Shown here: piece after piece, positions 1-64,000 of the stretch | Numbering within the stretch: position 1 is the first letter of the stretch | How the letters are laid out: each line of letters starts with the position of its first letter | NCBI RefSeq assembly: GCF_000807675.2 | Contig: NZ_CP019962.1 | Coordinates: forward strand, 1,798,001-1,862,000 | Origin: Eubacterium limosum | GTDB lineage: Bacteria > Bacillota > Clostridia > Eubacteriales > Eubacteriaceae | Reading direction: 5' to 3' | DNA length: 64,000 bases | The notes under the pieces: generated by a model | What the model was told of the DNA's origin: nothing | The model's input: only the letters and a program-made list of their open reading frames with translations | Databases searched by the model: none | Made by a program: the position numbers and the translations under genes

Positions 1-857
1 CCGTGTGCGTAGGCAGCCTGACAGGCAACGAGCCCCATGAGGCCTACCTGGCTGAAGCCGGAACGCTCCATTTCCGCCTTAAATGCGTGGCGGAGTGACC
101 GGTTGGGGATAAAAATATTGGAGACCTGAAGTCCGGCGAGATTAAAGGTTTTGCTGGGGGCTGTGCAGGTGAGACTGATGTCGGCAAAAGCTGGTTTTAT
201 GCTGGCAAAAATGGTGTGCGTCTGCCCTTCATATACAAAATCTGCATGGATTTCATCTGAGACAACTGTGACATTGTGAGCGAGGCAGATATCGCCCATC
301 CGTGTCAGTTCCTCCCTTGTCCAGACGCGGCCGACAGGGTTATGTGGACTGCAGAGAATAAACAGTTTGACGTTATGATCAATAATCTTCTGCTCAAAAT
401 CCTCAAAATCAATAGTATACCGACCGCTTTGACAGATCAATGGGTTGTTTACCAGCTGGCGGTCGTTAACCTCAATGCAGCGCGTAAAAGGGTAATAAAC
501 CGGTCGCTGGATCAGTACAGCGTCACCCTTCTCTGTCAGACCGCGCACGGCTGTGGCGATGGCGTAGACAACACCAGGTGTCTTGACGAGCCAGGAGGCC
601 TCGGTTTCCCAGTTAAAACGCCTGCTGTACCAGGTGCGCAGCGTGTCAAAATAATCATATTTCACATCAGAGTAACCATAAATACCATGTTCGCTGGTTT
701 TTACAAGCGCGTCGATAACGGCTTGCGGTGTCTTGAAGTCCATATCAGCTACCCAGAGAGGCAGGATATCTTCGGGCATCCCCCGCTCTGCGGCAAAATC
801 ATACTTAATGGAGCCGGTATTTTTCCGGTTTACTACTTCATCAAAATTGTAAGACAT
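1..857 (-). CDS. MalY/PatB family aminotransferase-type C-S lyase (cystathionine beta-lyase), 3' end outside window
   Basis: A PLP-dependent fold-type I enzyme expected to split cystathionine to homocysteine, pyruvate and ammonia, or to desulfurate cysteine. The translated minus strand begins MSYNFDEVVNRKNTGSIKYD and continues with DILPLWVADMDF, CSPHNPVGRVWT and SDEIHADFVYEG, all typical of MalY/PatB; the PLP lysine lies in APSKTFNLAGLQ. The start is fixed by AGGAGG a few bases upstream. About 285 residues are present of the usual 390; the rest lies before base 1. It follows the MetB/MetC-like gene by 9 bases on the same strand, so the two form one operon for homocysteine formation or cysteine breakdown. 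The family is certain; the preferred substrate is not. Confidence 0.85.
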   Translation of the reverse strand, partial: MSYNFDEVVNRKNTGSIKYDFAAERGMPEDILPLWVADMDFKTPQAVIDALVKTSEHGIYGYSDVKYDYFDTLRTWYSRRFNWETEASWLVKTPGVVYAIATAVRGLTEKGDAVLIQRPVYYPFTRCIEVNDRQLVNNPLICQSGRYTIDFEDFEQKIIDHNVKLFILCSPHNPVGRVWTREELTRMGDICLAHNVTVVSDEIHADFVYEGQTHTIFASIKPAFADISLTCTAPSKTFNLAGLQVSNIFIPNRSLRHAFKAEMERSGFSQVGLMGLVACQAAYAH

Positions 858-866
858 AAATTCCTC

Positions 867-2000
867 CTATTTCAGTGCCTGATCAAGATCGGCAATGAGA
901 TCATTAATATCTTCCAGTCCTACAGACAAACGCAGCAAACAGTCGTCAATTCCGAGGGATTCCCTTATACTCTCGGGCACATCGGCGTGGGTCTGGAGCA
1001 TTGGATAGGTGATGAGAGACTCAACACCTCCAAGGCTTTCGGCATACAGAATGAGGGAAACGCGTTCCAGTACCTTTGCGGCTGTTTGAGGGCAATCGAC
1101 CTTAAACGAAATCATTGCGCCAAAGCCTCGGGCCTGTTTTTTTGAAAGTGCGTAGTCAGGATGATCTGGAAGACCAACATAAAAAACCTTTTTAATTCGG
1201 GTGTGGTGTGATAGCCACTTAGATAATTCTAACGCATTTTGCTGCTGTCTGTCCATACGCACAGCTAAAGTTTTTATGCCACGAAGGACCAGCCAGCTGT
1301 CAAAAGGAGAGAGACAGGCGCCGGTGGTTCCATAAATAAACCGGAGACGTTCGGATAAAGCTTCGTTTTTGGTAACAAGAAAACCAGCAAGCGTGTCGTT
1401 ATGCCCGGACAAATATTTTGTACCGCTGTGGATAACCACATCTGCCCCAAGCTCCAGCGGGTTTAAATAGTAAGGGGTTAAAAAAGTATTGTCTACCAGC
1501 AGCAAAAGATTATGTGCCCTTGCGATTTTGGATATTGCTTTTATATCTGTCACCTTCATCATTGGGTTGGTCGGCGTTTCGATAAAAATAGCTTTGCTGT
1601 GAGGTGTGACAGCATCCTTGACCGCTGCGGTATCTGAGGTGTTGACTGCTGTAAATTGCAGTCCATGATGGGAGGAGATGCTGTTAAACAGCCGGTGTGA
1701 GCCACCGTAAAGATCGTCGGAGGTAATAATGTGGTCACCGCTTTTAAACAGCTCAAAAAGAGCGGTAACAGCCGCCATGCCAGAGGAGAATGCCAGCGCC
1801 TCATTCCCGTGTTCCAGACTGGCAATGGTTTCTTCAAGATGCTCCCGTGTCGGGTTTTGAATGCGCGAATAATCATATCCTGTGCTCTGTCCAACCCCAG
1901 GGTGGGCAAAGGTGGCATTTTGAAAAATAGGAACAGAAATGGCTCCGGTATCATTGTGATAAACGTTAGAACCGTGAATGCAGAGGGTATTAATGTTCAT
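867..2000 (-). CDS. Cys/Met metabolism PLP-dependent trans-sulfuration enzyme (MetB/MetC/cystathionine gamma-lyase type)
   Basis: A 377-residue enzyme of the trans-sulfuration family, acting on cystathionine, O-acylhomoserine or related substrates. It shows YDYSRIQNPTRE near the N-terminus, the SSGMAAVTALFEL motif, DNTFLTPYYLNPLELGAD and the PLP lysine motif HSGTKYLSGHND. I chose the start MNINTLCIHGSN because AGGAGA sits 8 bases upstream; an in-frame ATG further up would add 28 residues that lie over the promoter and do not look like protein. Together with the downstream C-S lyase it can interconvert cysteine and homocysteine. Members of this family cannot be split into gamma-synthase, gamma-lyase and beta-lyase from sequence inspection alone. 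Confidence 0.9.
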   Translation of the reverse strand: MNINTLCIHGSNVYHNDTGAISVPIFQNATFAHPGVGQSTGYDYSRIQNPTREHLEETIASLEHGNEALAFSSGMAAVTALFELFKSGDHIITSDDLYGGSHRLFNSISSHHGLQFTAVNTSDTAAVKDAVTPHSKAIFIETPTNPMMKVTDIKAISKIARAHNLLLLVDNTFLTPYYLNPLELGADVVIHSGTKYLSGHNDTLAGFLVTKNEALSERLRFIYGTTGACLSPFDSWLVLRGIKTLAVRMDRQQQNALELSKWLSHHTRIKKVFYVGLPDHPDYALSKKQARGFGAMISFKVDCPQTAAKVLERVSLILYAESLGGVESLITYPMLQTHADVPESIRESLGIDDCLLRLSVGLEDINDLIADLDQALK

Positions 2001-2055
2001 AGGGAAGTCTCCTTTATAAATGATATAAAACATAGTTAATAAATATGTTTTTATA

Positions 2056-2084
2056 ATCATAGTACGAAAAATCTGAAAAGTCAA
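2056..2084 (-). promoter_or_regulatory. Sigma-A promoter of the minus-strand sulfur operon
   Basis: On the minus strand TTGACT (2079-2084) and TATGAT (2056-2061) are separated by exactly 17 bases, about 55 bases before the start codon of the MetB/MetC-like gene. Confidence 0.7.
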
Positions 2085-2133
2085 TGGATTTTTAAAACAT
2101 ATATGAAAAATATGATTTATTTCTCAAAAGTGC

Positions 2134-2162
2134 TTGACAGAATTGGTTTAACGTCATATAAT
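2134..2162 (+). promoter_or_regulatory. Consensus sigma-A promoter of cysK
   Basis: TTGACA (2134-2139), 17-base spacer, TATAAT (2157-2162): both hexamers are perfect matches to consensus. Transcription would begin near 2170, leaving a leader of about 55 bases that contains two of the TATGTTTT-type repeats. Confidence 0.85.
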
Positions 2163-2225
2163 AAAATCATATTAATCATATATGAAAACATAAGATTGAA
2201 TATGTTTTAAACGGAGGAAAACAAA

Positions 2226-3158
2226 ATGGCAAAAATTTATAAGAGTTTAACTGAATTAATTGGAAAGACACCGCTTTTGGAACTCAGCAATTATGAAAAG
2301 AAAAATGCATTGAATGCTGCGGTGCTGGCAAAGCTTGAATACTTTAATCCAGCGGGAAGTGTGAAAGATCGTATTGCGAAGGCCATGATTGATGATGCGG
2401 AAGAAAAGGGGCTGCTGAAGAAAGGCTCAGTTATTATTGAACCGACGAGCGGTAATACCGGTATCGGTCTGGCAAGCGTCGCTGCCGCCAGAGGCTACCG
2501 TGTGATCCTTACAATGCCTGAAACCATGAGTGTGGAACGCAGAAAGCTTTTAAAGGCCTATGGGGCTGAGCTGGTTCTGACTGATGGCGCAGCAGGTATG
2601 AAGGGTGCTATCGCAAAGGCAGAGGAGCTGGCAAAGGAAACGCCTGACTCATTCATTCCAGGACAGTTTGTTAATCCTGCGAATCCCGCTGTGCACAGAG
2701 CGACGACAGGCCCGGAAATCTGGGAAGACACAGATGGAAAGGTGGATTATTTTGTTGCAGGTATCGGTACAGGCGGCACTATTACCGGTGTAGGCGAGTA
2801 TTTGAAATCTAAAAATCCAGAATTAAAAGTGATTGCCGTTGAACCGACGGGTTCTCCAGTACTGTCAGAGGGAAAGGCTGGTCCGCATAAGATTCAGGGA
2901 ATCGGCGCTGGCTTTGTACCGGATACACTGAACACGGGGGTCTATGATGAAATCATTAAGGTCGATAATGAAGACGCTTTTGCGACCGGCCGTGAGGTCG
3001 CAAAAGAGGAGGGCCTGCTGGTCGGCATTTCATCCGGCGCGGCTCTTTGGGCGGCAACACAGCTTGCAAAGCGTCCTGATAATAAAGGGAAAAATATTGT
3101 GGTTCTGTTACCCGACACCGGAGAACGCTACTTGTCAACCGCCTTATTTGAGGAATAA
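2226..3158 (+). CDS. cysK: Cysteine synthase A (O-acetylserine sulfhydrylase)
   Basis: Condenses O-acetylserine with sulfide to give cysteine, using PLP in the cytosol. The 310-residue length is standard. The PLP lysine lies in [14 protein letters not shown] (about residue 45), the substrate loop [12 protein letters not shown] follows, and the phosphate-binding loop is [12 protein letters not shown]. The ending [15 protein letters not shown] is typical of CysK. GGAGG sits 8 bases before the ATG. Expression comes from a perfect consensus promoter in the repeat-rich region shared with the divergent trans-sulfuration operon, so sulfide assimilation and cysteine/homocysteine interconversion are probably coordinated. 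No serine acetyltransferase gene is visible in the window. Confidence 0.97.
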
Positions 3159-3170
3159 ATAAAAATAAAA

Positions 3171-3210
3171 AGCGGGTGTGTACTGTATTTCGTACGCACC
3201 CGTTTTTTTA
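3171..3210. terminator. Bidirectional terminator between cysK and nrdG
   Basis: Stem with arms CGGGTGTGTAC and GTACGCACCCG around a 7-base loop, followed by TTTTTTT on the plus strand and preceded by A-rich sequence. It serves the convergent cysK and nrdDG transcripts. Confidence 0.85.
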
Positions 3211-3672
3211 ATGGCGTAATTCTATAATACGCTGATTACTGCTTCCGCGAAAGGGGAGGGTCAGATCGCGATTTTCAGATTGAAATGGCCCATCGATGAG
3301 CAGATCGGTTTCCCGAAGCAGGGCATTGATGCTTTCATCCTTCATGGTTTTCAGCCTTTCCAGTGTGTATCCGGTGTAAGTGACTACATCTAGACTGTTT
3401 GCGTGAAGCTTCTGGGCTAAGTCGGCCAGGGCGGCGGACTGCAGAAAAGGTTCGCCGCCGCTGAATGTAACCCCCTGAAGTAGAGGGTTTTTCACTATTC
3501 TGGCGAGAAGCATTTCTGTCTCCACAAAAGTGCCTCCAGTCATCTGGTGTGTCTGAGGATTGTGGCAGCCAGGACAGTGGTGTGGGCAGCCCTGTGTAAA
3601 AATGACAAAGCGGAGCCCAGGTCCGTCGACAATGGATTCTTCAATACAATTATTGATTTGCAGAAACGCCAT
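3208..3672 (-). CDS. nrdG: Anaerobic ribonucleotide reductase activating protein
   Basis: A radical SAM enzyme that uses S-adenosylmethionine and a 4Fe-4S cluster to create the glycyl radical on NrdD. At 154 residues it has the expected length. The cluster-binding CxxxCxxC is in CPHHCPGCHNP, within FVIFTQGCPHHCPGCHNPQT, and VTFSGGEPFLQ is the SAM-binding GGE motif. Its start lies inside the last 23 bases of nrdD, so translation is coupled. It ends at the bidirectional terminator shared with cysK. Confidence 0.97.
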   Translation of the reverse strand: MAFLQINNCIEESIVDGPGLRFVIFTQGCPHHCPGCHNPQTHQMTGGTFVETEMLLARIVKNPLLQGVTFSGGEPFLQSAALADLAQKLHANSLDVVTYTGYTLERLKTMKDESINALLRETDLLIDGPFQSENRDLTLPFRGSSNQRIIELRH

Positions 3673-5974
3673 GTTTCACCCTCGCTTTCTCCTCCGCGCG
3701 CTTTGCGTTATTCCAGCGGTCAATGGTACCTACCAGATAGCCGGTGATACGGCGGATGCGCTCAAAATCAGGGTTTCCATCCCCTTCGTGTCTGTGGCAG
3801 TTTGGACATTCTTCGCCAATAATACCATTGTAGCCGCAGACTGGATCTCGGTCGACAGGATGGTTGATAGAACCATAGCCAATGCCGGCTTCCTTCATGC
3901 AGCGGACAATTTTTTCAAAGGCCGCGAGGTTGGCGCTGGCATTTCCATCCAATTCGACGTAGCTGATGTGTCCTGCGTTGGTATACTCATGGTATGGCGC
4001 CTCAAGCTGAATTTTTTTATGGGCCTGTATAGGGTAGTAGACCGGAACATGAAAGGAATTCGTGTAAAATTCACGGTCGGTAACGCCGGGGACAGTCCCG
4101 AATTTTTTACGGTCTATGGCGACAAAGCGCCCGCTGAGTCCTTCTGCCGGTGTGGCGAGCAGGGTAAAGTTCAAACCTGTTCTATCAGATTCAGCGTCCA
4201 TCAGACGCCGCATATGCGAGATGATCTGAAGCCCCAGAGCCTGGCTTTCTGCACTTTCACCATGATGCATGCCGGTAAGCGCCTTGAGCGTTTCGGCAAG
4301 TCCGATGAAGCCGACGCTCAGGGTTCCGTGTTTTAAAACGTCCTCGACCCGGTCATCGCGTCCGAGACTTTCTGAATCAATCCAGACACCCTGTCCCATC
4401 AGGAAAGGATAATTTCTGCCTCGTTTGGCGGCCTGGATTTTGAAACGGTGAAGCAGCTGATTTACAACCAGAGAAACGCGCTCATCCAGAATCTTATAGA
4501 AGGTATCAAGATTTCTATAAGATTCAAGGGCAATCCTTGGTAAATTGATGGAGGTAAAACTTAAATTGCCGCGCCCGCAGGTCGTTTCGTTCTGAGGGTC
4601 ATAATGGTTCCCCATTACCCGGGTTCGGCAGCCCATGTAGGCGACCTCAGTGTTATAATCACCCTCTGTATAATACTGCAGATTAAAGGGTGCATCCAGG
4701 AAGCTGAAGTTCGGGAAAAGGCGCATGGAGGACGTTTTGATGGCCAGTTTAAAAAGATCGTAGTTGGGGTCGGCTTCGTTATAGTTAACGCCTTCCTTTA
4801 CCTTGAAAATCTGAACCGGAAAAATAGGTGTCTCACCATTACCGAGTCCAGCCATTGTGGCTTTTAGCAGATTTTTGATGACCATGCGCCCTTCGGCTGA
4901 TGTATCCGTGCCATAGTTTACAGAGGAAAAAGGAACCTGTGCGCCGGCCCGCGAGTTCATGGTATTCAGGTTGTGGATAAAAGCCTCCATCGCCTGATAG
5001 GCAGCTTCCTCTGATTCACGCAGAGCGGTTTGGCAGGCGTGCTCATGCGTTTTATTAATCATCCGGGCATCAAAAGAAGACCCCTTAAAAAATGCGGCCA
5101 GCTCCCGGCCAAAGGCTTCCTGCGTATCCATAGTGATCGGAGCCTCAATTTTTTCACAGGCAGAGGCAACCATTTCTGTGACTGCTTCACGGTCCTGACC
5201 AGAACAGACACTGAGATCATTGATCAACGCTTTGCGGTACAGCTTGCTGAAGGTTTTGACAATACCAGGCGCCATAGCATAGTCAAAGTTTGGAATGCTC
5301 TGGCCTCCGTGCATTTCATTTTGATTTGCCTGAATGGCAATACAGGCAAGGGCAGAGTAGCTTCGGATGTCATTCGGCTCGCGCAGGTAGCCGTGCCCTG
5401 TTGAGAAGCCGCCTTTAAAAAGCTTGAGTAAATCAATCTGACAGCAGGTTTCAGTCAGCATATAGAAATCTTTATCATGAATATGTATATCACCGGAGAT
5501 ATGTGCATCAGCAATTTCACGCGGAAGAATGTAATTATCAATAAAATATTTTGACCCTTCAGAACCGTATTTCAGCATGGTTCCCATGGCTGTATCTGAG
5601 TCAATATTGGCATTTTCGCGTTTAAGGTCTGCATCTTCAGCGTAACGGAAGGTGAGATCCTTATATATTTCCATTAAGTCACTTTCAGTCTGACGTGTTT
5701 TGGCGTGCTCGGCGCGGTACAGGATATAGGCCTTGGCCGTTTTTGCGTAATCAGCTTTGATCAGCGTTTCCTCCACAATATCCTGTATCTGCTCTACCGT
5801 TGGGCGGCCCAAAGCCTCAGCCGCTGAGGTAACCACATTCGTCAGAAACTCAATGTGCTTTTCTGTCATAGATTCGCCGCTCACAGAGATATTCGCTTTG
5901 TAGATGGCGCTGCTGATTTTACGGGTATCAAAAGGTGCTACAGTCCCGTTTCGTTTTATAATACTGTCGATCAT
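3650..5974 (-). CDS. nrdD: Anaerobic (class III) ribonucleoside-triphosphate reductase
   Basis: Glycyl radical enzyme reducing ribonucleoside triphosphates to deoxy forms in the absence of oxygen. The 774 residues begin with an ATP-cone allosteric domain (SIIKRNGTVAPFDTRKISSA, roughly residues 4-95), continue with the large barrel, and end with a zinc site (CGYNGIIGEECPNC) and the glycyl radical motif RRITGYLVGT about 30 residues from the C-terminus. The start MIDSII is preceded by GGAGG. Forms an operon with nrdG. The promoter carries two NrdR-like boxes (see 6023-6069), so repression by NrdR when dATP is plentiful is likely. A strict anaerobe can live with this enzyme alone; no aerobic or class II enzyme is seen in the window. 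Confidence 0.98.
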   Translation of the reverse strand: MIDSIIKRNGTVAPFDTRKISSAIYKANISVSGESMTEKHIEFLTNVVTSAAEALGRPTVEQIQDIVEETLIKADYAKTAKAYILYRAEHAKTRQTESDLMEIYKDLTFRYAEDADLKRENANIDSDTAMGTMLKYGSEGSKYFIDNYILPREIADAHISGDIHIHDKDFYMLTETCCQIDLLKLFKGGFSTGHGYLREPNDIRSYSALACIAIQANQNEMHGGQSIPNFDYAMAPGIVKTFSKLYRKALINDLSVCSGQDREAVTEMVASACEKIEAPITMDTQEAFGRELAAFFKGSSFDARMINKTHEHACQTALRESEEAAYQAMEAFIHNLNTMNSRAGAQVPFSSVNYGTDTSAEGRMVIKNLLKATMAGLGNGETPIFPVQIFKVKEGVNYNEADPNYDLFKLAIKTSSMRLFPNFSFLDAPFNLQYYTEGDYNTEVAYMGCRTRVMGNHYDPQNETTCGRGNLSFTSINLPRIALESYRNLDTFYKILDERVSLVVNQLLHRFKIQAAKRGRNYPFLMGQGVWIDSESLGRDDRVEDVLKHGTLSVGFIGLAETLKALTGMHHGESAESQALGLQIISHMRRLMDAESDRTGLNFTLLATPAEGLSGRFVAIDRKKFGTVPGVTDREFYTNSFHVPVYYPIQAHKKIQLEAPYHEYTNAGHISYVELDGNASANLAAFEKIVRCMKEAGIGYGSINHPVDRDPVCGYNGIIGEECPNCHRHEGDGNPDFERIRRITGYLVGTIDRWNNAKRAEEKARVKHGVSANQ

Positions 5975-6019
5975 TACATCATTCCTCCGGATGCTTAGTT
6001 ATTGTTGTTTATATCGAAA

Positions 6020-6048
6020 ATCATACTATATATTGTGCTGACTGTCAA
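6020..6048 (-). promoter_or_regulatory. nrdD promoter
   Basis: Minus strand TTGACA (6043-6048) and TATGAT (6020-6025) with a 17-base spacer, about 45 bases before nrdD. The spacer contains an NrdR-like box. The intergenic stretch 5975-6293 otherwise holds only the second box and the terminator of the next gene. Confidence 0.75.
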
Positions 6049-6069
6049 TTTGTGGACAACATTTTGTGA
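6023..6069 (-). promoter_or_regulatory. Pair of NrdR boxes
   Basis: Box 1 (6023-6038; minus-strand core CAATATATAG) lies within the promoter spacer; box 2 (6054-6069; core CAAAATGTTG) lies upstream of the -35. The cores start exactly 31 bases apart, that is three helical turns, the spacing known for NrdR operators (consensus close to acaCwAtATaTwGtgt). Confidence 0.7.
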
Positions 6070-6191
6070 AAATGATTAAAATGAGAGAATGAGAGGGCTG
6101 AGGCCTGTGGATAAAAAATGTGCACAAAAATTTTTAATAAATAAGCGCGAAAGAGAGCAAATTTTTACAGTTAAAAATGGCTGCGCATATG

Positions 6192-6225
6192 AAAAAAACG
6201 GTACACGCTGTTTTAATGTGTACCG
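6192..6225 (-). terminator. Terminator of the surface protein gene
   Basis: Arms CGGTACAC (6199-6206) and GTGTACCG (6218-6225) pair perfectly; on the minus strand the hairpin is followed by a run of T (complement of 6192-6198). Confidence 0.8.
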
Positions 6226-6293
6226 CAATATTTAGATAGAAAATGGTTTTTTAAGAGCAAAGTATACAATATATAGATTTGATGTACTTGCCT

Positions 6294-7925
6294 TTACTCA
6301 TCTTTTACATCCGTTGTTTCCTTACGCACAAGCAGCATGGTAACGGCACAGAGGAGTGTCAGACTGAGTGCTGCCACCGCAGGTAATCCGCCTTTTATAT
6401 TATTCTTTATGGCGCCGGTAATTCCAGTATGTACATTCTCGGAGACGGGGGTAGTACCGTTCAGGTAGCTGGATACGGTTTTTAAGGCATTACCCATTTC
6501 CTGGAGATAAAGGGTCGATTCGGATTTAAGGCTTTCTCTGGTACCCGTTCTGACATTCTCACCGGGGTTTGAGACAGTTGAAGCAGTGGATTCTTTTTCG
6601 ACAGAAACTTTGGGGGCTGTCGTCGGCACTGCTTTTGTTTCACTGCTGCCGTGGTCCATATCACTCTGAGTAACAGTAGGATTTCCCTCCTGATCAAGTG
6701 TAATGCGGATAGCGTTGGAATCGCCGTTAATACTGCCGTTTTTGGCTTCAAGCTGGAAAACATAGCTGTGGCCGGCTTCCAGACCGGTCAGATTATATTG
6801 GTTTGAGGCTGCCGCAGTAATTTTTTCAGACGGCCAGGTCTGCCATGAACCACTGTTGTCTTTTTCCACCCAAAGTGTTGGAGTGCCAAAGCTTTGGATT
6901 GGCTGGTGGAATCGGAGAAGCAGGCTGTAGCTGCCAGTGTTTTCAGTCACAGGCGCATCGTAATAAATAAACGGCTTTTTAGGATCAATGACGACAAGCC
7001 TCTGCGTTTGATTTTCCAGTAAAGCGGCGGCACCGGCAGGAGTAAAGGTATCGGGACAGAGCTTATAGCTGAGCGGATAAATCCCGGCTTTTGTAATATC
7101 TGCTGTGTCAGTATCCCAACAGACCGGTAATGACGAGGTGTAGCGGATATCGCCGGTATCCTTGTCGGTGATTTTAAACACCATACTATCAGGCAAACCG
7201 CCCAGAGTGTCCAGTTCTGTATAGTGGTAGCCTGTGTTTTTGGGGGCTGCGATGGTATCTGCAATAACAGCATTTTCTGCTTCAGGGGAGACAGCGCTTG
7301 TATTCAGAAGCACTTCGCCTGCGTCAACAGCCGTGGCTCCGGCTCCTTCAGCAGTAATTTCACTGAAATAGGCATCAACGGAGCCCTTTGTCTGAATAGC
7401 AGTGCTGCTGCCGCCAATGGTACTGACAAGGGTAGAATTAAAGGTCAGATCAGCGTTGCTGACTGCGTTGATACCAAAGGTGTCAGAACCGGTTGCTTCA
7501 ATTTTTGAAGCCACTGCTGACAGGCGGCTGTTTCCGGTAATTTTAATGGCTGTGCTGTTCTCAGCGGTAGCTGCCAGGGTGGAATGATCGAGCTGAAGGT
7601 CTGCATTGTTTTCCAGCATGATCAAAGTCCTCTGACCAGTAATGGTTATGTTTTTAAAGGACCAGCTGTTTTGGATGTACAGGGTATTTCTACCGAGATC
7701 CAAGGTGATGCTGCTGTCGGGTTCAAAGCCGCCGATGCTGCTGTCTGTTCCTAAAATAATATCCTTTGTAATGTGGATGGTTCCTCCGGTTTCGTTAAGC
7801 GCACTGACTGCGGAGGTTAAGGTTTCGGCACTGTCGGCCGTATTTTCAGGTGTCTGGGCACATACCGGCATAACGGTAAAGAACAGACACAATAATATCA
7901 ATAATAAGGTTCTCTGGGTCTTCAT
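6294..7925 (-). CDS. Secreted, membrane-anchored protein with beta-helix-like N-terminal part and FN3-like domain
   Basis: A 543-residue surface protein of unknown function. It opens with a signal peptide (MKTQRTLLLILLCLFFTVMP..CAQ). Residues about 35-220 repeat short hydrophobic/Asn/Ser/Thr-rich strands (ITLDLGRNTLYIQNSWSF, LQLDHSTLAATAENSTAIKI), which suggests a right-handed parallel beta-helix as in pectate-lyase-like or adhesin passenger domains. A fibronectin III-like stretch with YNLTGLEAGHSYVFQLEAKN follows near residue 390. A Ser/Thr/Glu-rich linker leads to a C-terminal membrane helix (AVAALSLTLLCAVTMLLV) and a short charged tail. No LPXTG motif is seen. GGAGG precedes the start; the gene stands alone with its own terminator. 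Adhesion or glycan binding is possible but unproven. Confidence 0.75.
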   Translation of the reverse strand: MKTQRTLLLILLCLFFTVMPVCAQTPENTADSAETLTSAVSALNETGGTIHITKDIILGTDSSIGGFEPDSSITLDLGRNTLYIQNSWSFKNITITGQRTLIMLENNADLQLDHSTLAATAENSTAIKITGNSRLSAVASKIEATGSDTFGINAVSNADLTFNSTLVSTIGGSSTAIQTKGSVDAYFSEITAEGAGATAVDAGEVLLNTSAVSPEAENAVIADTIAAPKNTGYHYTELDTLGGLPDSMVFKITDKDTGDIRYTSSLPVCWDTDTADITKAGIYPLSYKLCPDTFTPAGAAALLENQTQRLVVIDPKKPFIYYDAPVTENTGSYSLLLRFHQPIQSFGTPTLWVEKDNSGSWQTWPSEKITAAASNQYNLTGLEAGHSYVFQLEAKNGSINGDSNAIRITLDQEGNPTVTQSDMDHGSSETKAVPTTAPKVSVEKESTASTVSNPGENVRTGTRESLKSESTLYLQEMGNALKTVSSYLNGTTPVSENVHTGITGAIKNNIKGGLPAVAALSLTLLCAVTMLLVRKETTDVKDE

Positions 7926-8041
7926 AAGCCCTCCTTGAGCATTCGAATATTGTCAAATTGCCAATCGCATCTATTATACCACAAAATTGCCCGGGAGTGA
8001 ACAGTTTATCAATGAAAAGCACCTTGTTTATTGAGCAATAC

Positions 8042-8075
8042 ACGAAAAAAGCACCCTTTCGGATGCCCTTTTCGT
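8042..8075 (-). terminator. Terminator of the LarA family gene
   Basis: Long hairpin pairing ACGAAAA-AAGCACCC with GGATGCCC-TTTTCGT around a TTTC loop; U-rich on the minus-strand side. Confidence 0.8.
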
Positions 8076-8105
8076 ATATTTATTTAGAGAGGTAGATAAT
8101 GAACT

Positions 8106-9380
8106 TTATTGCTCGACGATAACAGCAATTCCGTTTGGAATAACTGTAAAGCTGGCGTTTTCACCTTTGATGTCCTTTGCCATTTTGACAGCGGTGTCAA
8201 GATCTGGCGCATAGGTCATTTTCATTTCAGTTACAATATCTTTCATTTCCGGCCGTGTAACATATAAGACGGTGTGTTTTGAGAGAATGCGCGCGAGAAT
8301 CTGATATTCCCACTGGTCGGGCTGCGTCTGGTTCTGTGGAATCGTCATAATGTTTTCAAAAAGTGCTCTGGCAGATTCGCAGTCCCGCATGGCGTGGTAA
8401 AAACCATCTCCGCCGGTACCATCCAGACATTCGGCGCAGAGAATAATAACGCCGTCCTCTCCAGCGGAAGCTTCGGCAGCGGTCATGCTTTTAACGCACT
8501 GATACATGTTCTGATCAAGAGGCGCCCCACCGTTGCCTGTAATGACGACGTCGGCCGGTACAGCTTTGACACGGCAGTATTGTTTTAAAAATTCGCAGCC
8601 GGCCTCATGCGCGATGAAAGGATCACCCGCAAAAGCCATGACAACACGTTTGTCCTCGTCGATGATCACATTGACAATGTATTGGAGACCTGCCTGTTTT
8701 GCGGCAGATTTCATATCAGTATGGATCGGATTGTTTTCCAAAATGCCGGTGCGCGCGTAAGGGCTTGCGATGAATTTGCTGCAGTGATTGCCTAAAACGG
8801 TCACGCGGTCAGAGACGCCTGGCAGCACACTTTTTCGACCGCCTGAAAAACCAGCGAAGAAATGGGGCTCGATGAACCCTTCAGAGACAAGAAGGTCGGC
8901 CTCGGCGGCAAGGCGGTTGATGATCAAATCGGCGCCAGAGGGAAGTACCCCGATTTTGACATTTTCATTGGCATTGGAAGAATCGTGTACGGCGATTTTT
9001 TCTTCGTCGACAATTTTCTGCCCCAGCTTTGAGACCAGCTCCTCCTTTGTCGTACCGCGGTGGAAGCCTGTGGCAACCAGCAAAGTGATTTCGATATCCG
9101 GGTTTCCTGCGCGCATCTCTTCAAGCATAAATGGAATAATGTGTTTGCTTGGGACGGGACGTGTATGGTCGCTGATAATGATGACGGCTGTTTTTTTATC
9201 CTTTGCCAGCTCTTTTAGGGAAGCGCTGCCTAAGTGCTTTGCCATCGCAGCCCTGACGATATCATCCTCGGTTTGGTCGCTCTGCAGATTACCGATATTG
9301 GAATTTAAAACGCCGGCGACCTGTTCATCAGGAAGCTCCAGGGTCAGTTCTGTGTTGCCGTAGGGAATTTTTGAAATCAT
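8106..9380 (-). CDS. larA: LarA family nickel-dependent 2-hydroxyacid racemase (lactate racemase-like)
   Basis: LarA enzymes racemise lactate or other 2-hydroxy acids with a nickel-pincer nucleotide cofactor bound covalently to a lysine. The 424-residue protein shows the family motifs ISDHTRPVPSKHI in the N-terminal half and EPHFFAGFSGGRKSVLPG, which holds the cofactor lysine and a nickel-ligand histidine; GNGGAPLDQNMYQCVKSM is another conserved block. I chose MISKIPYGN because GGAGG lies 8 bases upstream; a start ten residues earlier has none. The cofactor-synthesis genes larB, larC and larE are not in the window. LarA homologues differ in substrate, so lactate is only the default guess. Acetogens of this group can grow on lactate, which fits. 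Confidence 0.85.
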   Translation of the reverse strand: MISKIPYGNTELTLELPDEQVAGVLNSNIGNLQSDQTEDDIVRAAMAKHLGSASLKELAKDKKTAVIIISDHTRPVPSKHIIPFMLEEMRAGNPDIEITLLVATGFHRGTTKEELVSKLGQKIVDEEKIAVHDSSNANENVKIGVLPSGADLIINRLAAEADLLVSEGFIEPHFFAGFSGGRKSVLPGVSDRVTVLGNHCSKFIASPYARTGILENNPIHTDMKSAAKQAGLQYIVNVIIDEDKRVVMAFAGDPFIAHEAGCEFLKQYCRVKAVPADVVITGNGGAPLDQNMYQCVKSMTAAEASAGEDGVIILCAECLDGTGGDGFYHAMRDCESARALFENIMTIPQNQTQPDQWEYQILARILSKHTVLYVTRPEMKDIVTEMKMTYAPDLDTAVKMAKDIKGENASFTVIPNGIAVIVEQ

Positions 9381-9566
9381 AATTATCCTCCAATTTAAAT
9401 GATTTAACATGATGCAAGTATAAATTCGGTCAAAATTATTGGTAAGTGGTCTTACCAGTTATGTTCTTATTGTAGTACGCTTTTCAAAGAAAGTCAAGGA
9501 TAAAAAAACCGTTTTCAAAAAAGAATTTTAGAAATTGGATGTTTGGGGTGTAAAAGCGGAACATCT

Positions 9567-9594
9567 TAAAAAAGCTCCGCGGCTGCGGAGCTTT
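9567..9594 (-). terminator. Terminator of the binding-protein gene
   Basis: Perfect arms AAAGCTCCGC (9571-9580) and GCGGAGCTTT (9585-9594) with a GGCT loop; on the minus strand it runs into T residues. Confidence 0.9.
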
Positions 9595-9604
9595 CTGAGC
9601 ATTA

Positions 9605-11179
9605 TTATTGAAGTTCGGCATCATAGAAATGATAACGGTAGATGCTGGTAACTTCGAAGTTTTTAACATTGTCGCCTAACAGGTAGAACATGGTGTCATT
9701 ATACAGAGGAATTGCACCATAATCCTTGTGTGTCAGGATTTCATCGGCTTTTTCATACAGTTCCTGGCGTTTGCTTTCGTCCTTTGTCTGACGTGCCTGG
9801 TTGATGAGGTCGTTGAATTCCGGATTGTTGTATTTGTTGGATACCTGCTGTGTAGTTGTGGCAGACATACGCTGGTAAATCATACCGTCTGGATCAACGT
9901 AATCGGTATACCAGTTGCTGACAGACAGGTTCAGGGAACCGCTCTTATTCATATCGTTGTAACCTGCGTGGTCAACCTGAGACAGTTCAATGTTAATACC
10001 GGCAGCTTTTGCCTGATCCTGAATCGCGGTGGCAACCTTAATCAGTGTCTGGTAATTGGTTGAGCCGACGATAGGAATGGTAATGCCGTTCGGATAACCA
10101 GCTTCTGCCAGTAATTGTTTTGCTTTTTCTGGATTATATTCATATTCAGGAAGGGAATCGTTGTATCCGAGCAGTCCCTTAGGAATAAAGCTCTTGGCTG
10201 GTGTAGCGGCGCCGGATAACAATTCGTTGCACAGAGCTTCGCGGTCTACCGCGTAGGACAGCGCTTCTTTAATTCTTGAATCGGTATAGATCTCGTTGTT
10301 TGGGCTTAAGTAGACAAGGCCGACCGGGTTGAAGCTGTGCATCTTGTCTTTGACAGCATCGTTGCTTGTAACGGTTTCGTATTGTCCGGTGTCCAGCATG
10401 ACGAAATCGCAGTTGCCTTTCTGGAATTCCATAACCTGAGTGTTCAGGTCATTTACAAATTTAAAGCTGATGCCATCAAGCTTGGTTTTATCGCCGTGGT
10501 AATCGTCAAAACGTGCCATTTCAATGCCCTGGCCTGCTGTGTAAGAGGTCATTTTGAATGGGCCAGTTCCATACAGAACAGTACGTCCCCAGTCTCCGCC
10601 AGCTTCTTCACAGGCTTTTTCTGGGAAAATTACAGCATATGGAGCGGATAAAGCTGCTTCGAATGGTGCGTAGGGCTGCTGAAGAACGATATCGAAATGT
10701 GTGTCATCCTTGATTTTAAAGCCTTCAAGTGAATCGGCTGTGCCGTCTTCAAGGGCTTTAAAGCCAACAACCTGGTCAAACAATGAACCCATGAGACCTT
10801 TTGTGATTAAGCGTTCATAGGAATACTTAACATCAGAAGACTTCAGAGTTTCACCATTATGGAATTTAACACCATCTTTAAGCTCAAAGCTGTAAGTTAG
10901 GCCATCGTCTGATACGGTTGGCATCTGTTTTAGCAGCTGTGGGTTCAGGGTTGTATCGTTGTTTAGGCCGATAAGTGTTTCACAGGCCTGGTCTGATACC
11001 ATAATCAGGTATGCCTGAGTACCCATATTGGTGTCGATGGGAACATTTGGATCCTGCATGACAACACGCAGGGTATTGCTGCTACTGCTGTTTGAAGCGC
11101 CTTTGTCGCCGCACCCCGCTACGGTAAAGACAAGGGCTAAAACCAACAGTAAAGCAGCCAGTTTTTTCATACTTTTCAT
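9605..11179 (-). CDS. ABC transporter substrate-binding lipoprotein, family 5 (peptide/nickel/oligopeptide type)
   Basis: Extracytoplasmic solute receptor of the DppA/OppA/NikA family, 524 residues. It starts with a lipoprotein signal peptide ending in the lipobox VAGCGD, so it is anchored to the outer face of the membrane. Family 5 motifs include YSFELKDGVKFHNGETLKSSDVKYSYER (read from about residue 90) and EALSYAVDREALCNELLSG. The ribosome binding site is GAGGAGAG. No permease or ATPase genes flank it: it lies between malQ and larA, with its own terminator. It is therefore an orphan receptor whose transport partners are elsewhere. Peptides are the most common ligand; the family also contains nickel and cofactor binders, which matters in an organism with nickel enzymes, but nothing in the sequence decides this. 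Confidence 0.9.
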   Translation of the reverse strand: MKSMKKLAALLLVLALVFTVAGCGDKGASNSSSSNTLRVVMQDPNVPIDTNMGTQAYLIMVSDQACETLIGLNNDTTLNPQLLKQMPTVSDDGLTYSFELKDGVKFHNGETLKSSDVKYSYERLITKGLMGSLFDQVVGFKALEDGTADSLEGFKIKDDTHFDIVLQQPYAPFEAALSAPYAVIFPEKACEEAGGDWGRTVLYGTGPFKMTSYTAGQGIEMARFDDYHGDKTKLDGISFKFVNDLNTQVMEFQKGNCDFVMLDTGQYETVTSNDAVKDKMHSFNPVGLVYLSPNNEIYTDSRIKEALSYAVDREALCNELLSGAATPAKSFIPKGLLGYNDSLPEYEYNPEKAKQLLAEAGYPNGITIPIVGSTNYQTLIKVATAIQDQAKAAGINIELSQVDHAGYNDMNKSGSLNLSVSNWYTDYVDPDGMIYQRMSATTTQQVSNKYNNPEFNDLINQARQTKDESKRQELYEKADEILTHKDYGAIPLYNDTMFYLLGDNVKNFEVTSIYRYHFYDAELQ

Positions 11180-11295
11180 ATTCTCTCTCCTCTATAAAAT
11201 ATTGAAAACTGTTTACAGGAAAGTGAAAATGCTCAATTCACGCCCTGTATGATAACGATTTTACCATAAAAACTGCTATTTGTCGAGAGAGTGAA

Positions 11296-12819
11296 TCAGG
11301 GAATGCGTTTGTATATTTCATTCATAGAGCGTATCCAGGAGATATCAATGGTATCCAGAGCGTCGTGGGTAATCCGGAAGCTCCAGTTGCCGTCGGCACA
11401 GCCGGGGCAGTTCATTTTTGTGTCACCCCCAAAACCGCAGAGGTCCTGGATGGGCAGAATGGCAAGGCTGGCACAGCTTTGCCACAGACAGCGGATGAAA
11501 TGGTGGCAGGATGGGCTTTGAGGGCCTCCCTCCTGCCACTCATTGCCGAAGCAAGGGTAATTGATATATTTTAAAGCATAATCCCGTTTGTAAGGTGGAA
11601 GTTCCCACAAAAAACCGAGCAGGGTGTTGTTATCGTGAGTTCCTGTATAAGCGATACTGTTTTCTACATAATTATGAGGCAGATGTTGGTTATTGCCTTC
11701 CTCAATAAAGCCAAACTGAAGTACACGCATACCGGGAAAGCCGGTTTCATGGAGAAGATTAGTGACCCCCTCGTCCATTACGCCCAGGTCTTCGGCGATG
11801 ATGCGTGGCTCCTTAAAGTCAAATGCATTGAAGACCGCGTTGAAAAAGTCCATACCCGGACCTTCAAGCCATTTGCCGTTTCGTGCAGTTTTAGCAGTGC
11901 CGGCCACAGCCCAATAGGCAGAAAAACCCCTGAAGTGGTCAATCCTAACCGCGTCGTAGATCTCAAGGGAACGTCCAATCCGGTCGATCCACCATTTATA
12001 GGCAGAGGTCTTCATGGCAGTCCAGTTGTACAGAGGATTACCCCACAGCTGGCCATCGCAGCAGAAATAATCCGGCGGCACCCCGGCAATATGATTTGGC
12101 CGGCCCTCCGCGTCGAGATCAAAGAGATCACGGTGCGCCCAGACATCGGCGCTTTCCAGAGAGACATAGATGGGCATGTCACCGATGATCTGGATACCGT
12201 TGTCGTTGGCGCAGCATTTTACAGCATTCCATTGTTTAGTAAATTCGTACTGCAGGAACTCGTGGAACAGGATTTCCTCGGCGTAGGTTTCCCTGGCCTT
12301 CTTCAGAGCCTCGGTGTGGTGGTCCCGGAGGCCAACGTCTTCCCACAGATACCAGTCCTTCCCATCGAATTGTTTTTTTAAAGTCATATAGAGGGCATAA
12401 TCTGGAAGCCAGTGGCGCTCCTCGTCCTCAAAAATTTTAATGTCCGATTTTATCTGATCGTCAATGCGGCTGAAAGCCCTTCGAAAAAGACTGGGCCGGG
12501 TTGCATCAAGCCATTCGTAGGCGGCGCTGTAAGGGTTACTGTATTCGCTGGAGTTCAACTCGTCTTGGGTAAGGAGGCCTTCCTCAGCCAGGATTTCAGG
12601 ATCGATAAAAAAAGGATTGCCCGCAAAGGCAGAAGGGCTTTTATAAGGCGAATGGCACTCGTCTACCGGCCCAAGTGGCAGAGTCTGCCAGTAGGTAAAG
12701 CCCATTTTATTTAAAAGATTGATGAAAGAGCAGGCCTCTTTGCCAAAAGTCCCGATACCGTATTTACCGGGAAGTGATGAAATGTGCATTAAGATACCGC
12801 TTGATCGTTTAAAGCTCAT
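11296..12819 (-). CDS. malQ: 4-alpha-glucanotransferase (amylomaltase)
   Basis: Glycoside hydrolase family 77 enzyme that transfers 1,4-glucan segments in maltodextrin or glycogen metabolism. The 507 residues start with SSGILMHISSLPGKYGIGTFG, carry the nucleophile region DAVRIDHFRGFSAYWAV, the acid/base EDLGVMDEGV and YTGTHDNNTLLGF. The C-terminal part has an unusual number of cysteines for the family (in CHHFIRCLWQSC and MNCPGC). GAGAGG lies before the ATG. The gene is not part of a visible maltose operon; the receptor gene 116 bases downstream on the same strand could be cotranscribed but there is no functional reason to link them. Confidence 0.95.
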   Translation of the reverse strand: MSFKRSSGILMHISSLPGKYGIGTFGKEACSFINLLNKMGFTYWQTLPLGPVDECHSPYKSPSAFAGNPFFIDPEILAEEGLLTQDELNSSEYSNPYSAAYEWLDATRPSLFRRAFSRIDDQIKSDIKIFEDEERHWLPDYALYMTLKKQFDGKDWYLWEDVGLRDHHTEALKKARETYAEEILFHEFLQYEFTKQWNAVKCCANDNGIQIIGDMPIYVSLESADVWAHRDLFDLDAEGRPNHIAGVPPDYFCCDGQLWGNPLYNWTAMKTSAYKWWIDRIGRSLEIYDAVRIDHFRGFSAYWAVAGTAKTARNGKWLEGPGMDFFNAVFNAFDFKEPRIIAEDLGVMDEGVTNLLHETGFPGMRVLQFGFIEEGNNQHLPHNYVENSIAYTGTHDNNTLLGFLWELPPYKRDYALKYINYPCFGNEWQEGGPQSPSCHHFIRCLWQSCASLAILPIQDLCGFGGDTKMNCPGCADGNWSFRITHDALDTIDISWIRSMNEIYKRIP

Positions 12820-12940
12820 GATAAATCCTCTCGTTATAAAGTAATATAAGTATTTAAGACTTTAATAGTTTATCATACCGGTCAATGCTTGTAAATGTTT
12901 GCACACCTGACTTTTTCATAATGAAGTTAGATTTTATACT

Positions 12941-12968
12941 TATAATTTTTACAAAAGTAAAAATTATA
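12941..12968. promoter_or_regulatory. Perfect 12-base inverted repeat upstream of the transaldolase gene
   Basis: TATAATTTTTAC and GTAAAAATTATA are separated by AAAA. It lies 30 bases before the -35 of the transaldolase promoter and about 120 bases upstream of malQ on the other strand. It has no GC core, so a DNA operator is more likely than a terminator. The 338-base gap 12820-13157 otherwise contains only the promoter below and a leader of about 125 bases. Confidence 0.4.
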
Positions 12969-12997
12969 TGAAAAGTGAACAAAAATGCTTAAACACC

Positions 12998-13026
12998 TTG
13001 ACATTGACTTTTTATCGTTATATACT
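12998..13026 (+). promoter_or_regulatory. Sigma-A promoter of the transaldolase gene
   Basis: TTGACA (12998-13003), 17-base spacer, TATACT (13021-13026). The start codon is about 130 bases downstream, so the leader is long. Confidence 0.75.
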
Positions 13027-13157
13027 GTATGCATATACAGGAATGATTTCTTAAAAAATATGGAATATTTTTAAAAATGTAAAAGTATTATGTATGTTTA
13101 AGAAATTGTGTGTATATCTATATATTTTGAAATTCAAGTAAAAAATGGAGGCTTAAA

Positions 13158-13811
13158 ATGAAATTTTTCCTGGATACTGCTAATGTAGAAGATATTAAAA
13201 ATGCAAATGATATGGGTGTTATCTGCGGTGTTACAACCAATCCTTCCTTAATCGCAAAAGAAGGACGTGATTTTAATGAAGTTATCGCAGAGATCGCTTC
13301 AATTGTTGACGGACCGATCAGCGGCGAGGTGAAAGCAACCACTACCGATGCTGAGGGAATGATCGCAGAGGGCCGAGAAATTGCTAAAATTCATAAAAAT
13401 ATGGTTGTCAAAATTCCAATGACAGCAGAAGGCCTGAAGGCTACCAAGGTTTTATCTGCCGAAGGTATCAGGGTTAATGTCACCTTGATCTTTACCGCTG
13501 CGCAGGCATTATTGGCCGCGAGAGCCGGTGCCGCTTATGTTTCACCATTCCTTGGCCGTCTGGACGACATCTCCACACCCGGTGTAGAGCTGATTGAGAC
13601 CATTGCGGAAATTTTCGAGGTTCAGGGAATTGAAACAGAAATTATTTCTGCCAGTGTCCGTAACCCGATCCATGTGATCGACTGTGCGAGAGCCGGTGCA
13701 GATATTGCGACAGTGCCGTTTGGCGTTATTATGCAGATGACCAAACACCCTTTAACGGATCAGGGAATTGAAAAATTCCAGGCAGACTATAAAGCTGCCT
13801 TCGGAGAATAA
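13158..13811 (+). CDS. fsa: Small transaldolase / fructose-6-phosphate aldolase family protein
   Basis: A 217-residue class I aldolase of the TalC/FSA family, which either moves dihydroxyacetone units in the non-oxidative pentose phosphate pathway or cleaves fructose 6-phosphate. Family signatures are [14 protein letters not shown] at the start, [13 protein letters not shown], the Schiff-base lysine in [13 protein letters not shown] and [11 protein letters not shown]. The C-terminal ending [14 protein letters not shown] is usual. GGAGG lies 7 bases before ATG. The gene is monocistronic with a consensus promoter and a very strong terminator. Most Firmicutes homologues of this length act as transaldolases; aldolase activity cannot be excluded by eye. 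Confidence 0.93.
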
Positions 13812-13850
13812 TAAATTACGACCCCATTTTAAATTTTAATATTAAACCTC

Positions 13851-13898
13851 ATAATAAGAAAAACCCAGCTGAATGCTCAGCTGGGTTTTTCTTATTAT
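13851..13898. terminator. Very long bidirectional terminator
   Basis: A 22-base perfect stem with an ATGC loop (core AAAACCCAGCTGA / TCAGCTGGGTTTT, flanked by AATAAG / CTTATT). It terminates the transaldolase gene on plus and the YhiM-like gene on minus, touching the latter's stop codon. Confidence 0.95.
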
Positions 13899-14962
13899 TA
13901 CTCGCTGGAGCCGGAGGTGCCGGATTCCAAGATAGAGACAATGGAGTAAAGCGTAAAGCACACGGCGCCAAGGCCGACCATTACACGAGCCGGAACAAAA
14001 AAGGCAGAATTGAAAAGCTCTGCTTCAAACAGGAAAGCCGCGGTAAAGAGGCAGAAAAGCGTGGTCATGATTGGGATCAGCGGAATACGCTTGGCCAGGG
14101 AGAAGGTCTGGCGCCAGACGGAAGCGAGGAGAATGACCTTGCTTGAGATGCTGTAGCAGATAAAGCCGAGCCCAATCAATACCCATCCCGGAGCGATCCA
14201 TGCTGGTGTTTTTTGAACCAGCAGTATGCCAATGCCCAGAACAACATTGATGGAGCCTAAAATCAAAACAAAAATCGTCCATTTCCAGCGCTCTTTGTCT
14301 GTGAAAGTGTTTTGTATCTGACGTACTACCGAGGCTACCAGTGCGATCAGGCTGGCGCAGACAAGGGAAGTACCAAAAAGAACGTGACCGGCTACAAAAT
14401 ACTCAGAGCTCAGGCCAGCTGATATCAGTACGACGCTGCGGATCAGCCCCACAAGAGCGCAGAAAGCCGGAATGGCAATGAGAATTTTTGCTGTGTTTTC
14501 GCTGAAGGCGCCCTGCGGCTTGTCGCCGGGCTGCAGCTTGTTGGAATTAGCCGGGATGAAAAGGAAACGGGTAGAGGAGGTGGCCACAGTGGTGACACAG
14601 CACGCGATCAGGCCAACGCCGAAGATAATGTTGCCGGAGACAAAGTAGGCAGTGTTGATGGTATGAAGATTCCAGTAATAGATGCCCATGCCGACAGTAA
14701 AGAGACTGACAGTATAGCCGAGAACGGGCAAAAACCATTTGAAAAAGTTACTGTACCGGTTGATGAGCTGACGGATAATGGTAGCGGCTGTACAGTACAG
14801 CGCGATACAGATGGCAGTCAGTGAGATAAGCACATGCCCGGCCACCAGATAGCCAGATCCCAGGGCGGTTCCGAGGGTAGTGACATAGATACCGTAGCTA
14901 AAACAGATTGCCCCCATTAAAAGGGGGATGAGCCTGAAAAAGATACTCATAAAATAATTCAT
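13898..14962 (-). CDS. YhiM-like integral membrane protein (DUF2776)
   Basis: A 354-residue membrane protein with about ten hydrophobic helices arranged as three similar units, each with the motif xxYFVAGHVxxG (GSGYLVAGHVLISLTAIC, AYFVSGNIIFGVGLIACC, EYFVAGHVLFGTSLVCAS). The N-terminus FRLIPLLMGAICFSYGIYV and the C-terminus VMVGLGAVCFTLYSIVSILE match what I recall of Escherichia coli YhiM, a DUF2776 inner membrane protein linked to acid and stress survival. Its biochemical role is unknown. The start MNYFMSIFF follows GGAGG. That Shine-Dalgarno sequence is the 3' arm of a perfect inverted repeat (see 14971-15019), so translation may be gated. It may be cotranscribed with the HAD phosphatase 92 bases upstream. 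Confidence 0.85.
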   Translation of the reverse strand: MNYFMSIFFRLIPLLMGAICFSYGIYVTTLGTALGSGYLVAGHVLISLTAICIALYCTAATIIRQLINRYSNFFKWFLPVLGYTVSLFTVGMGIYYWNLHTINTAYFVSGNIIFGVGLIACCVTTVATSSTRFLFIPANSNKLQPGDKPQGAFSENTAKILIAIPAFCALVGLIRSVVLISAGLSSEYFVAGHVLFGTSLVCASLIALVASVVRQIQNTFTDKERWKWTIFVLILGSINVVLGIGILLVQKTPAWIAPGWVLIGLGFICYSISSKVILLASVWRQTFSLAKRIPLIPIMTTLFCLFTAAFLFEAELFNSAFFVPARVMVGLGAVCFTLYSIVSILESGTSGSSE

Positions 14963-14970
14963 AATAAAAA

Positions 14971-15019
14971 CCTCCAAAGGATAAAGTTGAATGACGGTAA
15001 TTTATATACCCTTTGGAGG
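14971..15019 (-). promoter_or_regulatory. RBS-sequestering hairpin before the YhiM-like gene
   Basis: In the minus-strand RNA, CCUCCAAAGG (complement of 15010-15019) can pair perfectly with CCUUUGGAGG (complement of 14971-14980), 29 bases later. The second arm contains the Shine-Dalgarno GGAGG 8 bases before the ATG. Confidence 0.55.
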
Positions 15020-15054
15020 AGCTGAATATCTTTTTTTGTAAAAACCTTAAAGTC

Positions 15055-15711
15055 CTAACAATGGTCAAAAAACTGGATGAGATCATCGACAAAATGTGCG
15101 ATAAAAACAGGGCGGTAGTCCTCGATTTCCCGGGCATTTTTAAACCCAAAACCATACTCAACGCCGATAAAATCCACACGGCTCTGTCCGGCCCCGATGG
15201 CGTCGTAGGCGCTGTCACCGATCAAAACAGCGTTTTCCGGTTTGACACTGAGATCCTCGAGAACCAGATTGATGATATCAGATTTTGTCAGAGACTCAGC
15301 CATGTCGATGCCCCTGACAGAGTCAAAGCAGTGCAGCATATTGGCAGCTTCCAGCGTCGCCTCAGTAATATCCTGGCGTTTGAGGGTAGCGACCCCCAGT
15401 TTATGACCGGACTCTTTCAGCATTGCGAGTAAATCCGGCATACCGTCATATGGGCGCGCTTCCTTTACGCCCTGCTCACTCTGGTATTTGCGATGGTGGA
15501 CAACGGCTCTTTTGGCGGTATCGTCGTCGATGTCGTAGTGTTTTTTATAGGAAAAAAGAGTGGGCGGACCTACATACTCTGGAAGCGTCGTGTCATCGAC
15601 GGGGGTAAAATGCATTATTTTCTCAGTGGAACGGACAGCGTTGTAGATACCTTCGGAGGTATCGAGCAGAGTGCCGTCCAGATCGAAAATAATCGCAGTG
15701 TATTCTTTCAT
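15055..15711 (-). CDS. HAD-superfamily phosphatase (phosphoglycolate phosphatase/PpaX-like)
   Basis: A 218-residue hydrolase of the haloacid dehalogenase superfamily with a helical cap. Motif I is FDLDGTLLDTSEG (catalytic Asp pair), motif II lies around GVATLKRQ, motif III is a lysine near residue 140 and motif IV is VLIGDSAYDAIGAGQS. This set is shared by phosphoglycolate phosphatases, pyrophosphatase PpaX and 5'-nucleotidases of the YjjG/GPH group. The substrate cannot be decided. AAGGAG precedes the start. Transcription may continue into the YhiM-like gene. Confidence 0.85.
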   Translation of the reverse strand: MKEYTAIIFDLDGTLLDTSEGIYNAVRSTEKIMHFTPVDDTTLPEYVGPPTLFSYKKHYDIDDDTAKRAVVHHRKYQSEQGVKEARPYDGMPDLLAMLKESGHKLGVATLKRQDITEATLEAANMLHCFDSVRGIDMAESLTKSDIINLVLEDLSVKPENAVLIGDSAYDAIGAGQSRVDFIGVEYGFGFKNAREIEDYRPVFIAHFVDDLIQFFDHC

Positions 15712-15852
15712 AAGTGAACTCCTTATCTTATGGGATGCTTAATTATACCATAGTAAAAAGAACAGGTGCAACGATAATAAAAGACCGATACACCTGAGTG
15801 CAGCGGCCTGTGACGTTTTCAGATTTTAAAATTTAACCCTCTCGGGTATTGT

Positions 15853-16107
15853 TTAAATGGTTTGTATGTTATAATTGTTAAAGTCTACGGAATCATAGCT
15901 CTGTCTTAAAAGGGCTTTGGCTTCCCTGATGATTTCTTTTTCAGAGAGCGGCAGGCGGATATCCCGGATTTCAATGATATCAAGCGGATCATCCTTGACT
16001 GTTTTGGTTAAGGTGTAGCCGCCGTATATTTTAGGAATGATCTTAACTTCGAAGCTGCCGTTTGACAAAATGGTGTTTTGACCATCAATTATAACTGTTT
16101 CAAACAT
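15853..16107 (-). CDS. Hypothetical small protein
   Basis: An 84-residue acidic protein (MFETVIIDGQNTILSNGSFE...) that I do not recognise. The first half looks beta-rich (SFEVKIIPKIYGGYTLTKTV), the second half helical (PLSEKEIIREAKALLRQSYD). No membrane segment, cysteines or signal peptide. A proper AAAGGA lies before the ATG and the codon use resembles its neighbours, so it is probably real. It lies between the HAD gene and divergent uvrC. Confidence 0.6.
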   Translation of the reverse strand: MFETVIIDGQNTILSNGSFEVKIIPKIYGGYTLTKTVKDDPLDIIEIRDIRLPLSEKEIIREAKALLRQSYDSVDFNNYNIQTI

Positions 16108-16232
16108 AGGAACACATCCTTTCGTGTATAAGTAACTGCATTATTTATAGATAGATTATACCAAATGGAATGGAAAATAAAAGTATTTCTTGGCAAAAAG
16201 TAGAAAAATCTTAAAAAAATTCAGGAATAGAC

Positions 16233-18131
16233 ATGTATGATCGCAATAAACTAAAAGATATACCGCAAAATCCCGGCGTTTATCTGATGAAAAACGCTGC
16301 GGGAGATATAATATATGTCGGGAAAGCCATCAATCTGAGGAACCGGCTCCGGCAGTATTTTCAAAACTCCAAAAACCTGACGCCCAAGACAGTCACACTG
16401 GTATCTCATATCTGCGATATAGAGACCATCGTGGTGGACAGTGAGCTGGAAGCCCTGATTCTGGAGTGTAACCTGATTAAGGAGCACCGGCCAAAATACA
16501 ATATCCTCTTAAAGGATGATAAAAGCTATCCTTACGTCAAGGTTACGCTGGAGGATGAGTACCCCAAGGTCGTTATGACCAGAGAACACAAAAAGGATGG
16601 CGGCAAGTATTTCGGCCCCTTTACCAGCAGCTTTGCGGTAAAGAAAACCATTGAGGCCATTGGAAAGCTGTACCCGCTGCGGCGCTGTAACCGTAAGGTG
16701 GCTTATGGAGAAAAGAACGGACGGCCCTGCCTCAATTATTATATCGGCCAGTGCTGCGCCCCCTGTCAGGGAAATGTGCCGAAAGAAGAATATATGGCCT
16801 ATATAAGCGACATTCTTTCCATCCTTAACGGAAAGGATAAGGAGCTGGTCTCGACCCTTGAGGAAAAAATGAGTGAGGCCTCCCAAAACATGGATTACGA
16901 GCTGGCAGCTAAGCTGAGAGACCAGATTTACGGCATCCAGCATATTGTGGAAAAACAGAAAATTATTGTCAGCAACCAGCAGGATCAGGACATTATCGCG
17001 TTTGCAAAGGACGAGGATCTGGCCTGTGTTCAGGTTTTTAACGTCCGTGACGGAAAAATGCTGGGCAGGGACCACACCTTTCTCGAGGGGGTGGAGGAAT
17101 CCACGCCAGAGGATATTATGACAACCTTTGTCAAGCAGTATTATTCCTCAAAACCTTTTATTCCCAGGGAAATTATTCTGGGTGCGCCGCTGCTTAAGGA
17201 CGAAGAAAGCACCATTGCCCAGTGGTTGGGAGAGTTGCGCGGTGCGAAGGTGGTTCTTACCCGGCCCCAGAAAGGCCAGAAGTCAAAAATGACACGGATG
17301 GTAGAGGAAAACGCAGAGCTTACCCTCAAACAGTATGAGCTTGAAAAACGTCAGAAGGAAGAGAAGAAAAAAAGCCGACTGGACGCTTTCAAGGACCTGC
17401 TCAGAATGGACCACACACCGGAGAAAATCGAGGCTTATGACATCTCAAACATCAGCGGCACCGACAATGTAGGGGGGATGGTCGTTTTTCAGGGCGGCAA
17501 ACCAGACAAAAAAGCATACCGACGGTTTAAGATAAAATCAGTAGATGGACAGAATGACTATGCCAGTATGCAGGAAATGATCTTCCGGCGTATCGAGCGG
17601 GGTATAAAGGAACAGAATGAGGGGAAAGACCCTAAAAAAAGCAGCTTTTTGCCCTTCCCGGATGTGTTCTGTATTGACGGCGGAAAGACCCATGTCGATG
17701 CAGTTCGAAGCATTTTACAGATGTACCCGGACGTTCATATTGAGGTCTGCGGTATGGTAAAGGACGATCACCATAGGATTCGCGGGATCATCTATAAGGA
17801 CGAGGAGTACCCTCTGAAAAAATCCACACCGTTGTGTACTTTCCTGAGCGATATTTCAGAGGAAGTCCACCGCTACGCTCTTGGCTACCATCAGACGCTG
17901 CGAAAAAAAGGAATGCTGGAATCCCGCTTGGAAGAAATTCCGGGAATTGGAAAGAAGCGCCGTGAGCTGCTTATGCGGCATTACGGCAGCCTAAACAATC
18001 TGAAGAAAACAACATTGGAGGAGCTTAAAACCCTGCCGGGAATGAGCGATAAGACAGCTCAGGCAGTTTTTGACTACTTCAATGATGATGAGAATAAAAC
18101 AAAATCTGAAGAAAAGAGAGAAAATAAATGA
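16233..18131 (+). CDS. uvrC: Excinuclease ABC subunit C
   Basis: Nuclease subunit of nucleotide excision repair that makes both incisions after UvrAB finds damage. The 632 residues contain the N-terminal GIY-YIG domain (PGVYLMKNAAGDIIYVGKA, residues about 14-92), the UVR motif that contacts UvrB (around residue 205, MSEASQNMDYELAAKLRDQI), the UvrC RNase H-like endonuclease domain (IEAYDISNISGTDNVGGMVVF with catalytic Asp) and C-terminal helix-hairpin-helix motifs (IPGIGKKRRELL and LPGMSDKTAQAV). The stop overlaps the start of hprK (ATGA), so uvrC, hprK and the PHP gene form one translationally coupled operon. Confidence 0.98.
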   Translation: MYDRNKLKDIPQNPGVYLMKNAAGDIIYVGKAINLRNRLRQYFQNSKNLTPKTVTLVSHICDIETIVVDSELEALILECNLIKEHRPKYNILLKDDKSYPYVKVTLEDEYPKVVMTREHKKDGGKYFGPFTSSFAVKKTIEAIGKLYPLRRCNRKVAYGEKNGRPCLNYYIGQCCAPCQGNVPKEEYMAYISDILSILNGKDKELVSTLEEKMSEASQNMDYELAAKLRDQIYGIQHIVEKQKIIVSNQQDQDIIAFAKDEDLACVQVFNVRDGKMLGRDHTFLEGVEESTPEDIMTTFVKQYYSSKPFIPREIILGAPLLKDEESTIAQWLGELRGAKVVLTRPQKGQKSKMTRMVEENAELTLKQYELEKRQKEEKKKSRLDAFKDLLRMDHTPEKIEAYDISNISGTDNVGGMVVFQGGKPDKKAYRRFKIKSVDGQNDYASMQEMIFRRIERGIKEQNEGKDPKKSSFLPFPDVFCIDGGKTHVDAVRSILQMYPDVHIEVCGMVKDDHHRIRGIIYKDEEYPLKKSTPLCTFLSDISEEVHRYALGYHQTLRKKGMLESRLEEIPGIGKKRRELLMRHYGSLNNLKKTTLEELKTLPGMSDKTAQAVFDYFNDDENKTKSEEKRENK

Positions 18132-19123
18132 ATGAAGAATCTTTAGGATGCATGAATCTTGCAGAATTTTGTAAGGACCTGAACCTTGAGGAGATTTACA
18201 GTCCGGTTGATGAGTTTGATCTTTACGACAGCGGTCTGAACCGTCCAGGACTCCAGCTTCATGGTTATTATGAATATTTTGACGCCAAGCGTATCCAGAT
18301 TATCGGGAAGGTTGAGACCTCCTATCTGCTGAGTCTTGACCCCAAGCTTAGGGAAAAACGTATCGACGACTTTTTCTCCTATGATTTTCCATGTGTGATT
18401 ATCTGCTGGGATCTGCCGGAGGCAGAGATTTTTGAGGAGGCGGCTAAAAAACACGCGCGTATTCTGCTGAGAAGCAAGGAAAAGACATCCATTTTCTTTT
18501 ACCATTTAATTGATTATATCGACCGTAAAACAGCGCCTATGATCAGTATGCACGGTGTATTGGTTGAGGTTCACGGCGTGGGCGTTCTGATTACAGGCCC
18601 CAGCGGCATTGGCAAGAGTGAGACAGCCCTCGAACTCGTCAAACGGGGCAGCACCCTTATTGCCGATGACGTGGTGGAGGTCAGCAATCATCAGGACCGT
18701 GTGCTGAGCGGTACAGCGCCTGAAATGCTGCGGTATTACATGGAAGTCCGCGGCATTGGCATTATTGATGTGAGAACCCTGTACGGCGCAAAGGCTGTTA
18801 AGCAGTCAGTAGAGGTGGATATGGTCATAAAGCTTGAAAACTGGGATGAAACCTCCCCTTATGACCGCCTGGGTCTGGATGAGGAAACCCAGGATATTCT
18901 TGGAATCGAGGTACCGCTGGTAACCATTCCGGTTTCCGGAGGCCGAAATCTGGCTGTAATTATTGAAACCGCTGCGATCAATAACCGTATGAAGGCACTG
19001 GGATTCCGTTCTGCCCAGATTTTCTGCGACAAGGTCGCAAAGCATAATGAAGAGGTTGCGGAAGCGCGTAAAAAACAGGAAGAAAAAGAAAAAAAGAAAG
19101 CGCTTAAGGAGGGACAGAAGTGA
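18128..19123 (+). CDS. hprK: HPr kinase/phosphorylase
   Basis: Bifunctional enzyme that phosphorylates Ser46 of HPr (or removes the phosphate) and so controls carbon catabolite repression by CcpA in Gram-positive bacteria. The 331 residues include an N-terminal domain and the C-terminal P-loop domain: Walker A GPSGIGKSETALELVKRG, the catalytic histidine/aspartate regions IADDVVEV and the HprK signature MEVRGIGIIDVRTLYGAKAV. The C-terminus ends in a lysine-rich tail (KKQEEKEKKKALKEGQK). It overlaps uvrC upstream and the PHP gene downstream by 4 bases each, a common uvrC-hprK arrangement in Clostridia. Confidence 0.97.
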   Translation: MNEESLGCMNLAEFCKDLNLEEIYSPVDEFDLYDSGLNRPGLQLHGYYEYFDAKRIQIIGKVETSYLLSLDPKLREKRIDDFFSYDFPCVIICWDLPEAEIFEEAAKKHARILLRSKEKTSIFFYHLIDYIDRKTAPMISMHGVLVEVHGVGVLITGPSGIGKSETALELVKRGSTLIADDVVEVSNHQDRVLSGTAPEMLRYYMEVRGIGIIDVRTLYGAKAVKQSVEVDMVIKLENWDETSPYDRLGLDEETQDILGIEVPLVTIPVSGGRNLAVIIETAAINNRMKALGFRSAQIFCDKVAKHNEEVAEARKKQEEKEKKKALKEGQK

Positions 19124-19875
19124 GAAATTACGTACTTGACGGACACACACATACATTGGCCTGCGGCCATGCCTACTGTACACTGATGGAGCTGGTTGAG
19201 GCCGCGTCCAGAAGAGGTCTTGAGATGTTCTGTCTGACTGAGCATGGACCAGAAATGCCAGGTTCAGCCACGGCCATGTTTTTTGCGAACTACCGGATTA
19301 TTCCGCCGGTTATTAACAATGTGAAGGTTCTGAAGGGAATGGAATCCAACATTATGGATAAGGATGGAACCATCGACGTGCCGGAAGAATTTGCGGACAG
19401 GCTGGAGATTGTTTCGGCCTCTCTGCATACCCCCTGCATCGAGCCGGGTTCAAAGGCAGATAATACTTCTGCGGTCCTGGGTGCCATCAATAACCCGCTG
19501 GTGGATTTTATCTGCCACCTGGGTAACCCAACCTATGAGCTTGACTATGAGGCTGTTTTGCAGGAAGCCAAGCGGAAGAATACCCTCATCGAGATCAATA
19601 ACGGTTCCTTTTTTATAAGACATGGCTCCAAGCCAAACTGTGTCGCCATTGCAAAGCGCTGTAAAGAGCTGGATATTCCGGTTATTTTAGGAACCGACAC
19701 GCATTTTTGTACTGATATCGGTTATTTCCCATACGCCGACAAGGCGCTGGATGAGGTGGAATTTCCCGATGAGCTGATCATTAATCTGGACACCAAACGT
19801 CTGACTGATTATCTGGAGGCCAAGGGACGAAAGCTTTTTGCGGACCCAAGGAAAGAAGCTGAAGAATTGTTTTAA
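19120..19875 (+). CDS. PHP-domain phosphatase (YcdX family)
   Basis: A 251-residue metal-dependent phosphoesterase. The PHP metal-binding motifs are visible: DGHTHTLACGHAY near the start, CLTEHGPEMPGS, SLHTPCIEPG, ICHLGNPTY and the last ligand pair GTDTHFC. YcdX-type proteins bind three zinc ions and hydrolyse small phosphate esters; the physiological substrate is unknown. Translation starts at GTG, whose last bases are the TGA stop of hprK, and AGGAGGGA lies upstream. It completes the uvrC-hprK operon. Confidence 0.9.
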   Translation: MRNYVLDGHTHTLACGHAYCTLMELVEAASRRGLEMFCLTEHGPEMPGSATAMFFANYRIIPPVINNVKVLKGMESNIMDKDGTIDVPEEFADRLEIVSASLHTPCIEPGSKADNTSAVLGAINNPLVDFICHLGNPTYELDYEAVLQEAKRKNTLIEINNGSFFIRHGSKPNCVAIAKRCKELDIPVILGTDTHFCTDIGYFPYADKALDEVEFPDELIINLDTKRLTDYLEAKGRKLFADPRKEAEELF

Positions 19876-19925
19876 CAAACTACTGTTTTTATGTTACAAT
19901 AATAAATTGAGAAAATAATGAAAAC

Positions 19926-19982
19926 CTGCCGCTGCCCGCAAAGTAGATACGCCGTGTCTAAATATGTGGGCAGCGTTGGCAG
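19926..19982 (+). other. Long imperfect stem-loop between the PHP gene and degV
   Basis: CTGCC-GCTGCCCGCA pairs with TGTGGGCAGC-GTT-GGCAG, enclosing an inner TAGATA/TGTCTA helix with a CGCCG loop. There is no T tract afterwards, so it may be a structured leader, small RNA or processing element rather than a simple terminator. Confidence 0.45.
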
Positions 19983-20021
19983 TTACAGTGGTAAAAATAA
20001 GATAATGCAGAGAGGAAAGTA

Positions 20022-20882
20022 ATGAGTATAAAAATATTGACCGATTCCGCCTGCGATATGCCGGCTGAAGAGCTGGAAAAGTATGATGTTGAGCTGATGC
20101 CTCTATATGTCATTGAGGGTGAAAAAACCTTTCTGGACGGGATTGAGATCACTCCTGAAGTGCTATACAGTAAAATGCGCCGGGGCGTCCACTACAAGAC
20201 ATCGCAGATTCCCTATGCGGATTTTGTAAAGCGGTTCACTGAGTTGGCAGAGGCGTCGGTGCCCTTTATGTACCTCAGCTTTTCGAGCGGTCTGTCTGGA
20301 ACTTATCAGGCGGCAATGCTGGCGAAACGGGATGTGCTGGAAAAATACCCTGACGCGGATATCGAGGTGCTCGACACAAAGGCTGTAACGGGCGGTCTTG
20401 GCCTGATTGTACATGAGATAGCTGAAGCGGCTCAGAACGGTGCCAGTATGGAAGAGCTGGTAAAACTGAGCAGTTATTATGTAGCCCATATCCGCCATGT
20501 GTTTACCGTAACAGATCTGGAGTACCTGTACCGGGGCGGACGCCTGAACAAGGGAACTGCCATTGTCGGAAATATGCTTAAGATCAGCCCTTTGCTGGAT
20601 GTTGACGAAAATGGTGAGCTCAGACAGCTTGACAAGGCGCGCGGCGAGAAAAAGATACTGAAAAAAATGGTGGAGTACATTGAGGAAAAGGGTGATAAGC
20701 TGGGCGAACAGACCATTTATATCACTCATGCAGATAATATGCCCCTGGTTGAAAGCTTTGTAAAGATAGCCAGTAAGCATTTTAAGACCGATAACTTTAA
20801 AATTATGCCGTTGGCCCCTATTATCGGTACTCATTCGGGACCGGGGACACTGGCGGTATTTTTCTTCGATGAAGTGAAATAA
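20022..20882 (+). CDS. DegV family fatty-acid-binding protein
   Basis: DegV (FakB-type) proteins bind a fatty acid and present it to the kinase FakA for phosphorylation. The 286 residues begin with [20 protein letters not shown] and contain FEx-type motifs [25 protein letters not shown] and [13 protein letters not shown]; the ligand-binding serines lie in these. RYLxGGRL appears as [13 protein letters not shown], and [12 protein letters not shown] near the end is diagnostic. GAGAGGAA lies before the ATG. The next gene, prfA, follows after 29 bases and may be cotranscribed. No fakA is visible here. Confidence 0.93.
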
Positions 20883-20911
20883 GTGTAATAGAGGAGAAAC
20901 AGAAAAACAGA

Positions 20912-21985
20912 ATGTTAGAAAAGTTAGATTTTTTATCAAGTAAATATCAGGAGCTCAATGAAAAAATAGCAGATCCCGATATTATTGCCGATCAGGCACA
21001 GTGGCAGAAGCTCATGAAGGAGCATGCCCATATCGAACCGATTATCAACCGTTATAACGAATATAAGAAGGCTCTTGAGGGGATAGAGGAAAGCAAGGAG
21101 ATGCTGTCCGACAAAAGTATTGACAAGGATTTTGAAGAAATGTGCAAGGCTGAGTTGGATGAGCTGACAGAGAGAAAAGCAGCCCTTGAAGATGAACTGA
21201 AGGTCCTGCTGCTGCCAAAGGACCCCAACGATGACAAAAACGTTATTGTCGAGATCCGCGCAGGCGCAGGTGGAAGCGAAGCCGCTCTTTTTGCCGGTGA
21301 CCTTTTCAGAATGTTCACTCGATACGCAGAACGCCAGGGCTGGAAATCGGAGATTATGAACTCCAATATTCCAGATATCGGCGGGATTAAGGAAATTACC
21401 TTCTCTATCGAAGGGCGCGGAGCTTACAGTCGTCTGAAATATGAAAGCGGGGTTCACCGCGTTCAGCGTATTCCAAGTACAGAATCCGGCGGGCGTATCC
21501 ATACGTCTACCGCGACAGTTGCCGTGCTGCCGGAAGCCGAGGATGTGGAAATTGATATCAATCCGAACGATCTGAGAATCGACGTTTACCGTTCCTCCGG
21601 AAATGGCGGCCAGTGTGTAAACACCACCGACTCCGCGGTTCGTATTACCCATGAGCCCACCGGAATGGTTGTAACCTGTCAGGATGAAAAATCCCAGCTG
21701 AAAAATAAAGAAAAGGCCATGAAGGTTCTGAAGGCCCGCCTTTTTGAAATTGAAATGCAGAAGCAGCAGAGCGAAATTGCTGAAAACCGTAAAAGCCAGG
21801 TGGGCACCGGTGACCGAAGTGAACGTATCCGTACCTATAATTTTCCGCAGGGCCGTGTAACGGATCACCGCATTGGCATGACTGTTTATCAGCTTGAGGC
21901 TTTTCTGGACGGTGAAATTGACGAAATGGTCGACGCACTGATTACCAGTGATCAGGCGGAAAAACTTAAACAGCAGGGTGAGTAA
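20912..21985 (+). CDS. prfA: Peptide chain release factor 1
   Basis: Recognises UAA and UAG stop codons and triggers release of the finished protein. The 357 residues are standard. The GGQ motif is in [20 protein letters not shown] and the codon-recognition region in [13 protein letters not shown]...[15 protein letters not shown]. The cysteine after GGQ is the RF1 form (GGQCVN; RF2 usually has GGQHVN-like variants). A GAGGAG lies before ATG. The usual partner prmC, which methylates the GGQ glutamine, does not follow; the gene ends with its own terminator. Confidence 0.97.
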
Positions 21986-22000
21986 AGACAGTGGAACACA

Positions 22001-22027
22001 GGCATCTCTTATGTGATGCCTTTTTTA
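22001..22027 (+). terminator. prfA terminator
   Basis: GGCATC (22001-22006) and GATGCC (22015-22020) with an 8-base loop, followed by TTTTTTATTTTA. Confidence 0.85.
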
Positions 22028-22049
22028 TTTTATGATAGCAGGAGGAAAA

Positions 22050-23267
22050 ATGAAAACAGTAGTAGACCGATTTTTGAGATACGTCCAGGTGGATACAGAG
22101 TCTGTGCCGGAAGCTGACTGTTTCCCGAGCAGCGAAAAACAGAAAAATCTGGCGGCCATACTGGTTGAGGAGCTCAGAGAAATGGGCGTGGAGGACGCGC
22201 GCATGGACAGCTATGGTTATGTCTATGCAACCGTTCCGCCAACAACGGATAAGGCGCTGCCCGTCATTGGGCTGATCGCCCATATGGATACCTCCAGCGC
22301 AGTGAGCGGAAAGGATATTAAACCCAGAATTGTCGAAAATTATGACGGGAGCGATATTTTACTGAACGAAGCGCAAAACATTGTTCTTAAGACAGAGGAT
22401 TACCCGGAAATTTTAGACTACAAAGGCCAGGATATCATCGTGACAGACGGTACCACTCTTTTGGGCGCGGATGATAAAGCCGGCGTGGCTGAGATCATGA
22501 CATTGTGTGATTACCTGATGCACAACCCTGTAACTCACGGAACCATAAAAATAGCCTTTACGCCGGACGAGGAGGTCGGACGGGGCGTTAACTATTTTGA
22601 TGTGGAGGGCTTTGGCGCAGCATTTGCCTATACTGTGGACGGTGGTGAGCTGGGTGAGTTGGAATATGAGAACTTTAATGCAGCCAGTTTAAAATTAACC
22701 GTTAACGGCGTCAGCACTCATCCTGGAACAGCTAAAAATAAAATGAAAAACGCCCTGCTCATGGGAATGGAATTCCAAAAGATGCTGCCAGCCTGTGAAA
22801 CGCCCGAGCACACAGAGGGCTATGAGGGCTTTTATCATTTGGACCAGTTTGAGGGAACCGTGGAAAAGGCGGAAATGACCTATATTATCCGTGACCACGA
22901 TCGGGCGAAATTTGAAAAACGTAAGGAACGGGCAGTAAAAATCTGCGATTACCTCAATGAGTTGTATGGTGTGGGAAGCTTTGAATACCTTCTCTCAGAT
23001 TCCTACTATAATATGAAAGAAAAAATTGAGCCGCATATCCATCTTGTCCGCAATGCCGAAAAAGCCATGAAGGATGTTGGTATAGAGCCTAAGGTGACGG
23101 CGATAAGAGGCGGTACCGATGGTGCGCGCCTGTCCTATATGGGGCTGCCGTGCCCGAATATCTGTACCGGCGGGCATAATTTTCATGGGCGTTTTGAGTA
23201 TATTCCGGTTCAGTCCATGGAAAAGGTTGTTGCGCTCTTAAAACGTCTGGTGGAAATTTACAGCTAA
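22050..23267 (+). CDS. pepT: Peptidase T (tripeptide aminopeptidase)
   Basis: Zinc-dependent M20 family enzyme that removes the N-terminal residue from tripeptides. The 405-residue protein shows GLIAHMDTSSAVSG (metal-ligand His and catalytic Asp), VTDGTTLLGADDKAGVAEIM (bridging Asp), FTPDEEVGRGVNYFD (catalytic and ligand Glu) and CPNICTGGHNFHGRFEYIPV (last His). I chose the start MKTVVDRFLRYV because AGGAGG is 5 bases upstream; an in-frame ATG 18 bases earlier overlaps that site. The gene stands between the prfA terminator and an rfbD-like gene. Confidence 0.96.
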   Translation: MKTVVDRFLRYVQVDTESVPEADCFPSSEKQKNLAAILVEELREMGVEDARMDSYGYVYATVPPTTDKALPVIGLIAHMDTSSAVSGKDIKPRIVENYDGSDILLNEAQNIVLKTEDYPEILDYKGQDIIVTDGTTLLGADDKAGVAEIMTLCDYLMHNPVTHGTIKIAFTPDEEVGRGVNYFDVEGFGAAFAYTVDGGELGELEYENFNAASLKLTVNGVSTHPGTAKNKMKNALLMGMEFQKMLPACETPEHTEGYEGFYHLDQFEGTVEKAEMTYIIRDHDRAKFEKRKERAVKICDYLNELYGVGSFEYLLSDSYYNMKEKIEPHIHLVRNAEKAMKDVGIEPKVTAIRGGTDGARLSYMGLPCPNICTGGHNFHGRFEYIPVQSMEKVVALLKRLVEIYS

Positions 23268-23395
23268 GCAAAAAGATATACGCAATCAATGTGAACATTG
23301 TAATCCGGAGGGCTTTGCTCTCCGGGTTCCCTTGTTTTTTGAGCGATTGATATGTTATAGTTAAGAAACAAAAAATCTGATAAGGAGCCATGACA

Positions 23396-24289
23396 ATGTT
23401 GGAAAATGATCGTATATGGATAACTGGAGCAGAGGGGCAGTTGGGACATACGCTCTACAAAACGCTGGAGGATGCGGCGAGAGATATTTTAACAACCGAC
23501 AAGGATGTAGATGTTACAGATTTGGACGGCATTATGCAGTACGCAGATATAAACCGGCCAGACGTGATCATTAACTGTGCGGCGATGACCGATGTCAGAA
23601 CCTGTGAGGATGAGCCGATTCAGGCGTATAAGGTTAATGCGCTCGGCGCGCGAAACCTGAGTATTGCCTCGAGGAAAATAGGCGCTAAAATTATCCAGAT
23701 ATCCACCGATGATGTCTTTGGAGGAATGAGCCAAAAGACCTATACCGAGTTTGATACGCCTGAGCCTGTGACCGTGTATGGCAAATCCAAGCTGGCGGGC
23801 GAAGGCTTTGTGCGGGAGCTGAACCCGCGCCATCTGGTAATCAGGAGCTCGTGGATTTACGGGCAGTCTGGCAGTAATTTTGTGTTTTGGGTGTTGGAAA
23901 TGGCCAGAAAAGGGGAGCCTTTTCTGGTTCCCAATGACCAGGTAGGCTCTCCGACAAGTGCTGTTGAGCTGGCAAAATTTATTGTCCGCCTGCTTTCAAC
24001 CAGAGAGTACGGCGTCTTTCACGCTGCCTGCGAAGGCGTGTGCAGCCGCTTTTATTTCGCCAAAGAGATCCTGCGCCTGGCAGGTATGGAGAATGTACCC
24101 ATCGACGCAGCTGTTTCTAAAAAGACCAGCCAGTTTTTCCCATATCCCAGTTATACAGTGCTGGAAAACATGATGATGTATATGACTGAGGTGTACCAAA
24201 TGCCGCGTTGGGAAGAGGCTATCCGTGAGTTTATGGAAACGTTGAGGCGGGATACGGTAAGAAAGGAGGGCGTTTATGAAAAAGAATAA
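23396..24289 (+). CDS. dTDP-4-dehydrorhamnose reductase-like NAD(P)-binding protein
   Basis: Short-chain extended reductase of the RfbD/RmlD family, 297 residues. The Rossmann motif is IWITGAEGQLGHTL (GxxGxxG form), followed by CAAMTDVRTCEDEP, ISTDDVFGGM and the active-site YxxxK in VYGKSKLAGEGFV; SSWIYGQSG and NDQVGSPTSAVELA are family blocks. RmlD makes dTDP-rhamnose, but no rmlA, rmlB or rmlC is nearby, so another sugar or a stand-alone role is possible. The start MLENDR has AAGGAG at 8 bases; an ATG six bases earlier is too close. It overlaps the symporter gene by 14 bases. Confidence 0.85.
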   Translation: MLENDRIWITGAEGQLGHTLYKTLEDAARDILTTDKDVDVTDLDGIMQYADINRPDVIINCAAMTDVRTCEDEPIQAYKVNALGARNLSIASRKIGAKIIQISTDDVFGGMSQKTYTEFDTPEPVTVYGKSKLAGEGFVRELNPRHLVIRSSWIYGQSGSNFVFWVLEMARKGEPFLVPNDQVGSPTSAVELAKFIVRLLSTREYGVFHAACEGVCSRFYFAKEILRLAGMENVPIDAAVSKKTSQFFPYPSYTVLENMMMYMTEVYQMPRWEEAIREFMETLRRDTVRKEGVYEKE

Positions 24290-25547
24290 AGGAAAAAAAC
24301 TTGGGCTGACCACCTGGATTTTTATCGCGCTGCTGGCAGGGGCCATTACCGGGATTGTTCTTCACTATCTGGTTCCCGGCGGCTACATTAAGGATACAGT
24401 TGTTATCAACGGCGTTTTTTATGTGCTTGGAAATGGCTTTCTCCGGCTCATGCAGATGTTAGTCGTTCCTTTGGTGTTCTGCTCGCTGATCTGCGGAAGC
24501 GCTGCCATTGGGGATACACAGACCCTGGGAAAGGTGGGGGTTAAAACCATTGGCTTCTATATCTTTACTACCGCTGTGGCAGTTACTCTGGCCATCGCCG
24601 TTGCCAGCCTGATCAATCCTGGAATGGGCCTGGATATTTCTTCGATCCAGCAGGCAGAGACAACAATCGCTGAAAAGACAAGCTTTGCGGACACGCTGCT
24701 TAATATTATCCCGAAAAACCCTATTCAGGGTCTGGCTGAAGGAAATATGCTCCAGGTCATTGTTTTTGCCCTTCTTATTGGTATCATTCTTGCTAAGCTT
24801 GGAGAAAAGGCAGATATCGTCTCCAATTTCTTTTCCCAGTTTAACGACATAATGATGGAAATGACCACAATGGTCATGAAGGTGGCGCCGATTGGTGTTT
24901 TTTGCCTGATTGCCAAAACCTTTGCGGGAATCGGTTTTAACGCTTTTCTGCCCATGCTCAAATACATGGCGGCTGTTTTCCTGGCCCTTGGCATCCAGTG
25001 CTTTGTGGTTTATCAGGGAATGCTCAAGGGATTTACAGGACTCAGTCCCATCACCTTTATCAAAAAATTTCTGCCGGTTATGGGCTTTGCTTTTTCGACG
25101 GCAACGTCCAATGCGACCATCCCGTTGTCTATTGAGACACTGGAGCGGGAAATGGGAGTATCGCGCAAGATTTCCTCCTTCACCATCCCGCTGGGAGCGA
25201 CCATAAACATGGATGGTACGGCCATTATGCAGGGCGTGGCAGTTGTTTTTGCTGCCCAGGCCTTTGGGATTCCTCTGGGGATACCCGACTATGTGACCGT
25301 TATTGCAACCGCTACGCTGGCTTCCATCGGAACAGCAGGTGTGCCGGGAGTCGGTCTGATAACCTTGTCCATGGTCTTTAATTCGGTCGGGCTTCCCATT
25401 GAGGGAATTGCCCTGATTATGGGGATCGATCGCATTTTGGATATGGCCAGAACAGCTGTTAATATCACAGGCGACGCGGTTTGCACGACGATTGTCGCCT
25501 CACAGGACAAGGCGGTAAACCGGCAGGTGTTTTACCGCAAAAAATAA
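24276..25547 (+). CDS. Dicarboxylate/amino acid:cation symporter (DAACS family)
   Basis: A 423-residue transporter of the GltP/DctA family that imports glutamate, aspartate or C4-dicarboxylates with Na+ or H+. It has about eight hydrophobic helices and the two re-entrant hairpins; the signatures GFAFSTATSNATIPLS (serine-rich HP1), GATINMDGTAIMQG (TM7 NMDGT motif) and GTAGVPGVGLITLSMV (HP2) are clear. AAAGGAGG precedes the ATG. It overlaps the end of the rfbD-like gene, so the two are coupled in translation although no metabolic link is apparent. Substrate is not decidable by eye. Confidence 0.93.
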   Translation: MKKNKGKKLGLTTWIFIALLAGAITGIVLHYLVPGGYIKDTVVINGVFYVLGNGFLRLMQMLVVPLVFCSLICGSAAIGDTQTLGKVGVKTIGFYIFTTAVAVTLAIAVASLINPGMGLDISSIQQAETTIAEKTSFADTLLNIIPKNPIQGLAEGNMLQVIVFALLIGIILAKLGEKADIVSNFFSQFNDIMMEMTTMVMKVAPIGVFCLIAKTFAGIGFNAFLPMLKYMAAVFLALGIQCFVVYQGMLKGFTGLSPITFIKKFLPVMGFAFSTATSNATIPLSIETLEREMGVSRKISSFTIPLGATINMDGTAIMQGVAVVFAAQAFGIPLGIPDYVTVIATATLASIGTAGVPGVGLITLSMVFNSVGLPIEGIALIMGIDRILDMARTAVNITGDAVCTTIVASQDKAVNRQVFYRKK

Positions 25548-25551
25548 AAAG

Positions 25552-25590
25552 ACAGGATGTACCGATTGGTTCGGCACATCCTGTTTTTTT
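25552..25590. terminator. Bidirectional terminator between the symporter and cls
   Basis: ACAGGATGT (25552-25560) pairs with ACATCCTGT (25576-25584), with an inner CCGA/TCGG helix, followed by TTTTTT. It reaches the stop codon of the convergent cls gene. Confidence 0.9.
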
Positions 25591-27067
25591 ACAGCAACGG
25601 CGCAAAGAGGCGAGAAATGGATTCCTTGACCTTGATGGCACGGCTGCGTTTTTCGTAAGCCATGGTGTCATAGTAAATGGATTTTTCAATATCTCTGTAG
25701 AAGATATCGCGCAGCTTTACGGCGATTTCCGGGTCGTAGATAAAGGCATTGGTCTCAAAGTTGAGGCTGAAGCTCCGGATGTCAAAATTGCAGGAACCGA
25801 CAGCGGCTATCTGGTCGTCTACGACCAGCACCTTGGCGTGGAGAAAGCCATTGTCATAAATGTAGACTCTGGCCCCATATTTTATGAGTTCGCCGACATA
25901 GGAGAGGGTCGCCCAGTAAATAAAGATATGATCTGGCTTATTAGGGATCATAATCCGCACGTCGATGCCTGACAGAAGGGCGATTTTAAGTGCCTCCATG
26001 ATACTCTCATCTGTAACAAAATAAGGGCTCTGGATTAAAATGTATTTCTCGGCATTGGTAATCATTCGGATAAAGCCCTGTTTAATGACCTGATTGGGAT
26101 CATCGGGGCCGCTTGAAACGATCTGGATGCCCGAGCCTTCACAATTTTCCATATAAGGAAAATAGCGGTGTATGTTTTCGGAATTGATATTGAGCTTAGC
26201 TTTGTTGCCGCTGGTACGCCAGTCGAGGAAAAAACGCATCTGGAGCTCGTAGGCAGCGTAACCCTCGATCTTCAGATGGGTGTCCCGCCAGTAACCCATT
26301 TTTTTCTTAAGGCCCAGATACTCGTCGCCGACGTTAAACCCTCCGATGAAACCGGTTTTGCCGTCAATAATGACAATTTTGCGGTGGTCGCGGTAGTTCA
26401 GGCGGAGGTTGACAAAACGAAGCTTAGAGGGGAAGAAAATACCATACTGTCCGCCGGCGGATTCCAGCTCTTTTAGAGCGCTCTTTGGAATGTAGCGGCC
26501 ACCCATTTCATCAAAGAGAAGCCGGACCTCGACACCCTCCCGGGCTTTTTTGGTAAGAAGCTCCATGAATTTTCGTCCAAGGCCGTCATATTTAATGATA
26601 TAATATTCAATGTGAATGGTGGAACGGGCATTTTCAATGGCTTCGAGCAGGGCGTCAAATTTTTCGTGTCCGTCGGTATAAATATCGATGCTGTTGTTGT
26701 CGGTGTAGAGGGCATGGCTGACATTGAGGTGATACTCGATGTTGTAATGGTATTTTTTGGCAATGGTTTTATTTTTTGCAATCCGCTGGCGGTCTACCAG
26801 CGCTTTTTTCTGCCGTCGCAGCAGGAGTTGGTACTGTTCGTTTTCCGGTGTGTTGTAGCGGTAGATTTTTCGTTTGGTCAGATTCTGGGAAAAAAAGAGA
26901 TAAAAGACAAATCCCAAAACCGGAATGATCCACAGAAACAATAGCCAGGCATAGGTGCTCTGAGGCGTTTTGCGCTCCAAAAAAATGATCGTGAAGCTAA
27001 ACAGAATGTTAACAATAAACACAAAAACCGAGAAAGGGCTGGCAAGGGTAAAAAAAGAAAAAGTCAT
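25589..27067 (-). CDS. cls: Cardiolipin synthase (phospholipase D family)
   Basis: Membrane enzyme that joins two phosphatidylglycerols into cardiolipin and glycerol. The 492 residues begin with two hydrophobic helices (SPFSVFVFIVNILFSFTIIF and TYAWLLFLWIIPVLGFVFYL), followed by two catalytic HKD motifs: YRDHRKIVIIDGKTGFIGG near residue 225 and FLHAKVLVVDDQIAAVGSCNFD near residue 405. I chose the start MTFSFFTLASP, preceded by GGGAGA; an upstream in-frame ATG would add 14 residues over the promoter region. Single gene with a shared terminator. Confidence 0.95.
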   Translation of the reverse strand: MTFSFFTLASPFSVFVFIVNILFSFTIIFLERKTPQSTYAWLLFLWIIPVLGFVFYLFFSQNLTKRKIYRYNTPENEQYQLLLRRQKKALVDRQRIAKNKTIAKKYHYNIEYHLNVSHALYTDNNSIDIYTDGHEKFDALLEAIENARSTIHIEYYIIKYDGLGRKFMELLTKKAREGVEVRLLFDEMGGRYIPKSALKELESAGGQYGIFFPSKLRFVNLRLNYRDHRKIVIIDGKTGFIGGFNVGDEYLGLKKKMGYWRDTHLKIEGYAAYELQMRFFLDWRTSGNKAKLNINSENIHRYFPYMENCEGSGIQIVSSGPDDPNQVIKQGFIRMITNAEKYILIQSPYFVTDESIMEALKIALLSGIDVRIMIPNKPDHIFIYWATLSYVGELIKYGARVYIYDNGFLHAKVLVVDDQIAAVGSCNFDIRSFSLNFETNAFIYDPEIAVKLRDIFYRDIEKSIYYDTMAYEKRSRAIKVKESISRLFAPLL

Positions 27068-27252
27068 ATGATTCTCCCGATGGCTGTAATGATACTGAAA
27101 GTATACCATATACAGCGGTTTTTACAAGGTGTTAAAAGCGGATAATAAAAGTATTTTAAATCTGGTGCTTTCATTTAAAAAGCAGGTGTTTATTTGTTCT
27201 TTTTAGTGGATACCGCAGCCTTAAGCACGGCTTTACAGGACAAAATATTACA

Positions 27253-27281
27253 TTGTGTTATGGTTCTCAATATGTTATGAT
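27253..27281 (+). promoter_or_regulatory. Putative cooC1 promoter
   Basis: TTGTGT (27253-27258), 17-base spacer, TATGAT (27276-27281), giving a leader of about 130 bases. The 349-base gap 27068-27416 between divergent cls and cooC1 shows this promoter, the 19-base element below and otherwise AT-rich sequence. Confidence 0.5.
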
Positions 27282-27291
27282 AGGCATGTTA

Positions 27292-27310
27292 ATACCTATA
27301 TATACAAGTC
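27292..27310 (+). promoter_or_regulatory. 19-base element shared with the acsD promoter, copy 1
   Basis: ATACCTATATATACAAGTC lies about ten bases downstream of the -10 of the predicted cooC1 promoter. A copy differing at one base lies at 31071-31089 in the same position relative to the acsD promoter. Confidence 0.55.
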
Positions 27311-27416
27311 AAGGATTTTTACTTGTTAAAAAAATAACAATCCATCAGTTCACGCTTTAAAAAGTCTGTGAAGCAGGCTGAGTGAAATTGAAATTTCAAT
27401 AAAGGAGGAGCGTATT

Positions 27417-28187
27417 ATGGCTTTTAATATTGCAGTTGCCGGTAAAGGCGGTGTTGGGAAAACAACCTTTACAGGTATGCTGGTTTCATATCTGGTAGAA
27501 CAGGGCAAGGGACCAATTCTGGCAGTGGATGCTGATTCAAATGCAAACCTGAACGAGGTTTTGGGTGAAGAGGTTGAATTGACTATCGGACATATCAAGG
27601 AAGAGGTCAACCATGCGGAAATGGACGGCAATCAGCTGCCGCCGGGAATGACTAAGGGTGATTTTCTGACACTGCGTTTAAACCAGGCTGTTTCTGAAGG
27701 AAAAGGCTACGACCTTCTGGTCATGGGCCGAAGCCAGGGCGAAGGCTGTTATTGCTTTGTCAATGGTCTGTTAAAGACCCAGGTTGGCCGTTTATCTGAA
27801 AACTATAACTATGTCATCATGGATAACGAGGCGGGAATGGAGCATATCAGCCGCGGAACCATGGGGAGAATGGATATTTTACTGCTAGTTAGCGACTGCT
27901 CACGCCGTGGGATTCAAGCGGTTGCACGAATCCGTGATCTGGCAGAGGAACTCAATCTGAGAATCCCGGTCATTAAACTGATTGTAAACCGTGCGCCAAA
28001 CGGGGAACTCAACGAGGGCACAGCAGAAGAAATTGAAAAACAGGGTCTGGACCTTTTGGGGGTTATCCCGATGGATCAGCAGGTGTTTGAATACGACGCA
28101 TACGGCAAGCCGCTTGTTACCCTTCCAGAGGATTCAACGGCGCGCAAGGCTGTCCGTGAAATTATTGACAAGCTGGAAATCAAGTAG
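27417..28187 (+). CDS. cooC1: CooC family ATPase, nickel insertion/maturation factor for CODH/ACS (first copy)
   Basis: A 256-residue MinD/SIMIBI-class NTPase that helps load nickel into CO dehydrogenase or acetyl-CoA synthase. The deviant Walker A is AGKGGVGKTTFTGML, ADSNANLNEVLG and MDNEAGMEHISRGTMG are the switch regions, and the CxC metal-binding motif typical of CooC is in GEGCYCFVNG. GGAGGAG lies upstream of the ATG. It starts the acs cluster as in Acetobacterium woodii. A terminator-like hairpin separates it from acsV, so its level may be set apart. The second copy, at 36569, is only moderately similar, suggesting that each serves a different nickel enzyme (CODH C-cluster versus ACS A-cluster); which is which cannot be seen. 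Confidence 0.93.
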   Translation: MAFNIAVAGKGGVGKTTFTGMLVSYLVEQGKGPILAVDADSNANLNEVLGEEVELTIGHIKEEVNHAEMDGNQLPPGMTKGDFLTLRLNQAVSEGKGYDLLVMGRSQGEGCYCFVNGLLKTQVGRLSENYNYVIMDNEAGMEHISRGTMGRMDILLLVSDCSRRGIQAVARIRDLAEELNLRIPVIKLIVNRAPNGELNEGTAEEIEKQGLDLLGVIPMDQQVFEYDAYGKPLVTLPEDSTARKAVREIIDKLEIK

Positions 28188-28214
28188 TTCTGGTTTCTTA
28201 AATAAGTGCAATGA

Positions 28215-28250
28215 CAGAAGCCGCCGAAGAGGAGTGGCGGTTTCTGTTTT
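28215..28250 (+). terminator. Terminator-like hairpin between cooC1 and acsV
   Basis: CAGAAGCCGCC (28215-28225) pairs with GGCGGTTTCTG (28236-28246) over 11 positions including one G.T, followed by TTTT. The short T run suggests partial termination. Confidence 0.6.
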
Positions 28251-28308
28251 AAAAATAAGATCATGCATATGACTATTTTGCAAAGGTTAACAGAACAAGG
28301 AGGCGTGT

Positions 28309-30234
28309 ATGCATAAAGTAGTGTTTGTCGTTAAGGGGAAACGGCAGGTAGAGTTTTTAGCGGGACAAAGAGAAAATCTCCTGGAAGCAGCGCGGAAAGC
28401 CGGAATTATGATCGACACACCGTGTAATGGCAATGGAACCTGCGGAAAATGCAAGGTTCAGATTACAAAGGGCAGGGTGGATGCCCTGTCCCTGACCCGG
28501 CTGACGGAAGAAGAAATTGCTGACGGATGGGTGCTGGCCTGCAGCTCAGAAATCATTGAGGATATTGAGGTAAATGTGCCTGATCTGGCTTCTGCGTTCC
28601 AGAATGAAATGCAGATTACGGACTTGTCTGAAAATGAAAATAAAAATATCCGCTATGTGCGGAAAAAAATGCTGAAGATGGGGATGACCGATTCCAACCG
28701 CCTGTGCTGTGAGATCATTCAGCTGCCAGAGCCTACCAATGACGATAACCTCGCAGATGAGGATCGGTTAAAGCGTTATTTCCGCCAGATATTGGGCTAC
28801 TCAGATATTCAGGTGAGCCTGGATGTTCTCAGAAAATTCCCGGACGCGTTCAGGGAAAACAGTTTCAAAATAAAAGTTGTCTATCTGAAACGCGGCGATA
28901 TCGCCGAAATTATGGATGTACGTTCTTGCCTGGAATGTGCCTGTGCCCTTTACGGCGTAGCTTTGGATATCGGTACAACTTCTGTCTCTGCCTGCCTGGT
29001 CAATATGGATACCAATGAGATTGTTTCCAAAGCATCTATGGGGAATGCCCAGGTTAAATACGGCGGCGATGTTATCAACCGTATCGTTTATACAGAAAAA
29101 CCGGGAGGCCTTAAAAAGCTGCGGGACGCGATTATTGAGGAGACCATCAATCCGCTGATCGGACAGATGGTACAGTCGGCTGGTATTACCACCGACGATA
29201 TTTATGAAATGTGTGCGGCGGGGAATACAACCATGACCCACCTGCTGCTTGGGATTAACCCGGATCATCTGAGACGGGAGCCTTTTATACCGGGTGTCAA
29301 TACGATTCCTGAAATGAAGAGCACCGAGATCGGTATCCGTATTAATCCCGAGGGCCGTGTCTATTTGGCGCCTTCAGTGGCCAGTTATGTTGGCGGCGAT
29401 ATTACCGCTGGCGTATTCGCTGTTCCTGTTTGGCTGCAGGAAGAATTTACCATGCTGGTAGACCTGGGAACGAACGGTGAGATTGTTTTCGGAAACAAGG
29501 ATTTTATGATGACCTGCGCCTGCTCAGCAGGACCGGCCTTTGAGGGCGGAGAAATAAGCTGCGGAACCCGGGCGGTTCCAGGAGCCATTGAAGAGGTCAA
29601 GATTGACGATGCTACCTTAAAAGCGAGCTTTTCGACTATCGGTGGCCAAATACCAGTAGGGGTCTGCGGCTCTGGGATCATTGACCTGATCTGTGAGATG
29701 AAGCGGACCGGCATTATTGACGGTAAAGGACGGATCAGCAAAGATATTGACAATCCCAGGATTGCCTTCGACGAATACGACATCGGGCGTTACTTTGTCT
29801 GCTCAAAAGAACTGGACGGTACCGCTAAAGATATCTATATTACAGAAATTGACATCGATAGCTTTATTAAGGCAAAAGGAGCGGTGTTCTCAGCCATCCA
29901 CACCTTGATGGAAAGCATGGATATGCCGATTGAGATCCTAGAAAATGTGTATGTAGCCGGAGGAATCGGCAGCAACCTTGGTATTGAAAACGCCATTGCT
30001 CTCGGTATGCTCCCGGATATACCGGTCGAAAAATATTATTATATTGGAAACAGCTCAATGCAGGGGTGCTATCTGGCCCTTACGCTGGCTGAAGGAAAAG
30101 AAAAAATCGCAGAAATCGGACAGAATATGACTTATATGGAGCTTAGTGTCCACCCGTCTTATATGGACGCCTTCATATCCGCCTGCTTTATTCCGCACAC
30201 GGATATGAGCCTGTTCCCGAGCCTGCAAAAATAG
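28309..30234 (+). CDS. acsV: Corrinoid activation/regeneration protein AcsV (RACE-type)
   Basis: ATP-dependent reductive activator that returns the inactive Co(II) corrinoid of the corrinoid iron-sulfur protein to Co(I). The 641 residues begin with a 2Fe-2S ferredoxin domain whose ligands are in CNGNGTCGKCKVQ with a later CSSEI cysteine (about residues 32-85). A linker and middle domain lead to the C-terminal ASKHA-fold DUF4445 region, with YGVALDIGTTSVSACLV, VDLGTNGEIVFGNKDF and NVYVAGGIGSNLG as nucleotide-binding loops. AAGGAGG precedes the ATG. It is followed by the DUF3786 gene after 13 bases, and both precede the acsDC operon whose product is the substrate. Confidence 0.95.
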   Translation: MHKVVFVVKGKRQVEFLAGQRENLLEAARKAGIMIDTPCNGNGTCGKCKVQITKGRVDALSLTRLTEEEIADGWVLACSSEIIEDIEVNVPDLASAFQNEMQITDLSENENKNIRYVRKKMLKMGMTDSNRLCCEIIQLPEPTNDDNLADEDRLKRYFRQILGYSDIQVSLDVLRKFPDAFRENSFKIKVVYLKRGDIAEIMDVRSCLECACALYGVALDIGTTSVSACLVNMDTNEIVSKASMGNAQVKYGGDVINRIVYTEKPGGLKKLRDAIIEETINPLIGQMVQSAGITTDDIYEMCAAGNTTMTHLLLGINPDHLRREPFIPGVNTIPEMKSTEIGIRINPEGRVYLAPSVASYVGGDITAGVFAVPVWLQEEFTMLVDLGTNGEIVFGNKDFMMTCACSAGPAFEGGEISCGTRAVPGAIEEVKIDDATLKASFSTIGGQIPVGVCGSGIIDLICEMKRTGIIDGKGRISKDIDNPRIAFDEYDIGRYFVCSKELDGTAKDIYITEIDIDSFIKAKGAVFSAIHTLMESMDMPIEILENVYVAGGIGSNLGIENAIALGMLPDIPVEKYYYIGNSSMQGCYLALTLAEGKEKIAEIGQNMTYMELSVHPSYMDAFISACFIPHTDMSLFPSLQK

Positions 30235-30247
30235 ATAGAGGTAACCA

Positions 30248-30895
30248 ATGCTAAATTCTGAAATAGAAGCAGCCATTGAAGAGAAGAGAAAAGATAAGCT
30301 GCCCTATGATCATTATAAAAATTTAATAAAGAATAAGGATCCCTTGGAGATTGCGGAGAAATCTACCTGTCCTTATGACCCGGAAAAACAGCTGTTTACA
30401 GTGACGTTGATGGGTGAGGAATACAAGGTAAAATATCCTGAAGGCGATGTGCTTTTAAAGGACGGGACTGCCTTTGACGATTATAAGCCGATGACTATGA
30501 TCCTGCGTTATCTGCTTAACGCCCAGGGCGTGCCGCCGATGGGCACAACCATTGCATACCGGGATATCTCGGGTGGAAATCATTATTTTAAGAGCTTTGA
30601 GGGCCGATGCCTGAAGCGGTTTGCCTTCACCTTTAACTATGATGTTGAGGGGCTGAAGCGGGCCATGGAGAAGCTGAATGCAGAACCTAAAAAGCATGGT
30701 GATCTGTCCTACCGGTTTGAGTTTATCAACAATATGTATCTAACCGTGATCCTCTGGCTGGGAGACGATGAATTTCCACCAGAATCACAGATTCTTTTCG
30801 ACAGTAATATTACCTCAGGCTTTGACGCGGAGGATCTCGCCGTAATGGGTGACATCTTTATCCCTGCGTTGAAGCGGCTGGCAAAAGCAGACTGA
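30248..30895 (+). CDS. DUF3786 protein of the acs cluster
   Basis: A 215-residue soluble protein of unknown function conserved in acetogen carbonyl-branch clusters between acsV and acsD. Features visible are YKNLIKNKDPLEIAEKSTCPYD, GVPPMGTTIAYRDISGGNHYFKSFEGRC and a C-terminal VILWLGDDEFPPESQILFDSN. I recognise it as DUF3786, a family also found next to corrinoid proteins. No cofactor motif is obvious apart from two isolated cysteines (about residues 38 and 121). Location suggests a role in corrinoid protein activation or assembly. GAGG lies before the ATG and it is coupled to acsV. Confidence 0.8.
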   Translation: MLNSEIEAAIEEKRKDKLPYDHYKNLIKNKDPLEIAEKSTCPYDPEKQLFTVTLMGEEYKVKYPEGDVLLKDGTAFDDYKPMTMILRYLLNAQGVPPMGTTIAYRDISGGNHYFKSFEGRCLKRFAFTFNYDVEGLKRAMEKLNAEPKKHGDLSYRFEFINNMYLTVILWLGDDEFPPESQILFDSNITSGFDAEDLAVMGDIFIPALKRLAKAD

Positions 30896-31035
30896 CATCC
30901 GTGAAATATAGTAATATTTTGCTTATTTACGGGGTCGTTTTCATGGGTTTCATGAAATCATTTAAACCTACTGAATAACTGCGAATTAAAAGCTTTAGAA
31001 AGACGGGTAAATTTTTGTTTTTGGTCGAAAAATGT

Positions 31036-31064
31036 TTGACAAACTTATAACAAGATAGTAGTAT
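31036..31064 (+). promoter_or_regulatory. Predicted acsD promoter
   Basis: TTGACA (31036-31041), 17-base spacer, TAGTAT (31059-31064). The 320-base gap 30896-31215 between the DUF3786 gene and acsD holds this promoter, the shared 19-base element and a structured leader. Confidence 0.6.
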
Positions 31065-31070
31065 ATGTGT

Positions 31071-31089
31071 ATACTTATATATACAAGTC
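31071..31089 (+). promoter_or_regulatory. 19-base element shared with the cooC1 promoter, copy 2
   Basis: ATACTTATATATACAAGTC, identical to the cooC1 copy at 18 of 19 positions and again placed at the predicted transcription start. Confidence 0.55.
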
Positions 31090-31122
31090 TGTGTACACCG
31101 GTTTATTTTCAATTGAAATTTT

Positions 31123-31167
31123 AAAGCAACCGGAATTTGTCATGTTCATAAAACGATTCCGGGCTTT
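31123..31167 (+). other. Stem-loop in the acsD leader
   Basis: AAAGC-AA-CCGGAAT pairs with ATTCCGG-GCTTT around a 19-base loop, roughly 50 bases before the acsD start codon. There is no T tract, so it more likely stabilises or regulates the mRNA than terminates it. Confidence 0.45.
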
Positions 31168-31215
31168 GAAATATAAAAAAATACTAACAAGAACGAGTTA
31201 GGAGGTAACGAGGAA

Positions 31216-32151
31216 ATGCCATTCAAAAAAGCAGAACAAAAGTTTAGTGGCAAGATCAATGAGTGTGTAATTGGTGTTGGAGATGCAGCAGTTACTCTCG
31301 GAGGAGAAAAAGGATTACCATTTTTAAGTGGTGAAGGAAGCGCACCGGTTGTTGGTGTCGAAATTTTAGACAGTTACCCAGAAGACTGGGAAAAATGTCT
31401 GGTTGACGCTTATGGTGACGTCGTAAAGGATCCTGCAGCATGGGCAAAATATGTACAGGATAATACAGACGCACAGTTTATCGCATTAAAATTAATCAGT
31501 GCCGATCCTAACGGTGCTAACAAATCATCTGAAGAATGTGTTGAAATCGCTAAAGCTGTCGAAGCAGCAATCGATCTTCCGCTGGTTGTTGCAGGCTGCA
31601 ACAACGCTGAAAAAGACGGTGATTTACTGGTTAAAGTTTCTCAGGCATTGTCTGGCAAAAACGCTGTTTTATTCTCAGCTGTTGAAGATAACTACAAATC
31701 TGTTGGCGTAGCAGGTAATGCTGACGGTCACAAAGTATCCGGCCAGTCTGCTGTTGATATCAACCTTGCAAAACAGTTAAATATCCTGTTGACACAGTTA
31801 GGTGTTGACGGTGGAAACATCATCATGGATGTTGGAACCGCTGCTGTTGGCTATGGTTTCGAATATGTTGCTTCCACAATGGACCGTATCCGTTTAGCCG
31901 CTTTAGGCCAGAACGATACAGACCTTCAGATGCCAATCATGACCAATGTTGGCGACGAAGCATGGGGCGTAAAAGAAGCTGTGTTCACAGAAGAAGAAGC
32001 TCCTGAATGGGGAAATCAGGAAGAACGTGGTATCGCTATGGAAGTTTCCACTGCAGCTTCTTGCTTAATCGGCGGCTCAAACGCTGTTATTGTTAAACAT
32101 CCGGAATCAGCTAAAGTGATTAAAAACTTTATCAAAGAGTTAGTAGGTTAG
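31216..32151 (+). CDS. acsD: Corrinoid iron-sulfur protein, small subunit
   Basis: Small (beta) subunit of CoFeSP, the methyl carrier between AcsE and acetyl-CoA synthase. The 311-residue TIM-barrel protein starts MPFKKAEQKFSGKINECVIG and shows GGENVLPF-like GGEKGLPFLSGEGSAPVVGVEIL and MDVGTAAVGYGFEYVASTMDRIR. A very strong TAGGAGG precedes the ATG. From here to acsB the genes use a narrow codon set rich in GCT, GTT, TTA and AAA, unlike acsV and cooC1, which points to very high expression. acsC follows after 19 bases. Confidence 0.97.
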   Translation: MPFKKAEQKFSGKINECVIGVGDAAVTLGGEKGLPFLSGEGSAPVVGVEILDSYPEDWEKCLVDAYGDVVKDPAAWAKYVQDNTDAQFIALKLISADPNGANKSSEECVEIAKAVEAAIDLPLVVAGCNNAEKDGDLLVKVSQALSGKNAVLFSAVEDNYKSVGVAGNADGHKVSGQSAVDINLAKQLNILLTQLGVDGGNIIMDVGTAAVGYGFEYVASTMDRIRLAALGQNDTDLQMPIMTNVGDEAWGVKEAVFTEEEAPEWGNQEERGIAMEVSTAASCLIGGSNAVIVKHPESAKVIKNFIKELVG

Positions 32152-32170
32152 GAAAGGTAGGCGCAAAAAA

Positions 32171-33517
32171 ATGGCAGTAAAAGGTTTAGATATTTTTAAA
32201 CTGACTCCTAAGAAAAACTGTAAGGAATGTGGATTCCCTACATGTATGGCATTCTCAATGAAAGTAGCCGCTGGCGCTGCAGAAATTGATAAATGCCCGT
32301 ATATTACAGACGAAGCTAAAGCTCAGTTATCTGAAGCTACCGCTCCTCCGATGAAAACAATCAAGATCGGAACTGGCGATACAGAATGTGCTTTGGGCGG
32401 CGAAACTGTATTATTCAGACATGAAAAAACTTATGTTAACAAAGCTTTATTCGCAGTTGAATTCTCAGACGCAGACTCTGACGATGAAATTGCTAAGAAG
32501 GTAGCTCATTTAGAAGCTGTTAAATATGACCGTATCGGCGAATTAATGTGCGTAGAAGTTGCTTCTGTACGTTATGCTGCTGACAAAGCTAAATTCTTAG
32601 ACCTGATCGCTAAAGTGATCGAACTGGGCCGTGTGCCAATGGCTGTTGTTGAAGATGTTGAAGTAGCTAAGGAAGCTGCTGAAGCGATCAAAGCTGCTAA
32701 GGGTATCTTAATGGGTGCTACACCTGCAAATGCAGACGCTATGGTAGAAGTTGCCAAAGCTGCCGACGTTGTACTGGGTGTTTCCGCTGGTTCTATCGAA
32801 GAATTACACGACACTGTTGAAAAAATCGAAGCTGCTGGTTACAAGAACCTGGTTCTGAACGTTGGCGACAGCTCTGTTAAAGAAGCTTATAACAACGCTG
32901 TAACCATCCGTACAAACACCCTGAAGGGCGATGACAGAACTTTCGGTTATCCTTCAGTTGTATTTGTTAATAAAATTGCTTGCTGCGAACAGATGGAAGT
33001 TGCCTTAGCTTCTGCTTTTGTTCTGCGCTATGGCTCCATCATCGTAATGAGCGATATGGACTTCAAACAGGCACTGCCACTGTTCGGTTTAAGACAGAAC
33101 ATCTTCACCGATCCTCAGAAACCAATGCGTGTTGAACCGACTATCTACGAATTCAACAAAGCTGATGACAACGCACCTGTACTGGTTACCGTTGACTTCG
33201 CTCTGTCTTACTTCGTAGTTTCCGGCGAAATCGAACGTTCTAAAGTTCCTGCTTACCTGGCTATTCCTGACGCTGGCGGTTACTCCGTTCTTACAGCATG
33301 GGCTGCCGGTAAATTCGGTGCTTCCGTTATCTCTGATTTCATTAAGGAAAGCGGCATTGCTGACAAAACTAAATGCAGAAAACTTATCTTACCAGGTAAA
33401 GTTGCTGTATTACAGGGTGACGTTGCTGAAGCGCTTCCAGATTGGGAAGTTATTGTCGGACCGACAGAAGCGATGCAGATCCCGAAATTCTTACGTGACT
33501 TAATGGGAATTGCTTAA
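32171..33517 (+). CDS. acsC: Corrinoid iron-sulfur protein, large subunit
   Basis: Large (gamma) subunit of CoFeSP. Its 4Fe-4S cluster keeps the corrinoid in the Co(I) state: the four cysteine ligands are in CKECGFPTCMAF and DKCPY within the first 45 residues. The middle is a TIM barrel and the C-terminal part (about residues 330-448, with DAGGYSVLTAWAAGKFGAS) binds the corrinoid. The 448-residue length is standard. Cotranscribed with acsD. A GC-rich hairpin separates it from acsE. Confidence 0.97.
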   Translation: MAVKGLDIFKLTPKKNCKECGFPTCMAFSMKVAAGAAEIDKCPYITDEAKAQLSEATAPPMKTIKIGTGDTECALGGETVLFRHEKTYVNKALFAVEFSDADSDDEIAKKVAHLEAVKYDRIGELMCVEVASVRYAADKAKFLDLIAKVIELGRVPMAVVEDVEVAKEAAEAIKAAKGILMGATPANADAMVEVAKAADVVLGVSAGSIEELHDTVEKIEAAGYKNLVLNVGDSSVKEAYNNAVTIRTNTLKGDDRTFGYPSVVFVNKIACCEQMEVALASAFVLRYGSIIVMSDMDFKQALPLFGLRQNIFTDPQKPMRVEPTIYEFNKADDNAPVLVTVDFALSYFVVSGEIERSKVPAYLAIPDAGGYSVLTAWAAGKFGASVISDFIKESGIADKTKCRKLILPGKVAVLQGDVAEALPDWEVIVGPTEAMQIPKFLRDLMGIA

Positions 33518-33568
33518 GCTCTGCGTTTCGCGGCGTACATCTGTAATTCATCCGAATTAAAACTTTTT

Positions 33569-33598
33569 CGCAGCTGGAGGCGGGGGCTTCCGGCTGCG
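33569..33598 (+). other. GC-rich stem-loop between acsC and acsE
   Basis: CGCAGC-T-GGAG pairs with CTTC-C-G-GCTGCG. Only GTTTATCC follows, so it is not a strong terminator; it may protect the acsDC message or mark a processing site. Confidence 0.5.
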
Positions 33599-33640
33599 GT
33601 TTATCCAAAAATATTTTTATAATCCGAAAGGGGAAACATT

Positions 33641-34426
33641 ATGGCAAAATTTATGGTTATCGGTGAAAGAATTCACTGTATTTCTCCAGCAATGCGTGAA
33701 GCATTTGAAACTCGTAATCCTGAACCAATCCTGCAGAGAGCAAAAGAACAGTTAGACGCTGGTGCAGATTATTTGGATTTGAATATCGGACCTGCTGAAA
33801 AAGACGGTGAAGAATTAATGCAATGGGGCGTTAAATTGTTACAGGAAAACTTTGACAATGTTCCACTGGCACTTGACACCGCTAACATGAAAGCGATCGA
33901 AGCTGGTATTCAGGTTTACAACCGTGAAAAAGGCAAGCCGCTCGTTAACTCCGCTGATGCCGGCGACCGTATCGGTTACCTGGACTTAGCTGCTGCCAAC
34001 GATGCTGCCTGCATCTGCTTATGTTCTAAAGAAGGTGTACCTTCTGATAATGACGAACGTATCGCTTACTGTTCTGAACTCCTTGAAAGAGGGATGGAAC
34101 ATGGCATGGAACCAACCGATATGCTGTTTGACCCATTAGCGCTTGTTATCAAGGGGATGCAGGACAAACAGGAAGAAATGCTTGAAGCCGTTAAGATGAT
34201 CACAGACATGGGTCTGTTGACAACTTGTGGTTTAAGTAATGTTTCCAACGGTGCTCCAAAACATATCAGACCATTACTTGACAGCGCAATGATGGCAATG
34301 GCAATGTGCTGCGGTTTATCCAGCGCAATCATTAATCCTTGCGACAAACGCTTAATGGAAACTGTAGTTGCCTGCGATATTATCAAAAATAATATCTTAT
34401 ATGCAGACTCCGTTCTGGAATTCTAA
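33641..34426 (+). CDS. acsE: 5-methyltetrahydrofolate:corrinoid iron-sulfur protein methyltransferase
   Basis: Transfers the methyl group from methyl-tetrahydrofolate, end product of the methyl branch, to Co(I) of CoFeSP. The 261-residue pterin-binding TIM barrel shows VIGERIHCISPAMREA, GADYLDLNIGPAEKDGEE (folate-binding Asp/Asn) and VNSADAGDRIGYLDLA; GLSNVSNGAPKHIRPLL is diagnostic of the MeTr family. GAAAGGGG precedes the ATG. It links the methyl branch, whose genes are not in this window, to the carbonyl branch. Confidence 0.97.
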   Translation: MAKFMVIGERIHCISPAMREAFETRNPEPILQRAKEQLDAGADYLDLNIGPAEKDGEELMQWGVKLLQENFDNVPLALDTANMKAIEAGIQVYNREKGKPLVNSADAGDRIGYLDLAAANDAACICLCSKEGVPSDNDERIAYCSELLERGMEHGMEPTDMLFDPLALVIKGMQDKQEEMLEAVKMITDMGLLTTCGLSNVSNGAPKHIRPLLDSAMMAMAMCCGLSSAIINPCDKRLMETVVACDIIKNNILYADSVLEF

Positions 34427-34450
34427 AAGAAGTTAATAAAAAAATAAGCC

Positions 34451-34498
34451 CCTAAAGTAACGCTCATTTCGAGACCCGGAAGGGAACGTTGCTTTAGG
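34451..34498 (+). other. Stem-loop between acsE and acsA
   Basis: CCTAAAGTAACG (34451-34462) and CGTTGCTTTAGG (34487-34498) pair over 12 positions with one G.T. There is no T run on the plus side, so partial termination or mRNA processing is the likely role. Confidence 0.5.
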
Positions 34499-34523
34499 AG
34501 CCCATATTGAATAAATGACTGAT

Positions 34524-34588
34524 TTGCGTTGCCGCTTTTATTATTCTACAATAATAAAGTGTTTTTGTAAAGTGGAAATTTTTACAAA
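34524..34588 (+). promoter_or_regulatory. Predicted acsA promoter with two operator-like inverted repeats
   Basis: TTGCGT (34524-34529), 17-base spacer, TACAAT (34547-34552). The -10 lies inside the perfect repeat TTTATTATT-CTAC-AATAATAAA (34537-34558). A second perfect repeat TTTGTAAA-N9-TTTACAAA (34564-34571 and 34581-34588) lies just past the expected start of transcription. Confidence 0.5.
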
Positions 34589-34632
34589 GTTGCTGCAATG
34601 TGAGTAAATTACTAGGAGAGGTAAATTAAATT

Positions 34633-36528
34633 ATGAGCAATGAATTGTTAGAATTTGATGTTATAGCTGAAGCTTTAATCGAAAAAGCTCAAAAAGATGG
34701 CGCTGAAACCATGTGGGACAGAAAAGCTGCTTTAAAAACCCAGTGTGGTTTTGGTGAAGGCGGTATTTGCTGTCGTATCTGTGTTATGGGACCTTGCCGT
34801 GTAAGCCCATCGCCAGATAAAGGCGCTCAGAGAGGTATCTGTGGTGCTGACAGAGACACCATCGTTGCCAGAAACTTTGCAAGAATGTGCTGTGGTGGTA
34901 CATCCGCTCACTCTGACCATGCGCGCGATATCGTACATGCAATGTATCATTCTTCTGAAGATGGTCCTTTCAAAATCAGAGAAGAAGGCAAATTAAGAAA
35001 AATCGCTGCAGAATGGGGAATTGAAGAAGCAGATACCAAAGAAACCTACGCTCTGGCCCATGAACTTGCAGAAATGGCTTTAATGGAATTCGGTAAACCT
35101 TTTGGAACACAGAATTTCTTAAAGAGAGCGCCTAAATCCCGTCAGGAAATCTGGGAAAGAGAAAACATCGCACCTAGAGCGATTGACCAGGAAGTTGTTA
35201 CCTTAATGCACTCCACACATATGGGTTGTGCAAGTGATCCTGAATCCATCTTAAGACGTTCTTTAAGAACAAGTATGTCTGATGGCTGGGGCGGTTCCAT
35301 GATCGGTACAGAATTCTCTGACATCATGTACGGTGTACCAAAGGAAAGAGCTTCTGAATCAAACTTAGGTGTTATTGATCCTGAACAGGTAAATATCATG
35401 CTCCACGGACATGATCCGAACTTGGCTGAAATGATCGCAGTTGCATCCAAAAATCCTGAGCTGATTGAAATGGCAAAAGAACAGGGCGCTAAGGGTATCA
35501 ACGTTGTCGGTATGTGCTGTACTGGTAATGAAATGACCATGCGTCACGGTATTAAGATCGCCGGTAACTTCTACCAGCAGGAAATGGCCATTATCACCGG
35601 TGCCGTTGAAGTTGCTGTTGTAGACGTTCAGTGTATCTTCCCTGCACTGCCTAAATTAGCTAAGAGCTACCATACACGCTTTATCAGTACATCTCCAAAA
35701 GCAAAAATCGCGGGGGATATGTACATTGAATTTAATGAAGAAGATCCATTGAGCTGCGCTGAAGAAGTAATCAAAACAGCTGTTATGAACTTCAAGAACA
35801 GAGACGCTTCCAAGGTTGATGTACCGGAACTGAAAGCTGAAACAATTGTTGGTTATTCTGTAGAAACAACAATCGGCGCTTTAGACCGCGTTGTTAACTC
35901 TCAGACCGACGTAACAGGTACGGTTAAACCTTTAGGCGACTTAGTTTGGGCTGGTGTTTTAAGAGGCGCTGCCGGTATTGTTGGTTGTAACAATCCTAAG
36001 GTCGAACATGACTATGCCCACATCACATTGATGAAAGAATTAATTAAAAACGACGTTATCTGCGTTGTTACTGGTTGTGCAGCTCAGGCTGCTGCTAAAG
36101 CTGGTCTTTTAAAACTGGAAGCAAAAGAACTTTGCGGCCGTGGTTTAAAAGAAGCCTGCGAAAGAGCGAATATTCCTCCAGTATTACATATGGGTTCCTG
36201 TGTTGATATCAGCCGTATCCTCCACCTGGTTACTTTAGTAGCTAACGAAAGAGGCGTTGATATTGCAGAACTTCCAGTTGTAGGTGCCGCACCAGAATAC
36301 ATGTCTGAAAAGGCTGTTGCTATCGCATCTTACGTAGTATCAAGTGGTTTAAATACTTATCTTGGTGTTATGCCTTATGTTTCCGGAAGTGAAAACTTCA
36401 TGAAGCTGATGACCGAAGGTGTTAAAGAATGGACTGGCGCTGCTTATGTCTTTGAATCAGATCCAATCAAGGCTGCTGAATTAATCATGGCAGATATTGA
36501 AGACAAGAGAACAAAACTGGGAATTTAA
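34633..36528 (+). CDS. acsA: Anaerobic carbon monoxide dehydrogenase catalytic subunit
   Basis: Nickel-iron enzyme that reduces CO2 to CO for acetyl-CoA synthesis or oxidises CO. The 631 residues carry the N-terminal cysteines for clusters D and B (C38, C46, C47, C50, C55 and C70 in CGFGEGGICCRICVMGPC and GICGAD). C-cluster ligands follow in HMGSC, GVCCTGNE-like VVGMCCTGNEMTMRHG, VVDVQCIFPALP, CVVTGCAAQAAAK and MPYVSGSENF. AGGAGAGG precedes the ATG. It has its own predicted promoter, so CODH could be made without the methyltransferase genes. It forms the complex with AcsB; cooC2 follows 40 bases later. Confidence 0.98.
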   Translation: MSNELLEFDVIAEALIEKAQKDGAETMWDRKAALKTQCGFGEGGICCRICVMGPCRVSPSPDKGAQRGICGADRDTIVARNFARMCCGGTSAHSDHARDIVHAMYHSSEDGPFKIREEGKLRKIAAEWGIEEADTKETYALAHELAEMALMEFGKPFGTQNFLKRAPKSRQEIWERENIAPRAIDQEVVTLMHSTHMGCASDPESILRRSLRTSMSDGWGGSMIGTEFSDIMYGVPKERASESNLGVIDPEQVNIMLHGHDPNLAEMIAVASKNPELIEMAKEQGAKGINVVGMCCTGNEMTMRHGIKIAGNFYQQEMAIITGAVEVAVVDVQCIFPALPKLAKSYHTRFISTSPKAKIAGDMYIEFNEEDPLSCAEEVIKTAVMNFKNRDASKVDVPELKAETIVGYSVETTIGALDRVVNSQTDVTGTVKPLGDLVWAGVLRGAAGIVGCNNPKVEHDYAHITLMKELIKNDVICVVTGCAAQAAAKAGLLKLEAKELCGRGLKEACERANIPPVLHMGSCVDISRILHLVTLVANERGVDIAELPVVGAAPEYMSEKAVAIASYVVSSGLNTYLGVMPYVSGSENFMKLMTEGVKEWTGAAYVFESDPIKAAELIMADIEDKRTKLGI

Positions 36529-36568
36529 TTATACTGAATAATTACTTTAAGAATGGACAGGTGATAAA

Positions 36569-37351
36569 ATGAAAATAGCATTAACTGGAAAAGGTGGCGT
36601 TGGGAAAACGACAATTACAGCCTGCCTCAGCCGTTATTACGCCGATAAAGGTTTTAACGTATTGGCCGTTGATGCTGACCCCGATGCAAATCTAGGCCTG
36701 GCACTGGGTATGAGCGAAGAAATGATTGACAGCATCACACCTATTTCTGAAATGAAGGACTTGGCCGAAGAGAGAACAAATGCAAAAAAAGGAACCTATG
36801 GCGCCTTTTTCACAATGAATCCGGAAGTTGCGGATATTCCTGAAAAATTTTGCCGCGAGTTTAACGGTGTTAAGCTCTTAACAATGGGAACAGTCGATAC
36901 TGGCGGAGGCGGATGCGTTTGTCCGGAACATGTACTGTTAAAAATGCTGACGACACATTTGGTTTTATACCAAAAGGACATTGTCATCATGGATATGGAG
37001 GCAGGGATTGAGCATCTTGGACGTGGAACCGCATCAGCGGTCGACGCGTTTATCGTTGTCGTCGAACCTGGTATCCGAAGCATCCAGACCTTTAAACGAA
37101 TCAGCAAACTGGCTGGTGACATCGGTGTTAAACACGTTTATGCCATTGGCAACAAAATCCGAAAACCGGAAGACATTGACTTCTTAAATGAACGGATCGG
37201 AGCAGAAAACATTTTTGGTTTCTTAGATTACAGCGATCAGATTTCCGGTTCAGACAGAAATAACAAGTCACCATACGATATTCCTGAAACCAGAGAAAAA
37301 ATTGCAGCTCTCGGGGAAAAAATTGAAGCGACTGTAAAAAGTAACAAATAG
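36569..37351 (+). CDS. cooC2: CooC family ATPase, nickel insertion/maturation factor (second copy)
   Basis: A 260-residue MinD-like ATPase between acsA and acsB. The P-loop is TGKGGVGKTTITACLSRYY, followed by AVDADPDANLGLALG; the CxC motif is in GGGGCVCPEHVLLK, and MDMEAGIEHLGRGTA plus VVEPGIRSIQTFKRI are family blocks. Position between the genes for the two nickel enzymes fits the role of AcsF/CooC in building the C- or A-cluster. It is closer to classical CooC than the first copy: the loop DPDANLG and the GxGGCxC context agree with characterised members. Confidence 0.95.
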   Translation: MKIALTGKGGVGKTTITACLSRYYADKGFNVLAVDADPDANLGLALGMSEEMIDSITPISEMKDLAEERTNAKKGTYGAFFTMNPEVADIPEKFCREFNGVKLLTMGTVDTGGGGCVCPEHVLLKMLTTHLVLYQKDIVIMDMEAGIEHLGRGTASAVDAFIVVVEPGIRSIQTFKRISKLAGDIGVKHVYAIGNKIRKPEDIDFLNERIGAENIFGFLDYSDQISGSDRNNKSPYDIPETREKIAALGEKIEATVKSNK

Positions 37352-37414
37352 TCCAATTCACCTAAAACATTCATAACTTTATATTGAAATATAAATACGG
37401 AGGAAGAAAATCAC

Positions 37415-39562
37415 ATGGAACGTAAGACTTATAATCTTTTTGATATAATTTACAGTGGTACTGCTAAATATCTTGAACGTGCTGAAAAAGATGTAGCAAA
37501 GGCCATTGAAGAAAAAGGCAGAGATGCAGAAGCTAAACTGCCGGATACCGCTTATGGCTTAGCCACAATTTACGCAATCACAGGCGAAAAATTATTAACA
37601 GTAGGCGATCTGGAACGCGGTATTGAAATGGCAAAAGAACACATCAACCGCACAAACATGCTGGCTGACGCTTTAGAAGCCGGTGTTGCTGCTGCAATGT
37701 TATGTGAAATTATCCAGGCCTGCAAATACTTAGACGGCAACCCACATCCGGAATGGGTAGACGGCGCATTGACCGATGCGGTTGTCCGTTCTTTCGGTGT
37801 TGCTCTGGTTACCCAGGATATCCCAGGTGTTGCTGTTATCATCGGGGAACACAAGGATCCTGAACAGTTAGCAAAAACAATCAAATCTTATCAGAATAAA
37901 GGTCTTCAGACCTATCTGGTTGGTAAATGTATTGACCAGGCAAGAGACCAGAAAATCAAAATGGGTGTTGACCTTCGTGTTATCCCATGCGGTTACGAAA
38001 TCGAAGATGTTATCAACGTTGTATCTGTTGCTGTACGTGCTTCTATCATGTTCGGTAACACACCAGCCGGCGAATGGGAAAAACACAGAATCTACACAAG
38101 AGACCGTGTATTCGCATTTGTTAATGTATTTGGCGACTGGGATGACAAGATCATCGCTGCTGGCGCCTGCGCAATTGATATGGGCTTCCCGGCAATCACA
38201 GAAACCTACATTAATGAAGTTCCTACCCTGTTATTAAACCAGCCAGACCTGACAAAAACAGACGCTACCTCTCTTGAAGCCCGTGGCATCAAGATCAAGG
38301 TTACCGAAATTGACTGTCCGGTATCTGTATCCTCCGCTTTCGAAGGCGAACGTGTCCGTAAAGACAACATGAAAGCTGAATTCGGTGGAAACAGAACAAA
38401 AGCCTGGGAATTAGTTCATACTGTAGAATTAGGCGATATCGAAGATCATAAGATCACTGTTGTCGGCCCGGATATTGACGATCCACAGTTTGACGGCGTT
38501 GACGTTGTCCGTATCCCATTTGGTCTGGAAATTAAAGTTGCTGGTAAAGCAATGCAGTCCGACTTTGAATCTGTACTTGAAAGAAGATTACACTACTTCT
38601 TAAACTACATTGAAGGTTCAATGCACGTTGGACAGAGAAATATCTGCTGGGTTCGTTTAACCAAAGAAGCATTTGATGCTGGCTTCAGACTGCGCCACTT
38701 CGGTGAAGTAGTTTACGCTAAGATGTTAGACGAATTTGGTAAAGTAGTTGATAAAGTTGAAGTTACCATCTACACCAAAGAAGAAGATGTTGTACGTCTT
38801 GAAGAAGAACTGGTTAGACCAATCTACAACGTACGTGATGACAGACTGAACTCACTGACAGATGAAAGTGTCGATGTATTCTACACCTGTACACTGTGCC
38901 AGTCCTTTGCTCCTTCTCACGTTTGTGTTGTAACACCTGAACGTTTAGGTCTCTGCGGTGCTGTTTCCTGGTTAGACTCCAAAGCAACCAAAGAGCTTGA
39001 CCCAACCGGTCCTGCACAGCCAATCGAAAAGAATGGTGTTATCGACGAACGCTTAGGCGCATGGGAAGAAGTCAATGACGTTGTTGCCAAGTGCTCTCAG
39101 GGTGCAGTTGAAAAAGTTACCTTATACTCTATCCTTGAAGATCCAATGACCTCCTGTGGTTGCTTCGAATGTATCTGTGGTATTATGCCAGAAGCCAACG
39201 GTGTTGTTATTGTTAACCGTGAATTCGGCGGCATGACACCTACTGGTATGACCTTCGGTGAATTAGCTTCCATGACAGGCGGTGGGGTTCAGACTCCTGG
39301 CTTCATGGGCCACGGACGTCACTTCATCAGCTCCAAGAAATTTATGGCTGCTGAAGGTGGTATCGAAAGAATCGTATGGATGCCTAAGGAATTGAAAGAC
39401 GACGTTGCAGAAAGATTAAACAAATCTGTACAGGAATTATACGGAATTGAAAACTTCACAGACATGGTTTGTGATGAAACAATTGCTGTTGACTCCGAAG
39501 CAGTATTAGAATTCTTAACAGAAAAAGGCCATCCAGCACTGGAAATGGATCCAATTATGTAA
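37415..39562 (+). CDS. acsB: CO-methylating acetyl-CoA synthase
   Basis: Joins CO made by CODH, the methyl group from CoFeSP and coenzyme A to acetyl-CoA at the nickel-containing A-cluster. The 715 residues include an N-terminal CODH-contact domain, a middle domain and the A-cluster domain, where the 4Fe-4S ligands are in CTLCQSFAPSHVCVV and GLCGAVSW and the distal nickel site is the Cys-Gly-Cys of SCGCFECICG. The length is close to the roughly 730 of Moorella. GGAGGAAG precedes the ATG. A strong terminator closes the operon. Confidence 0.98.
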   Translation: MERKTYNLFDIIYSGTAKYLERAEKDVAKAIEEKGRDAEAKLPDTAYGLATIYAITGEKLLTVGDLERGIEMAKEHINRTNMLADALEAGVAAAMLCEIIQACKYLDGNPHPEWVDGALTDAVVRSFGVALVTQDIPGVAVIIGEHKDPEQLAKTIKSYQNKGLQTYLVGKCIDQARDQKIKMGVDLRVIPCGYEIEDVINVVSVAVRASIMFGNTPAGEWEKHRIYTRDRVFAFVNVFGDWDDKIIAAGACAIDMGFPAITETYINEVPTLLLNQPDLTKTDATSLEARGIKIKVTEIDCPVSVSSAFEGERVRKDNMKAEFGGNRTKAWELVHTVELGDIEDHKITVVGPDIDDPQFDGVDVVRIPFGLEIKVAGKAMQSDFESVLERRLHYFLNYIEGSMHVGQRNICWVRLTKEAFDAGFRLRHFGEVVYAKMLDEFGKVVDKVEVTIYTKEEDVVRLEEELVRPIYNVRDDRLNSLTDESVDVFYTCTLCQSFAPSHVCVVTPERLGLCGAVSWLDSKATKELDPTGPAQPIEKNGVIDERLGAWEEVNDVVAKCSQGAVEKVTLYSILEDPMTSCGCFECICGIMPEANGVVIVNREFGGMTPTGMTFGELASMTGGGVQTPGFMGHGRHFISSKKFMAAEGGIERIVWMPKELKDDVAERLNKSVQELYGIENFTDMVCDETIAVDSEAVLEFLTEKGHPALEMDPIM

Positions 39563-39575
39563 TAAATACTTGCTT

Positions 39576-39608
39576 GAAAGCAGGACGTTGCCGTCCTGCT
39601 TTCTTTTT
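39576..39608 (+). terminator. acsB operon terminator
   Basis: Perfect 12-base stem GAAAGCAGGACG / CGTCCTGCTTTC with TTGC loop, followed by TTTTT. Confidence 0.95.
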
Positions 39609-39634
39609 CTAAATAAGAATATTTCTAAAAGAGC

Positions 39635-39663
39635 AAGACAAATTTAAGGAAAAAGGTTATAAT
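39635..39663 (+). promoter_or_regulatory. Promoter of the histidine-rich protein gene
   Basis: AAGACA (39635-39640), 17-base spacer and perfect TATAAT (39658-39663), about 30 bases before the start codon. Confidence 0.6.
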
Positions 39664-39691
39664 TAAATTATAAAAGTTTGGAGGAATTATT

Positions 39692-40084
39692 ATGAGCGAA
39701 CATAGCCACGAACATACACATACACACAGCCATCCGCACGATGGAAGCCACGACCACGAACATGGACACAACCATGACGCAATGCACGATCATGAGCATA
39801 CACATACTCACACTCATCCTCATGACCATGAACATGGACACGACCATGACCACGATCATGCGCATTCCCACGAGGGAGAAGGCAAGGATATCGAAATTTT
39901 AGGCCTTTTGCTGGATCATTGGGCAGACCATAACCAGGAACACGCTAAAGAATATAAAAACTGGGTGGATAAAATGAACGCAGTTGGCAAGACGGAAGTG
40001 TCAAAGGCCATTGAAGAGGCAATTGCCCTGATCGGCCAGGCCGACGAGCATTTAATGGAAGCCAAAAAAGCTTTGATTAAATAG
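39692..40084 (+). CDS. Histidine-rich metal-binding protein with C-terminal HWxxHN domain
   Basis: A 130-residue protein in two parts. Residues 4-60 contain 27 histidines, mostly as HxH with Asp, Glu, Thr or Gly between, typical of nickel (or zinc/cobalt) storage sequences such as those in HypB and SlyD tails. Residues 65-130 form a helical domain with H76, W77, H80, N81, E83, H84, Y88 and W91. The same domain alone makes up the protein at 40889. No signal peptide, so cytosolic. GGAGG lies 8 bases before ATG. Its place after the CODH/ACS operon and before a CooT-like gene points to nickel supply for AcsA and AcsB. The metal is inferred, not shown. Confidence 0.85.
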   Translation: MSEHSHEHTHTHSHPHDGSHDHEHGHNHDAMHDHEHTHTHTHPHDHEHGHDHDHDHAHSHEGEGKDIEILGLLLDHWADHNQEHAKEYKNWVDKMNAVGKTEVSKAIEEAIALIGQADEHLMEAKKALIK

Positions 40085-40117
40085 AAAAGTTTCTGCTCTT
40101 TATTGCCATAAAATGGG

Positions 40118-40146
40118 TTGATAAATCGGGCTGAACATTATATACT
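40118..40146 (+). promoter_or_regulatory. Promoter of the cooT-like operon
   Basis: TTGATA (40118-40123), 17-base spacer, TATACT (40141-40146). The leader to the cooT-like start is about 95 bases. Confidence 0.65.
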
Positions 40147-40171
40147 AAGATTGTAAAAGATGATTAACTTC

Positions 40172-40205
40172 GGTATCCGGGGCTCTTACTATCCATCCGG
40201 ATACC
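40172..40205 (+). other. Stem-loop in the cooT-like leader
   Basis: Perfect arms GGTATCCGG (40172-40180) and CCGGATACC (40197-40205) with a 16-base loop, 27 bases before the Shine-Dalgarno. No T tract follows. Confidence 0.5.
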
Positions 40206-40247
40206 AGAACGAAAATCTAAGTTTCAAATTGAAAGGAGATGTTTGTT

Positions 40248-40448
40248 ATGTGCGAATCTTCAGCATATTTAGTGAATAAAAAAGGTGAAGAAGAAAAAAT
40301 TATGGATTATGTCATCGACATTGTGCCTAACAATGACGGTAGCCTGACACTTTCAGACCTTTTAGGAGGCACTAAAATTGTCAACGGACGTTTAAAAGAA
40401 GTAAAATTATTAAACCACAAGATTCTGATCGAGGATGCAGCGGTATAA
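40248..40448 (+). CDS. CooT-like small nickel-binding protein
   Basis: A 66-residue protein beginning MCESSAYLVNKKGEEEKIMD. It matches the CooT family of Rhodospirillum rubrum: length about 65, an SH3-like all-beta fold, a cysteine as residue 2 (the nickel ligand at the CooT dimer interface) and alternating strands ending LLNHKILIEDAAV. An in-frame ATG 9 bases earlier overlaps the AAAGGAG site, so the MC start is the right one and places the cysteine correctly. CooT proteins occur in CODH gene groups and bind one Ni per dimer. The DUF3842 gene starts one base after its stop. Confidence 0.8.
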   Translation: MCESSAYLVNKKGEEEKIMDYVIDIVPNNDGSLTLSDLLGGTKIVNGRLKEVKLLNHKILIEDAAV

Positions 40449-40449
40449 G

Positions 40450-40863
40450 ATGAATATTGTTGTGTTGGACGGAATGGGCGGCGGCATCGGGTCCCGGATT
40501 GTTGGCATCCTGAAAGAAGAAATTCCACCTTATATTGAAGTGTACGGTTTGGGAACAAATGCCCTGGCAACAGCGGCAATGCTCAAAAAAGGTGCCAACA
40601 AAGGGGCGACCGGTGAAAATGCCATTGTGGTAAATGCGGGAAAAGCAGATGTTATTATAGGCTCTATTGCCATGACAATGCCCAACGAAATGATGGGTGA
40701 GGTGACAATGCGAATGGTGGAGGCAATAAGCGCCAGTGAAGCCATTAAAATTTATATTCCGATTTTGCCGGAAAATAACTATATCGTTTCTCTCGAGGAA
40801 AAACCATTGTTATTGCAGATCCGTGAAGCCGTTGCATTGATTAAAAAAGAGCTGAATCTTTAA
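40450..40863 (+). CDS. DUF3842 family protein
   Basis: A 137-residue protein starting MNIVVLDGMGGGIGSRIVG, a glycine-rich loop like a Rossmann or phosphate-binding fold. Further blocks are VYGLGTNALATAAMLKKGAN, ENAIVVNAGKADVIIGSIAM and KIYIPILPENNYIVSL. I recognise DUF3842, a Clostridia family without known function. It is coupled to the cooT-like gene (stop and start one base apart) and precedes the HWxxHN gene, so I place it in the same nickel-related operon. Nucleotide binding is possible from the loop, but no kinase or NTPase motif is complete. Confidence 0.75.
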   Translation: MNIVVLDGMGGGIGSRIVGILKEEIPPYIEVYGLGTNALATAAMLKKGANKGATGENAIVVNAGKADVIIGSIAMTMPNEMMGEVTMRMVEAISASEAIKIYIPILPENNYIVSLEEKPLLLQIREAVALIKKELNL

Positions 40864-40888
40864 TACAGATACTTAGAAGGTGACTGAA

Positions 40889-41107
40889 ATGGAAAAATTA
40901 TCCGAAAAGGACGCTGAAGTTTTTCAGGTATTACTGGTACATTGGATTAATCACAACGGTGAGCATGTGGAGGGCTATCGCGAATGGTCCGAAAAAATGG
41001 CGGGTGTCAGACCTGAGGTGGCTGGTGAGATAGACAAGGCGATTGACGATATGCAGCAGGCTGCCAGAAAGCTGATGGAAGCCAAAATCAAATTTCAGGA
41101 AAGCTGA
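40889..41107 (+). CDS. Small HWxxHN-domain protein, stand-alone paralogue of the histidine-rich protein's C-terminus
   Basis: A 72-residue helical protein with H18, W19, H22, N23, E25, H26, Y30 and W33, that is H-W-x2-H-N-x-E-H-x3-Y-x2-W. The same spacing occurs in the protein at 39692, and the downstream helix is alike (LMEAKIKF versus LMEAKKAL). The start follows AGAAGG by 8 bases; a GTG nine bases upstream overlaps that site. It lacks the histidine tail. The three invariant histidines on one helix face could bind a metal. Last gene of the cooT-like operon. Function unknown. Confidence 0.75.
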   Translation: MEKLSEKDAEVFQVLLVHWINHNGEHVEGYREWSEKMAGVRPEVAGEIDKAIDDMQQAARKLMEAKIKFQES

Positions 41108-41188
41108 GAGCAGACAATAAAATAAATTGAAAAATATTTGCTTGAAGGCAAGGTTTATTAACCATGTCTTTTTTTATTTGTTTGCCGG

Positions 41189-41227
41189 ATAAGACCGCTT
41201 TAATTTAAGCGGTCTTATTTTTTTCTT
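41189..41227 (+). terminator. Terminator of the nickel-related operon
   Basis: AAGACCGCTT and AAGCGGTCTT pair perfectly, followed by ATTTTTTT. Confidence 0.9.
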
Positions 41228-41256
41228 TTGATAATTAAAGAGTAATCGGTTATAAT
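41228..41256 (+). promoter_or_regulatory. Promoter of the VanY-type gene
   Basis: TTGATA (41228-41233), 17-base spacer, TATAAT (41251-41256). It abuts the preceding terminator; the leader before the Shine-Dalgarno is only about 10 bases. Confidence 0.75.
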
Positions 41257-41286
41257 AGAATTATCTTGACACAGGAGGCTGAAGGA

Positions 41287-42075
41287 ATGTCGCTAAAAAT
41301 TAAAAATCCAAAACGATTTTTAATCTCATTGATCGTTACCCTGCTTTTATTGCTTTTTGTCATCGTTGGCTTTTTTACAGTGATGGGAAAAATCATCGGT
41401 CTGTTTACAAAAAAAGATGAACCGCAGGCTGCGCCTGAGCCGACAGCAACCGCTCAGGCCGCAACGCCGACCCCTTCAGCATCACCGACATCGACAGTGC
41501 CGACCGTTGACCCCTCCAATCTGGGAGATGTTCAGGTTTTGGTCAATAAGACCCATGAGCTGCCCTCAGATTACGAGCCTTCAGATTTAGTGACCGTTCC
41601 ACTGAGGGGAAGCCGCGAGACACAGCTCCGCCAGCAGGCATCAGATGCTCTGGTCAAGCTTTTTGAAGCTGCAGACAACGATGGCGTGACCCTTTACTGC
41701 GCCTCCGGCTACCGTTCTTACAGTATGCAGGAGGATCTGTTTGCAGAGAACGTTGCCGCCTATGGCGAGGAGCAGGCAAACCTTATCAGCGCGAAACCTG
41801 GTCAGAGCGAGCATCAGACTGGTCTCTGTATGGATGTTACCTGTGAGGCCATGGGGATGGATCTTCAGGAAAGTTTCGCCGATACAGCTGAAGGTCAGTG
41901 GATTGCCGATAATGCTCAGAATTATGGCTTTATTATTCGTTTTCCGGATGGAAAGACCAATATTACCGGTTATTCCTATGAACCCTGGCATATCCGTTAT
42001 GTGGGCGTAGACGCGGCAAAAGAGATACACAGTAAGAATGAAACCTTTGAAGAGTATTTAGGACAAACAAACTGA
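41287..42075 (+). CDS. D-alanyl-D-alanine carboxypeptidase, VanY family
   Basis: Zinc peptidase of family M15 that trims the terminal D-alanine from peptidoglycan stem peptides. The 262 residues begin with a membrane anchor (ISLIVTLLLLLFVIVGFFTV), then a Pro/Thr/Ser/Ala linker (about residues 48-85), then the catalytic domain outside the cell. The zinc ligands are in SEHQTGLCMDVT and EPWHIRYVG, with SGYRSYSMQ before them. AGGAGG is 8 bases before the ATG; an upstream TTG overlaps it. No vanRS or vanHAX genes lie nearby, so this is a cell-wall remodelling enzyme rather than a resistance cluster. Confidence 0.93.
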   Translation: MSLKIKNPKRFLISLIVTLLLLLFVIVGFFTVMGKIIGLFTKKDEPQAAPEPTATAQAATPTPSASPTSTVPTVDPSNLGDVQVLVNKTHELPSDYEPSDLVTVPLRGSRETQLRQQASDALVKLFEAADNDGVTLYCASGYRSYSMQEDLFAENVAAYGEEQANLISAKPGQSEHQTGLCMDVTCEAMGMDLQESFADTAEGQWIADNAQNYGFIIRFPDGKTNITGYSYEPWHIRYVGVDAAKEIHSKNETFEEYLGQTN

Positions 42076-42105
42076 GGATGTGCTGAGACGCACATCCTCG
42101 TTTCG
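42074..42105 (+). terminator. Terminator of the VanY-type gene
   Basis: GAGGATGTG (42074-42082) and CACATCCTC (42091-42099) pair perfectly, followed by a short T stretch; the first arm overlaps the stop codon. Confidence 0.7.
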
Positions 42106-42121
42106 ATTTCAGGAGGAAAGA

Positions 42122-42883
42122 ATGCGTGTAGAAAAAATCAGAGACTGTACTCTGATCTATAGAGACACAGAGGAAGCCATTGTCATTGCCTGTGATTCTA
42201 TTGGGGCCATCGGCGATAAGGAGATGGACGTGGTCAAGGTAACGCCAGAGCTGACAGCCTATGAAACCGTCAAGGTGGCTCTGGGCGAACTGCTGGCCCT
42301 CGGGGCAGCGCCTATTGCGGTTTCAGACGGGTTGGCAGTGGAGACATACCCAACGGGGAAACGGATGATTGACGGTGTCAGAAAGGCCATTTCAGAGCTG
42401 CCGGATTATGAAATCGCCCTGACCGGAAGCTGTGAGGACAATATGCACACAGTTCAGACCGGAGCAGGCATTACCGTAATCGGTATTATACAGGAGGCAC
42501 AGGTGAAATATCGAATCACAAAGCCGGGCGATAGAGCTGTTCTTTTTGGAACGCCGCTGTACGGGGACGATTTTTCAAAAAAGCTGCACCTGGCATTGCA
42601 GCTGCCAGATTTTACAGCCATCCGAAAAGTTCCTGGTCTTCTGGAAATGGTGCCGGTGGGTTCAAAGGGCATCGCCTATGAGGTTTTAAAAATTGCGGAG
42701 GACAATGGTCTGGGGTTTGAATGGGAGAACAGCCTGCCCTTTGACGTGAGACAGTCCGGCGGCCCGGCCTCCTGCTGCGTTGCTACCCTGCCCGAAGCCG
42801 GGATCGCTCAGCTCAAAAAATATACGGAAAAGCAGGTCACAGAGCTGGGAAGTTTTGTAAAAAACAAATCTTCGTTAAATTAA
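42122..42883 (+). CDS. PurM-like (AIR synthase related) ATP-binding protein
   Basis: A 253-residue protein of the superfamily that includes PurM, ThiL, HypE and SelD. The N-terminal half has IVIACDSIGAIGDKEMDVVKV (metal/ATP Asp), YETVKVALGELLALGAAPIAVSDGL and ITVIGIIQ; the C-terminal half has KPGDRAVLFGTPLYGDDFS and SGGPASCCVATLP. The HypE C-terminal cysteine tail and the SelD Sec/Cys loop are both missing, so it is a divergent member of unknown reaction. AGGAGGAAAG precedes the ATG; a longer reading would cover the VanY terminator. Possibly cotranscribed by read-through from the VanY gene. Confidence 0.75.
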   Translation: MRVEKIRDCTLIYRDTEEAIVIACDSIGAIGDKEMDVVKVTPELTAYETVKVALGELLALGAAPIAVSDGLAVETYPTGKRMIDGVRKAISELPDYEIALTGSCEDNMHTVQTGAGITVIGIIQEAQVKYRITKPGDRAVLFGTPLYGDDFSKKLHLALQLPDFTAIRKVPGLLEMVPVGSKGIAYEVLKIAEDNGLGFEWENSLPFDVRQSGGPASCCVATLPEAGIAQLKKYTEKQVTELGSFVKNKSSLN

Positions 42884-42886
42884 ATC

Positions 42887-42915
42887 TTGCTTTTTTCATA
42901 GAAGATTATTATAAT
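42887..42915 (+). promoter_or_regulatory. tRNA-Arg promoter
   Basis: TTGCTT (42887-42892), 17-base spacer, TATAAT (42910-42915), 15 bases before the tRNA. Confidence 0.7.
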
Positions 42916-42930
42916 AGTATAGAAAAATGC

Positions 42931-43007
42931 GTCCCTATAGCTCAGTAGGATAGAGCAGCGGTTTCCTAAACCGCGTGCCGGAGGTTCGAATCCTCTTAGG
43001 GACGCCA
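42931..43007 (+). tRNA. tRNA-Arg, anticodon CCU
   Basis: A 77-base cloverleaf. Acceptor GTCCCTA pairs with TAGGGAC; D stem GCTC/GAGC; anticodon stem GCGGT/ACCGC with loop TTCCTAA (anticodon CCT, reads AGG); variable loop GTGCC; T arm GGAGG-TTCGAAT-CCTCT; discriminator G43004 and encoded CCA (43005-43007). It has its own promoter and terminator. Confidence 0.97.
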
Positions 43008-43026
43008 GTTCATTTAGTTGAAACAG

Positions 43027-43055
43027 CCCCGAAAGCAGAGCTTGTCGGGGTTTTT
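43027..43055 (+). terminator. tRNA-Arg terminator
   Basis: CCCCGA-AAGC-AGA-GCTT-G-TCGGGG hairpin followed by TTTTT. Confidence 0.9.
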
Positions 43056-43088
43056 ATATCGGTAATCGCTTTGTAAGGAGAAATAAAA

Positions 43089-43949
43089 ATGAAGATTGGA
43101 TTTATCGGAATCGGCGTAATGGGACAATCGATGGTCAGAAACCTGATGAAAAAAGGCTATGACGTTTCAGTTTATAACCGAACAAAGGCCAAGGCAGACG
43201 CCGTAGTGCAGGAAGGTGCACACTGGTGTGACAGTCCAGGGGCGTGCGCGGCAGATAAAGATGTGGTCATAACCATTGTCGGCTACCCAAAGGATGTGGA
43301 GGAAGTCTATTTTGGCAGTGCGGGTATTGTCGAAAACGCCAGAGAAGGCGCGGTGCTGATCGATATGACCACCACCAGCCCAAAGCTGTCCAAGCGTATT
43401 TATGAAGCGGCTGCCAGGCGCGGCATCGCAGCGCTGGACGCGCCGGTGTCCGGTGGAGATGTGGGCGCAGAAAAAGGAACCTTGTCCATTATGGTCGGCG
43501 GCGACGAGGATGTGTTTAAAACCTGCCTGCCAGTCTTTGAGGCCATGGGGACCAATATTATTTACGAGGGCGGCCCGGGAGCAGGCCAGCACACTAAAAT
43601 GGCCAACCAGATTGCCATTGCAGGCGCTGTATCCGGCGTTTGTGAAGCTCTGGCCTATGCAAAGGCCGTGGGACTAGATGAACAGACCATGCTCGATAGT
43701 ATCAGCGCAGGGGCGGCCGGAAGCTTTCAGATGAGCAACACGGCTCCGAGAATCCTGAAAGACGACTTTGCTCCGGGTTTTTTTGTGAAGCATTATATCA
43801 AGGATATGAAAATCGCCAGTGAGGAAGCCGAGGAGGCCTCCGCCCATTTAGAGGTACTGGGTAAAGTGTTAGAAATGTATGAGAGCCTTGAAAAAGAAGG
43901 CTACGGTGATCTGGGGACTCAGGCGCTCATTAAATATTACGAGCAGTAA
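43089..43949 (+). CDS. NAD(P)-dependent beta-hydroxyacid dehydrogenase (HIBADH/tartronate semialdehyde reductase type)
   Basis: A 286-residue oxidoreductase of the 3-hydroxyisobutyrate dehydrogenase family. The Rossmann motif is IGFIGIGVMGQSMVRNLMKKG at the N-terminus with Asn-Arg-Thr (YNRTKAKA), suggesting NADP preference. The substrate motif is DAPVSGGDVGAEKGTLSIMVGG, and the catalytic lysine is in GPGAGQHTKMANQIAIAG. The family includes 3-hydroxyisobutyrate, 2-hydroxy-3-oxopropionate, succinate semialdehyde and glyoxylate reductases; the substrate is not decidable. AAGGAG precedes the ATG. The next gene begins 24 bases downstream. Confidence 0.92.
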   Translation: MKIGFIGIGVMGQSMVRNLMKKGYDVSVYNRTKAKADAVVQEGAHWCDSPGACAADKDVVITIVGYPKDVEEVYFGSAGIVENAREGAVLIDMTTTSPKLSKRIYEAAARRGIAALDAPVSGGDVGAEKGTLSIMVGGDEDVFKTCLPVFEAMGTNIIYEGGPGAGQHTKMANQIAIAGAVSGVCEALAYAKAVGLDEQTMLDSISAGAAGSFQMSNTAPRILKDDFAPGFFVKHYIKDMKIASEEAEEASAHLEVLGKVLEMYESLEKEGYGDLGTQALIKYYEQ

Positions 43950-43972
43950 AACCATAGAATTTGAGGTAAAAC

Positions 43973-44518
43973 ATGAGAATCAGGGATGAAAAGCTGAAGA
44001 GCGAAACAAAGCAGCTGGAGCGGACCTATAAGATCTGCAAACAGGAAATCGAAAAGATCAACCAAGCCATGTCCGGGAACCCCGACGCGGTAGAGCTGGC
44101 AGATCTGAATTATCAGAGAGGCTTTCTGGAAGGGCGGCTTCAAAGTGCCGGCGCCATGCTGAATTTTTTTCAGGATTACAGCGCCCACCCTCTGGAGCTT
44201 TCGTATGAGCTGAGCCCGGACGCTAAAATGGACCAGGTTCAGGCCGACCGTATTTTACAGCTTTTGAACCATCACCTGTCAGCTTATACCTTTGAGCTGG
44301 CCCAGGAGCAAAAAGGCGCCGCGGTCCACGGCGAGAATATCCGGAGCGCAGTGCAGGTCATTAACGTCCTGGTCAGTGTGTTGGAAATTCTAAATCCGGG
44401 TTATGTGTATAAATTCTTTGACGGCCGCAGCGGCAGCTGGACAGGGGTTTACTGCTTTGAAAAAGGAAAAGAGGACGAAGGCTTTCAAATCGTGCTTAAG
44501 CAGGATATACCGCGCTGA
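43973..44518 (+). CDS. Hypothetical protein with N-terminal coiled coil
   Basis: A 181-residue soluble protein that I do not recognise. Residues 1-70 are strongly charged and helical (RDEKLKSETKQLERTYKICK), likely a coiled coil. The C-terminal half has VYKFFDGRSGSWTGVYCFEKG. GAGG lies before ATG and the gene follows the dehydrogenase closely, so they may form an operon. No catalytic motif is visible. Confidence 0.65.
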   Translation: MRIRDEKLKSETKQLERTYKICKQEIEKINQAMSGNPDAVELADLNYQRGFLEGRLQSAGAMLNFFQDYSAHPLELSYELSPDAKMDQVQADRILQLLNHHLSAYTFELAQEQKGAAVHGENIRSAVQVINVLVSVLEILNPGYVYKFFDGRSGSWTGVYCFEKGKEDEGFQIVLKQDIPR

Positions 44519-44608
44519 AAGTCTACAAAAATATAACAAATTCTGCATTGCAGGCACAGGTGGATTGTGCTAAAATAAGTCGACTTACAGGTAAAGGAGT
44601 GAAACGCT

Positions 44609-44794
44609 GTGGATGAATTTAAAAAATATATCATTATTGCCATACTCGCGCTGGTAGCTGTTTTGGTGGCACCGGTGATCATCGCTCTGCTGGGCATTGT
44701 CCTGTCACCTGTAATTACGACAATCGGATTTGTATTGATCCTGTTTGCCGTGACGGTTTTTATTGCCTATAAAAATAAAATCGGAAGAAAATAG
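44609..44794 (+). CDS. Small membrane protein
   Basis: A 61-residue protein starting at GTG with AAAGGAG eight or nine bases upstream. Two hydrophobic helices (IIIAILALVAVLVAPVIIAL and VITTIGFVLILFAVTVFIAY) are joined by a short turn, with a lysine-rich end. Unknown function. The GNAT gene starts 11 bases downstream, so they are probably cotranscribed. Confidence 0.6.
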   Translation: MDEFKKYIIIAILALVAVLVAPVIIALLGIVLSPVITTIGFVLILFAVTVFIAYKNKIGRK

Positions 44795-44805
44795 GAGAGT
44801 TGTTA

Positions 44806-45330
44806 TTGACAAGAACGTTGGAAACGGCCGAAAAACGCATCGCGGTGCGTCTGGCGGAGGAGAAGGATTATCAGAGAATACTGGATATTCTGAATGTAGC
44901 CATTTTGGAAAGGCGTGTCACCGCGCTTTTGACTCCGGTTACCATGGAAAGCCGCAGAGGCTGGTTCAAGGAGCACAGCGACGGCGTACACCCCATTTAC
45001 GTGGCTGAAAAGGACGGTATTGTGGCTGGCTGGATGGCAGTGACCGCTTACCGCTGCGGCAGAGAGGGCTTTAAGCACGCCTGTGAGATCAGCTATTATA
45101 TCGCGCCGGAGTTCCGGGGCAGCGGCATAGGCTCAAGTCTTATGGAGCATGTGATCCTCGAAAGCAGGAAACGGGGACTCAAGAACCTCATGGCGGTTAT
45201 TTTCGCCGATAACCTGGGTTCACAGCGGCTGGCCTATAAATACGGCTTTAAGATCTGGGGGACTTTTCCAGAGATTGTTGAGATCGACGGCAGGACCACG
45301 GACTGCTATCAGATGGGCCTAAAACTTTGA
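44806..45330 (+). CDS. GNAT family N-acetyltransferase
   Basis: A 174-residue acetyl-CoA-dependent transferase resembling phosphinothricin acetyltransferases. Visible blocks are IAVRLAEEKDYQRILDILN, EKDGIVAGWMAVTAYR, CEISYYIAPEFRGSGIGSSL (acetyl-CoA pyrophosphate loop, R/QxxGxG/A as RGSGIG) and IFADNLGSQRLAYKYGFKIWG. I start it at TTG 44806, seven bases after AGGAGAG; another TTG at 44800 is too close. The acceptor substrate is unknown; many members acetylate amino acids such as methionine sulfoximine analogues. Confidence 0.85.
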   Translation: MTRTLETAEKRIAVRLAEEKDYQRILDILNVAILERRVTALLTPVTMESRRGWFKEHSDGVHPIYVAEKDGIVAGWMAVTAYRCGREGFKHACEISYYIAPEFRGSGIGSSLMEHVILESRKRGLKNLMAVIFADNLGSQRLAYKYGFKIWGTFPEIVEIDGRTTDCYQMGLKL

Positions 45331-45340
45331 GAATTATCGC

Positions 45341-45369
45341 TTGATTATTTGGGCCAACTCTGCTATAAT
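45341..45369 (+). promoter_or_regulatory. Promoter directly upstream of a terminator
   Basis: TTGATT (45341-45346), 17-base spacer, TATAAT (45364-45369). Transcription would start near 45376, only about 15 bases before the hairpin at 45391. Confidence 0.55.
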
Positions 45370-45390
45370 AACTTGTAGTGTTTTGATGTG

Positions 45391-45411
45391 AAAGGCGTTA
45401 CGCCTTTTTTT
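45391..45411 (+). terminator. Terminator after the GNAT gene
   Basis: AAAGGCG-TTA-CGCCTTT hairpin followed by TTTT. Confidence 0.85.
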
Positions 45412-45420
45412 ATTGTTTTA

Positions 45421-45450
45421 TTGACATGGGGCACCGTTTTATGCTATTCT
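45421..45450 (+). promoter_or_regulatory. Promoter of the rpmG-secE-nusG operon
   Basis: TTGACA (45421-45426), 18-base spacer, TATTCT (45445-45450), about 85 bases before rpmG. Confidence 0.6.
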
Positions 45451-45533
45451 ATACTGGTGACCATGAAAATAGGAAACGTGTGTCTATATGATGTTATTCG
45501 TGTATATAATAAAGGATGTAGGAGGTGCTGTAA

Positions 45534-45683
45534 TTGAGAGTTAAAGTAACTTTGGCATGTACGGAATGTAAACAAAGAAACTACGATACAATGAAAAATA
45601 AAAAGAACAATCCGGATCGTTTAGAAGAAAAAAAATATTGCAAGTTCTGTAAAAAGCATACACTGCATAAAGAAACGAAATAG
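45534..45683 (+). CDS. rpmG: Large subunit ribosomal protein L33
   Basis: A 49-residue basic protein starting at TTG, six bases after GGAGGTG. It reads [20 protein letters not shown] and later [17 protein letters not shown]; the two CxxC pairs (CTEC, CKFC) bind zinc, so this is the zinc-containing C+ form of L33. Being short and TTG-started it is easy to miss. The rpmG-secE-nusG order is standard in Firmicutes. Confidence 0.96.
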
Positions 45684-45705
45684 GATTGGCTAAGAGGAAT
45701 TAATC

Positions 45706-46080
45706 ATGGCAGCTAAGACGAAAAAAAAGTCTAAAAATGCAAAAAACACAAACACTAAAAATGATAATATCCAAAAGACACAGGTAGCTGAATCAAAAAA
45801 GACGAGTGTTGCCAAGGATGACAAAAAGAGCACTGACAGTAAAGATAAAAAGAATACCAAGAAATCTGACAAAAAGAAAAAGCCAAATATCTTTGTCCGC
45901 ATGCTTGACTTTGTTAAGGGAGTTTTCTCTGAGCTTAAAAAGGTCAACTGGCTGACAAAAGAAGAATTGGCAAAGAGCTCTGGCTTTGTAGCCGGCTTTG
46001 TCGCAATCTTCACATTTTTGATTTGGGTTATTGATTCAGGTCTTGGTGCATTGGCCGCTCTACTAATTGGACTTAAATAG
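45706..46080 (+). CDS. secE: Preprotein translocase subunit SecE with long charged N-terminus
   Basis: Small clamp subunit of the SecYEG channel. The conserved SecE part is residues about 65-124: FVRMLDFVKGVFSELKKVNWLTKEELAK followed by one membrane helix (SGFVAGFVAIFTFLIWVIDSGLGA). Single-helix SecE proteins are usually 60-70 residues; this one has an extra 60 residues almost entirely of Lys, Asp, Asn, Ser and Thr (KKKSKNAKNTNTKNDN...), presumably a disordered cytosolic tail. AAGAGG precedes the ATG. nusG follows after 15 bases. Confidence 0.93.
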   Translation: MAAKTKKKSKNAKNTNTKNDNIQKTQVAESKKTSVAKDDKKSTDSKDKKNTKKSDKKKKPNIFVRMLDFVKGVFSELKKVNWLTKEELAKSSGFVAGFVAIFTFLIWVIDSGLGALAALLIGLK

Positions 46081-46095
46081 TACTGAGGGATAATC

Positions 46096-46635
46096 ATGGA
46101 ATATGAAAACAGTGGCCAGGCAGAATGGTACGTTGCCCACACCTACTCAGGATATGAGAACAAGGTAAAGGCAAGTATTGAAGCAACGGTCGAAAACAGA
46201 CATATGGAGGATCAGATCCTCGAAGTACAGGTTCCTGTACAGGAAGTTGTCGAAACAAAGGACGGAAAGCGCGTCATAAGAGAGAAAAAGCTCTTCCCGG
46301 GATATGTAATGGTCAAGATGTTTATGACCGATGACTCCTGGTACGTTGTACGTAATACGCGTGGTGTAACCGGCTTTGTCGGCCCGGCCTCCAAGCCCGT
46401 TCCATTAACCAAAGCCGAACTCAAAAATATGGGCATCAAGCAGCAGGCTATTCAGATCGACCTTGAGGTTGGTGATGAAGTCAATGTTGTGGATGGACCA
46501 TTTGAAGGTTTTGCCGGAATTATCGAGGAGATAAATCTGGAAAAATCAAAAGTTAAGGTCAATATTTCCATGTTTGGGCGGGAAACCCCAACCGAACTGG
46601 AATTTGAACAAATACAAAAAATTAAGAACACTTAA
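46096..46635 (+). CDS. nusG: Transcription termination/antitermination protein NusG
   Basis: Binds RNA polymerase and couples it to pausing, Rho or the ribosome. The 179 residues have the NGN domain (EWYVAHTYSGYENKVKASIE, PGYVMVKMFMTDDSWYVVRNTRGVTGFVG) and the KOW domain at the C-terminus (VGDEVNVVDGPFEGFAGIIEEIN). Standard length and place after secE. Confidence 0.97.
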   Translation: MEYENSGQAEWYVAHTYSGYENKVKASIEATVENRHMEDQILEVQVPVQEVVETKDGKRVIREKKLFPGYVMVKMFMTDDSWYVVRNTRGVTGFVGPASKPVPLTKAELKNMGIKQQAIQIDLEVGDEVNVVDGPFEGFAGIIEEINLEKSKVKVNISMFGRETPTELEFEQIQKIKNT

Positions 46636-46680
46636 GGGAAAACTATTCTTCAATTATGAAAAAATGAAGGAGGTGTTAGC

Positions 46681-47106
46681 ATGGCAAAAAAAGTAATTGG
46701 TCTCATCAAGTTACAGATTCCTGCAGGTAAAGCTACTCCAGCTCCACCGGTTGGTCCGGCTCTGGGTCAGCATGGTGTAAATATCATGGGATTCTGTAAA
46801 GAATTTAACGCTAAAACAGCAAATGAAGCAGGTATGATTATCCCGGTAGTAATTACCGTATATCAGGATCATTCCTTCACATTTATCACAAAAACTCCAC
46901 CGGCAGCCGTTTTACTCAAGAAGGCAGCAGGGATTGATAAAGCTTCCGGCGTACCAAACAAAACAAAAGTTGCAAAAATTTCTCAGGACCAGGTCCGCGA
47001 AATCGCAACCTTAAAAATGCCTGACCTTAATGCAGCCAATGTTGAATCAGCTATGAGAATGATCGCTGGTACAGCACGCAGCATGGGTATCACTGTAGAA
47101 GAATAA
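46681..47106 (+). CDS. rplK: Large subunit ribosomal protein L11
   Basis: Forms the stalk base and GTPase centre with L10/L12. The 141 residues start [20 protein letters not shown] and include [22 protein letters not shown] and the C-terminal [25 protein letters not shown] lies 7 bases before ATG. Confidence 0.98.
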
Positions 47107-47168
47107 GAATTCAGAAGGTAGAAACACCTTAAGTGGGAGGGAAACCGCTAAAACCACAAGGAGGAAAT

Positions 47169-47858
47169 ATGAAACGAGGAAAGAAATATCAGGACAATTT
47201 AAAAAGTTTTGATAAAGCTGAATTATTTGACCTTGATGCCGCAGTGGCACAGGTTAAAAAAATGGCTACCGCTAACTTTGATGAAAGTATTGAAATGCAC
47301 ATCAAACTCGGCGTTGACTCCCGTCATGCGGACCAGCAGGTTCGTGGCGCCATTGTACTGCCGAATGGTACTGGTAATACCGTAAAAGTTTTAGTTGTTG
47401 CCAAAGGTGACAAACTAAAAGAAGCGGAAGAAGCCGGTGCAGATTTCTTTGGCGAAGATGAAATTATTGATAAAATCCAAAAAGAAAATTGGTTTGATTT
47501 TGATGTTATGATTGCTACACCAGATATGATGGGCAAGGTTGGTCGTTTGGGTCGTGTTTTAGGTCCAAAAGGCTTAATGCCAAACCCGAAATCCGGTACA
47601 GTAACCATGGATATCGCAAAAGCTGTCCAGGATACCAAAGCTGGTAAAGTTGAATACCGTCTGGATAAGACAAACATTATCCACGTCATCATCGGTAAGG
47701 CTTCCTTTACAGAAGAACAGCTCATGCAGAACATGACCACTCTTCTGGAAACCATCAAAAAAGCAAAACCAGCAGCTGCAAAAGGTCAGTACTTCAGAAG
47801 TGTTACCGTTGCAAGCACAATGAGCCCTGGTGTAAAAATTAATACAGCAAAAATCTGA
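47169..47858 (+). CDS. rplA: Large subunit ribosomal protein L1
   Basis: L1-stalk protein that helps release of deacylated tRNA and often represses its own operon. 229 residues; blocks [57 protein letters not shown] and [13 protein letters not shown] are typical. I chose the ATG after AAGGAGG; an upstream GTG would add 12 residues unrelated to L1. Confidence 0.97.
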
Positions 47859-47859
47859 C

Positions 47860-47888
47860 TTGACATAAAAACAGACTAATGATACAAT
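47860..47888 (+). promoter_or_regulatory. rplJL promoter
   Basis: TTGACA (47860-47865), 17-base spacer, TACAAT (47883-47888), immediately after rplA. Confidence 0.8.
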
Positions 47889-47921
47889 ATTCGATGTTGT
47901 AAAAAAGTTATAAAACGTTCA

Positions 47922-48031
47922 TCCATAGACAGCAGGGACTGTAGTTTAAATATCCTGCCGAGGCTGAAGAGACACGAGCATTATATACATGATGATATAG
48001 GCTCTCTTCACCTGCGTGGAGAGAGCTTTTT
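47922..48031 (+). ncRNA. Ribosomal protein L10 leader with attenuator hairpin
   Basis: The leader contains the L10-L12 binding kink-turn region (GCAGGGACTG...ATCCTGCCGAGGCTGAAGAG) and ends in GCTCTCT (48001-48007) / AGAGAGC (48020-48026) followed by TTTTT. This fits the autoregulatory attenuation known for rplJL leaders in low-GC Gram-positive bacteria. Confidence 0.8.
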
Positions 48032-48073
48032 ATATGACTAAAATTCACATCGTAAGGAGGTGCAGAAAAGAAT

Positions 48074-48601
48074 ATGCCAAATATTGAAGCAAAACAAGCT
48101 ATCGTGCAGGAAATTGCCGATAAAATGAAAAATGCACAGGGTACAGTCGTTGTTGACTATCGTGGCTTAAACGTAGAAGAAGTGACCGAATTAAGAAAAA
48201 AAGCCAGAGAAAACAACATCGATTATAAAGTTTATAAAAACTCTATGATGCGTTTTGCAGCGAAAGAAGCAGGCGTAGAAGGCTTACTGGATGTTCTGGT
48301 TGGACCAACAGCCATCGCATTCTGTGAAGATGATCCGGTTGCTCCGGCTAAACTGATCAACGACTTTGCTGGAGAACACAAAGCTTTAGAAATTAAAGCA
48401 GGTGTTGTCGAAGGTAAGGTTTTAGATGTAGCTGGTGTTAAAGAATTAGCCGAATTACCGCCACGCGAAGTATTGGTTGCAAAAGTCCTTGGCGGCTTAA
48501 ACGCACCAATCTCTGGTTTCGCAAATGTACTGAACGCAAACCTGAAGGGTTTAGTTGTCGCTTTAAACGCGATCGCAGAACAAAAAGGCGCAGAGGCTTG
48601 A
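48074..48601 (+). CDS. rplJ: Large subunit ribosomal protein L10
   Basis: Stalk protein that carries L7/L12 dimers. 175 residues: MPNIEAKQAIVQEIADKMKN, VVDYRGLNVEEVTELRKKARE and YKNSMMRFAAKEAG in the rRNA-binding part, and a C-terminal helix (AKVLGGLNAPISGFANVLNA...) for L12 binding. AAGGAGG precedes the ATG. It lies downstream of its own leader. Confidence 0.97.
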   Translation: MPNIEAKQAIVQEIADKMKNAQGTVVVDYRGLNVEEVTELRKKARENNIDYKVYKNSMMRFAAKEAGVEGLLDVLVGPTAIAFCEDDPVAPAKLINDFAGEHKALEIKAGVVEGKVLDVAGVKELAELPPREVLVAKVLGGLNAPISGFANVLNANLKGLVVALNAIAEQKGAEA

Positions 48602-48610
48602 CGTTTTTGT

Positions 48611-48685
48611 CCAAATTTTATTTAAAATTTGGCAGCGAGTACTGAACGTTAGTGAACGAGCGGTACAAAAACTAACGCATTTTTT
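48611..48685 (+). other. Two hairpins between rplJ and rplL
   Basis: Hairpin 1 is CCAAATTTTA-TT-TAAAATTTGG (48611-48632), perfectly paired. Hairpin 2 is CGTTAGT (48647-48653) with ACTAACG (48671-48677), followed by CATTTTTTC, a weak terminator shape. They may set the ratio of L12 to L10 by processing or partial termination. Confidence 0.5.
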
Positions 48686-48770
48686 CTTTGAAATAATCCT
48701 TTCTGGATAAAGATTTTAAAGAAAAAATACGATCATAAAAAATAATTACACAATTTTGGAGGATATTACA

Positions 48771-49151
48771 ATGAGTGAAAAAGTAACACAGTTAATTGAA
48801 GACGTAAAAGGTTTAACCGTATTAGAATTATCTGAATTAGTAAAAGCTTTAGAAGAAGAATTTGGCGTTAGCGCTGCTGCTCCTGTAGCTGTTGCTGCTG
48901 CTCCTGCTGCTGGTGGCGCTGCTCCGGCTGCTGAAGAAAAAACTGAATTCGACGTTGTTTTAGCTGCTGCTGGCGACCAGAAAATCAAAGTTATCAAAGT
49001 TGTTCGTGAATTAACAGGCTTAGGCTTAAAAGAAGCTAAAGCAGTTGTTGACGAAGCTCCAAAGCCGCTTAAAGAAGGCGTTACTAAAGAAGAAGCTGAC
49101 GAAATCAAAGCTAAAATTGAAGAAGTTGGCGGTAGCGTAGAAGTTAAATAA
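48771..49151 (+). CDS. rplL: Large subunit ribosomal protein L7/L12
   Basis: Multi-copy stalk protein that recruits translation factors. 126 residues: N-terminal dimerisation helices, an Ala/Pro-rich hinge (about residues 36-53) and the C-terminal factor-binding domain with [20 protein letters not shown] and a typical [20 protein letters not shown]-like end. The start MSEKVTQLI follows TTGGAGG. Confidence 0.98.
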
Positions 49152-49177
49152 TTTAACTTTTATAGAACACAAAAAAC

Positions 49178-49212
49178 AAAGTGCTATGGGCCTGTTCCAT
49201 GGCACTTTTTTT
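49178..49212 (+). terminator. rplL terminator
   Basis: AAAGTGC-TATGG pairs with CCAT-GGCACTTT, followed by TTTT. Confidence 0.85.
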
Positions 49213-49242
49213 AATTTCTGCATTTTTAAGCCACGCCACTTG

Positions 49243-49251
49243 TGTTATAAT
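49243..49251 (+). promoter_or_regulatory. Extended -10 promoter of proS
   Basis: TG-T-TATAAT, 37 bases before proS, with no good -35. The leader of about 30 bases has no room for a T-box. Confidence 0.55.
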
Positions 49252-49287
49252 AGTTTCATGTGAGTTTGAATATGAAAGGATTTTACA

Positions 49288-50739
49288 ATGGGTAAAAAAC
49301 AGAATAATCAGGTTAAAGAAATTACACCGATGGAAGTCGATTTTCCACAATGGTATACAGACGTTATCTCTAAAACAGAGTTGTGCGATTACTCCCCAGT
49401 TAAGGGCTTTATGGTCATCCGCCCTTATGGCTACGCCATCTGGGAAAACATTCAGAAGTCCTATGACGAACGCTTTAAAGCGACCGGTCATAAAAATATG
49501 TACTTCCCACTGCTGATTCCGGAAAGCCTGCTGAAAAAAGAAGCAGAGCACGTTGAGGGCTTTGCGCCTGAGGTTGCCTGGGTCACTAAGGGCGGCGACA
49601 AAGAGCTGGCAGAGCCCCTCTGTGTGCGCCCAACCTCCGAAACCATCATCTGCAGCATGTACGCAAAATGGCTGCATTCCTACAGACAGCTGCCATTTTT
49701 ATACAACCAGTGGTGCTCTGTAGTGCGCTGGGAAAAAACCACAAGACCCTTCCTGAGAACCTCTGAATTCCTATGGCAGGAAGGCCATACTCTGCATGAA
49801 ACCCCAGAGGAAGCACAGGAAGAAACCATGCAGATGCTAAACATCTACCGTGAAGTGGCAGAAGATGTTATGGCGATTCCGGTTGTCGTTGGACAGAAAA
49901 GCGAAAAAGAAAAATTCGCGGGCGCTGCCGCAACCTATACCATGGAAGCGCTGATGCATGACGGACAGGCTCTGCAGTCCGGTACTTCCCATAACCTCGG
50001 ACAGCATTTTACCAAGGCCTTTGACATTACCTACCTGGACCGTAATAATGAACAGGCTTACCCATACCACACCTCCTGGGGCGTATCCACCCGTCTGATC
50101 GGGGGTATCATTATGGTGCACGGCGACGACAACGGACTGGTTCTGCCGCCGCGCATCGCGCCGACACAGCTGGTCATTATCCCTGTTGCCCAGCACAAGG
50201 AAGGCGTTCTGGATAAAGCCTACGAGCTCAAGGACATTCTAGGCGCAGAATTCCGTGTTGAGCTGGACGATAACGACAGCAACTCCCCAGGCTGGAAATT
50301 TAACCAGTGGGAAATGAAAGGTGTGCCGATCCGTCTGGAAATCGGACCGCGCGATATTGAAAACGGACAGTGCGTCCTGGCCCGCCGCGATACCGGCGAA
50401 AAGGTACAGGTAGCTTTGGATGACATCAAAGAAGCAGTACGTACCCTGCTTGCCGAAATTCAGCAGAACCTGTTCGATCGTGCCCTTAAGATGCGCGAGG
50501 AAAAAACCTCGACCGCAGTGGATATGGACGAGTTTAAGAAAAACCTCAAGGAAAACCCAGGCTTCATCAAAGCCATGTGGTGTGAAGACCGCGCCTGCGA
50601 AGACAAGATCAAAGACGAAACCGGCGCCAGTGTCCGCTGTATTCCATTCGACGATGAGCAGGAAGTGATCGGTGAGGGCAAATGCGTCTGCTGTGGCAAG
50701 CCAGCGAAAAAAATGGCATACTTCGCCCGCGCATACTAA
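49288..50739 (+). CDS. proS: Prolyl-tRNA synthetase, archaeal/eukaryotic-like short form
   Basis: Charges tRNA-Pro. The 483 residues match the class II synthetase type without the editing insertion found in long bacterial ProRS: motif 1 region near [34 protein letters not shown], motif 2 [20 protein letters not shown], and motif 3 within [25 protein letters not shown]-terminal zinc-binding-like domain has CEDRAC and [18 protein letters not shown], ending in the tyrosine characteristic of this type. GAAAGGA precedes ATG. The B12-activation-like gene begins one base after the stop. Confidence 0.96.
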
Positions 50740-50740
50740 A

Positions 50741-51325
50741 ATGAACAAAGCAAGAGTATTAAAGGATATTCCCTTTGAACTCGACGTCGACGCCTTTTTC
50801 ACGCATATCCGCATGGAAAAGGAGTCGAAGCGTTCAAAGCGGATATTCGAGATCATCGAAACCGCCAGCCCCTACATAAGACCTGTGGCCATGTACAAAC
50901 GGGCTGAGATACAGATGGTGGACAGTGACGTGTTCACCATTGACGGCCTGGCCTTTAAGAGCAGGGAGATTGTGGAAATACTAAAGCGCGAAAGCTTTGT
51001 TTTTCCAAACATTGTGTCCTGCGGGCCAGAGATTGAAGCCTTCTGTGTTGACCGCAAAAAGGTACTGGAACAGTACATTACCATGGAGCTCTGCAATTTC
51101 AGCTGCGCCGTGGCACGAGAAGCTATGTTTAACGCCATCAGAGACGAGTTTAAAATGGAAGAGAGCACCGAGCTGTTTCCAGGCGAAAAGGGCTGGGACC
51201 TGCAGCAGGGAATCCAGATCTTTAAAATATTCTCAAAGGAAACCGAAGGGACAGGGCTCAGCATATCCGAGGCGGGCGTTCCAAAGCCCAGCCGCAGTGC
51301 CTACGGCCTGATCGTCGGCAGCTGA
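50741..51325 (+). CDS. Protein resembling the B12-dependent methionine synthase activation domain
   Basis: A 194-residue protein. The C-terminal part FPGEKGWDLQQGIQIFKIFS and LSISEAGVPKPSRSAYGLIVGS follows the pattern of the MetH activation (AdoMet-binding) domain, where SPG-x-W-x-LxQQ and P-x-x-S-x-S-x-x-x-G are conserved. Acetogens encode many stand-alone relatives linked to corrinoid methyltransferases. The N-terminal half (residues 1-110, MNKARVLKDIPFELDVDAFF) includes a helical part with CNFSCAVAREAMFN. There is no clear Shine-Dalgarno and it starts one base after proS, so translation is probably coupled. Assignment to the family is by motif pattern only. Confidence 0.6.
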   Translation: MNKARVLKDIPFELDVDAFFTHIRMEKESKRSKRIFEIIETASPYIRPVAMYKRAEIQMVDSDVFTIDGLAFKSREIVEILKRESFVFPNIVSCGPEIEAFCVDRKKVLEQYITMELCNFSCAVAREAMFNAIRDEFKMEESTELFPGEKGWDLQQGIQIFKIFSKETEGTGLSISEAGVPKPSRSAYGLIVGS

Positions 51326-51327
51326 CA

Positions 51328-52659
51328 ATGGCAGACAGACAACCCAGAAAGGGATGGTACAAGCTGGACAATGCGGGAACCCTTTATTCCTCCATTGCGT
51401 CCTCCAGGGTATCAACCGTGTTTCGGATGACACTGGGTCTCACAGAAGAAGTAGACCCCGAGGCCCTGCAAAAAGCTCTGGACAACGTGATGGTGCGCTT
51501 TCCGTACTTTAACGTCACGCTGCGCCGGGGCTTTTTCTGGTATTACTACGACCATTCCGAAAATCGCCCCCTGGTCGAGAAAGAATCACACTATCCCTGC
51601 AAAACCATCCGGCAGCGAAAGGGCGTGTTTCCATTCCGGATTCTGTACTATGGCCGTTATATCCATTTGGAAATGAGCCATTCCATCTGTGACGGCTACG
51701 GTGGTTTAGCTTTTTTAAAGCCGCTTGTATTAGAATATTTTAAAGTAAAGGACGGCATTGTCTGCAAGGAGCTGGGCGACATCATCGATATTAACAGCCC
51801 GGTCGACCCCGAGGAATACGAGGACGCCTTTAAAAAATATTATGAAAAACGGGTTCCGCCGCCGGAAAAGGGGGAGAAGGCCTACCATTTCCCCTTTGGC
51901 CTGCTGGATAAGGGGCAGTACCTGCTGCTGACCGGCATTGTACCAGTGAAAGAGGTGCTGGTACAGTCAAGGGCCCACAAATGCACCCTGACGCAGTTTA
52001 TCACAGCCCTTTACTTTGAGAGTATCCAGGAGTATATCCTGGGCCTCGAGAAAAAGAAACGCGCCCGGTCTGGCCATACCAAGGCCAATATTGCCATCAA
52101 TGTGCCGGTGGATCTGCGAGCCTTTTTTCCGTCCAAAACCCTGCGGAATTTTTTTATCAGCCTGAACCCGGCCATTGATATGCAGCTGGGGGTTTACAGC
52201 CTGGAAGAGATTATCGACCAGATCAAGGGGTATATGGGCCTGTATATCAACCAGAAAAACATCAACCGCTATGTTTCCAGAAACGTGCGGAACGAAGAGC
52301 TCATGGTGCTGCGCATGATCCCGCTGTGGGTAAAGCGCGTGATTATGCCCATTGTGTACAAGCGCTACGGCGAAAGAAGCTACACCAGCTCAGTCAGCAA
52401 CCTGGGAAGCATCTGGATGCCCGAGGAGGTCCGGGACAGGATTACCGGGTTCGAGATATTCCCGCCGCCCAGCGCCGGAAATAAGCTAAAAATTGTGATG
52501 GCCAGCTATGGCGATAAGCTGTATATCTCCTTTGGAAAGACCACTGGGGAAAAGGACATCGAGCGGATTTTTTTCAGAAAGCTGCGAAAGCTGGGAATCC
52601 CGGTACGAATCGAAGGAAACCAGATCAATTATTACGAAGTCGAAAAGGAGGATGCCTAA
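51328..52659 (+). CDS. Condensation/alcohol-acetyltransferase-type acyltransferase
   Basis: A 443-residue protein of the CoA-dependent acyltransferase superfamily. The catalytic HxxxDG is HSICDGYGGLAFL (about residues 114-120), and a second block INVPVDLRAFFPSKTLRNFF is typical of condensation and AATase-like domains. It may join an acyl-CoA to an alcohol or amine, but no carrier protein or synthetase is nearby. It starts two bases after the preceding gene and its stop overlaps the start of the next (TAATG), so it lies in a tight cluster from proS to the DUF2284 gene. Confidence 0.75.
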   Translation: MADRQPRKGWYKLDNAGTLYSSIASSRVSTVFRMTLGLTEEVDPEALQKALDNVMVRFPYFNVTLRRGFFWYYYDHSENRPLVEKESHYPCKTIRQRKGVFPFRILYYGRYIHLEMSHSICDGYGGLAFLKPLVLEYFKVKDGIVCKELGDIIDINSPVDPEEYEDAFKKYYEKRVPPPEKGEKAYHFPFGLLDKGQYLLLTGIVPVKEVLVQSRAHKCTLTQFITALYFESIQEYILGLEKKKRARSGHTKANIAINVPVDLRAFFPSKTLRNFFISLNPAIDMQLGVYSLEEIIDQIKGYMGLYINQKNINRYVSRNVRNEELMVLRMIPLWVKRVIMPIVYKRYGERSYTSSVSNLGSIWMPEEVRDRITGFEIFPPPSAGNKLKIVMASYGDKLYISFGKTTGEKDIERIFFRKLRKLGIPVRIEGNQINYYEVEKEDA

Positions 52660-53375
52660 TGGCCTATTGTCCAAAATGCGGTGTTGAGGTCGATAATAAC
52701 GTCAAAAACTGCCCGCTGTGCGATTTTCCAATACCCGATATCGGCGAGGAGCCAAAGGGCGAAAAGCGCTATCCCCTGGCGGTCAACACCTATCCGCAGG
52801 AACATCAGGAGAAGAAGAACCGGATTTTTTACGCCCTGGAAATTATTGTGGCGGCAGTATTTTTAATTAATATGGTGTTATACTGGTTTATCCCTTTTAA
52901 TCCGACCATTACTCAGATCATTATGATATCATCCGTTTCCCTGGCGCTGTATCTGATGTTTTGCTTTAATTATCTGCCAGCGCTGGTGAACCTTTTGGGC
53001 TGTTATTTTACCACGCTGCTCCTGGGTTCTATTATTTATGTGATTGTGGGCGGTTCGGGAGACTGGTTTGTAAATTACGCCATGCCAATCGTGACGATTC
53101 TTTTTATCGACATTCTCATTTTTGGTATCATCTATAAAAAGAACCGTCACCGAAATCAATTCATCTACGCGCCAGTGTTTTTGATTGCTTTCAGCGCTAC
53201 ACTGTGCCTGGGGATTGACGGTGTGATTTCCTATAACATTCTGGGGCACCTGCGCTTTACCTGGTCCCTGATCGTGGCGATCTCCGGCATCTGCATTATC
53301 GCCCTGCTCATGGGGATTTACCACGGCGTGCCCGACCGCACCAAGGCATACCTGAAGAAAAAACTGCATGTATAG
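52659..53375 (+). CDS. Zinc-ribbon membrane protein (DUF6320-like)
   Basis: A 238-residue protein with an N-terminal zinc ribbon (YCPKCGVEVDNNVKNCPLCDFP, two CxxC pairs) followed by about six membrane helices from residue 60 (YALEIIVAAVFLINMVLYWF and on). I link it to the DUF6320 family, which commonly neighbours the acyltransferase type found upstream. GGAGG is just before the ATG and overlaps the end of that gene, so the two products are likely partners at the membrane. Function unknown. Confidence 0.7.
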   Translation: MAYCPKCGVEVDNNVKNCPLCDFPIPDIGEEPKGEKRYPLAVNTYPQEHQEKKNRIFYALEIIVAAVFLINMVLYWFIPFNPTITQIIMISSVSLALYLMFCFNYLPALVNLLGCYFTTLLLGSIIYVIVGGSGDWFVNYAMPIVTILFIDILIFGIIYKKNRHRNQFIYAPVFLIAFSATLCLGIDGVISYNILGHLRFTWSLIVAISGICIIALLMGIYHGVPDRTKAYLKKKLHV

Positions 53376-53387
53376 AGGAGGCGGAAA

Positions 53388-53927
53388 GTGAAAAGACAAG
53401 AAAAAATCGAGGCGCGTCTCCTGGAAATGCCCCTTTACGACTATGCCTTTTTCCCGGTAAAGGATATTATTTTCACACAGGATGTACGCACCATCTGCGC
53501 CATGAACGACTGCGGCATGTACGGCAGGCGCTGGGTCTGCCCGCCGGTCATCGGCAGCATTGAGGACTGCATTGCCGAGTGCCAGGCCTATGAGCACGCC
53601 TTTCTCTTCTCGACCGTAACCGAGGTGGCAGATTCCTTTGACCTCAAGGCCTGCGTTGAAGCCAGAGGCGACCATGAGGCCATTACCTACGAGGTCGCCC
53701 AGATCTTCAGGCAGGAGACCGAAAACCCGCTCATTCTGTCAACAGGCTGCATTCCCTGTGAGCACTGCGCTTACCCAGACGCGCCCTGCCGCCACCCCGA
53801 AAGGGCCTTTAAAACCATTGAGAGCCACGGCATTATGATTATGCAGATGGCAGCCCAGCAGGGCCTGAATTACGACTGCGGACAGAACATCGTGACCTAC
53901 TTTTCACTGGTTTTGTACAATCTTTAG
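53388..53927 (+). CDS. DUF2284 cysteine-rich metal-binding protein
   Basis: A 179-residue protein with twelve cysteines, starting at GTG after GAGGAGGCGG. Clusters are CAMNDCGMYGRRWVCPP, CIAECQ and CIPCEHCAYPDAPCRHPE, which could hold iron-sulfur centres or zinc; the C-terminus is hydrophobic beta/alpha with YDCGQNIVTYFSLVLYNL. DUF2284 proteins are widespread in anaerobes and archaea and of unknown function. It ends the tight run that begins with proS. Confidence 0.8.
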   Translation: MKRQEKIEARLLEMPLYDYAFFPVKDIIFTQDVRTICAMNDCGMYGRRWVCPPVIGSIEDCIAECQAYEHAFLFSTVTEVADSFDLKACVEARGDHEAITYEVAQIFRQETENPLILSTGCIPCEHCAYPDAPCRHPERAFKTIESHGIMIMQMAAQQGLNYDCGQNIVTYFSLVLYNL

Positions 53928-53945
53928 CCAAGAGCGTTGAGCGGC

Positions 53946-53974
53946 TTGAGAAATGGGTAAAACCATTGTATAAT
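53946..53974 (+). promoter_or_regulatory. Promoter of the 54005 gene
   Basis: TTGAGA (53946-53951), 17-base spacer, TATAAT (53969-53974). Confidence 0.75.
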
Positions 53975-54004
53975 AGAAATAGTTCTAAACAAGGAGGAAT
54001 CGAT

Positions 54005-54538
54005 ATGCAGCCACAGGAAAAAGCAGTCTATCAGGACATACTGCAATGCATTTTTGCCAGATATCTGGAAGATTACTCGGAAAACACGTATTCAGAATTA
54101 TTAAAAAAATACACAGGCCTCTCAGTCATCGAAACCGGCGAAGCCAGAGAAGCCTCCTATGAGATGGTCCTTCAGCTTCTGAAGCGGAGAACCAGGCGTT
54201 ATACCGGCCTTGGGCGCATGGCTGAGGGCGACGCCCGGGAAGAAAACATCCTGTATCCCGCCGCCTTCGAGACCCAGGGCGCCGATCCAGAGCTCGCCCG
54301 TGAGACCGACTACGGCACAGCCTGGGACGGCTTTGACAATATGCTCCTGGAGCTGCCAGAGGAAAAGGAGGTCGAATGTAAAATGGCATTAAACAGCCTG
54401 GAAAGCATTATCCACGATCCCTCCATGACCAAACCGCAGAAGGAGCTGCTGTCAAGCATTCTGCTGGACTGGATCGCCCATGAGCCAGAGGATATCGGTA
54501 TCCTGTTTGTCCCCATACTGCTGCAAATTTATGAATAA
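54005..54538 (+). CDS. Hypothetical acidic protein
   Basis: A 177-residue soluble, acidic, mostly helical protein that I do not recognise (MQPQEKAVYQDILQCIFARY..., ending DIGILFVPILLQIYE). No metal or nucleotide motif is visible. I chose the ATG after AAGGAGG; an upstream ATG would add 13 residues over the leader. It has its own promoter and terminator, so it is a real single gene. Confidence 0.65.
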   Translation: MQPQEKAVYQDILQCIFARYLEDYSENTYSELLKKYTGLSVIETGEAREASYEMVLQLLKRRTRRYTGLGRMAEGDAREENILYPAAFETQGADPELARETDYGTAWDGFDNMLLELPEEKEVECKMALNSLESIIHDPSMTKPQKELLSSILLDWIAHEPEDIGILFVPILLQIYE

Positions 54539-54553
54539 TAGACAAAGCCCAAT

Positions 54554-54591
54554 CCGCCGTCCGGTTTAGACAGAACCGGCGGTGTTTTTTT
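54554..54591 (+). terminator. Terminator after the 54005 gene
   Basis: CCG-CCG-T-CCGGTT pairs with AACCGG-CGG around TAGACAG, followed by TTTTTTT. Confidence 0.85.
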
Positions 54592-54616
54592 GTACAAAAA
54601 ATTGCATTTTTTACGT

Positions 54617-54646
54617 ATATCTTTTCAGAGATAAAGGTGATATAAT
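54617..54646 (+). promoter_or_regulatory. Extended -10 promoter with an upstream ATATCTTTT element
   Basis: TG-A-TATAAT (TATAAT at 54641-54646) preceded by ATATCTTTT at 54617. The same elements at the same distance lie before the response regulator gene (58648-58677). The remaining leader to 54797 shows no other feature. Confidence 0.45.
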
Positions 54647-54797
54647 GGAGATAAATTAAATATCGGTTGCGCTATTGTTGATTTTAAACGTGTTCATTCA
54701 AATTTTCTTTCATTCTGATTTCAGATGTCCCATAAAAGCTGATAAAAGAAATGAAGAAAAGAGTTTTTAAAGCCTGAAAGGCAGAAAGGAAACCGAA

Positions 54798-55169
54798 ATG
54801 AAAGCCGATCTTGTCCGCATTGCGCTGATTCCGTATTTTGTCCTGCTGCTGGTTATCTGCAACTGGAATGTGAAGCTGTACTCAGCCGTAACACTGAACA
54901 GCTTTTACTTTCTGGAATATATTCTTTTTATTTTCTGCGGCCTGGCGATCGCACGCTTAATGGATGTTTCCCAGAGCACCTATCGTCAGAAAAGCGCCCG
55001 AATCATCATTATTGTCAATCTTGTTGTTCTGCTGGGATTCTTTCTGCTGGGATTCCTTCGGATTTTTGTTTTCTTTGACGTCCGCTATTTTTATCAGATT
55101 TCTTTTCTGCTCTTTGGTTACTATGTGTATTTGCTCGTTATAAGTCTGAGAAAGGGTGAGAATCCATGA
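54798..55169 (+). CDS. Small membrane protein, paralogue of the one at 55794
   Basis: A 123-residue protein with four predicted membrane helices (IALIPYFVLLLVICNWN, SFYFLEYILFIFCGLAIARL, IIIIVNLVVLLGFFLLGFL, YQISFLLFGYYVYLLVISL). The layout and the ending FLLFGYYVYLLVISLRKG resemble FLLIGYYLVLLMMSFKKG of the protein at 55794. AAAGGAA precedes the ATG. First gene of a long run of small membrane and lipoprotein genes; function unknown. Its stop overlaps the next start by 4 bases. Confidence 0.65.
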   Translation: MKADLVRIALIPYFVLLLVICNWNVKLYSAVTLNSFYFLEYILFIFCGLAIARLMDVSQSTYRQKSARIIIIVNLVVLLGFFLLGFLRIFVFFDVRYFYQISFLLFGYYVYLLVISLRKGENP

Positions 55170-55429
55170 AAAAGTATGTGCGAAACGGGATGATCATCTG
55201 CGCGCTGTCGCCGCTGATCGCCTATTATTTACATTTTATGGTTGGTACGGTGTCCAGCCGTATCTTTATGCCGCTGTCTTACATCTCAAACAACCCCGCC
55301 ATTGCCTATCTGGGATACAACGGTGGGGTGGAAATGGTACCAGCCTGGACCATCGCTGTCAATGTGACTGTGCTCATCTATCTGGCTTACCGGAGGGAGA
55401 CGGATAAAAAGAAGGGAGAGGAGCCATGA
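55166..55429 (+). CDS. Small membrane protein
   Basis: An 87-residue protein with two likely membrane helices (MIICALSPLIAYYLHFMVG and WTIAVNVTVLIYLAYRR) and a charged C-terminus (DKKKGEEP). It overlaps the previous gene (ATGA), which indicates coupled translation. No known family recognised. Confidence 0.6.
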   Translation: MKKYVRNGMIICALSPLIAYYLHFMVGTVSSRIFMPLSYISNNPAIAYLGYNGGVEMVPAWTIAVNVTVLIYLAYRRETDKKKGEEP

Positions 55430-55510
55430 GGGCAGTACAGGCTGTGTGCCTCCCCTGAGTAATGAAAAGCGGCCAATGTCATTTCTATTGTTAAAAAAGG
55501 AGGACATAAA

Positions 55511-55756
55511 ATGCAATATCAAAAATTATCATACCCTGCAAAAAATTACGCCAGTGAGCTGTTTGAAGAATACCGGAACCGTCTAAAAGAGAATATACCT
55601 GACGAAAAAGCGTCGGTTATCAACTTTAAACCGGATATGAACAGCACGCGCTATATCTGCGAGCTTCAAAAATTCTTTCATTTTCAGGTAAAGGAAAATC
55701 AGGTGATCATTAACCGGTTCTTTGTGGACCAGATGACATGCTTTTATAAGTGGTAA
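55511..55756 (+). CDS. Small soluble hypothetical protein
   Basis: An 81-residue charged protein (MQYQKLSYPAKNYASELFEE...) without membrane segments, preceded by AAGGAGG. Sequence reads as helix followed by strands (INFKPDMNSTRYICELQKFF). Unknown. It lies between membrane genes in the same direction, 81 bases after the previous stop and 37 before the next start. Confidence 0.6.
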   Translation: MQYQKLSYPAKNYASELFEEYRNRLKENIPDEKASVINFKPDMNSTRYICELQKFFHFQVKENQVIINRFFVDQMTCFYKW

Positions 55757-55793
55757 GGAAGTAAAGGAAAAGTTTCAGCCTGAGAGGAAAACA

Positions 55794-56195
55794 ATGAAAA
55801 ATAAGATATGTTTAGTCTATCTGGCGGTAGTTCCGTACCTTATTCTGGCGATGGTCACTGTACACTGGTATGAGTATTACAGGCCAAGCCCGTCCACGCT
55901 GGCATTTGAACCCTTTTTGTTTGTTTTCAAAATTTTGATGTACCCTGTCATCGGGGTTCTCCTGGCTCTCCTGCACATTATTCCCAAAAGTGTGTATGGT
56001 ACAAAATGGGCAAGAAGCATTATGGCTGTCAATTTTATGGTACCAATTGCATTTTGGGCCATCTATTACTCTGACTTTGGCGGACTGGGCGTGAGAATGC
56101 TGTTTTTTATCAAGGTACCGGTATTTACGACCTTATCCTTTCTATTAATAGGCTATTACCTAGTTTTGTTAATGATGAGTTTTAAAAAAGGATAG
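55794..56195 (+). CDS. Small membrane protein, paralogue of the one at 54798
   Basis: A 133-residue protein with four hydrophobic helices (YLAVVPYLILAMVTVHWY, PFLFVFKILMYPVIGVLLAL, SIMAVNFMVPIAFWAIYY, LSFLLIGYYLVLLMMSF). Similar layout and C-terminus to the protein at 54798 indicate a duplication. GAGAGG precedes the ATG. Unknown function. Confidence 0.65.
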   Translation: MKNKICLVYLAVVPYLILAMVTVHWYEYYRPSPSTLAFEPFLFVFKILMYPVIGVLLALLHIIPKSVYGTKWARSIMAVNFMVPIAFWAIYYSDFGGLGVRMLFFIKVPVFTTLSFLLIGYYLVLLMMSFKKG

Positions 56196-56199
56196 TGAA

Positions 56200-56376
56200 A
56201 TGAAAGGAAAAGTAATATTAATTATTTTTAGTTTGGCTGTTTTAACAGGCCTGTACTATGTTGTGGGAGATGATCTGTGGAGGAGTCTGACAGCCTCCTT
56301 TTTCTTCACAGCTATTTCCGTTTCAGTATGTGTACAGTTCATTGAGCTCATAAAAAAGTACGAAATTAAAAGATGA
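56200..56376 (+). CDS. Small two-helix membrane protein
   Basis: A 58-residue protein starting 4 bases after the previous stop (MKGKVILIIFSLAVLTGLYY...). It has two hydrophobic helices (VILIIFSLAVLTGLYYVV and ASFFFTAISVSVCVQFIEL) and a basic tail. AAAGGA lies shortly upstream. Too short for many gene finders, but spacing and composition fit the operon. Confidence 0.55.
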   Translation: MKGKVILIIFSLAVLTGLYYVVGDDLWRSLTASFFFTAISVSVCVQFIELIKKYEIKR

Positions 56377-56386
56377 GAGGTCAAAA

Positions 56387-56890
56387 GTGAAAAAGAAATT
56401 ATTGACAGTGCTCGCGCTGCTGGCAGTCTGCTGCTTAATGTTTTTGGGCTGCTCAGAAAAGGAAAAGGCGAGTGAGGAAATCCCTCTGTCCGAAAGGAGT
56501 ATTGAGGAGCAGGTTCAAAATGGCCGGAGCGACATATTTAAAGAATACGATAATATCAAGGCCTTTAGAGCCGTGTATCAAAATGATCTGAGAACCATGA
56601 ACGGGCTGGTAGATCCTCATAAATATGATATTGTTTTGAAAAATCTTGAGTATGAGTACCCACAGATTCAGGAGTCTTCAAAGGTAACGGCAACCTATAA
56701 AAAGATTGACAAGGATAAATATGTGCTGAAGTATTACGATTCATTTGAAGAATACGGCGAATTAAAAGAAAGCGACCTGGCAGCCCTGAACGAATCCGGC
56801 AAGGCGCAGGGGATCACCTACAAGTCCAAAATGGCAGAACTTGTGCCAGAGCAGGAAAATATCCGGGCCTATTATGAGAAGGTGGTCTGA
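56387..56890 (+). CDS. Lipoprotein, paralogue A
   Basis: A 167-residue lipoprotein starting at GTG after GAGAGG. The signal peptide KKKLLTVLALLAVCCLMFLGCSE ends in lipobox FLGC. The mature part begins with a charged stretch, then DIFKEYDNIKAFRAVYQND and MNGLVDPHKYDIVLKNLEYE, and ends LVPEQENIRAYYEKVV. The protein at 58059 has the same length and the same blocks (AIFKQYDNIKAFRSEYQKD, MNALVDPNKAEIVLSDISY, LVPEDNRVRAYFEKVT), so they are duplicates. Family not recognised; it acts outside the cell on the membrane surface. Confidence 0.75.
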   Translation: MKKKLLTVLALLAVCCLMFLGCSEKEKASEEIPLSERSIEEQVQNGRSDIFKEYDNIKAFRAVYQNDLRTMNGLVDPHKYDIVLKNLEYEYPQIQESSKVTATYKKIDKDKYVLKYYDSFEEYGELKESDLAALNESGKAQGITYKSKMAELVPEQENIRAYYEKVV

Positions 56891-56925
56891 AAAATTAGAA
56901 GGATTGAGGACAGGAGGTGCGCAAA

Positions 56926-57198
56926 ATGAGAGATACCGTTAAAAACAGTGTGAGCTGTGTGGTCTACAGTGTCATCATTGTAGTGGATATCGTGCTTAAC
57001 TATCAGCTTTTCCACTGGCTGAGCAAGCCTCTTTACAGAATTAATGAAAGACTTTTCGGCCCTACAGAACTGGGCCTTAAAGGCCAGCCGCCCTTTGTGG
57101 TCTTTTTCCAGTTCTTTATTCCCGTCATTCTGTTTTTTGTCATTGTGATGGCCGGATATTTTCTCTGTAAGAAAATTGAGGAAAAGAAAAACCGATAA
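56926..57198 (+). CDS. Small membrane protein
   Basis: A 90-residue protein starting at ATG nine bases after AGGAGG (a GTG nine bases upstream overlaps that site). Two helices: VSCVVYSVIIVVDIVLNYQL and FVVFFQFFIPVILFFVIVMA, with a basic tail (KKIEEKKNR). Unknown function; lies between the lipoprotein and a larger membrane protein. Confidence 0.6.
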   Translation: MRDTVKNSVSCVVYSVIIVVDIVLNYQLFHWLSKPLYRINERLFGPTELGLKGQPPFVVFFQFFIPVILFFVIVMAGYFLCKKIEEKKNR

Positions 57199-57253
57199 AA
57201 ATGACCTTTATCTTTAAAAAAAGAGCGTTTGCAGAATACGAGGAGGAAAGTCC

Positions 57254-57775
57254 ATGAAAGTGAAAGCATATTTAAACAGACTGTTGCGGGAAGAATCCAG
57301 TAGTATGTGGGGTGTCCGCCTTATAATCAAAATCATTTTGGTGCTTCTGGTTCTGACAGTATACGCACTTCTGAACACACTGGTACTCGAAAGCATATCC
57401 GATAGGGCCTATGCTCTGATCAATCCTGAATTAGAAAACAATATGGTGCTTTATCATTATGTTTTTTCCCCGGCGGTTATCCTGGCACTGGTGCTCTCAA
57501 TGGTATGGATCAGTAAGGACTTTAAACTGAAAAGAAGAAGCAAGGTAAAAAAGGACAGCATTGTTATCGGGCTAATTCTGTTTGCGTTATATATGATTCT
57601 TTATCTCCCATACATTTTTTATAGTTTTCAATCCTCAGCGTTTTTTGTCAGAATGGTACTTTTCTTTCTGTCCAAAGGAGCGAATCGGGCATTTTTACAG
57701 GTGCTGTTACTGCTGTCGGGGTACTTTATCATAAATGGGGTTGTTAGGGCTCCAGTTGTGGGAGATAAAAATTGA
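57254..57775 (+). CDS. Membrane protein
   Basis: A 173-residue protein with four or five helices (LIIKIILVLLVLTVYALLNTLV, VFSPAVILALVLSMVWI, SIVIGLILFALYMILYLPYIF, ANRAFLQVLLLLSGYFIING). GAGGAGG precedes the ATG. I compared it with AgrB because an AgrD-like peptide lies downstream, but the catalytic His and Cys of AgrB are absent. Unknown function. Confidence 0.6.
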   Translation: MKVKAYLNRLLREESSSMWGVRLIIKIILVLLVLTVYALLNTLVLESISDRAYALINPELENNMVLYHYVFSPAVILALVLSMVWISKDFKLKRRSKVKKDSIVIGLILFALYMILYLPYIFYSFQSSAFFVRMVLFFLSKGANRAFLQVLLLLSGYFIINGVVRAPVVGDKN

Positions 57776-57904
57776 TTGAGCGAAAAGCAGTGGGAAACCG
57801 TTGTTTTGAGTAAAGAAAAATCAGTAGTGGACATCTCAGACGGTTCTTTATTGCTAAAAGAGAAAAACGACAAGATAATCATATTTTGTGATTATACCAG
57901 TTAA
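57776..57904 (+). CDS. Possible small protein, coupled to the preceding gene
   Basis: A 42-codon reading frame opening with TTG directly at the preceding TGA (SEKQWETVVLSKEKSVVDIS...). GGAG lies 11 bases upstream. The composition is protein-like and hydrophilic, yet the start codon is weak and there is no family to support it; it may be the remnant of a longer gene. Confidence 0.35.
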   Translation: MSEKQWETVVLSKEKSVVDISDGSLLLKEKNDKIIIFCDYTS

Positions 57905-58058
57905 ATTTGCGAGATAGCCGAAAGATCTTTTATGGCAGGCTTAACATGCTATATTTGTTTTTAACAAGATTAAAGGTAGATATCTAGCGCTAAAAAGGTA
58001 CCATTTGCTTTGAATGTGATTTTTTTAAGGGATAAAACCCCACGAGAAAGGAGAAAAA

Positions 58059-58562
58059 ATGAAAAAGAAATTGTTTGTAATGATGCTGGCATTGCTGGTT
58101 TTCTCTTTGCCATTGTCAGGATGCACGCCAGATAAAGAAGACGTACAGAAAGAAAACAAAGCGGAAAAAACCATGGAAGAACAAGTAGAGAACAATCAGA
58201 ACGCGATTTTTAAACAGTACGACAACATCAAGGCATTCCGGTCGGAATACCAAAAGGATCTGGAGACAATGAACGCGCTTGTGGACCCGAATAAAGCGGA
58301 AATCGTTCTGAGCGATATCAGCTATACAGCAGGCGCGCCCAGCTCCGATTCAAAAGTCGATGCCACCTACAGGCGAATTAATAAGGAGACCTATGTTCTA
58401 AAATACTATGAATCCTGGGATGTGTATAATGAACAGGTAAAAAACGATTTGTCAGCACTCAATGAATCGGTTAAGGACCAGGGAATCGAATACCGTATAG
58501 ACCGCGCGGAGCTGGTGCCAGAGGATAACAGAGTGCGGGCTTATTTTGAGAAAGTGACATAA
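58059..58562 (+). CDS. Lipoprotein, paralogue B
   Basis: A 167-residue lipoprotein with signal peptide KKKLFVMMLALLVFSLPLSGCTP (lipobox LSGC), preceded by AAAGGAG. The mature domain matches the protein at 56387 over its whole length: DNIKAFRSEYQKDLETMNAL, YRRINKETYVLKYYESWDVYNE and a LVPEDNRVRAYFEKVT end. It is the last gene before a strong terminator and the signalling genes. A role as an immunity or sensor lipoprotein is possible but not shown. Confidence 0.75.
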   Translation: MKKKLFVMMLALLVFSLPLSGCTPDKEDVQKENKAEKTMEEQVENNQNAIFKQYDNIKAFRSEYQKDLETMNALVDPNKAEIVLSDISYTAGAPSSDSKVDATYRRINKETYVLKYYESWDVYNEQVKNDLSALNESVKDQGIEYRIDRAELVPEDNRVRAYFEKVT

Positions 58563-58595
58563 ACGCTTTTATAAACAACGGGTAAATTATAGAAA

Positions 58596-58626
58596 AGACA
58601 GAAAGTACGGGCTTTCTGTCTTTTTT
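58596..58626 (+). terminator. Terminator after lipoprotein B
   Basis: AGACAGAAAG and CTTTCTGTC pair around TACGGG, followed by TTTTTT. Confidence 0.9.
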
Positions 58627-58647
58627 ATATGTCTAAAAAATATATAG

Positions 58648-58677
58648 ATATCTTTTATAAGTTGAAAATGTTATAAT
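58648..58677 (+). promoter_or_regulatory. Extended -10 promoter of the response regulator operon
   Basis: TG-T-TATAAT (TATAAT 58672-58677) with ATATCTTTT at 58648; about 22 of 30 positions agree with 54617-54646. Confidence 0.5.
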
Positions 58678-58721
58678 AAAATAAAGCGTAAATCAATGGA
58701 TGGAGAGAGGAGGTCTTGAAA

Positions 58722-59450
58722 ATGTTCCGTATTGGGGTGTGTGATGATGAAGCTTATTTCCGACAGGTTTTAGAAAAACAGCTGATGACTTATTTAAAAT
58801 TTTATGAACAGAAAGCAGAAGTTTGCCTTTTTGAAAATGGAAGCGATTTTTTAAAGGCGGCTGGAGATCAGGCCTTTAATCTTGTTTTTCTTGATATTGA
58901 GATGGAAGCGGAAGAAACGGGAATAAAAGTAGCTGAAAGTTTACAGAAAGAAAGTCCTGACACACTGGTTATTTTTGTAACCTCTCACAGTGAATATGTT
59001 CCGAGATCGTTTCGTGTCAATGCGTTTCAATATTTAACAAAGCCAGTAAAAACAGAGCTTATCACTGAAGAGATTGAAAGGGCAATGCGCTATATAAAAA
59101 CCCAAAGAAGCCGTTATGAAATCAACTGGAACGGAAAACAATACTTTATTCTAATAAAAAAAATTCGTTATGTGGAGACAGATAAGGGCCATAATGTAGT
59201 GGTGCATACTATTGAGGAAAATTATAAAACGAAACGAAGTTTAAATGATGTTGAGGATGATCTGAAGCCTTATGGCTTTCTCCGTATCCATCGCAGTGTT
59301 TTAATTAATATGAATTTTATCTGCGGCAAACGAGATAAGGAAATATGTATCCAGAAAAAACCAGAGGAAATTTGGCTGTCTGTCAGCCGTGATAGGCAGA
59401 AAACTGTGGATGCCGCCTATATTAGCTGGCGGAGAAAGTCGAGTATATAG
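58722..59450 (+). CDS. LytTR family response regulator (AgrA/VirR-like)
   Basis: A 242-residue regulator. The receiver domain (residues 1-120) has the acidic pair in IGVCDDEAYF, the phospho-acceptor Asp in LVFLDIEME and the switch Thr/Lys in FVTSHSEYVPRSFRVNAFQY..TKP. The LytTR DNA-binding domain follows (YFILIKKIRYVETDKGHNVV..., FLRIHRSVLINMNFI). AGGAGG is eight bases before the ATG; a TTG six bases earlier is too close. The stop overlaps the start region of the kinase gene, so they form one unit. Confidence 0.92.
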   Translation: MFRIGVCDDEAYFRQVLEKQLMTYLKFYEQKAEVCLFENGSDFLKAAGDQAFNLVFLDIEMEAEETGIKVAESLQKESPDTLVIFVTSHSEYVPRSFRVNAFQYLTKPVKTELITEEIERAMRYIKTQRSRYEINWNGKQYFILIKKIRYVETDKGHNVVVHTIEENYKTKRSLNDVEDDLKPYGFLRIHRSVLINMNFICGKRDKEICIQKKPEEIWLSVSRDRQKTVDAAYISWRRKSSI

Positions 59451-59452
59451 TG

Positions 59453-60745
59453 ATGATTTTAAAACTGATCTGTGAATCGATGATTGCCGGATTTGAGGTT
59501 GTATTGATTTATTTTTGGGCAAAAGCCTTTTCAGATGAAAAGGCTGAGCGCTGGCAGGTGGTGGTGGCCGCGTCTGTCATTTTTATATTGATATTGAGCG
59601 TGTCAATGATTAGTTTTCAGCCGTTTGTATTAATAACAAACGCGACTATCTGTACTTTTATTATGCTTTGGGTAATGAACCGGCGAATTAAAATTAATTT
59701 TTGGCTGACGCTGTGTTTTTCGACATTAATGTTTCTCAGTGAGACTATTGGCGGGATGCTTTATGCTTTTATTGGGAATGTTGATTTTAACGCGACGCGT
59801 TTCGATCCATTGTACCGGCTGCGTGCAAATATTATTTCAGAATTAGTGGCCTTTACGATTATTCGAATTATCAGTGTCCGTCAGCGTCATTCCTTTTATT
59901 TTCCACCTTTAAGAATTATATTGCAGATCGTTGTTTTGCCGTTAACGAGCATTCTGGCGGTAGTGGAAATGGGCTTAGGACAGGCCGGTGCCTATGAAAT
60001 TGGCGGCATTGTATTTAACCTTGCCATCATTGCCGGGCTGGCGATGGCAAATATCTTTGCGTTTTATCTTTTTGAACGGGAACAGCTCTATACCGAACAA
60101 AAGCAAAAAGAAGCCCTGTATCGCCAGCAGCTTGAATACCAGAAGGAATCCTACCGGAATTTGACCACTTCGCAAAATGAAGTTCGAAAAATCCGCCACG
60201 ACTTAAAAAATACTTTAACGGCCGTTTCCGGCTATCTGAAAGCTGGAGTGACAGAAAAGGCCGAGGATCTGCTGGAAGCAATGGTAACGGATTTGAAAAA
60301 AACAGAGCAAGCTGTTTATACGGGCTATCCGGCGGTGGACGCGGTCGTTTTTGCCAAAGCCAGCCGGATGGAACGGGACAAAATTCCTTTTTCGAAAACG
60401 TTGATCTTGCCCGAAACGCTGCCAATCAGCGAGGAGGATCTTTTTATTCTTTTAGGTTCAGCTTTGGATAACGCCATTGAGGCCTGCGAAAAGATCGAAA
60501 GGGAAGGACGGTATGTCCTGCTGAAAACAGGTTTTGATGAACGTCGCTTTTGGATCTGGATTGAAAACGCCGCAAAGCTGACCGAGGAGGAACAGGCAGG
60601 CCGTTTGTCGACCCGTAAGGCTGATAAAAAAAGCCATGGATTAGGCCTGTTGACCATACAGAAAATCGTGGAGAAATACAACGGTATGTGGCAGATAAAG
60701 CCGGAAAAACTTAAATTTACGTTGAATATTGAGTTTTTTCTTTAG
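59453..60745 (+). CDS. AgrC-like GHKL sensor histidine kinase
   Basis: A 430-residue kinase. The N-terminal half has six or seven membrane helices, as in AgrC/ComD receptors that bind cyclic or linear peptides outside the cell. A coiled linker leads to the phosphorylation site IRHDLKNTLTAVSGYLK (His), the N box LGSALDNAIEACEK and the G box KSHGLGLLTIQKIVEKYNG. This GHKL layout (HPK10 type) goes with LytTR regulators. It begins two or three bases after the regulator gene (an overlapping GTG is also possible). An AgrD-like gene follows 133 bases downstream. Confidence 0.92.
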   Translation: MILKLICESMIAGFEVVLIYFWAKAFSDEKAERWQVVVAASVIFILILSVSMISFQPFVLITNATICTFIMLWVMNRRIKINFWLTLCFSTLMFLSETIGGMLYAFIGNVDFNATRFDPLYRLRANIISELVAFTIIRIISVRQRHSFYFPPLRIILQIVVLPLTSILAVVEMGLGQAGAYEIGGIVFNLAIIAGLAMANIFAFYLFEREQLYTEQKQKEALYRQQLEYQKESYRNLTTSQNEVRKIRHDLKNTLTAVSGYLKAGVTEKAEDLLEAMVTDLKKTEQAVYTGYPAVDAVVFAKASRMERDKIPFSKTLILPETLPISEEDLFILLGSALDNAIEACEKIEREGRYVLLKTGFDERRFWIWIENAAKLTEEEQAGRLSTRKADKKSHGLGLLTIQKIVEKYNGMWQIKPEKLKFTLNIEFFL

Positions 60746-60820
60746 GCCGTTTTACAGAAACTGATTCACAGACGGCAGAAACTGCCGACCCCATTGTAAA
60801 GCATAAAAAATCATGTTAGA

Positions 60821-60859
60821 GTTGACTTGTAAAAACCTTTACAGTCAATTCTTTTTTTT
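60821..60859 (+). terminator. Terminator or LytTR operator between kinase gene and agrD-like gene
   Basis: TTGACT-T-GTAAA pairs with TTTACAGTCAA around AACC, followed by TTCTTTTTTT: a terminator shape. The two arms also give AGAGTTGAC (60819-60827) and ACAGTCAAT (60841-60849), 22 bases apart in the same direction, close to the direct-repeat layout of AgrA-type sites. The two readings are alternatives. Confidence 0.5.
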
Positions 60860-60878
60860 ATGAAAGGGGAAATTTGAA

Positions 60879-61040
60879 ATGAAAAAGAAATTAATGGAGT
60901 ATGCGTTTAAGTATGGCAGTATGATTTCAGCCCTGGCTTTGATGATCGGTGTTTCCGCTGGAGGTGCAGCCTGTTGGGGATGGCAGTATCAGCCAAAAGA
61001 GCCAGAAGGGATGAGGAAGTTTAAGAGAAATTTGGATTGA
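60879..61040 (+). CDS. AgrD-like cyclic lactone autoinducer precursor
   Basis: A 53-residue peptide starting ATG after AAGGGG. It has the AgrD plan: a basic amphipathic leader (MKKKLMEYAFKYGSMISALA), a small-residue stretch (GVSAGGAA), a single cysteine at residue 32 in AACWGWQYQPKEP, and a charged tail ending NLD. In the Agr systems the cysteine forms a thiolactone with the last residue of the mature peptide and the tail is cut away by AgrB. The Pro-Lys-Glu-Pro block right after the core fits clostridial AgrD. It lies just after an AgrC/AgrA-like pair. No AgrB is encoded in the window, so the processing enzyme must be elsewhere or different. Confidence 0.75.
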   Translation: MKKKLMEYAFKYGSMISALALMIGVSAGGAACWGWQYQPKEPEGMRKFKRNLD

Positions 61041-61077
61041 ACAATTCAAATGCAGTGTAATGGAGGAGGTGGGTCCG

Positions 61078-61131
61078 TTGGAAAGTGATATGAAGGATAA
61101 TTGGAGATGTTTTTACACAGGATTCAAATAA
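61078..61131 (+). CDS. Possible 17-residue peptide
   Basis: TTG start six bases after a perfect GGAGGAGGTGGG; reads MESDMKDNWRCFYTGFK then stop. It contains one cysteine among aromatic residues. The strong ribosome binding site has no other gene to serve, but so short a frame can occur by chance. Confidence 0.3.
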   Translation: MESDMKDNWRCFYTGFK

Positions 61132-61145
61132 AGAAGGAGAAAGAA

Positions 61146-61580
61146 ATGAAAAAAGTATTAAGTAAAGCTAGTTTAGGTATTGTAGTTATGTTGTTAATGC
61201 TAAGCTTTGCGGGAAGTGCATTTGCAGCAAGTGAAGCCGATGAACAAATTATCCAGCCAAGATCAGAGAATGTATTTTTTAGTTTTCCAGTGTCAGGTAC
61301 AAGCGGTAGATGTACAGGAGAGGCATTGAAGCATTCGACTTATACACCATACTGGGTTCAATTTAATTGGTCAAGTGCCTCTAATAATATCATTTTAAAT
61401 ACTGTTATGCATAATTCGGATCATGCATCCCGTGGACAAGGAAAGGTTTTGGAAGGAACATCAGCTTCCATTGCAAGTACTGGAACAGCATATTATTATT
61501 ATCACGGGAATTTGTGGAGAGAATTTGAGTGGGATCCAGCTGTTAGTGTAAGTGGTTATTTTTCTCCAGACAATTATTAA
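61146..61580 (+). CDS. Small secreted protein of unknown family
   Basis: A 144-residue protein with a clear signal peptide (KKVLSKASLGIVVMLLMLSF..AFA, cut near residue 29), so the mature protein of about 115 residues is exported. It is rich in Ser, Thr, Tyr and Trp (YTPYWVQFNWSSAS, TGTAYYYYHGNLWREFEWDP) and looks beta-rich, with one cysteine (SGRCTGEA). AAGGAG precedes the ATG; a frame extension upstream is not supported. Placed after the autoinducer gene and before membrane and ABC genes, it could be a bacteriocin-like effector; no known bacteriocin family is recognised. Confidence 0.65.
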   Translation: MKKVLSKASLGIVVMLLMLSFAGSAFAASEADEQIIQPRSENVFFSFPVSGTSGRCTGEALKHSTYTPYWVQFNWSSASNNIILNTVMHNSDHASRGQGKVLEGTSASIASTGTAYYYYHGNLWREFEWDPAVSVSGYFSPDNY

Positions 61581-61591
61581 ATACAGTAAGA

Positions 61592-61621
61592 TACCAAGCA
61601 CTTCTTAAGAAGTGCTTGGTA
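61592..61621 (+). repeat. Perfect 30-base palindrome
   Basis: TACCAAGCACTTCTT directly followed by its complement. In RNA it would form a long hairpin but no T tract follows; partial termination after the secreted protein gene or an operator are both possible. Confidence 0.6.
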
Positions 61622-61651
61622 ATCCTTAATAATTCAGAAAGGATTGAAAAT

Positions 61652-61798
61652 ATGAAAAAAATATTTATATTGTTTATTTCGATTATGGTTCTTTTATCTG
61701 TAACAGCTTGTAGTATTACAGGCAAAATAGATGAACCCAAATGGCCCGATGAAACAACAAAGGAATATATTGAAAAAGTAGAAAATGAGCTAAATTAA
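61652..61798 (+). CDS. Very small lipoprotein
   Basis: A 48-residue lipoprotein: signal peptide KKIFILFISIMVLLSVTACS with lipobox VTAC, then a 29-residue acidic mature part (KIDEPKWPDETTKEYIEKVE). AGAAAGG lies 9 bases before the ATG. Such tiny lipoproteins next to a secreted peptide and an ABC transporter are often immunity factors; this is inference from position only. Confidence 0.6.
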   Translation: MKKIFILFISIMVLLSVTACSITGKIDEPKWPDETTKEYIEKVENELN

Positions 61799-61813
61799 AA
61801 ATGAGAGGAAAAA

Positions 61814-62638
61814 ATGGAAATTACAAAGTATAGGTGGTTTCATAAATATAGAATAATAGTTTTAAGTATTTTTTTTCTAGGACTTTGGATAAGCTGGTAC
61901 CTATTAGGAAATATTTACGGTGTTACATTGGGCTTTGATATGGCTGCTCCTGATTTAGGAGAAAACGTACAGGCTATTAAACAGAACCTCTTAGGGCAAT
62001 TGTTAACGATAGATCATTTTGTTTCATCGACCTTCAGGTTTTCAATGATTTTAGGCCCTGTACTTATCTGTGCAAATACGTTGTTATTTATTTGGGAAAA
62101 AAAAGGTTACTTAGCTTTTAAGTTGCCAAGGAAAAATAATTATAAAGGGGTCATAATAAATACAATACTGATTCATGCATTTATCAATGGGACTACCTTT
62201 TACTTTGTATATATTCTTTTTTTATCTTTAGGCATGTTGTTTAATGCCGCGCATATGGAAATTGCGAGGACTTCTTTTGATTTTTTATTTGGCAGAAATT
62301 TTTCTATTGAATCTCCGTATTTCTACTATGTTTTAGATGGATTTATTAAATTTTTTGTATTTGGTTTTGTGTACAGTTTATTTTCTAATACGATTGCATT
62401 AGTTAGTTCTAAAAGTTATGTGTCGGTTATAATTCCGATTATTTATTATTTTGGTTTTTCAGTTATATTTGCAACTGGATTACAGTATATGCCTTTGGCA
62501 CCTGTCTATACCCAAGGTTTTACTTCATTTGTTGATATGCCTTTATGGATGGCCTTTACACCAATGATTATACCAGTAGTTACTTCTTTTTTTATCATAA
62601 TTTGGTTTTTAAAAAGAAAGGAAAAATATGTGGATTAA
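61814..62638 (+). CDS. Membrane protein, ABC-2-type permease-like
   Basis: A 274-residue protein with about six membrane helices (IIVLSIFFLGLWISWYLLG, FRFSMILGPVLICANTLLF, NTILIHAFINGTTFYFVYIL and three more) and a large external segment between helices 1 and 2. The layout resembles permease subunits of peptide-export or immunity ABC transporters. GAGG precedes the ATG. Base composition is far more AT-rich than in genes before 60 kb. It overlaps the next gene by 11 bases. Confidence 0.6.
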   Translation: MEITKYRWFHKYRIIVLSIFFLGLWISWYLLGNIYGVTLGFDMAAPDLGENVQAIKQNLLGQLLTIDHFVSSTFRFSMILGPVLICANTLLFIWEKKGYLAFKLPRKNNYKGVIINTILIHAFINGTTFYFVYILFLSLGMLFNAAHMEIARTSFDFLFGRNFSIESPYFYYVLDGFIKFFVFGFVYSLFSNTIALVSSKSYVSVIIPIIYYFGFSVIFATGLQYMPLAPVYTQGFTSFVDMPLWMAFTPMIIPVVTSFFIIIWFLKRKEKYVD

Positions 62639-63251
62639 AATATTTGCTGTAATAATCCTTTGGATGTTTTATATTTACTACGATCCAATGGGACCTTTTG
62701 GTGGACTGTTTGGTGACATGGGCTCAGGTATGTTAGTGACCTATTTATGCTATTTCTTTATAGCCATGCATTTATCATTTAATAGAATAAACTCCTTCAT
62801 ATTAAGTCGTTTTGTGTTTAAAAAAGATTTCTACTTCTGGGCATTAAAAAAGATATTAAAAGTTAGCTCTCTGTATGTATTGATCTGTACATTTACATAT
62901 GTGTTTATTAATTATATATTAAGGCACAATGATATGGTAACAATTTACATAATTGTAAAGTTTATGACTGGAAGTATTATTAATATATCTTTATTAAACT
63001 TTATTATATTGCTAATTAAACTTCAGTACAACACAATTTTTAGTATGATATTTGCAGGATGTATCATTACATTGGCTTATATTACTGGTGGGGTTCAATT
63101 GATAAGATATAATATCAGTTTTATAGCCTCGGCATATACGGATATTAACGGATATATGCGTCCTATGTTTACTATTATGGGATATCTTATAATCCTAAGT
63201 ATTATGTTGATATTATTGTCAAGAAATAAAAAGATGGATATAAGTATTTAA
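62628..63251 (+). CDS. Membrane protein
   Basis: A 207-residue protein with about six hydrophobic helices and no recognisable motif (starts MWIKIFAVIILWMFYIYYDP). It overlaps the previous gene and is followed two bases later by another membrane gene. Likely a subunit of the same membrane complex; AT-rich codons. Confidence 0.55.
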   Translation: MWIKIFAVIILWMFYIYYDPMGPFGGLFGDMGSGMLVTYLCYFFIAMHLSFNRINSFILSRFVFKKDFYFWALKKILKVSSLYVLICTFTYVFINYILRHNDMVTIYIIVKFMTGSIINISLLNFIILLIKLQYNTIFSMIFAGCIITLAYITGGVQLIRYNISFIASAYTDINGYMRPMFTIMGYLIILSIMLILLSRNKKMDISI

Positions 63252-63253
63252 TT

Positions 63254-63934
63254 ATGAAAATAAAAAGTATTTCGTTTTTTTGTGCAACATTGCTGACACT
63301 AGAAATTAATATTTGGAGAAATGTACAAGATAATAAAAAAATAGAAGATATTATAAAAATTATTTTTTTATCGGACAATGATGAAACAGGAATAAGTATT
63401 ACATCGCTTATTACTTGTTTTGCTTTTGTTATATTTTCAGTACTATTTGTAATTAATATTAAAAATGATATCTCAAAAAATTATAGAAGTATGATACTCC
63501 AAAGATATAGAAGTCGGAGAAGCTTTTTGATGCAGCATCAAAAAAAGGGAATTCAAAACAGTTTAATTTTAACAATTTCTATTTTTGTATGTTTAGTTTT
63601 ATTTTATAGTATATTGGAATTCAAACTTATAAATTTAGAATCGCTACCGGGCGACCAATTAATGTCCTTATTTATTAATATTTTTTTGTTTTTAAATATT
63701 TCAATTACTTTTAATACAATTATTGTCTTAAAAAAGAGCAATATACAAGGAATAACTGCGAATATTCTTTTAATAGTTATTGTTATATTATTAGATATTT
63801 CAATTAAAGAGATTAGTATACTAACTTTTGGATCAATCATTCTATTGGTAAGAGGAACTGTTTTCTTATCAAACATAATTTTTGTTTTAATAATATATCT
63901 ATATTTTTTTATAAAAAATATAGATATCCTTTAA
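63254..63934 (+). CDS. Membrane protein
   Basis: A 226-residue protein with about five helices (SLITCFAFVIFSVLFVINI, SLILTISIFVCLVLFYSIL, and others) and a basic cytosolic segment (RSMILQRYRSRRSFLMQHQKKG) between two of them. Very rich in Ile, Leu, Phe, Asn and Lys. Follows the previous gene by two bases and lies 11 bases before an ABC ATPase gene, so I read it as part of an export or self-protection transporter. Confidence 0.55.
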   Translation: MKIKSISFFCATLLTLEINIWRNVQDNKKIEDIIKIIFLSDNDETGISITSLITCFAFVIFSVLFVINIKNDISKNYRSMILQRYRSRRSFLMQHQKKGIQNSLILTISIFVCLVLFYSILEFKLINLESLPGDQLMSLFINIFLFLNISITFNTIIVLKKSNIQGITANILLIVIVILLDISIKEISILTFGSIILLVRGTVFLSNIIFVLIIYLYFFIKNIDIL

Positions 63935-63945
63935 AGGAGAAGACA

Positions 63946-64000
63946 ATGCAATCAATTATTCAAATAGAAAAAGCATCAAAGACTTTTAAAGATAAAAGCG
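63946..64000 (+). CDS. ABC transporter ATP-binding protein, 5' end only
   Basis: Begins after AAAGGAG with MQSIIQIEKASKTFKDKS and runs out of the window. The pattern IxIExxSKxFxDK is the usual first strand and A-loop region of ABC ATPases. The Walker motifs lie beyond the end, so the call rests on this start and the upstream membrane genes. Confidence 0.6.
   Translation, partial: MQSIIQIEKASKTFKDKS

Follow-up and report, generated by a model that had tools for sequence, protein, structure and literature searches.

A gene set downstream of acsB

The four small genes that follow acsB in the Eubacterium limosum window (64,000 nucleotides of contig NZ_CP019962.1, positions 1,798,001 to 1,862,000) probably serve to store nickel and deliver it to the CODH/ACS encoded just upstream, the core of acetogenic carbon fixation. 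This reading draws on sequences, fold predictions, gene order and co-occurrence, from which we infer metal binding, dimers, the order of handover and the role of DUF3842. The open reading frames lie where a sequence-only reading had put them, four small genes after acsB, and the nickel-supply role that it proposed is supported by a likeness to CooJ of Rhodospirillum rubrum and by the co-occurrence of the shared core domain with ACS. The genes 5' of the module are acsC, acsE, acsA, a CooC-type ATPase gene and acsB. Features in window coordinates are:

36569..37351, + strand, CooC-type P-loop ATPase between acsA and acsB, context (CbiA-type NTPase, Pfam)
37415..39562, + strand, acsB, likely client, context (NF040764, 1039.9 bits)
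39576..39603, + strand, terminator-like hairpin after acsB (consensus match)
39635..39663, + strand, promoter-like site before the tailed gene (consensus match)
39692..40084, + strand, putative tailed CooJ-type protein, 130 aa, whole gene (ORF)
39692..39886, + strand, N-terminal His-rich tail of the tailed protein (residues 1-65, 27 His)
39878..40081, + strand, predicted CooJ-type helical core of the tailed protein (sequence and profile comparison)
40118..40146, + strand, promoter-like site before cooT (consensus match)
40248..40448, + strand, CooT (PF10133, E 6.9e-22; PDB 6fan, E 6.5e-8; Cys2 present)
40450..40863, + strand, DUF3842, predicted Rossmann-type (PF12953, E 6.8e-47; model, fold comparison)
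40889..41107, + strand, tail-less copy of the predicted CooJ-type core, 72 aa (sequence, genome search, model, Foldseek)
41187..41220, + strand, terminator-like hairpin after the tail-less core (consensus match)

The name CooC2 for the ATPase at 36569..37351 comes from the available part of PMC7079680 and from gene position. Two transcription units, as first read from the sequence, are plausible: the tailed gene (39692-40084), and cooT with the DUF3842 gene and the tail-less core. The signals are consensus matches only, with 8 promoter-like sites against 5.0 expected and 3 terminator-like hairpins against 1.5 expected. An Rfam search for a metal-sensing RNA 5' of cooT gave four matches at E <= 1, all in the downstream terminator region. 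Elsewhere in the window, positions 47905-48041 carry a ribosomal protein L10 leader RNA, and 30248-30895 encode a DUF3786 protein (PF12654, E 3.4e-58), flanked by the RACo/AcsV gene and acsD; in G040, G048 and G210 a relative is found close to DUF3842-CooT as well.

Two copies of one core domain

The tailed protein holds 31 His, of which 27 fall in the first 65 residues. H-W-x2-H-N-x-E-H-x3-Y-x2-W is present in both window cores, with the motif letters HWADHNQEH and HWINHNGEH, and none of 5000 shuffles attained their pairwise score of 130 (best shuffle 63), bearing out the earlier observation of one domain both fused to a tail and free. No third core copy was found in the 4.42-Mb genome at E <= 1, the 72-aa protein matched no Pfam or NCBIfam family above cut-off, and viral contigs yielded no relative.

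Relatives show three builds. The tail is N-terminal in the window, Acetobacterium, Clostridioides, Romboutsia, G364 and the majority of the deltaproteobacterial loci examined, and C-terminal in L073, L082, L086, G487, G596 and G605; it is lacking in the second Eubacteriaceae copy, L081, two Lokiarchaeota loci and a Bathyarchaeota locus. Among Eubacteriaceae, the core was found in 28 of 40 genomes, 24 of which have at least two copies. In a tree of the core (31 rows, 69 columns, 10 of 28 inner branches open) the tailed and tail-less Eubacteriaceae copies are separated by a branch with 98/99 support, which makes them an old pair in this family. Three core matches apiece occur in G558 and G625, from the class of the deltaproteobacterial MAG G436. 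The tail-less copy is very unlikely to be a functionless duplicate in decay: its counterpart at locus L056 has Tyr in place of the first motif His, but the window copy keeps every motif residue, the tail-less copies have a branch of their own, and two or more copies are kept in those 24 genomes.

Relation to CooJ

By sequence and model, the core is a predicted CooJ-type domain, not a novel one, and the tailed protein a CooJ variant. CooJ of R. rubrum has a His-rich tail at its C-terminus, and Alfano and co-workers reportedly described in 2019 a CooJ motif H(W/F)X2HX3H. The CooJ structure 6hk5 bears HFLDHVEGH, in register with both window core motifs. Our broad profile A4, run against the PDB, had R. 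rubrum CooJ (6HK5) as the first of 15 matches (E 0.13, not significant alone), and hhalign of the core against 6hk5 gave a score of 29.0 (prob 82), where 200 shuffles reached at most 19.9. The model of the core, a helical hairpin (pLDDT 96.3), had 6hk5_E as its first Foldseek match (prob 0.98; E 0.53, not significant alone; TM 0.77/0.85; rmsd 1.6). VIA-align placed 6hk5 at rank 44 only, among many hairpins, the fold being common. Single-sequence PDB searches with either core returned chance matches only, CooJ not among them, and plasmids searched with an R. rubrum CooJ fragment gave no match. The structure 8e55 beat CooJ with profiles A1 (E 0.0013) and A2 (E 2e-4). Judging from its name and the match, we take it to be a designed helical repeat protein; it was rejected because it aligns with the second half of the core alone, without covering the motif, and is missing from the 15 A4 matches.

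These comparisons also bear on whether the likeness might be convergence, with a helical hairpin and a similar His face arising apart from kinship. The hhalign score falls to 12.3 when the motif is masked, so that the motif carries most of the likeness, and hairpins are frequent folds; but motif, length and the CooT/CODH setting are all shared with CooJ, and C-terminally tailed cores, as in R. rubrum, exist in Deltaproteobacteria. We consider convergence improbable and retain the CooJ-type assignment for the core.

The window system resembles CooJ (6HK5) in having H(W/F)x2Hx3H in register, a hairpin core of similar length, a His-rich tail, and CooT and CODH genes as neighbours, a gene company found in the window and in 22 of 35 named loci. 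It is unlike R. rubrum CooJ in its tie to ACS operons, its adjoining tail-less paralogue, its extra neighbour DUF3842 and the placement of the tail, which is N-terminal in 39692-40084, absent from 40889-41107 and C-terminal in R. rubrum. Because the tail is not C-terminal, we file the protein as a CooJ-type variant and not as a strict CooJ. The core had first been taken for a shared docking domain, and this part of the sequence-only reading is revised, since the domain is not new and has the CooJ motif and the 6HK5 likeness. Going by the CooJ precedent, the conserved His would make up a nickel site, and a second nickel-binding protein is therefore a likelier role for the free copy than that of an adaptor for docking.

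CooT and DUF3842

CooT scored 78 bits against PF10133 (cut-off 27) and begins MCES, with Cys2 present. It is like the known CooT family (PF10133; 6FAN) in its full-length match above cut-off, its Cys2 and its match to 6fan, and unlike it in being paired with DUF3842. The DUF3842 protein scored 159.6 bits against PF12953 (cut-off 28.5) and looks Rossmann-type in models from a 10-row alignment (five models, pLDDT 57.9-87.9); the first Foldseek match was 1sbz (E 4.3e-4, rmsd 8.2), matches being loose. Compared with NAD(P)-binding Rossmann domains, it is a small single domain.

The suggestion that DUF3842 is a partner in the system holds in that it is a real neighbour of CooT, adjoining it in 33 of 136 DUF3842 loci; it fails as regards specificity, since 101 of the 136 have none of the partners sought and DUF3842 is therefore not CODH-specific. 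A CbiM/CbiQ (Ni/Co) importer lies near 12 of the 33 CooT-DUF3842 pairs, as against 2 of 103 DUF3842 loci without CooT, with 7 of the 14 importer-linked loci coming from one genus. All seven core- and ACS-bearing genomes without DUF3842 that were tested have CooT. Among genomes with adjacent CooT and DUF3842, 9 of 23 tested gave no CODH match, and the pair was rejected as a marker of CODH genomes, being weak (14/23 versus 20/55 for DUF3842 alone). The literature searched yielded no mention of DUF3842, and our confidence in any precise role for it is low.

Proposed nickel route and published genetics

If the analogy with R. rubrum CooJ holds, the flexible His tail of the tailed protein would store several nickel ions, and the HWx2Hx3H face of its helical core would hold one more tightly. 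The tail-less copy would offer nothing but the core site, and could act as a carrier in its own right or as part of mixed dimers. In R. rubrum, CooT binds one nickel per dimer through Cys2, and the window CooT may do the same. DUF3842 could be a small Rossmann protein that binds a nucleotide and partners CooT, and insertion of the metal into AcsA and AcsB would finally fall to CooC-type ATPases. The simplest chain would thus run from His-tail store to core site to CooT, ending in CooC-type insertion into AcsA/AcsB. A more elaborate scheme, which we regard as doubtful, is an ACS-dedicated nickel loader: the N-tailed CooJ variant, which in one case shares a frame with AcsB, would dock on AcsB, pair with its tail-less twin and take nickel from CooT-DUF3842, with DUF3842 as a nucleotide-sensing Rossmann protein through which the cell's redox or energy state would govern CooT loading or the import of Ni/Co.

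Should the nickel-set reading be right, a His-rich protein whose deletion in an industrial acetogen has a published phenotype would gain a name and a testable metal site, DUF3842 a first functional lead, and the CooJ-type core a wider reach (140 of the 192 genomes sampled from one class, and 68 likely CooJ genes in the available part of a 2026 survey). That survey in eLife (PMC13056359) ties its CooJ clade E to one-carbon genes in the same part, and may therefore already include some proteins of the present build. The N-tailed build is not described in the available parts of PMC7079680, PMC6344411, PMC11247825, PMC11301274 and PMC8704837.

The mutants are those of Nwaokorie et al. 2023 (PMC10230548), who deleted 'hp' (His-rich) and the CooT gene 'nbp' in C. 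autoethanogenum. These genes, like those of the window, encode a His-rich protein and CooT beside the C1-fixing cluster, and their homologues are stated there to accompany pathway genes in E. limosum and A. woodii. The name CooJ has 0 occurrences in that paper; judging by G262 and G364, where the core follows CooT, hp is the likely counterpart of the CooJ-type protein. Both mutants grew 21-37% slower in rich medium, and neither differed in growth in minimal medium on syngas. AcsB and CooS1 were reduced in both, 1.5-fold in one mutant and 1.8-fold in the other, and AcsE and AcsD were raised in both; the hp mutant also had 13 ribosomal proteins lowered. Added nickel brought no change in the nbp mutant in minimal medium, and the authors suggested a role in using complex nutrients (PMC10230548). 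A candidate reading is that the mutants may be starved of nickel in rich medium because yeast extract chelates it. According to the part available of a 2018 review (PMC6006190), R. rubrum cooC, cooT and cooJ mutants require added nickel.

Co-occurrence with ACS and CODH

Profile searches tie the core to CODH/ACS genomes, as the sequence-only reading had supposed: 18 of 20 core genomes in Clostridia, and 127 of 140 in the class of G436, have ACS. ACS was found in 21 of the 391 Clostridia genomes sampled and in 153 of the 192 genomes of the other class, where 13 were core-only and 26 ACS-only. Fisher p values for core versus ACS, 5e-26 and 5e-9 respectively, ignore kinship and genome incompleteness. 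The two core-only Clostridia are G275 and G146, where a 35-residue match containing a stop is probably spurious; the three ACS-only ones are G088 (72% complete), G210 and G311. Core, CooT, DUF3842 and acs genes occur together in 22 of the 35 named loci. Twelve named loci (L059, L073 and L081-L090), with no acsB in the fetched stretch, were tested separately, and their genomes have ACS in 9 cases and a match in 11 to PF03063, a family that also includes hybrid-cluster proteins. In the Lokiarchaeota locus L085, the core adjoins an AcsA-like gene of 782 aa (E 3e-12). A rule that C-terminal tails mean no ACS held in 3 of 3 loci at first and in 4 of 6 with more loci, and 11 N-tailed or tail-less core genomes also have no ACS; it was dropped as at most a trend.

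Locus L040 of G275 encodes a CooJ-like His protein with a CooT-like neighbour in a genome with neither ACS nor a PF03063 match, which shows that such a pair can have another use. In G170, a second His-rich protein (L044:76-582, 168 aa, 38 His) lies upstream of a CooJ-like/CooT-like pair. Both loci would suit a module that buffers excess nickel, cobalt or zinc, with CODH/ACS merely explaining high nickel import, as would the unspecific binding of many metals by His tails. We think this quite unlikely, given the tight link to ACS genes and genomes and the reduced AcsB and CooS1 of the published mutants.

ACS as a possible main client

If the genes do form a nickel-supply set, its main client could be the A-cluster of ACS instead of the C-cluster of CODH, which we rate as possible, though not the favoured reading. 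The core co-occurs with ACS, and in four Acetobacterium loci (L072, L074, L076 and L078), as well as in L075, a separate tailed gene stands directly before a second acsB. A single 973-aa frame at L056 (Eubacteriaceae MAG AS10tlH2TH_313, G005) runs through the tail, the core and a second AcsB; this AcsB is 64% identical to that of the window, with its cysteine motifs kept. Against ACS as main client, CooS1 is lowered in the mutants too, and R. rubrum CooJ serves CODH in the absence of ACS. The fused frame, moreover, is from a MAG, one of 28 core-bearing family genomes, and its linker retains AAGGAGG and ATG where AcsB usually starts, which would allow free AcsB to be made. A lost stop or a MAG error could also account for the joined frame. 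AcsF is said to have been presented by Gregg and co-workers in 2016 as the nickel inserter of ACS. A second apparent fusion, a 945-aa frame in G511, proved to be an out-of-frame open stretch before acsB. In a C. difficile ACS cluster (L058:6393-9062), three genes lie between AcsV and CooT; one encodes a 290-aa protein without Pfam match, and the products of the other two are of radical SAM and lipoate-ligase type.
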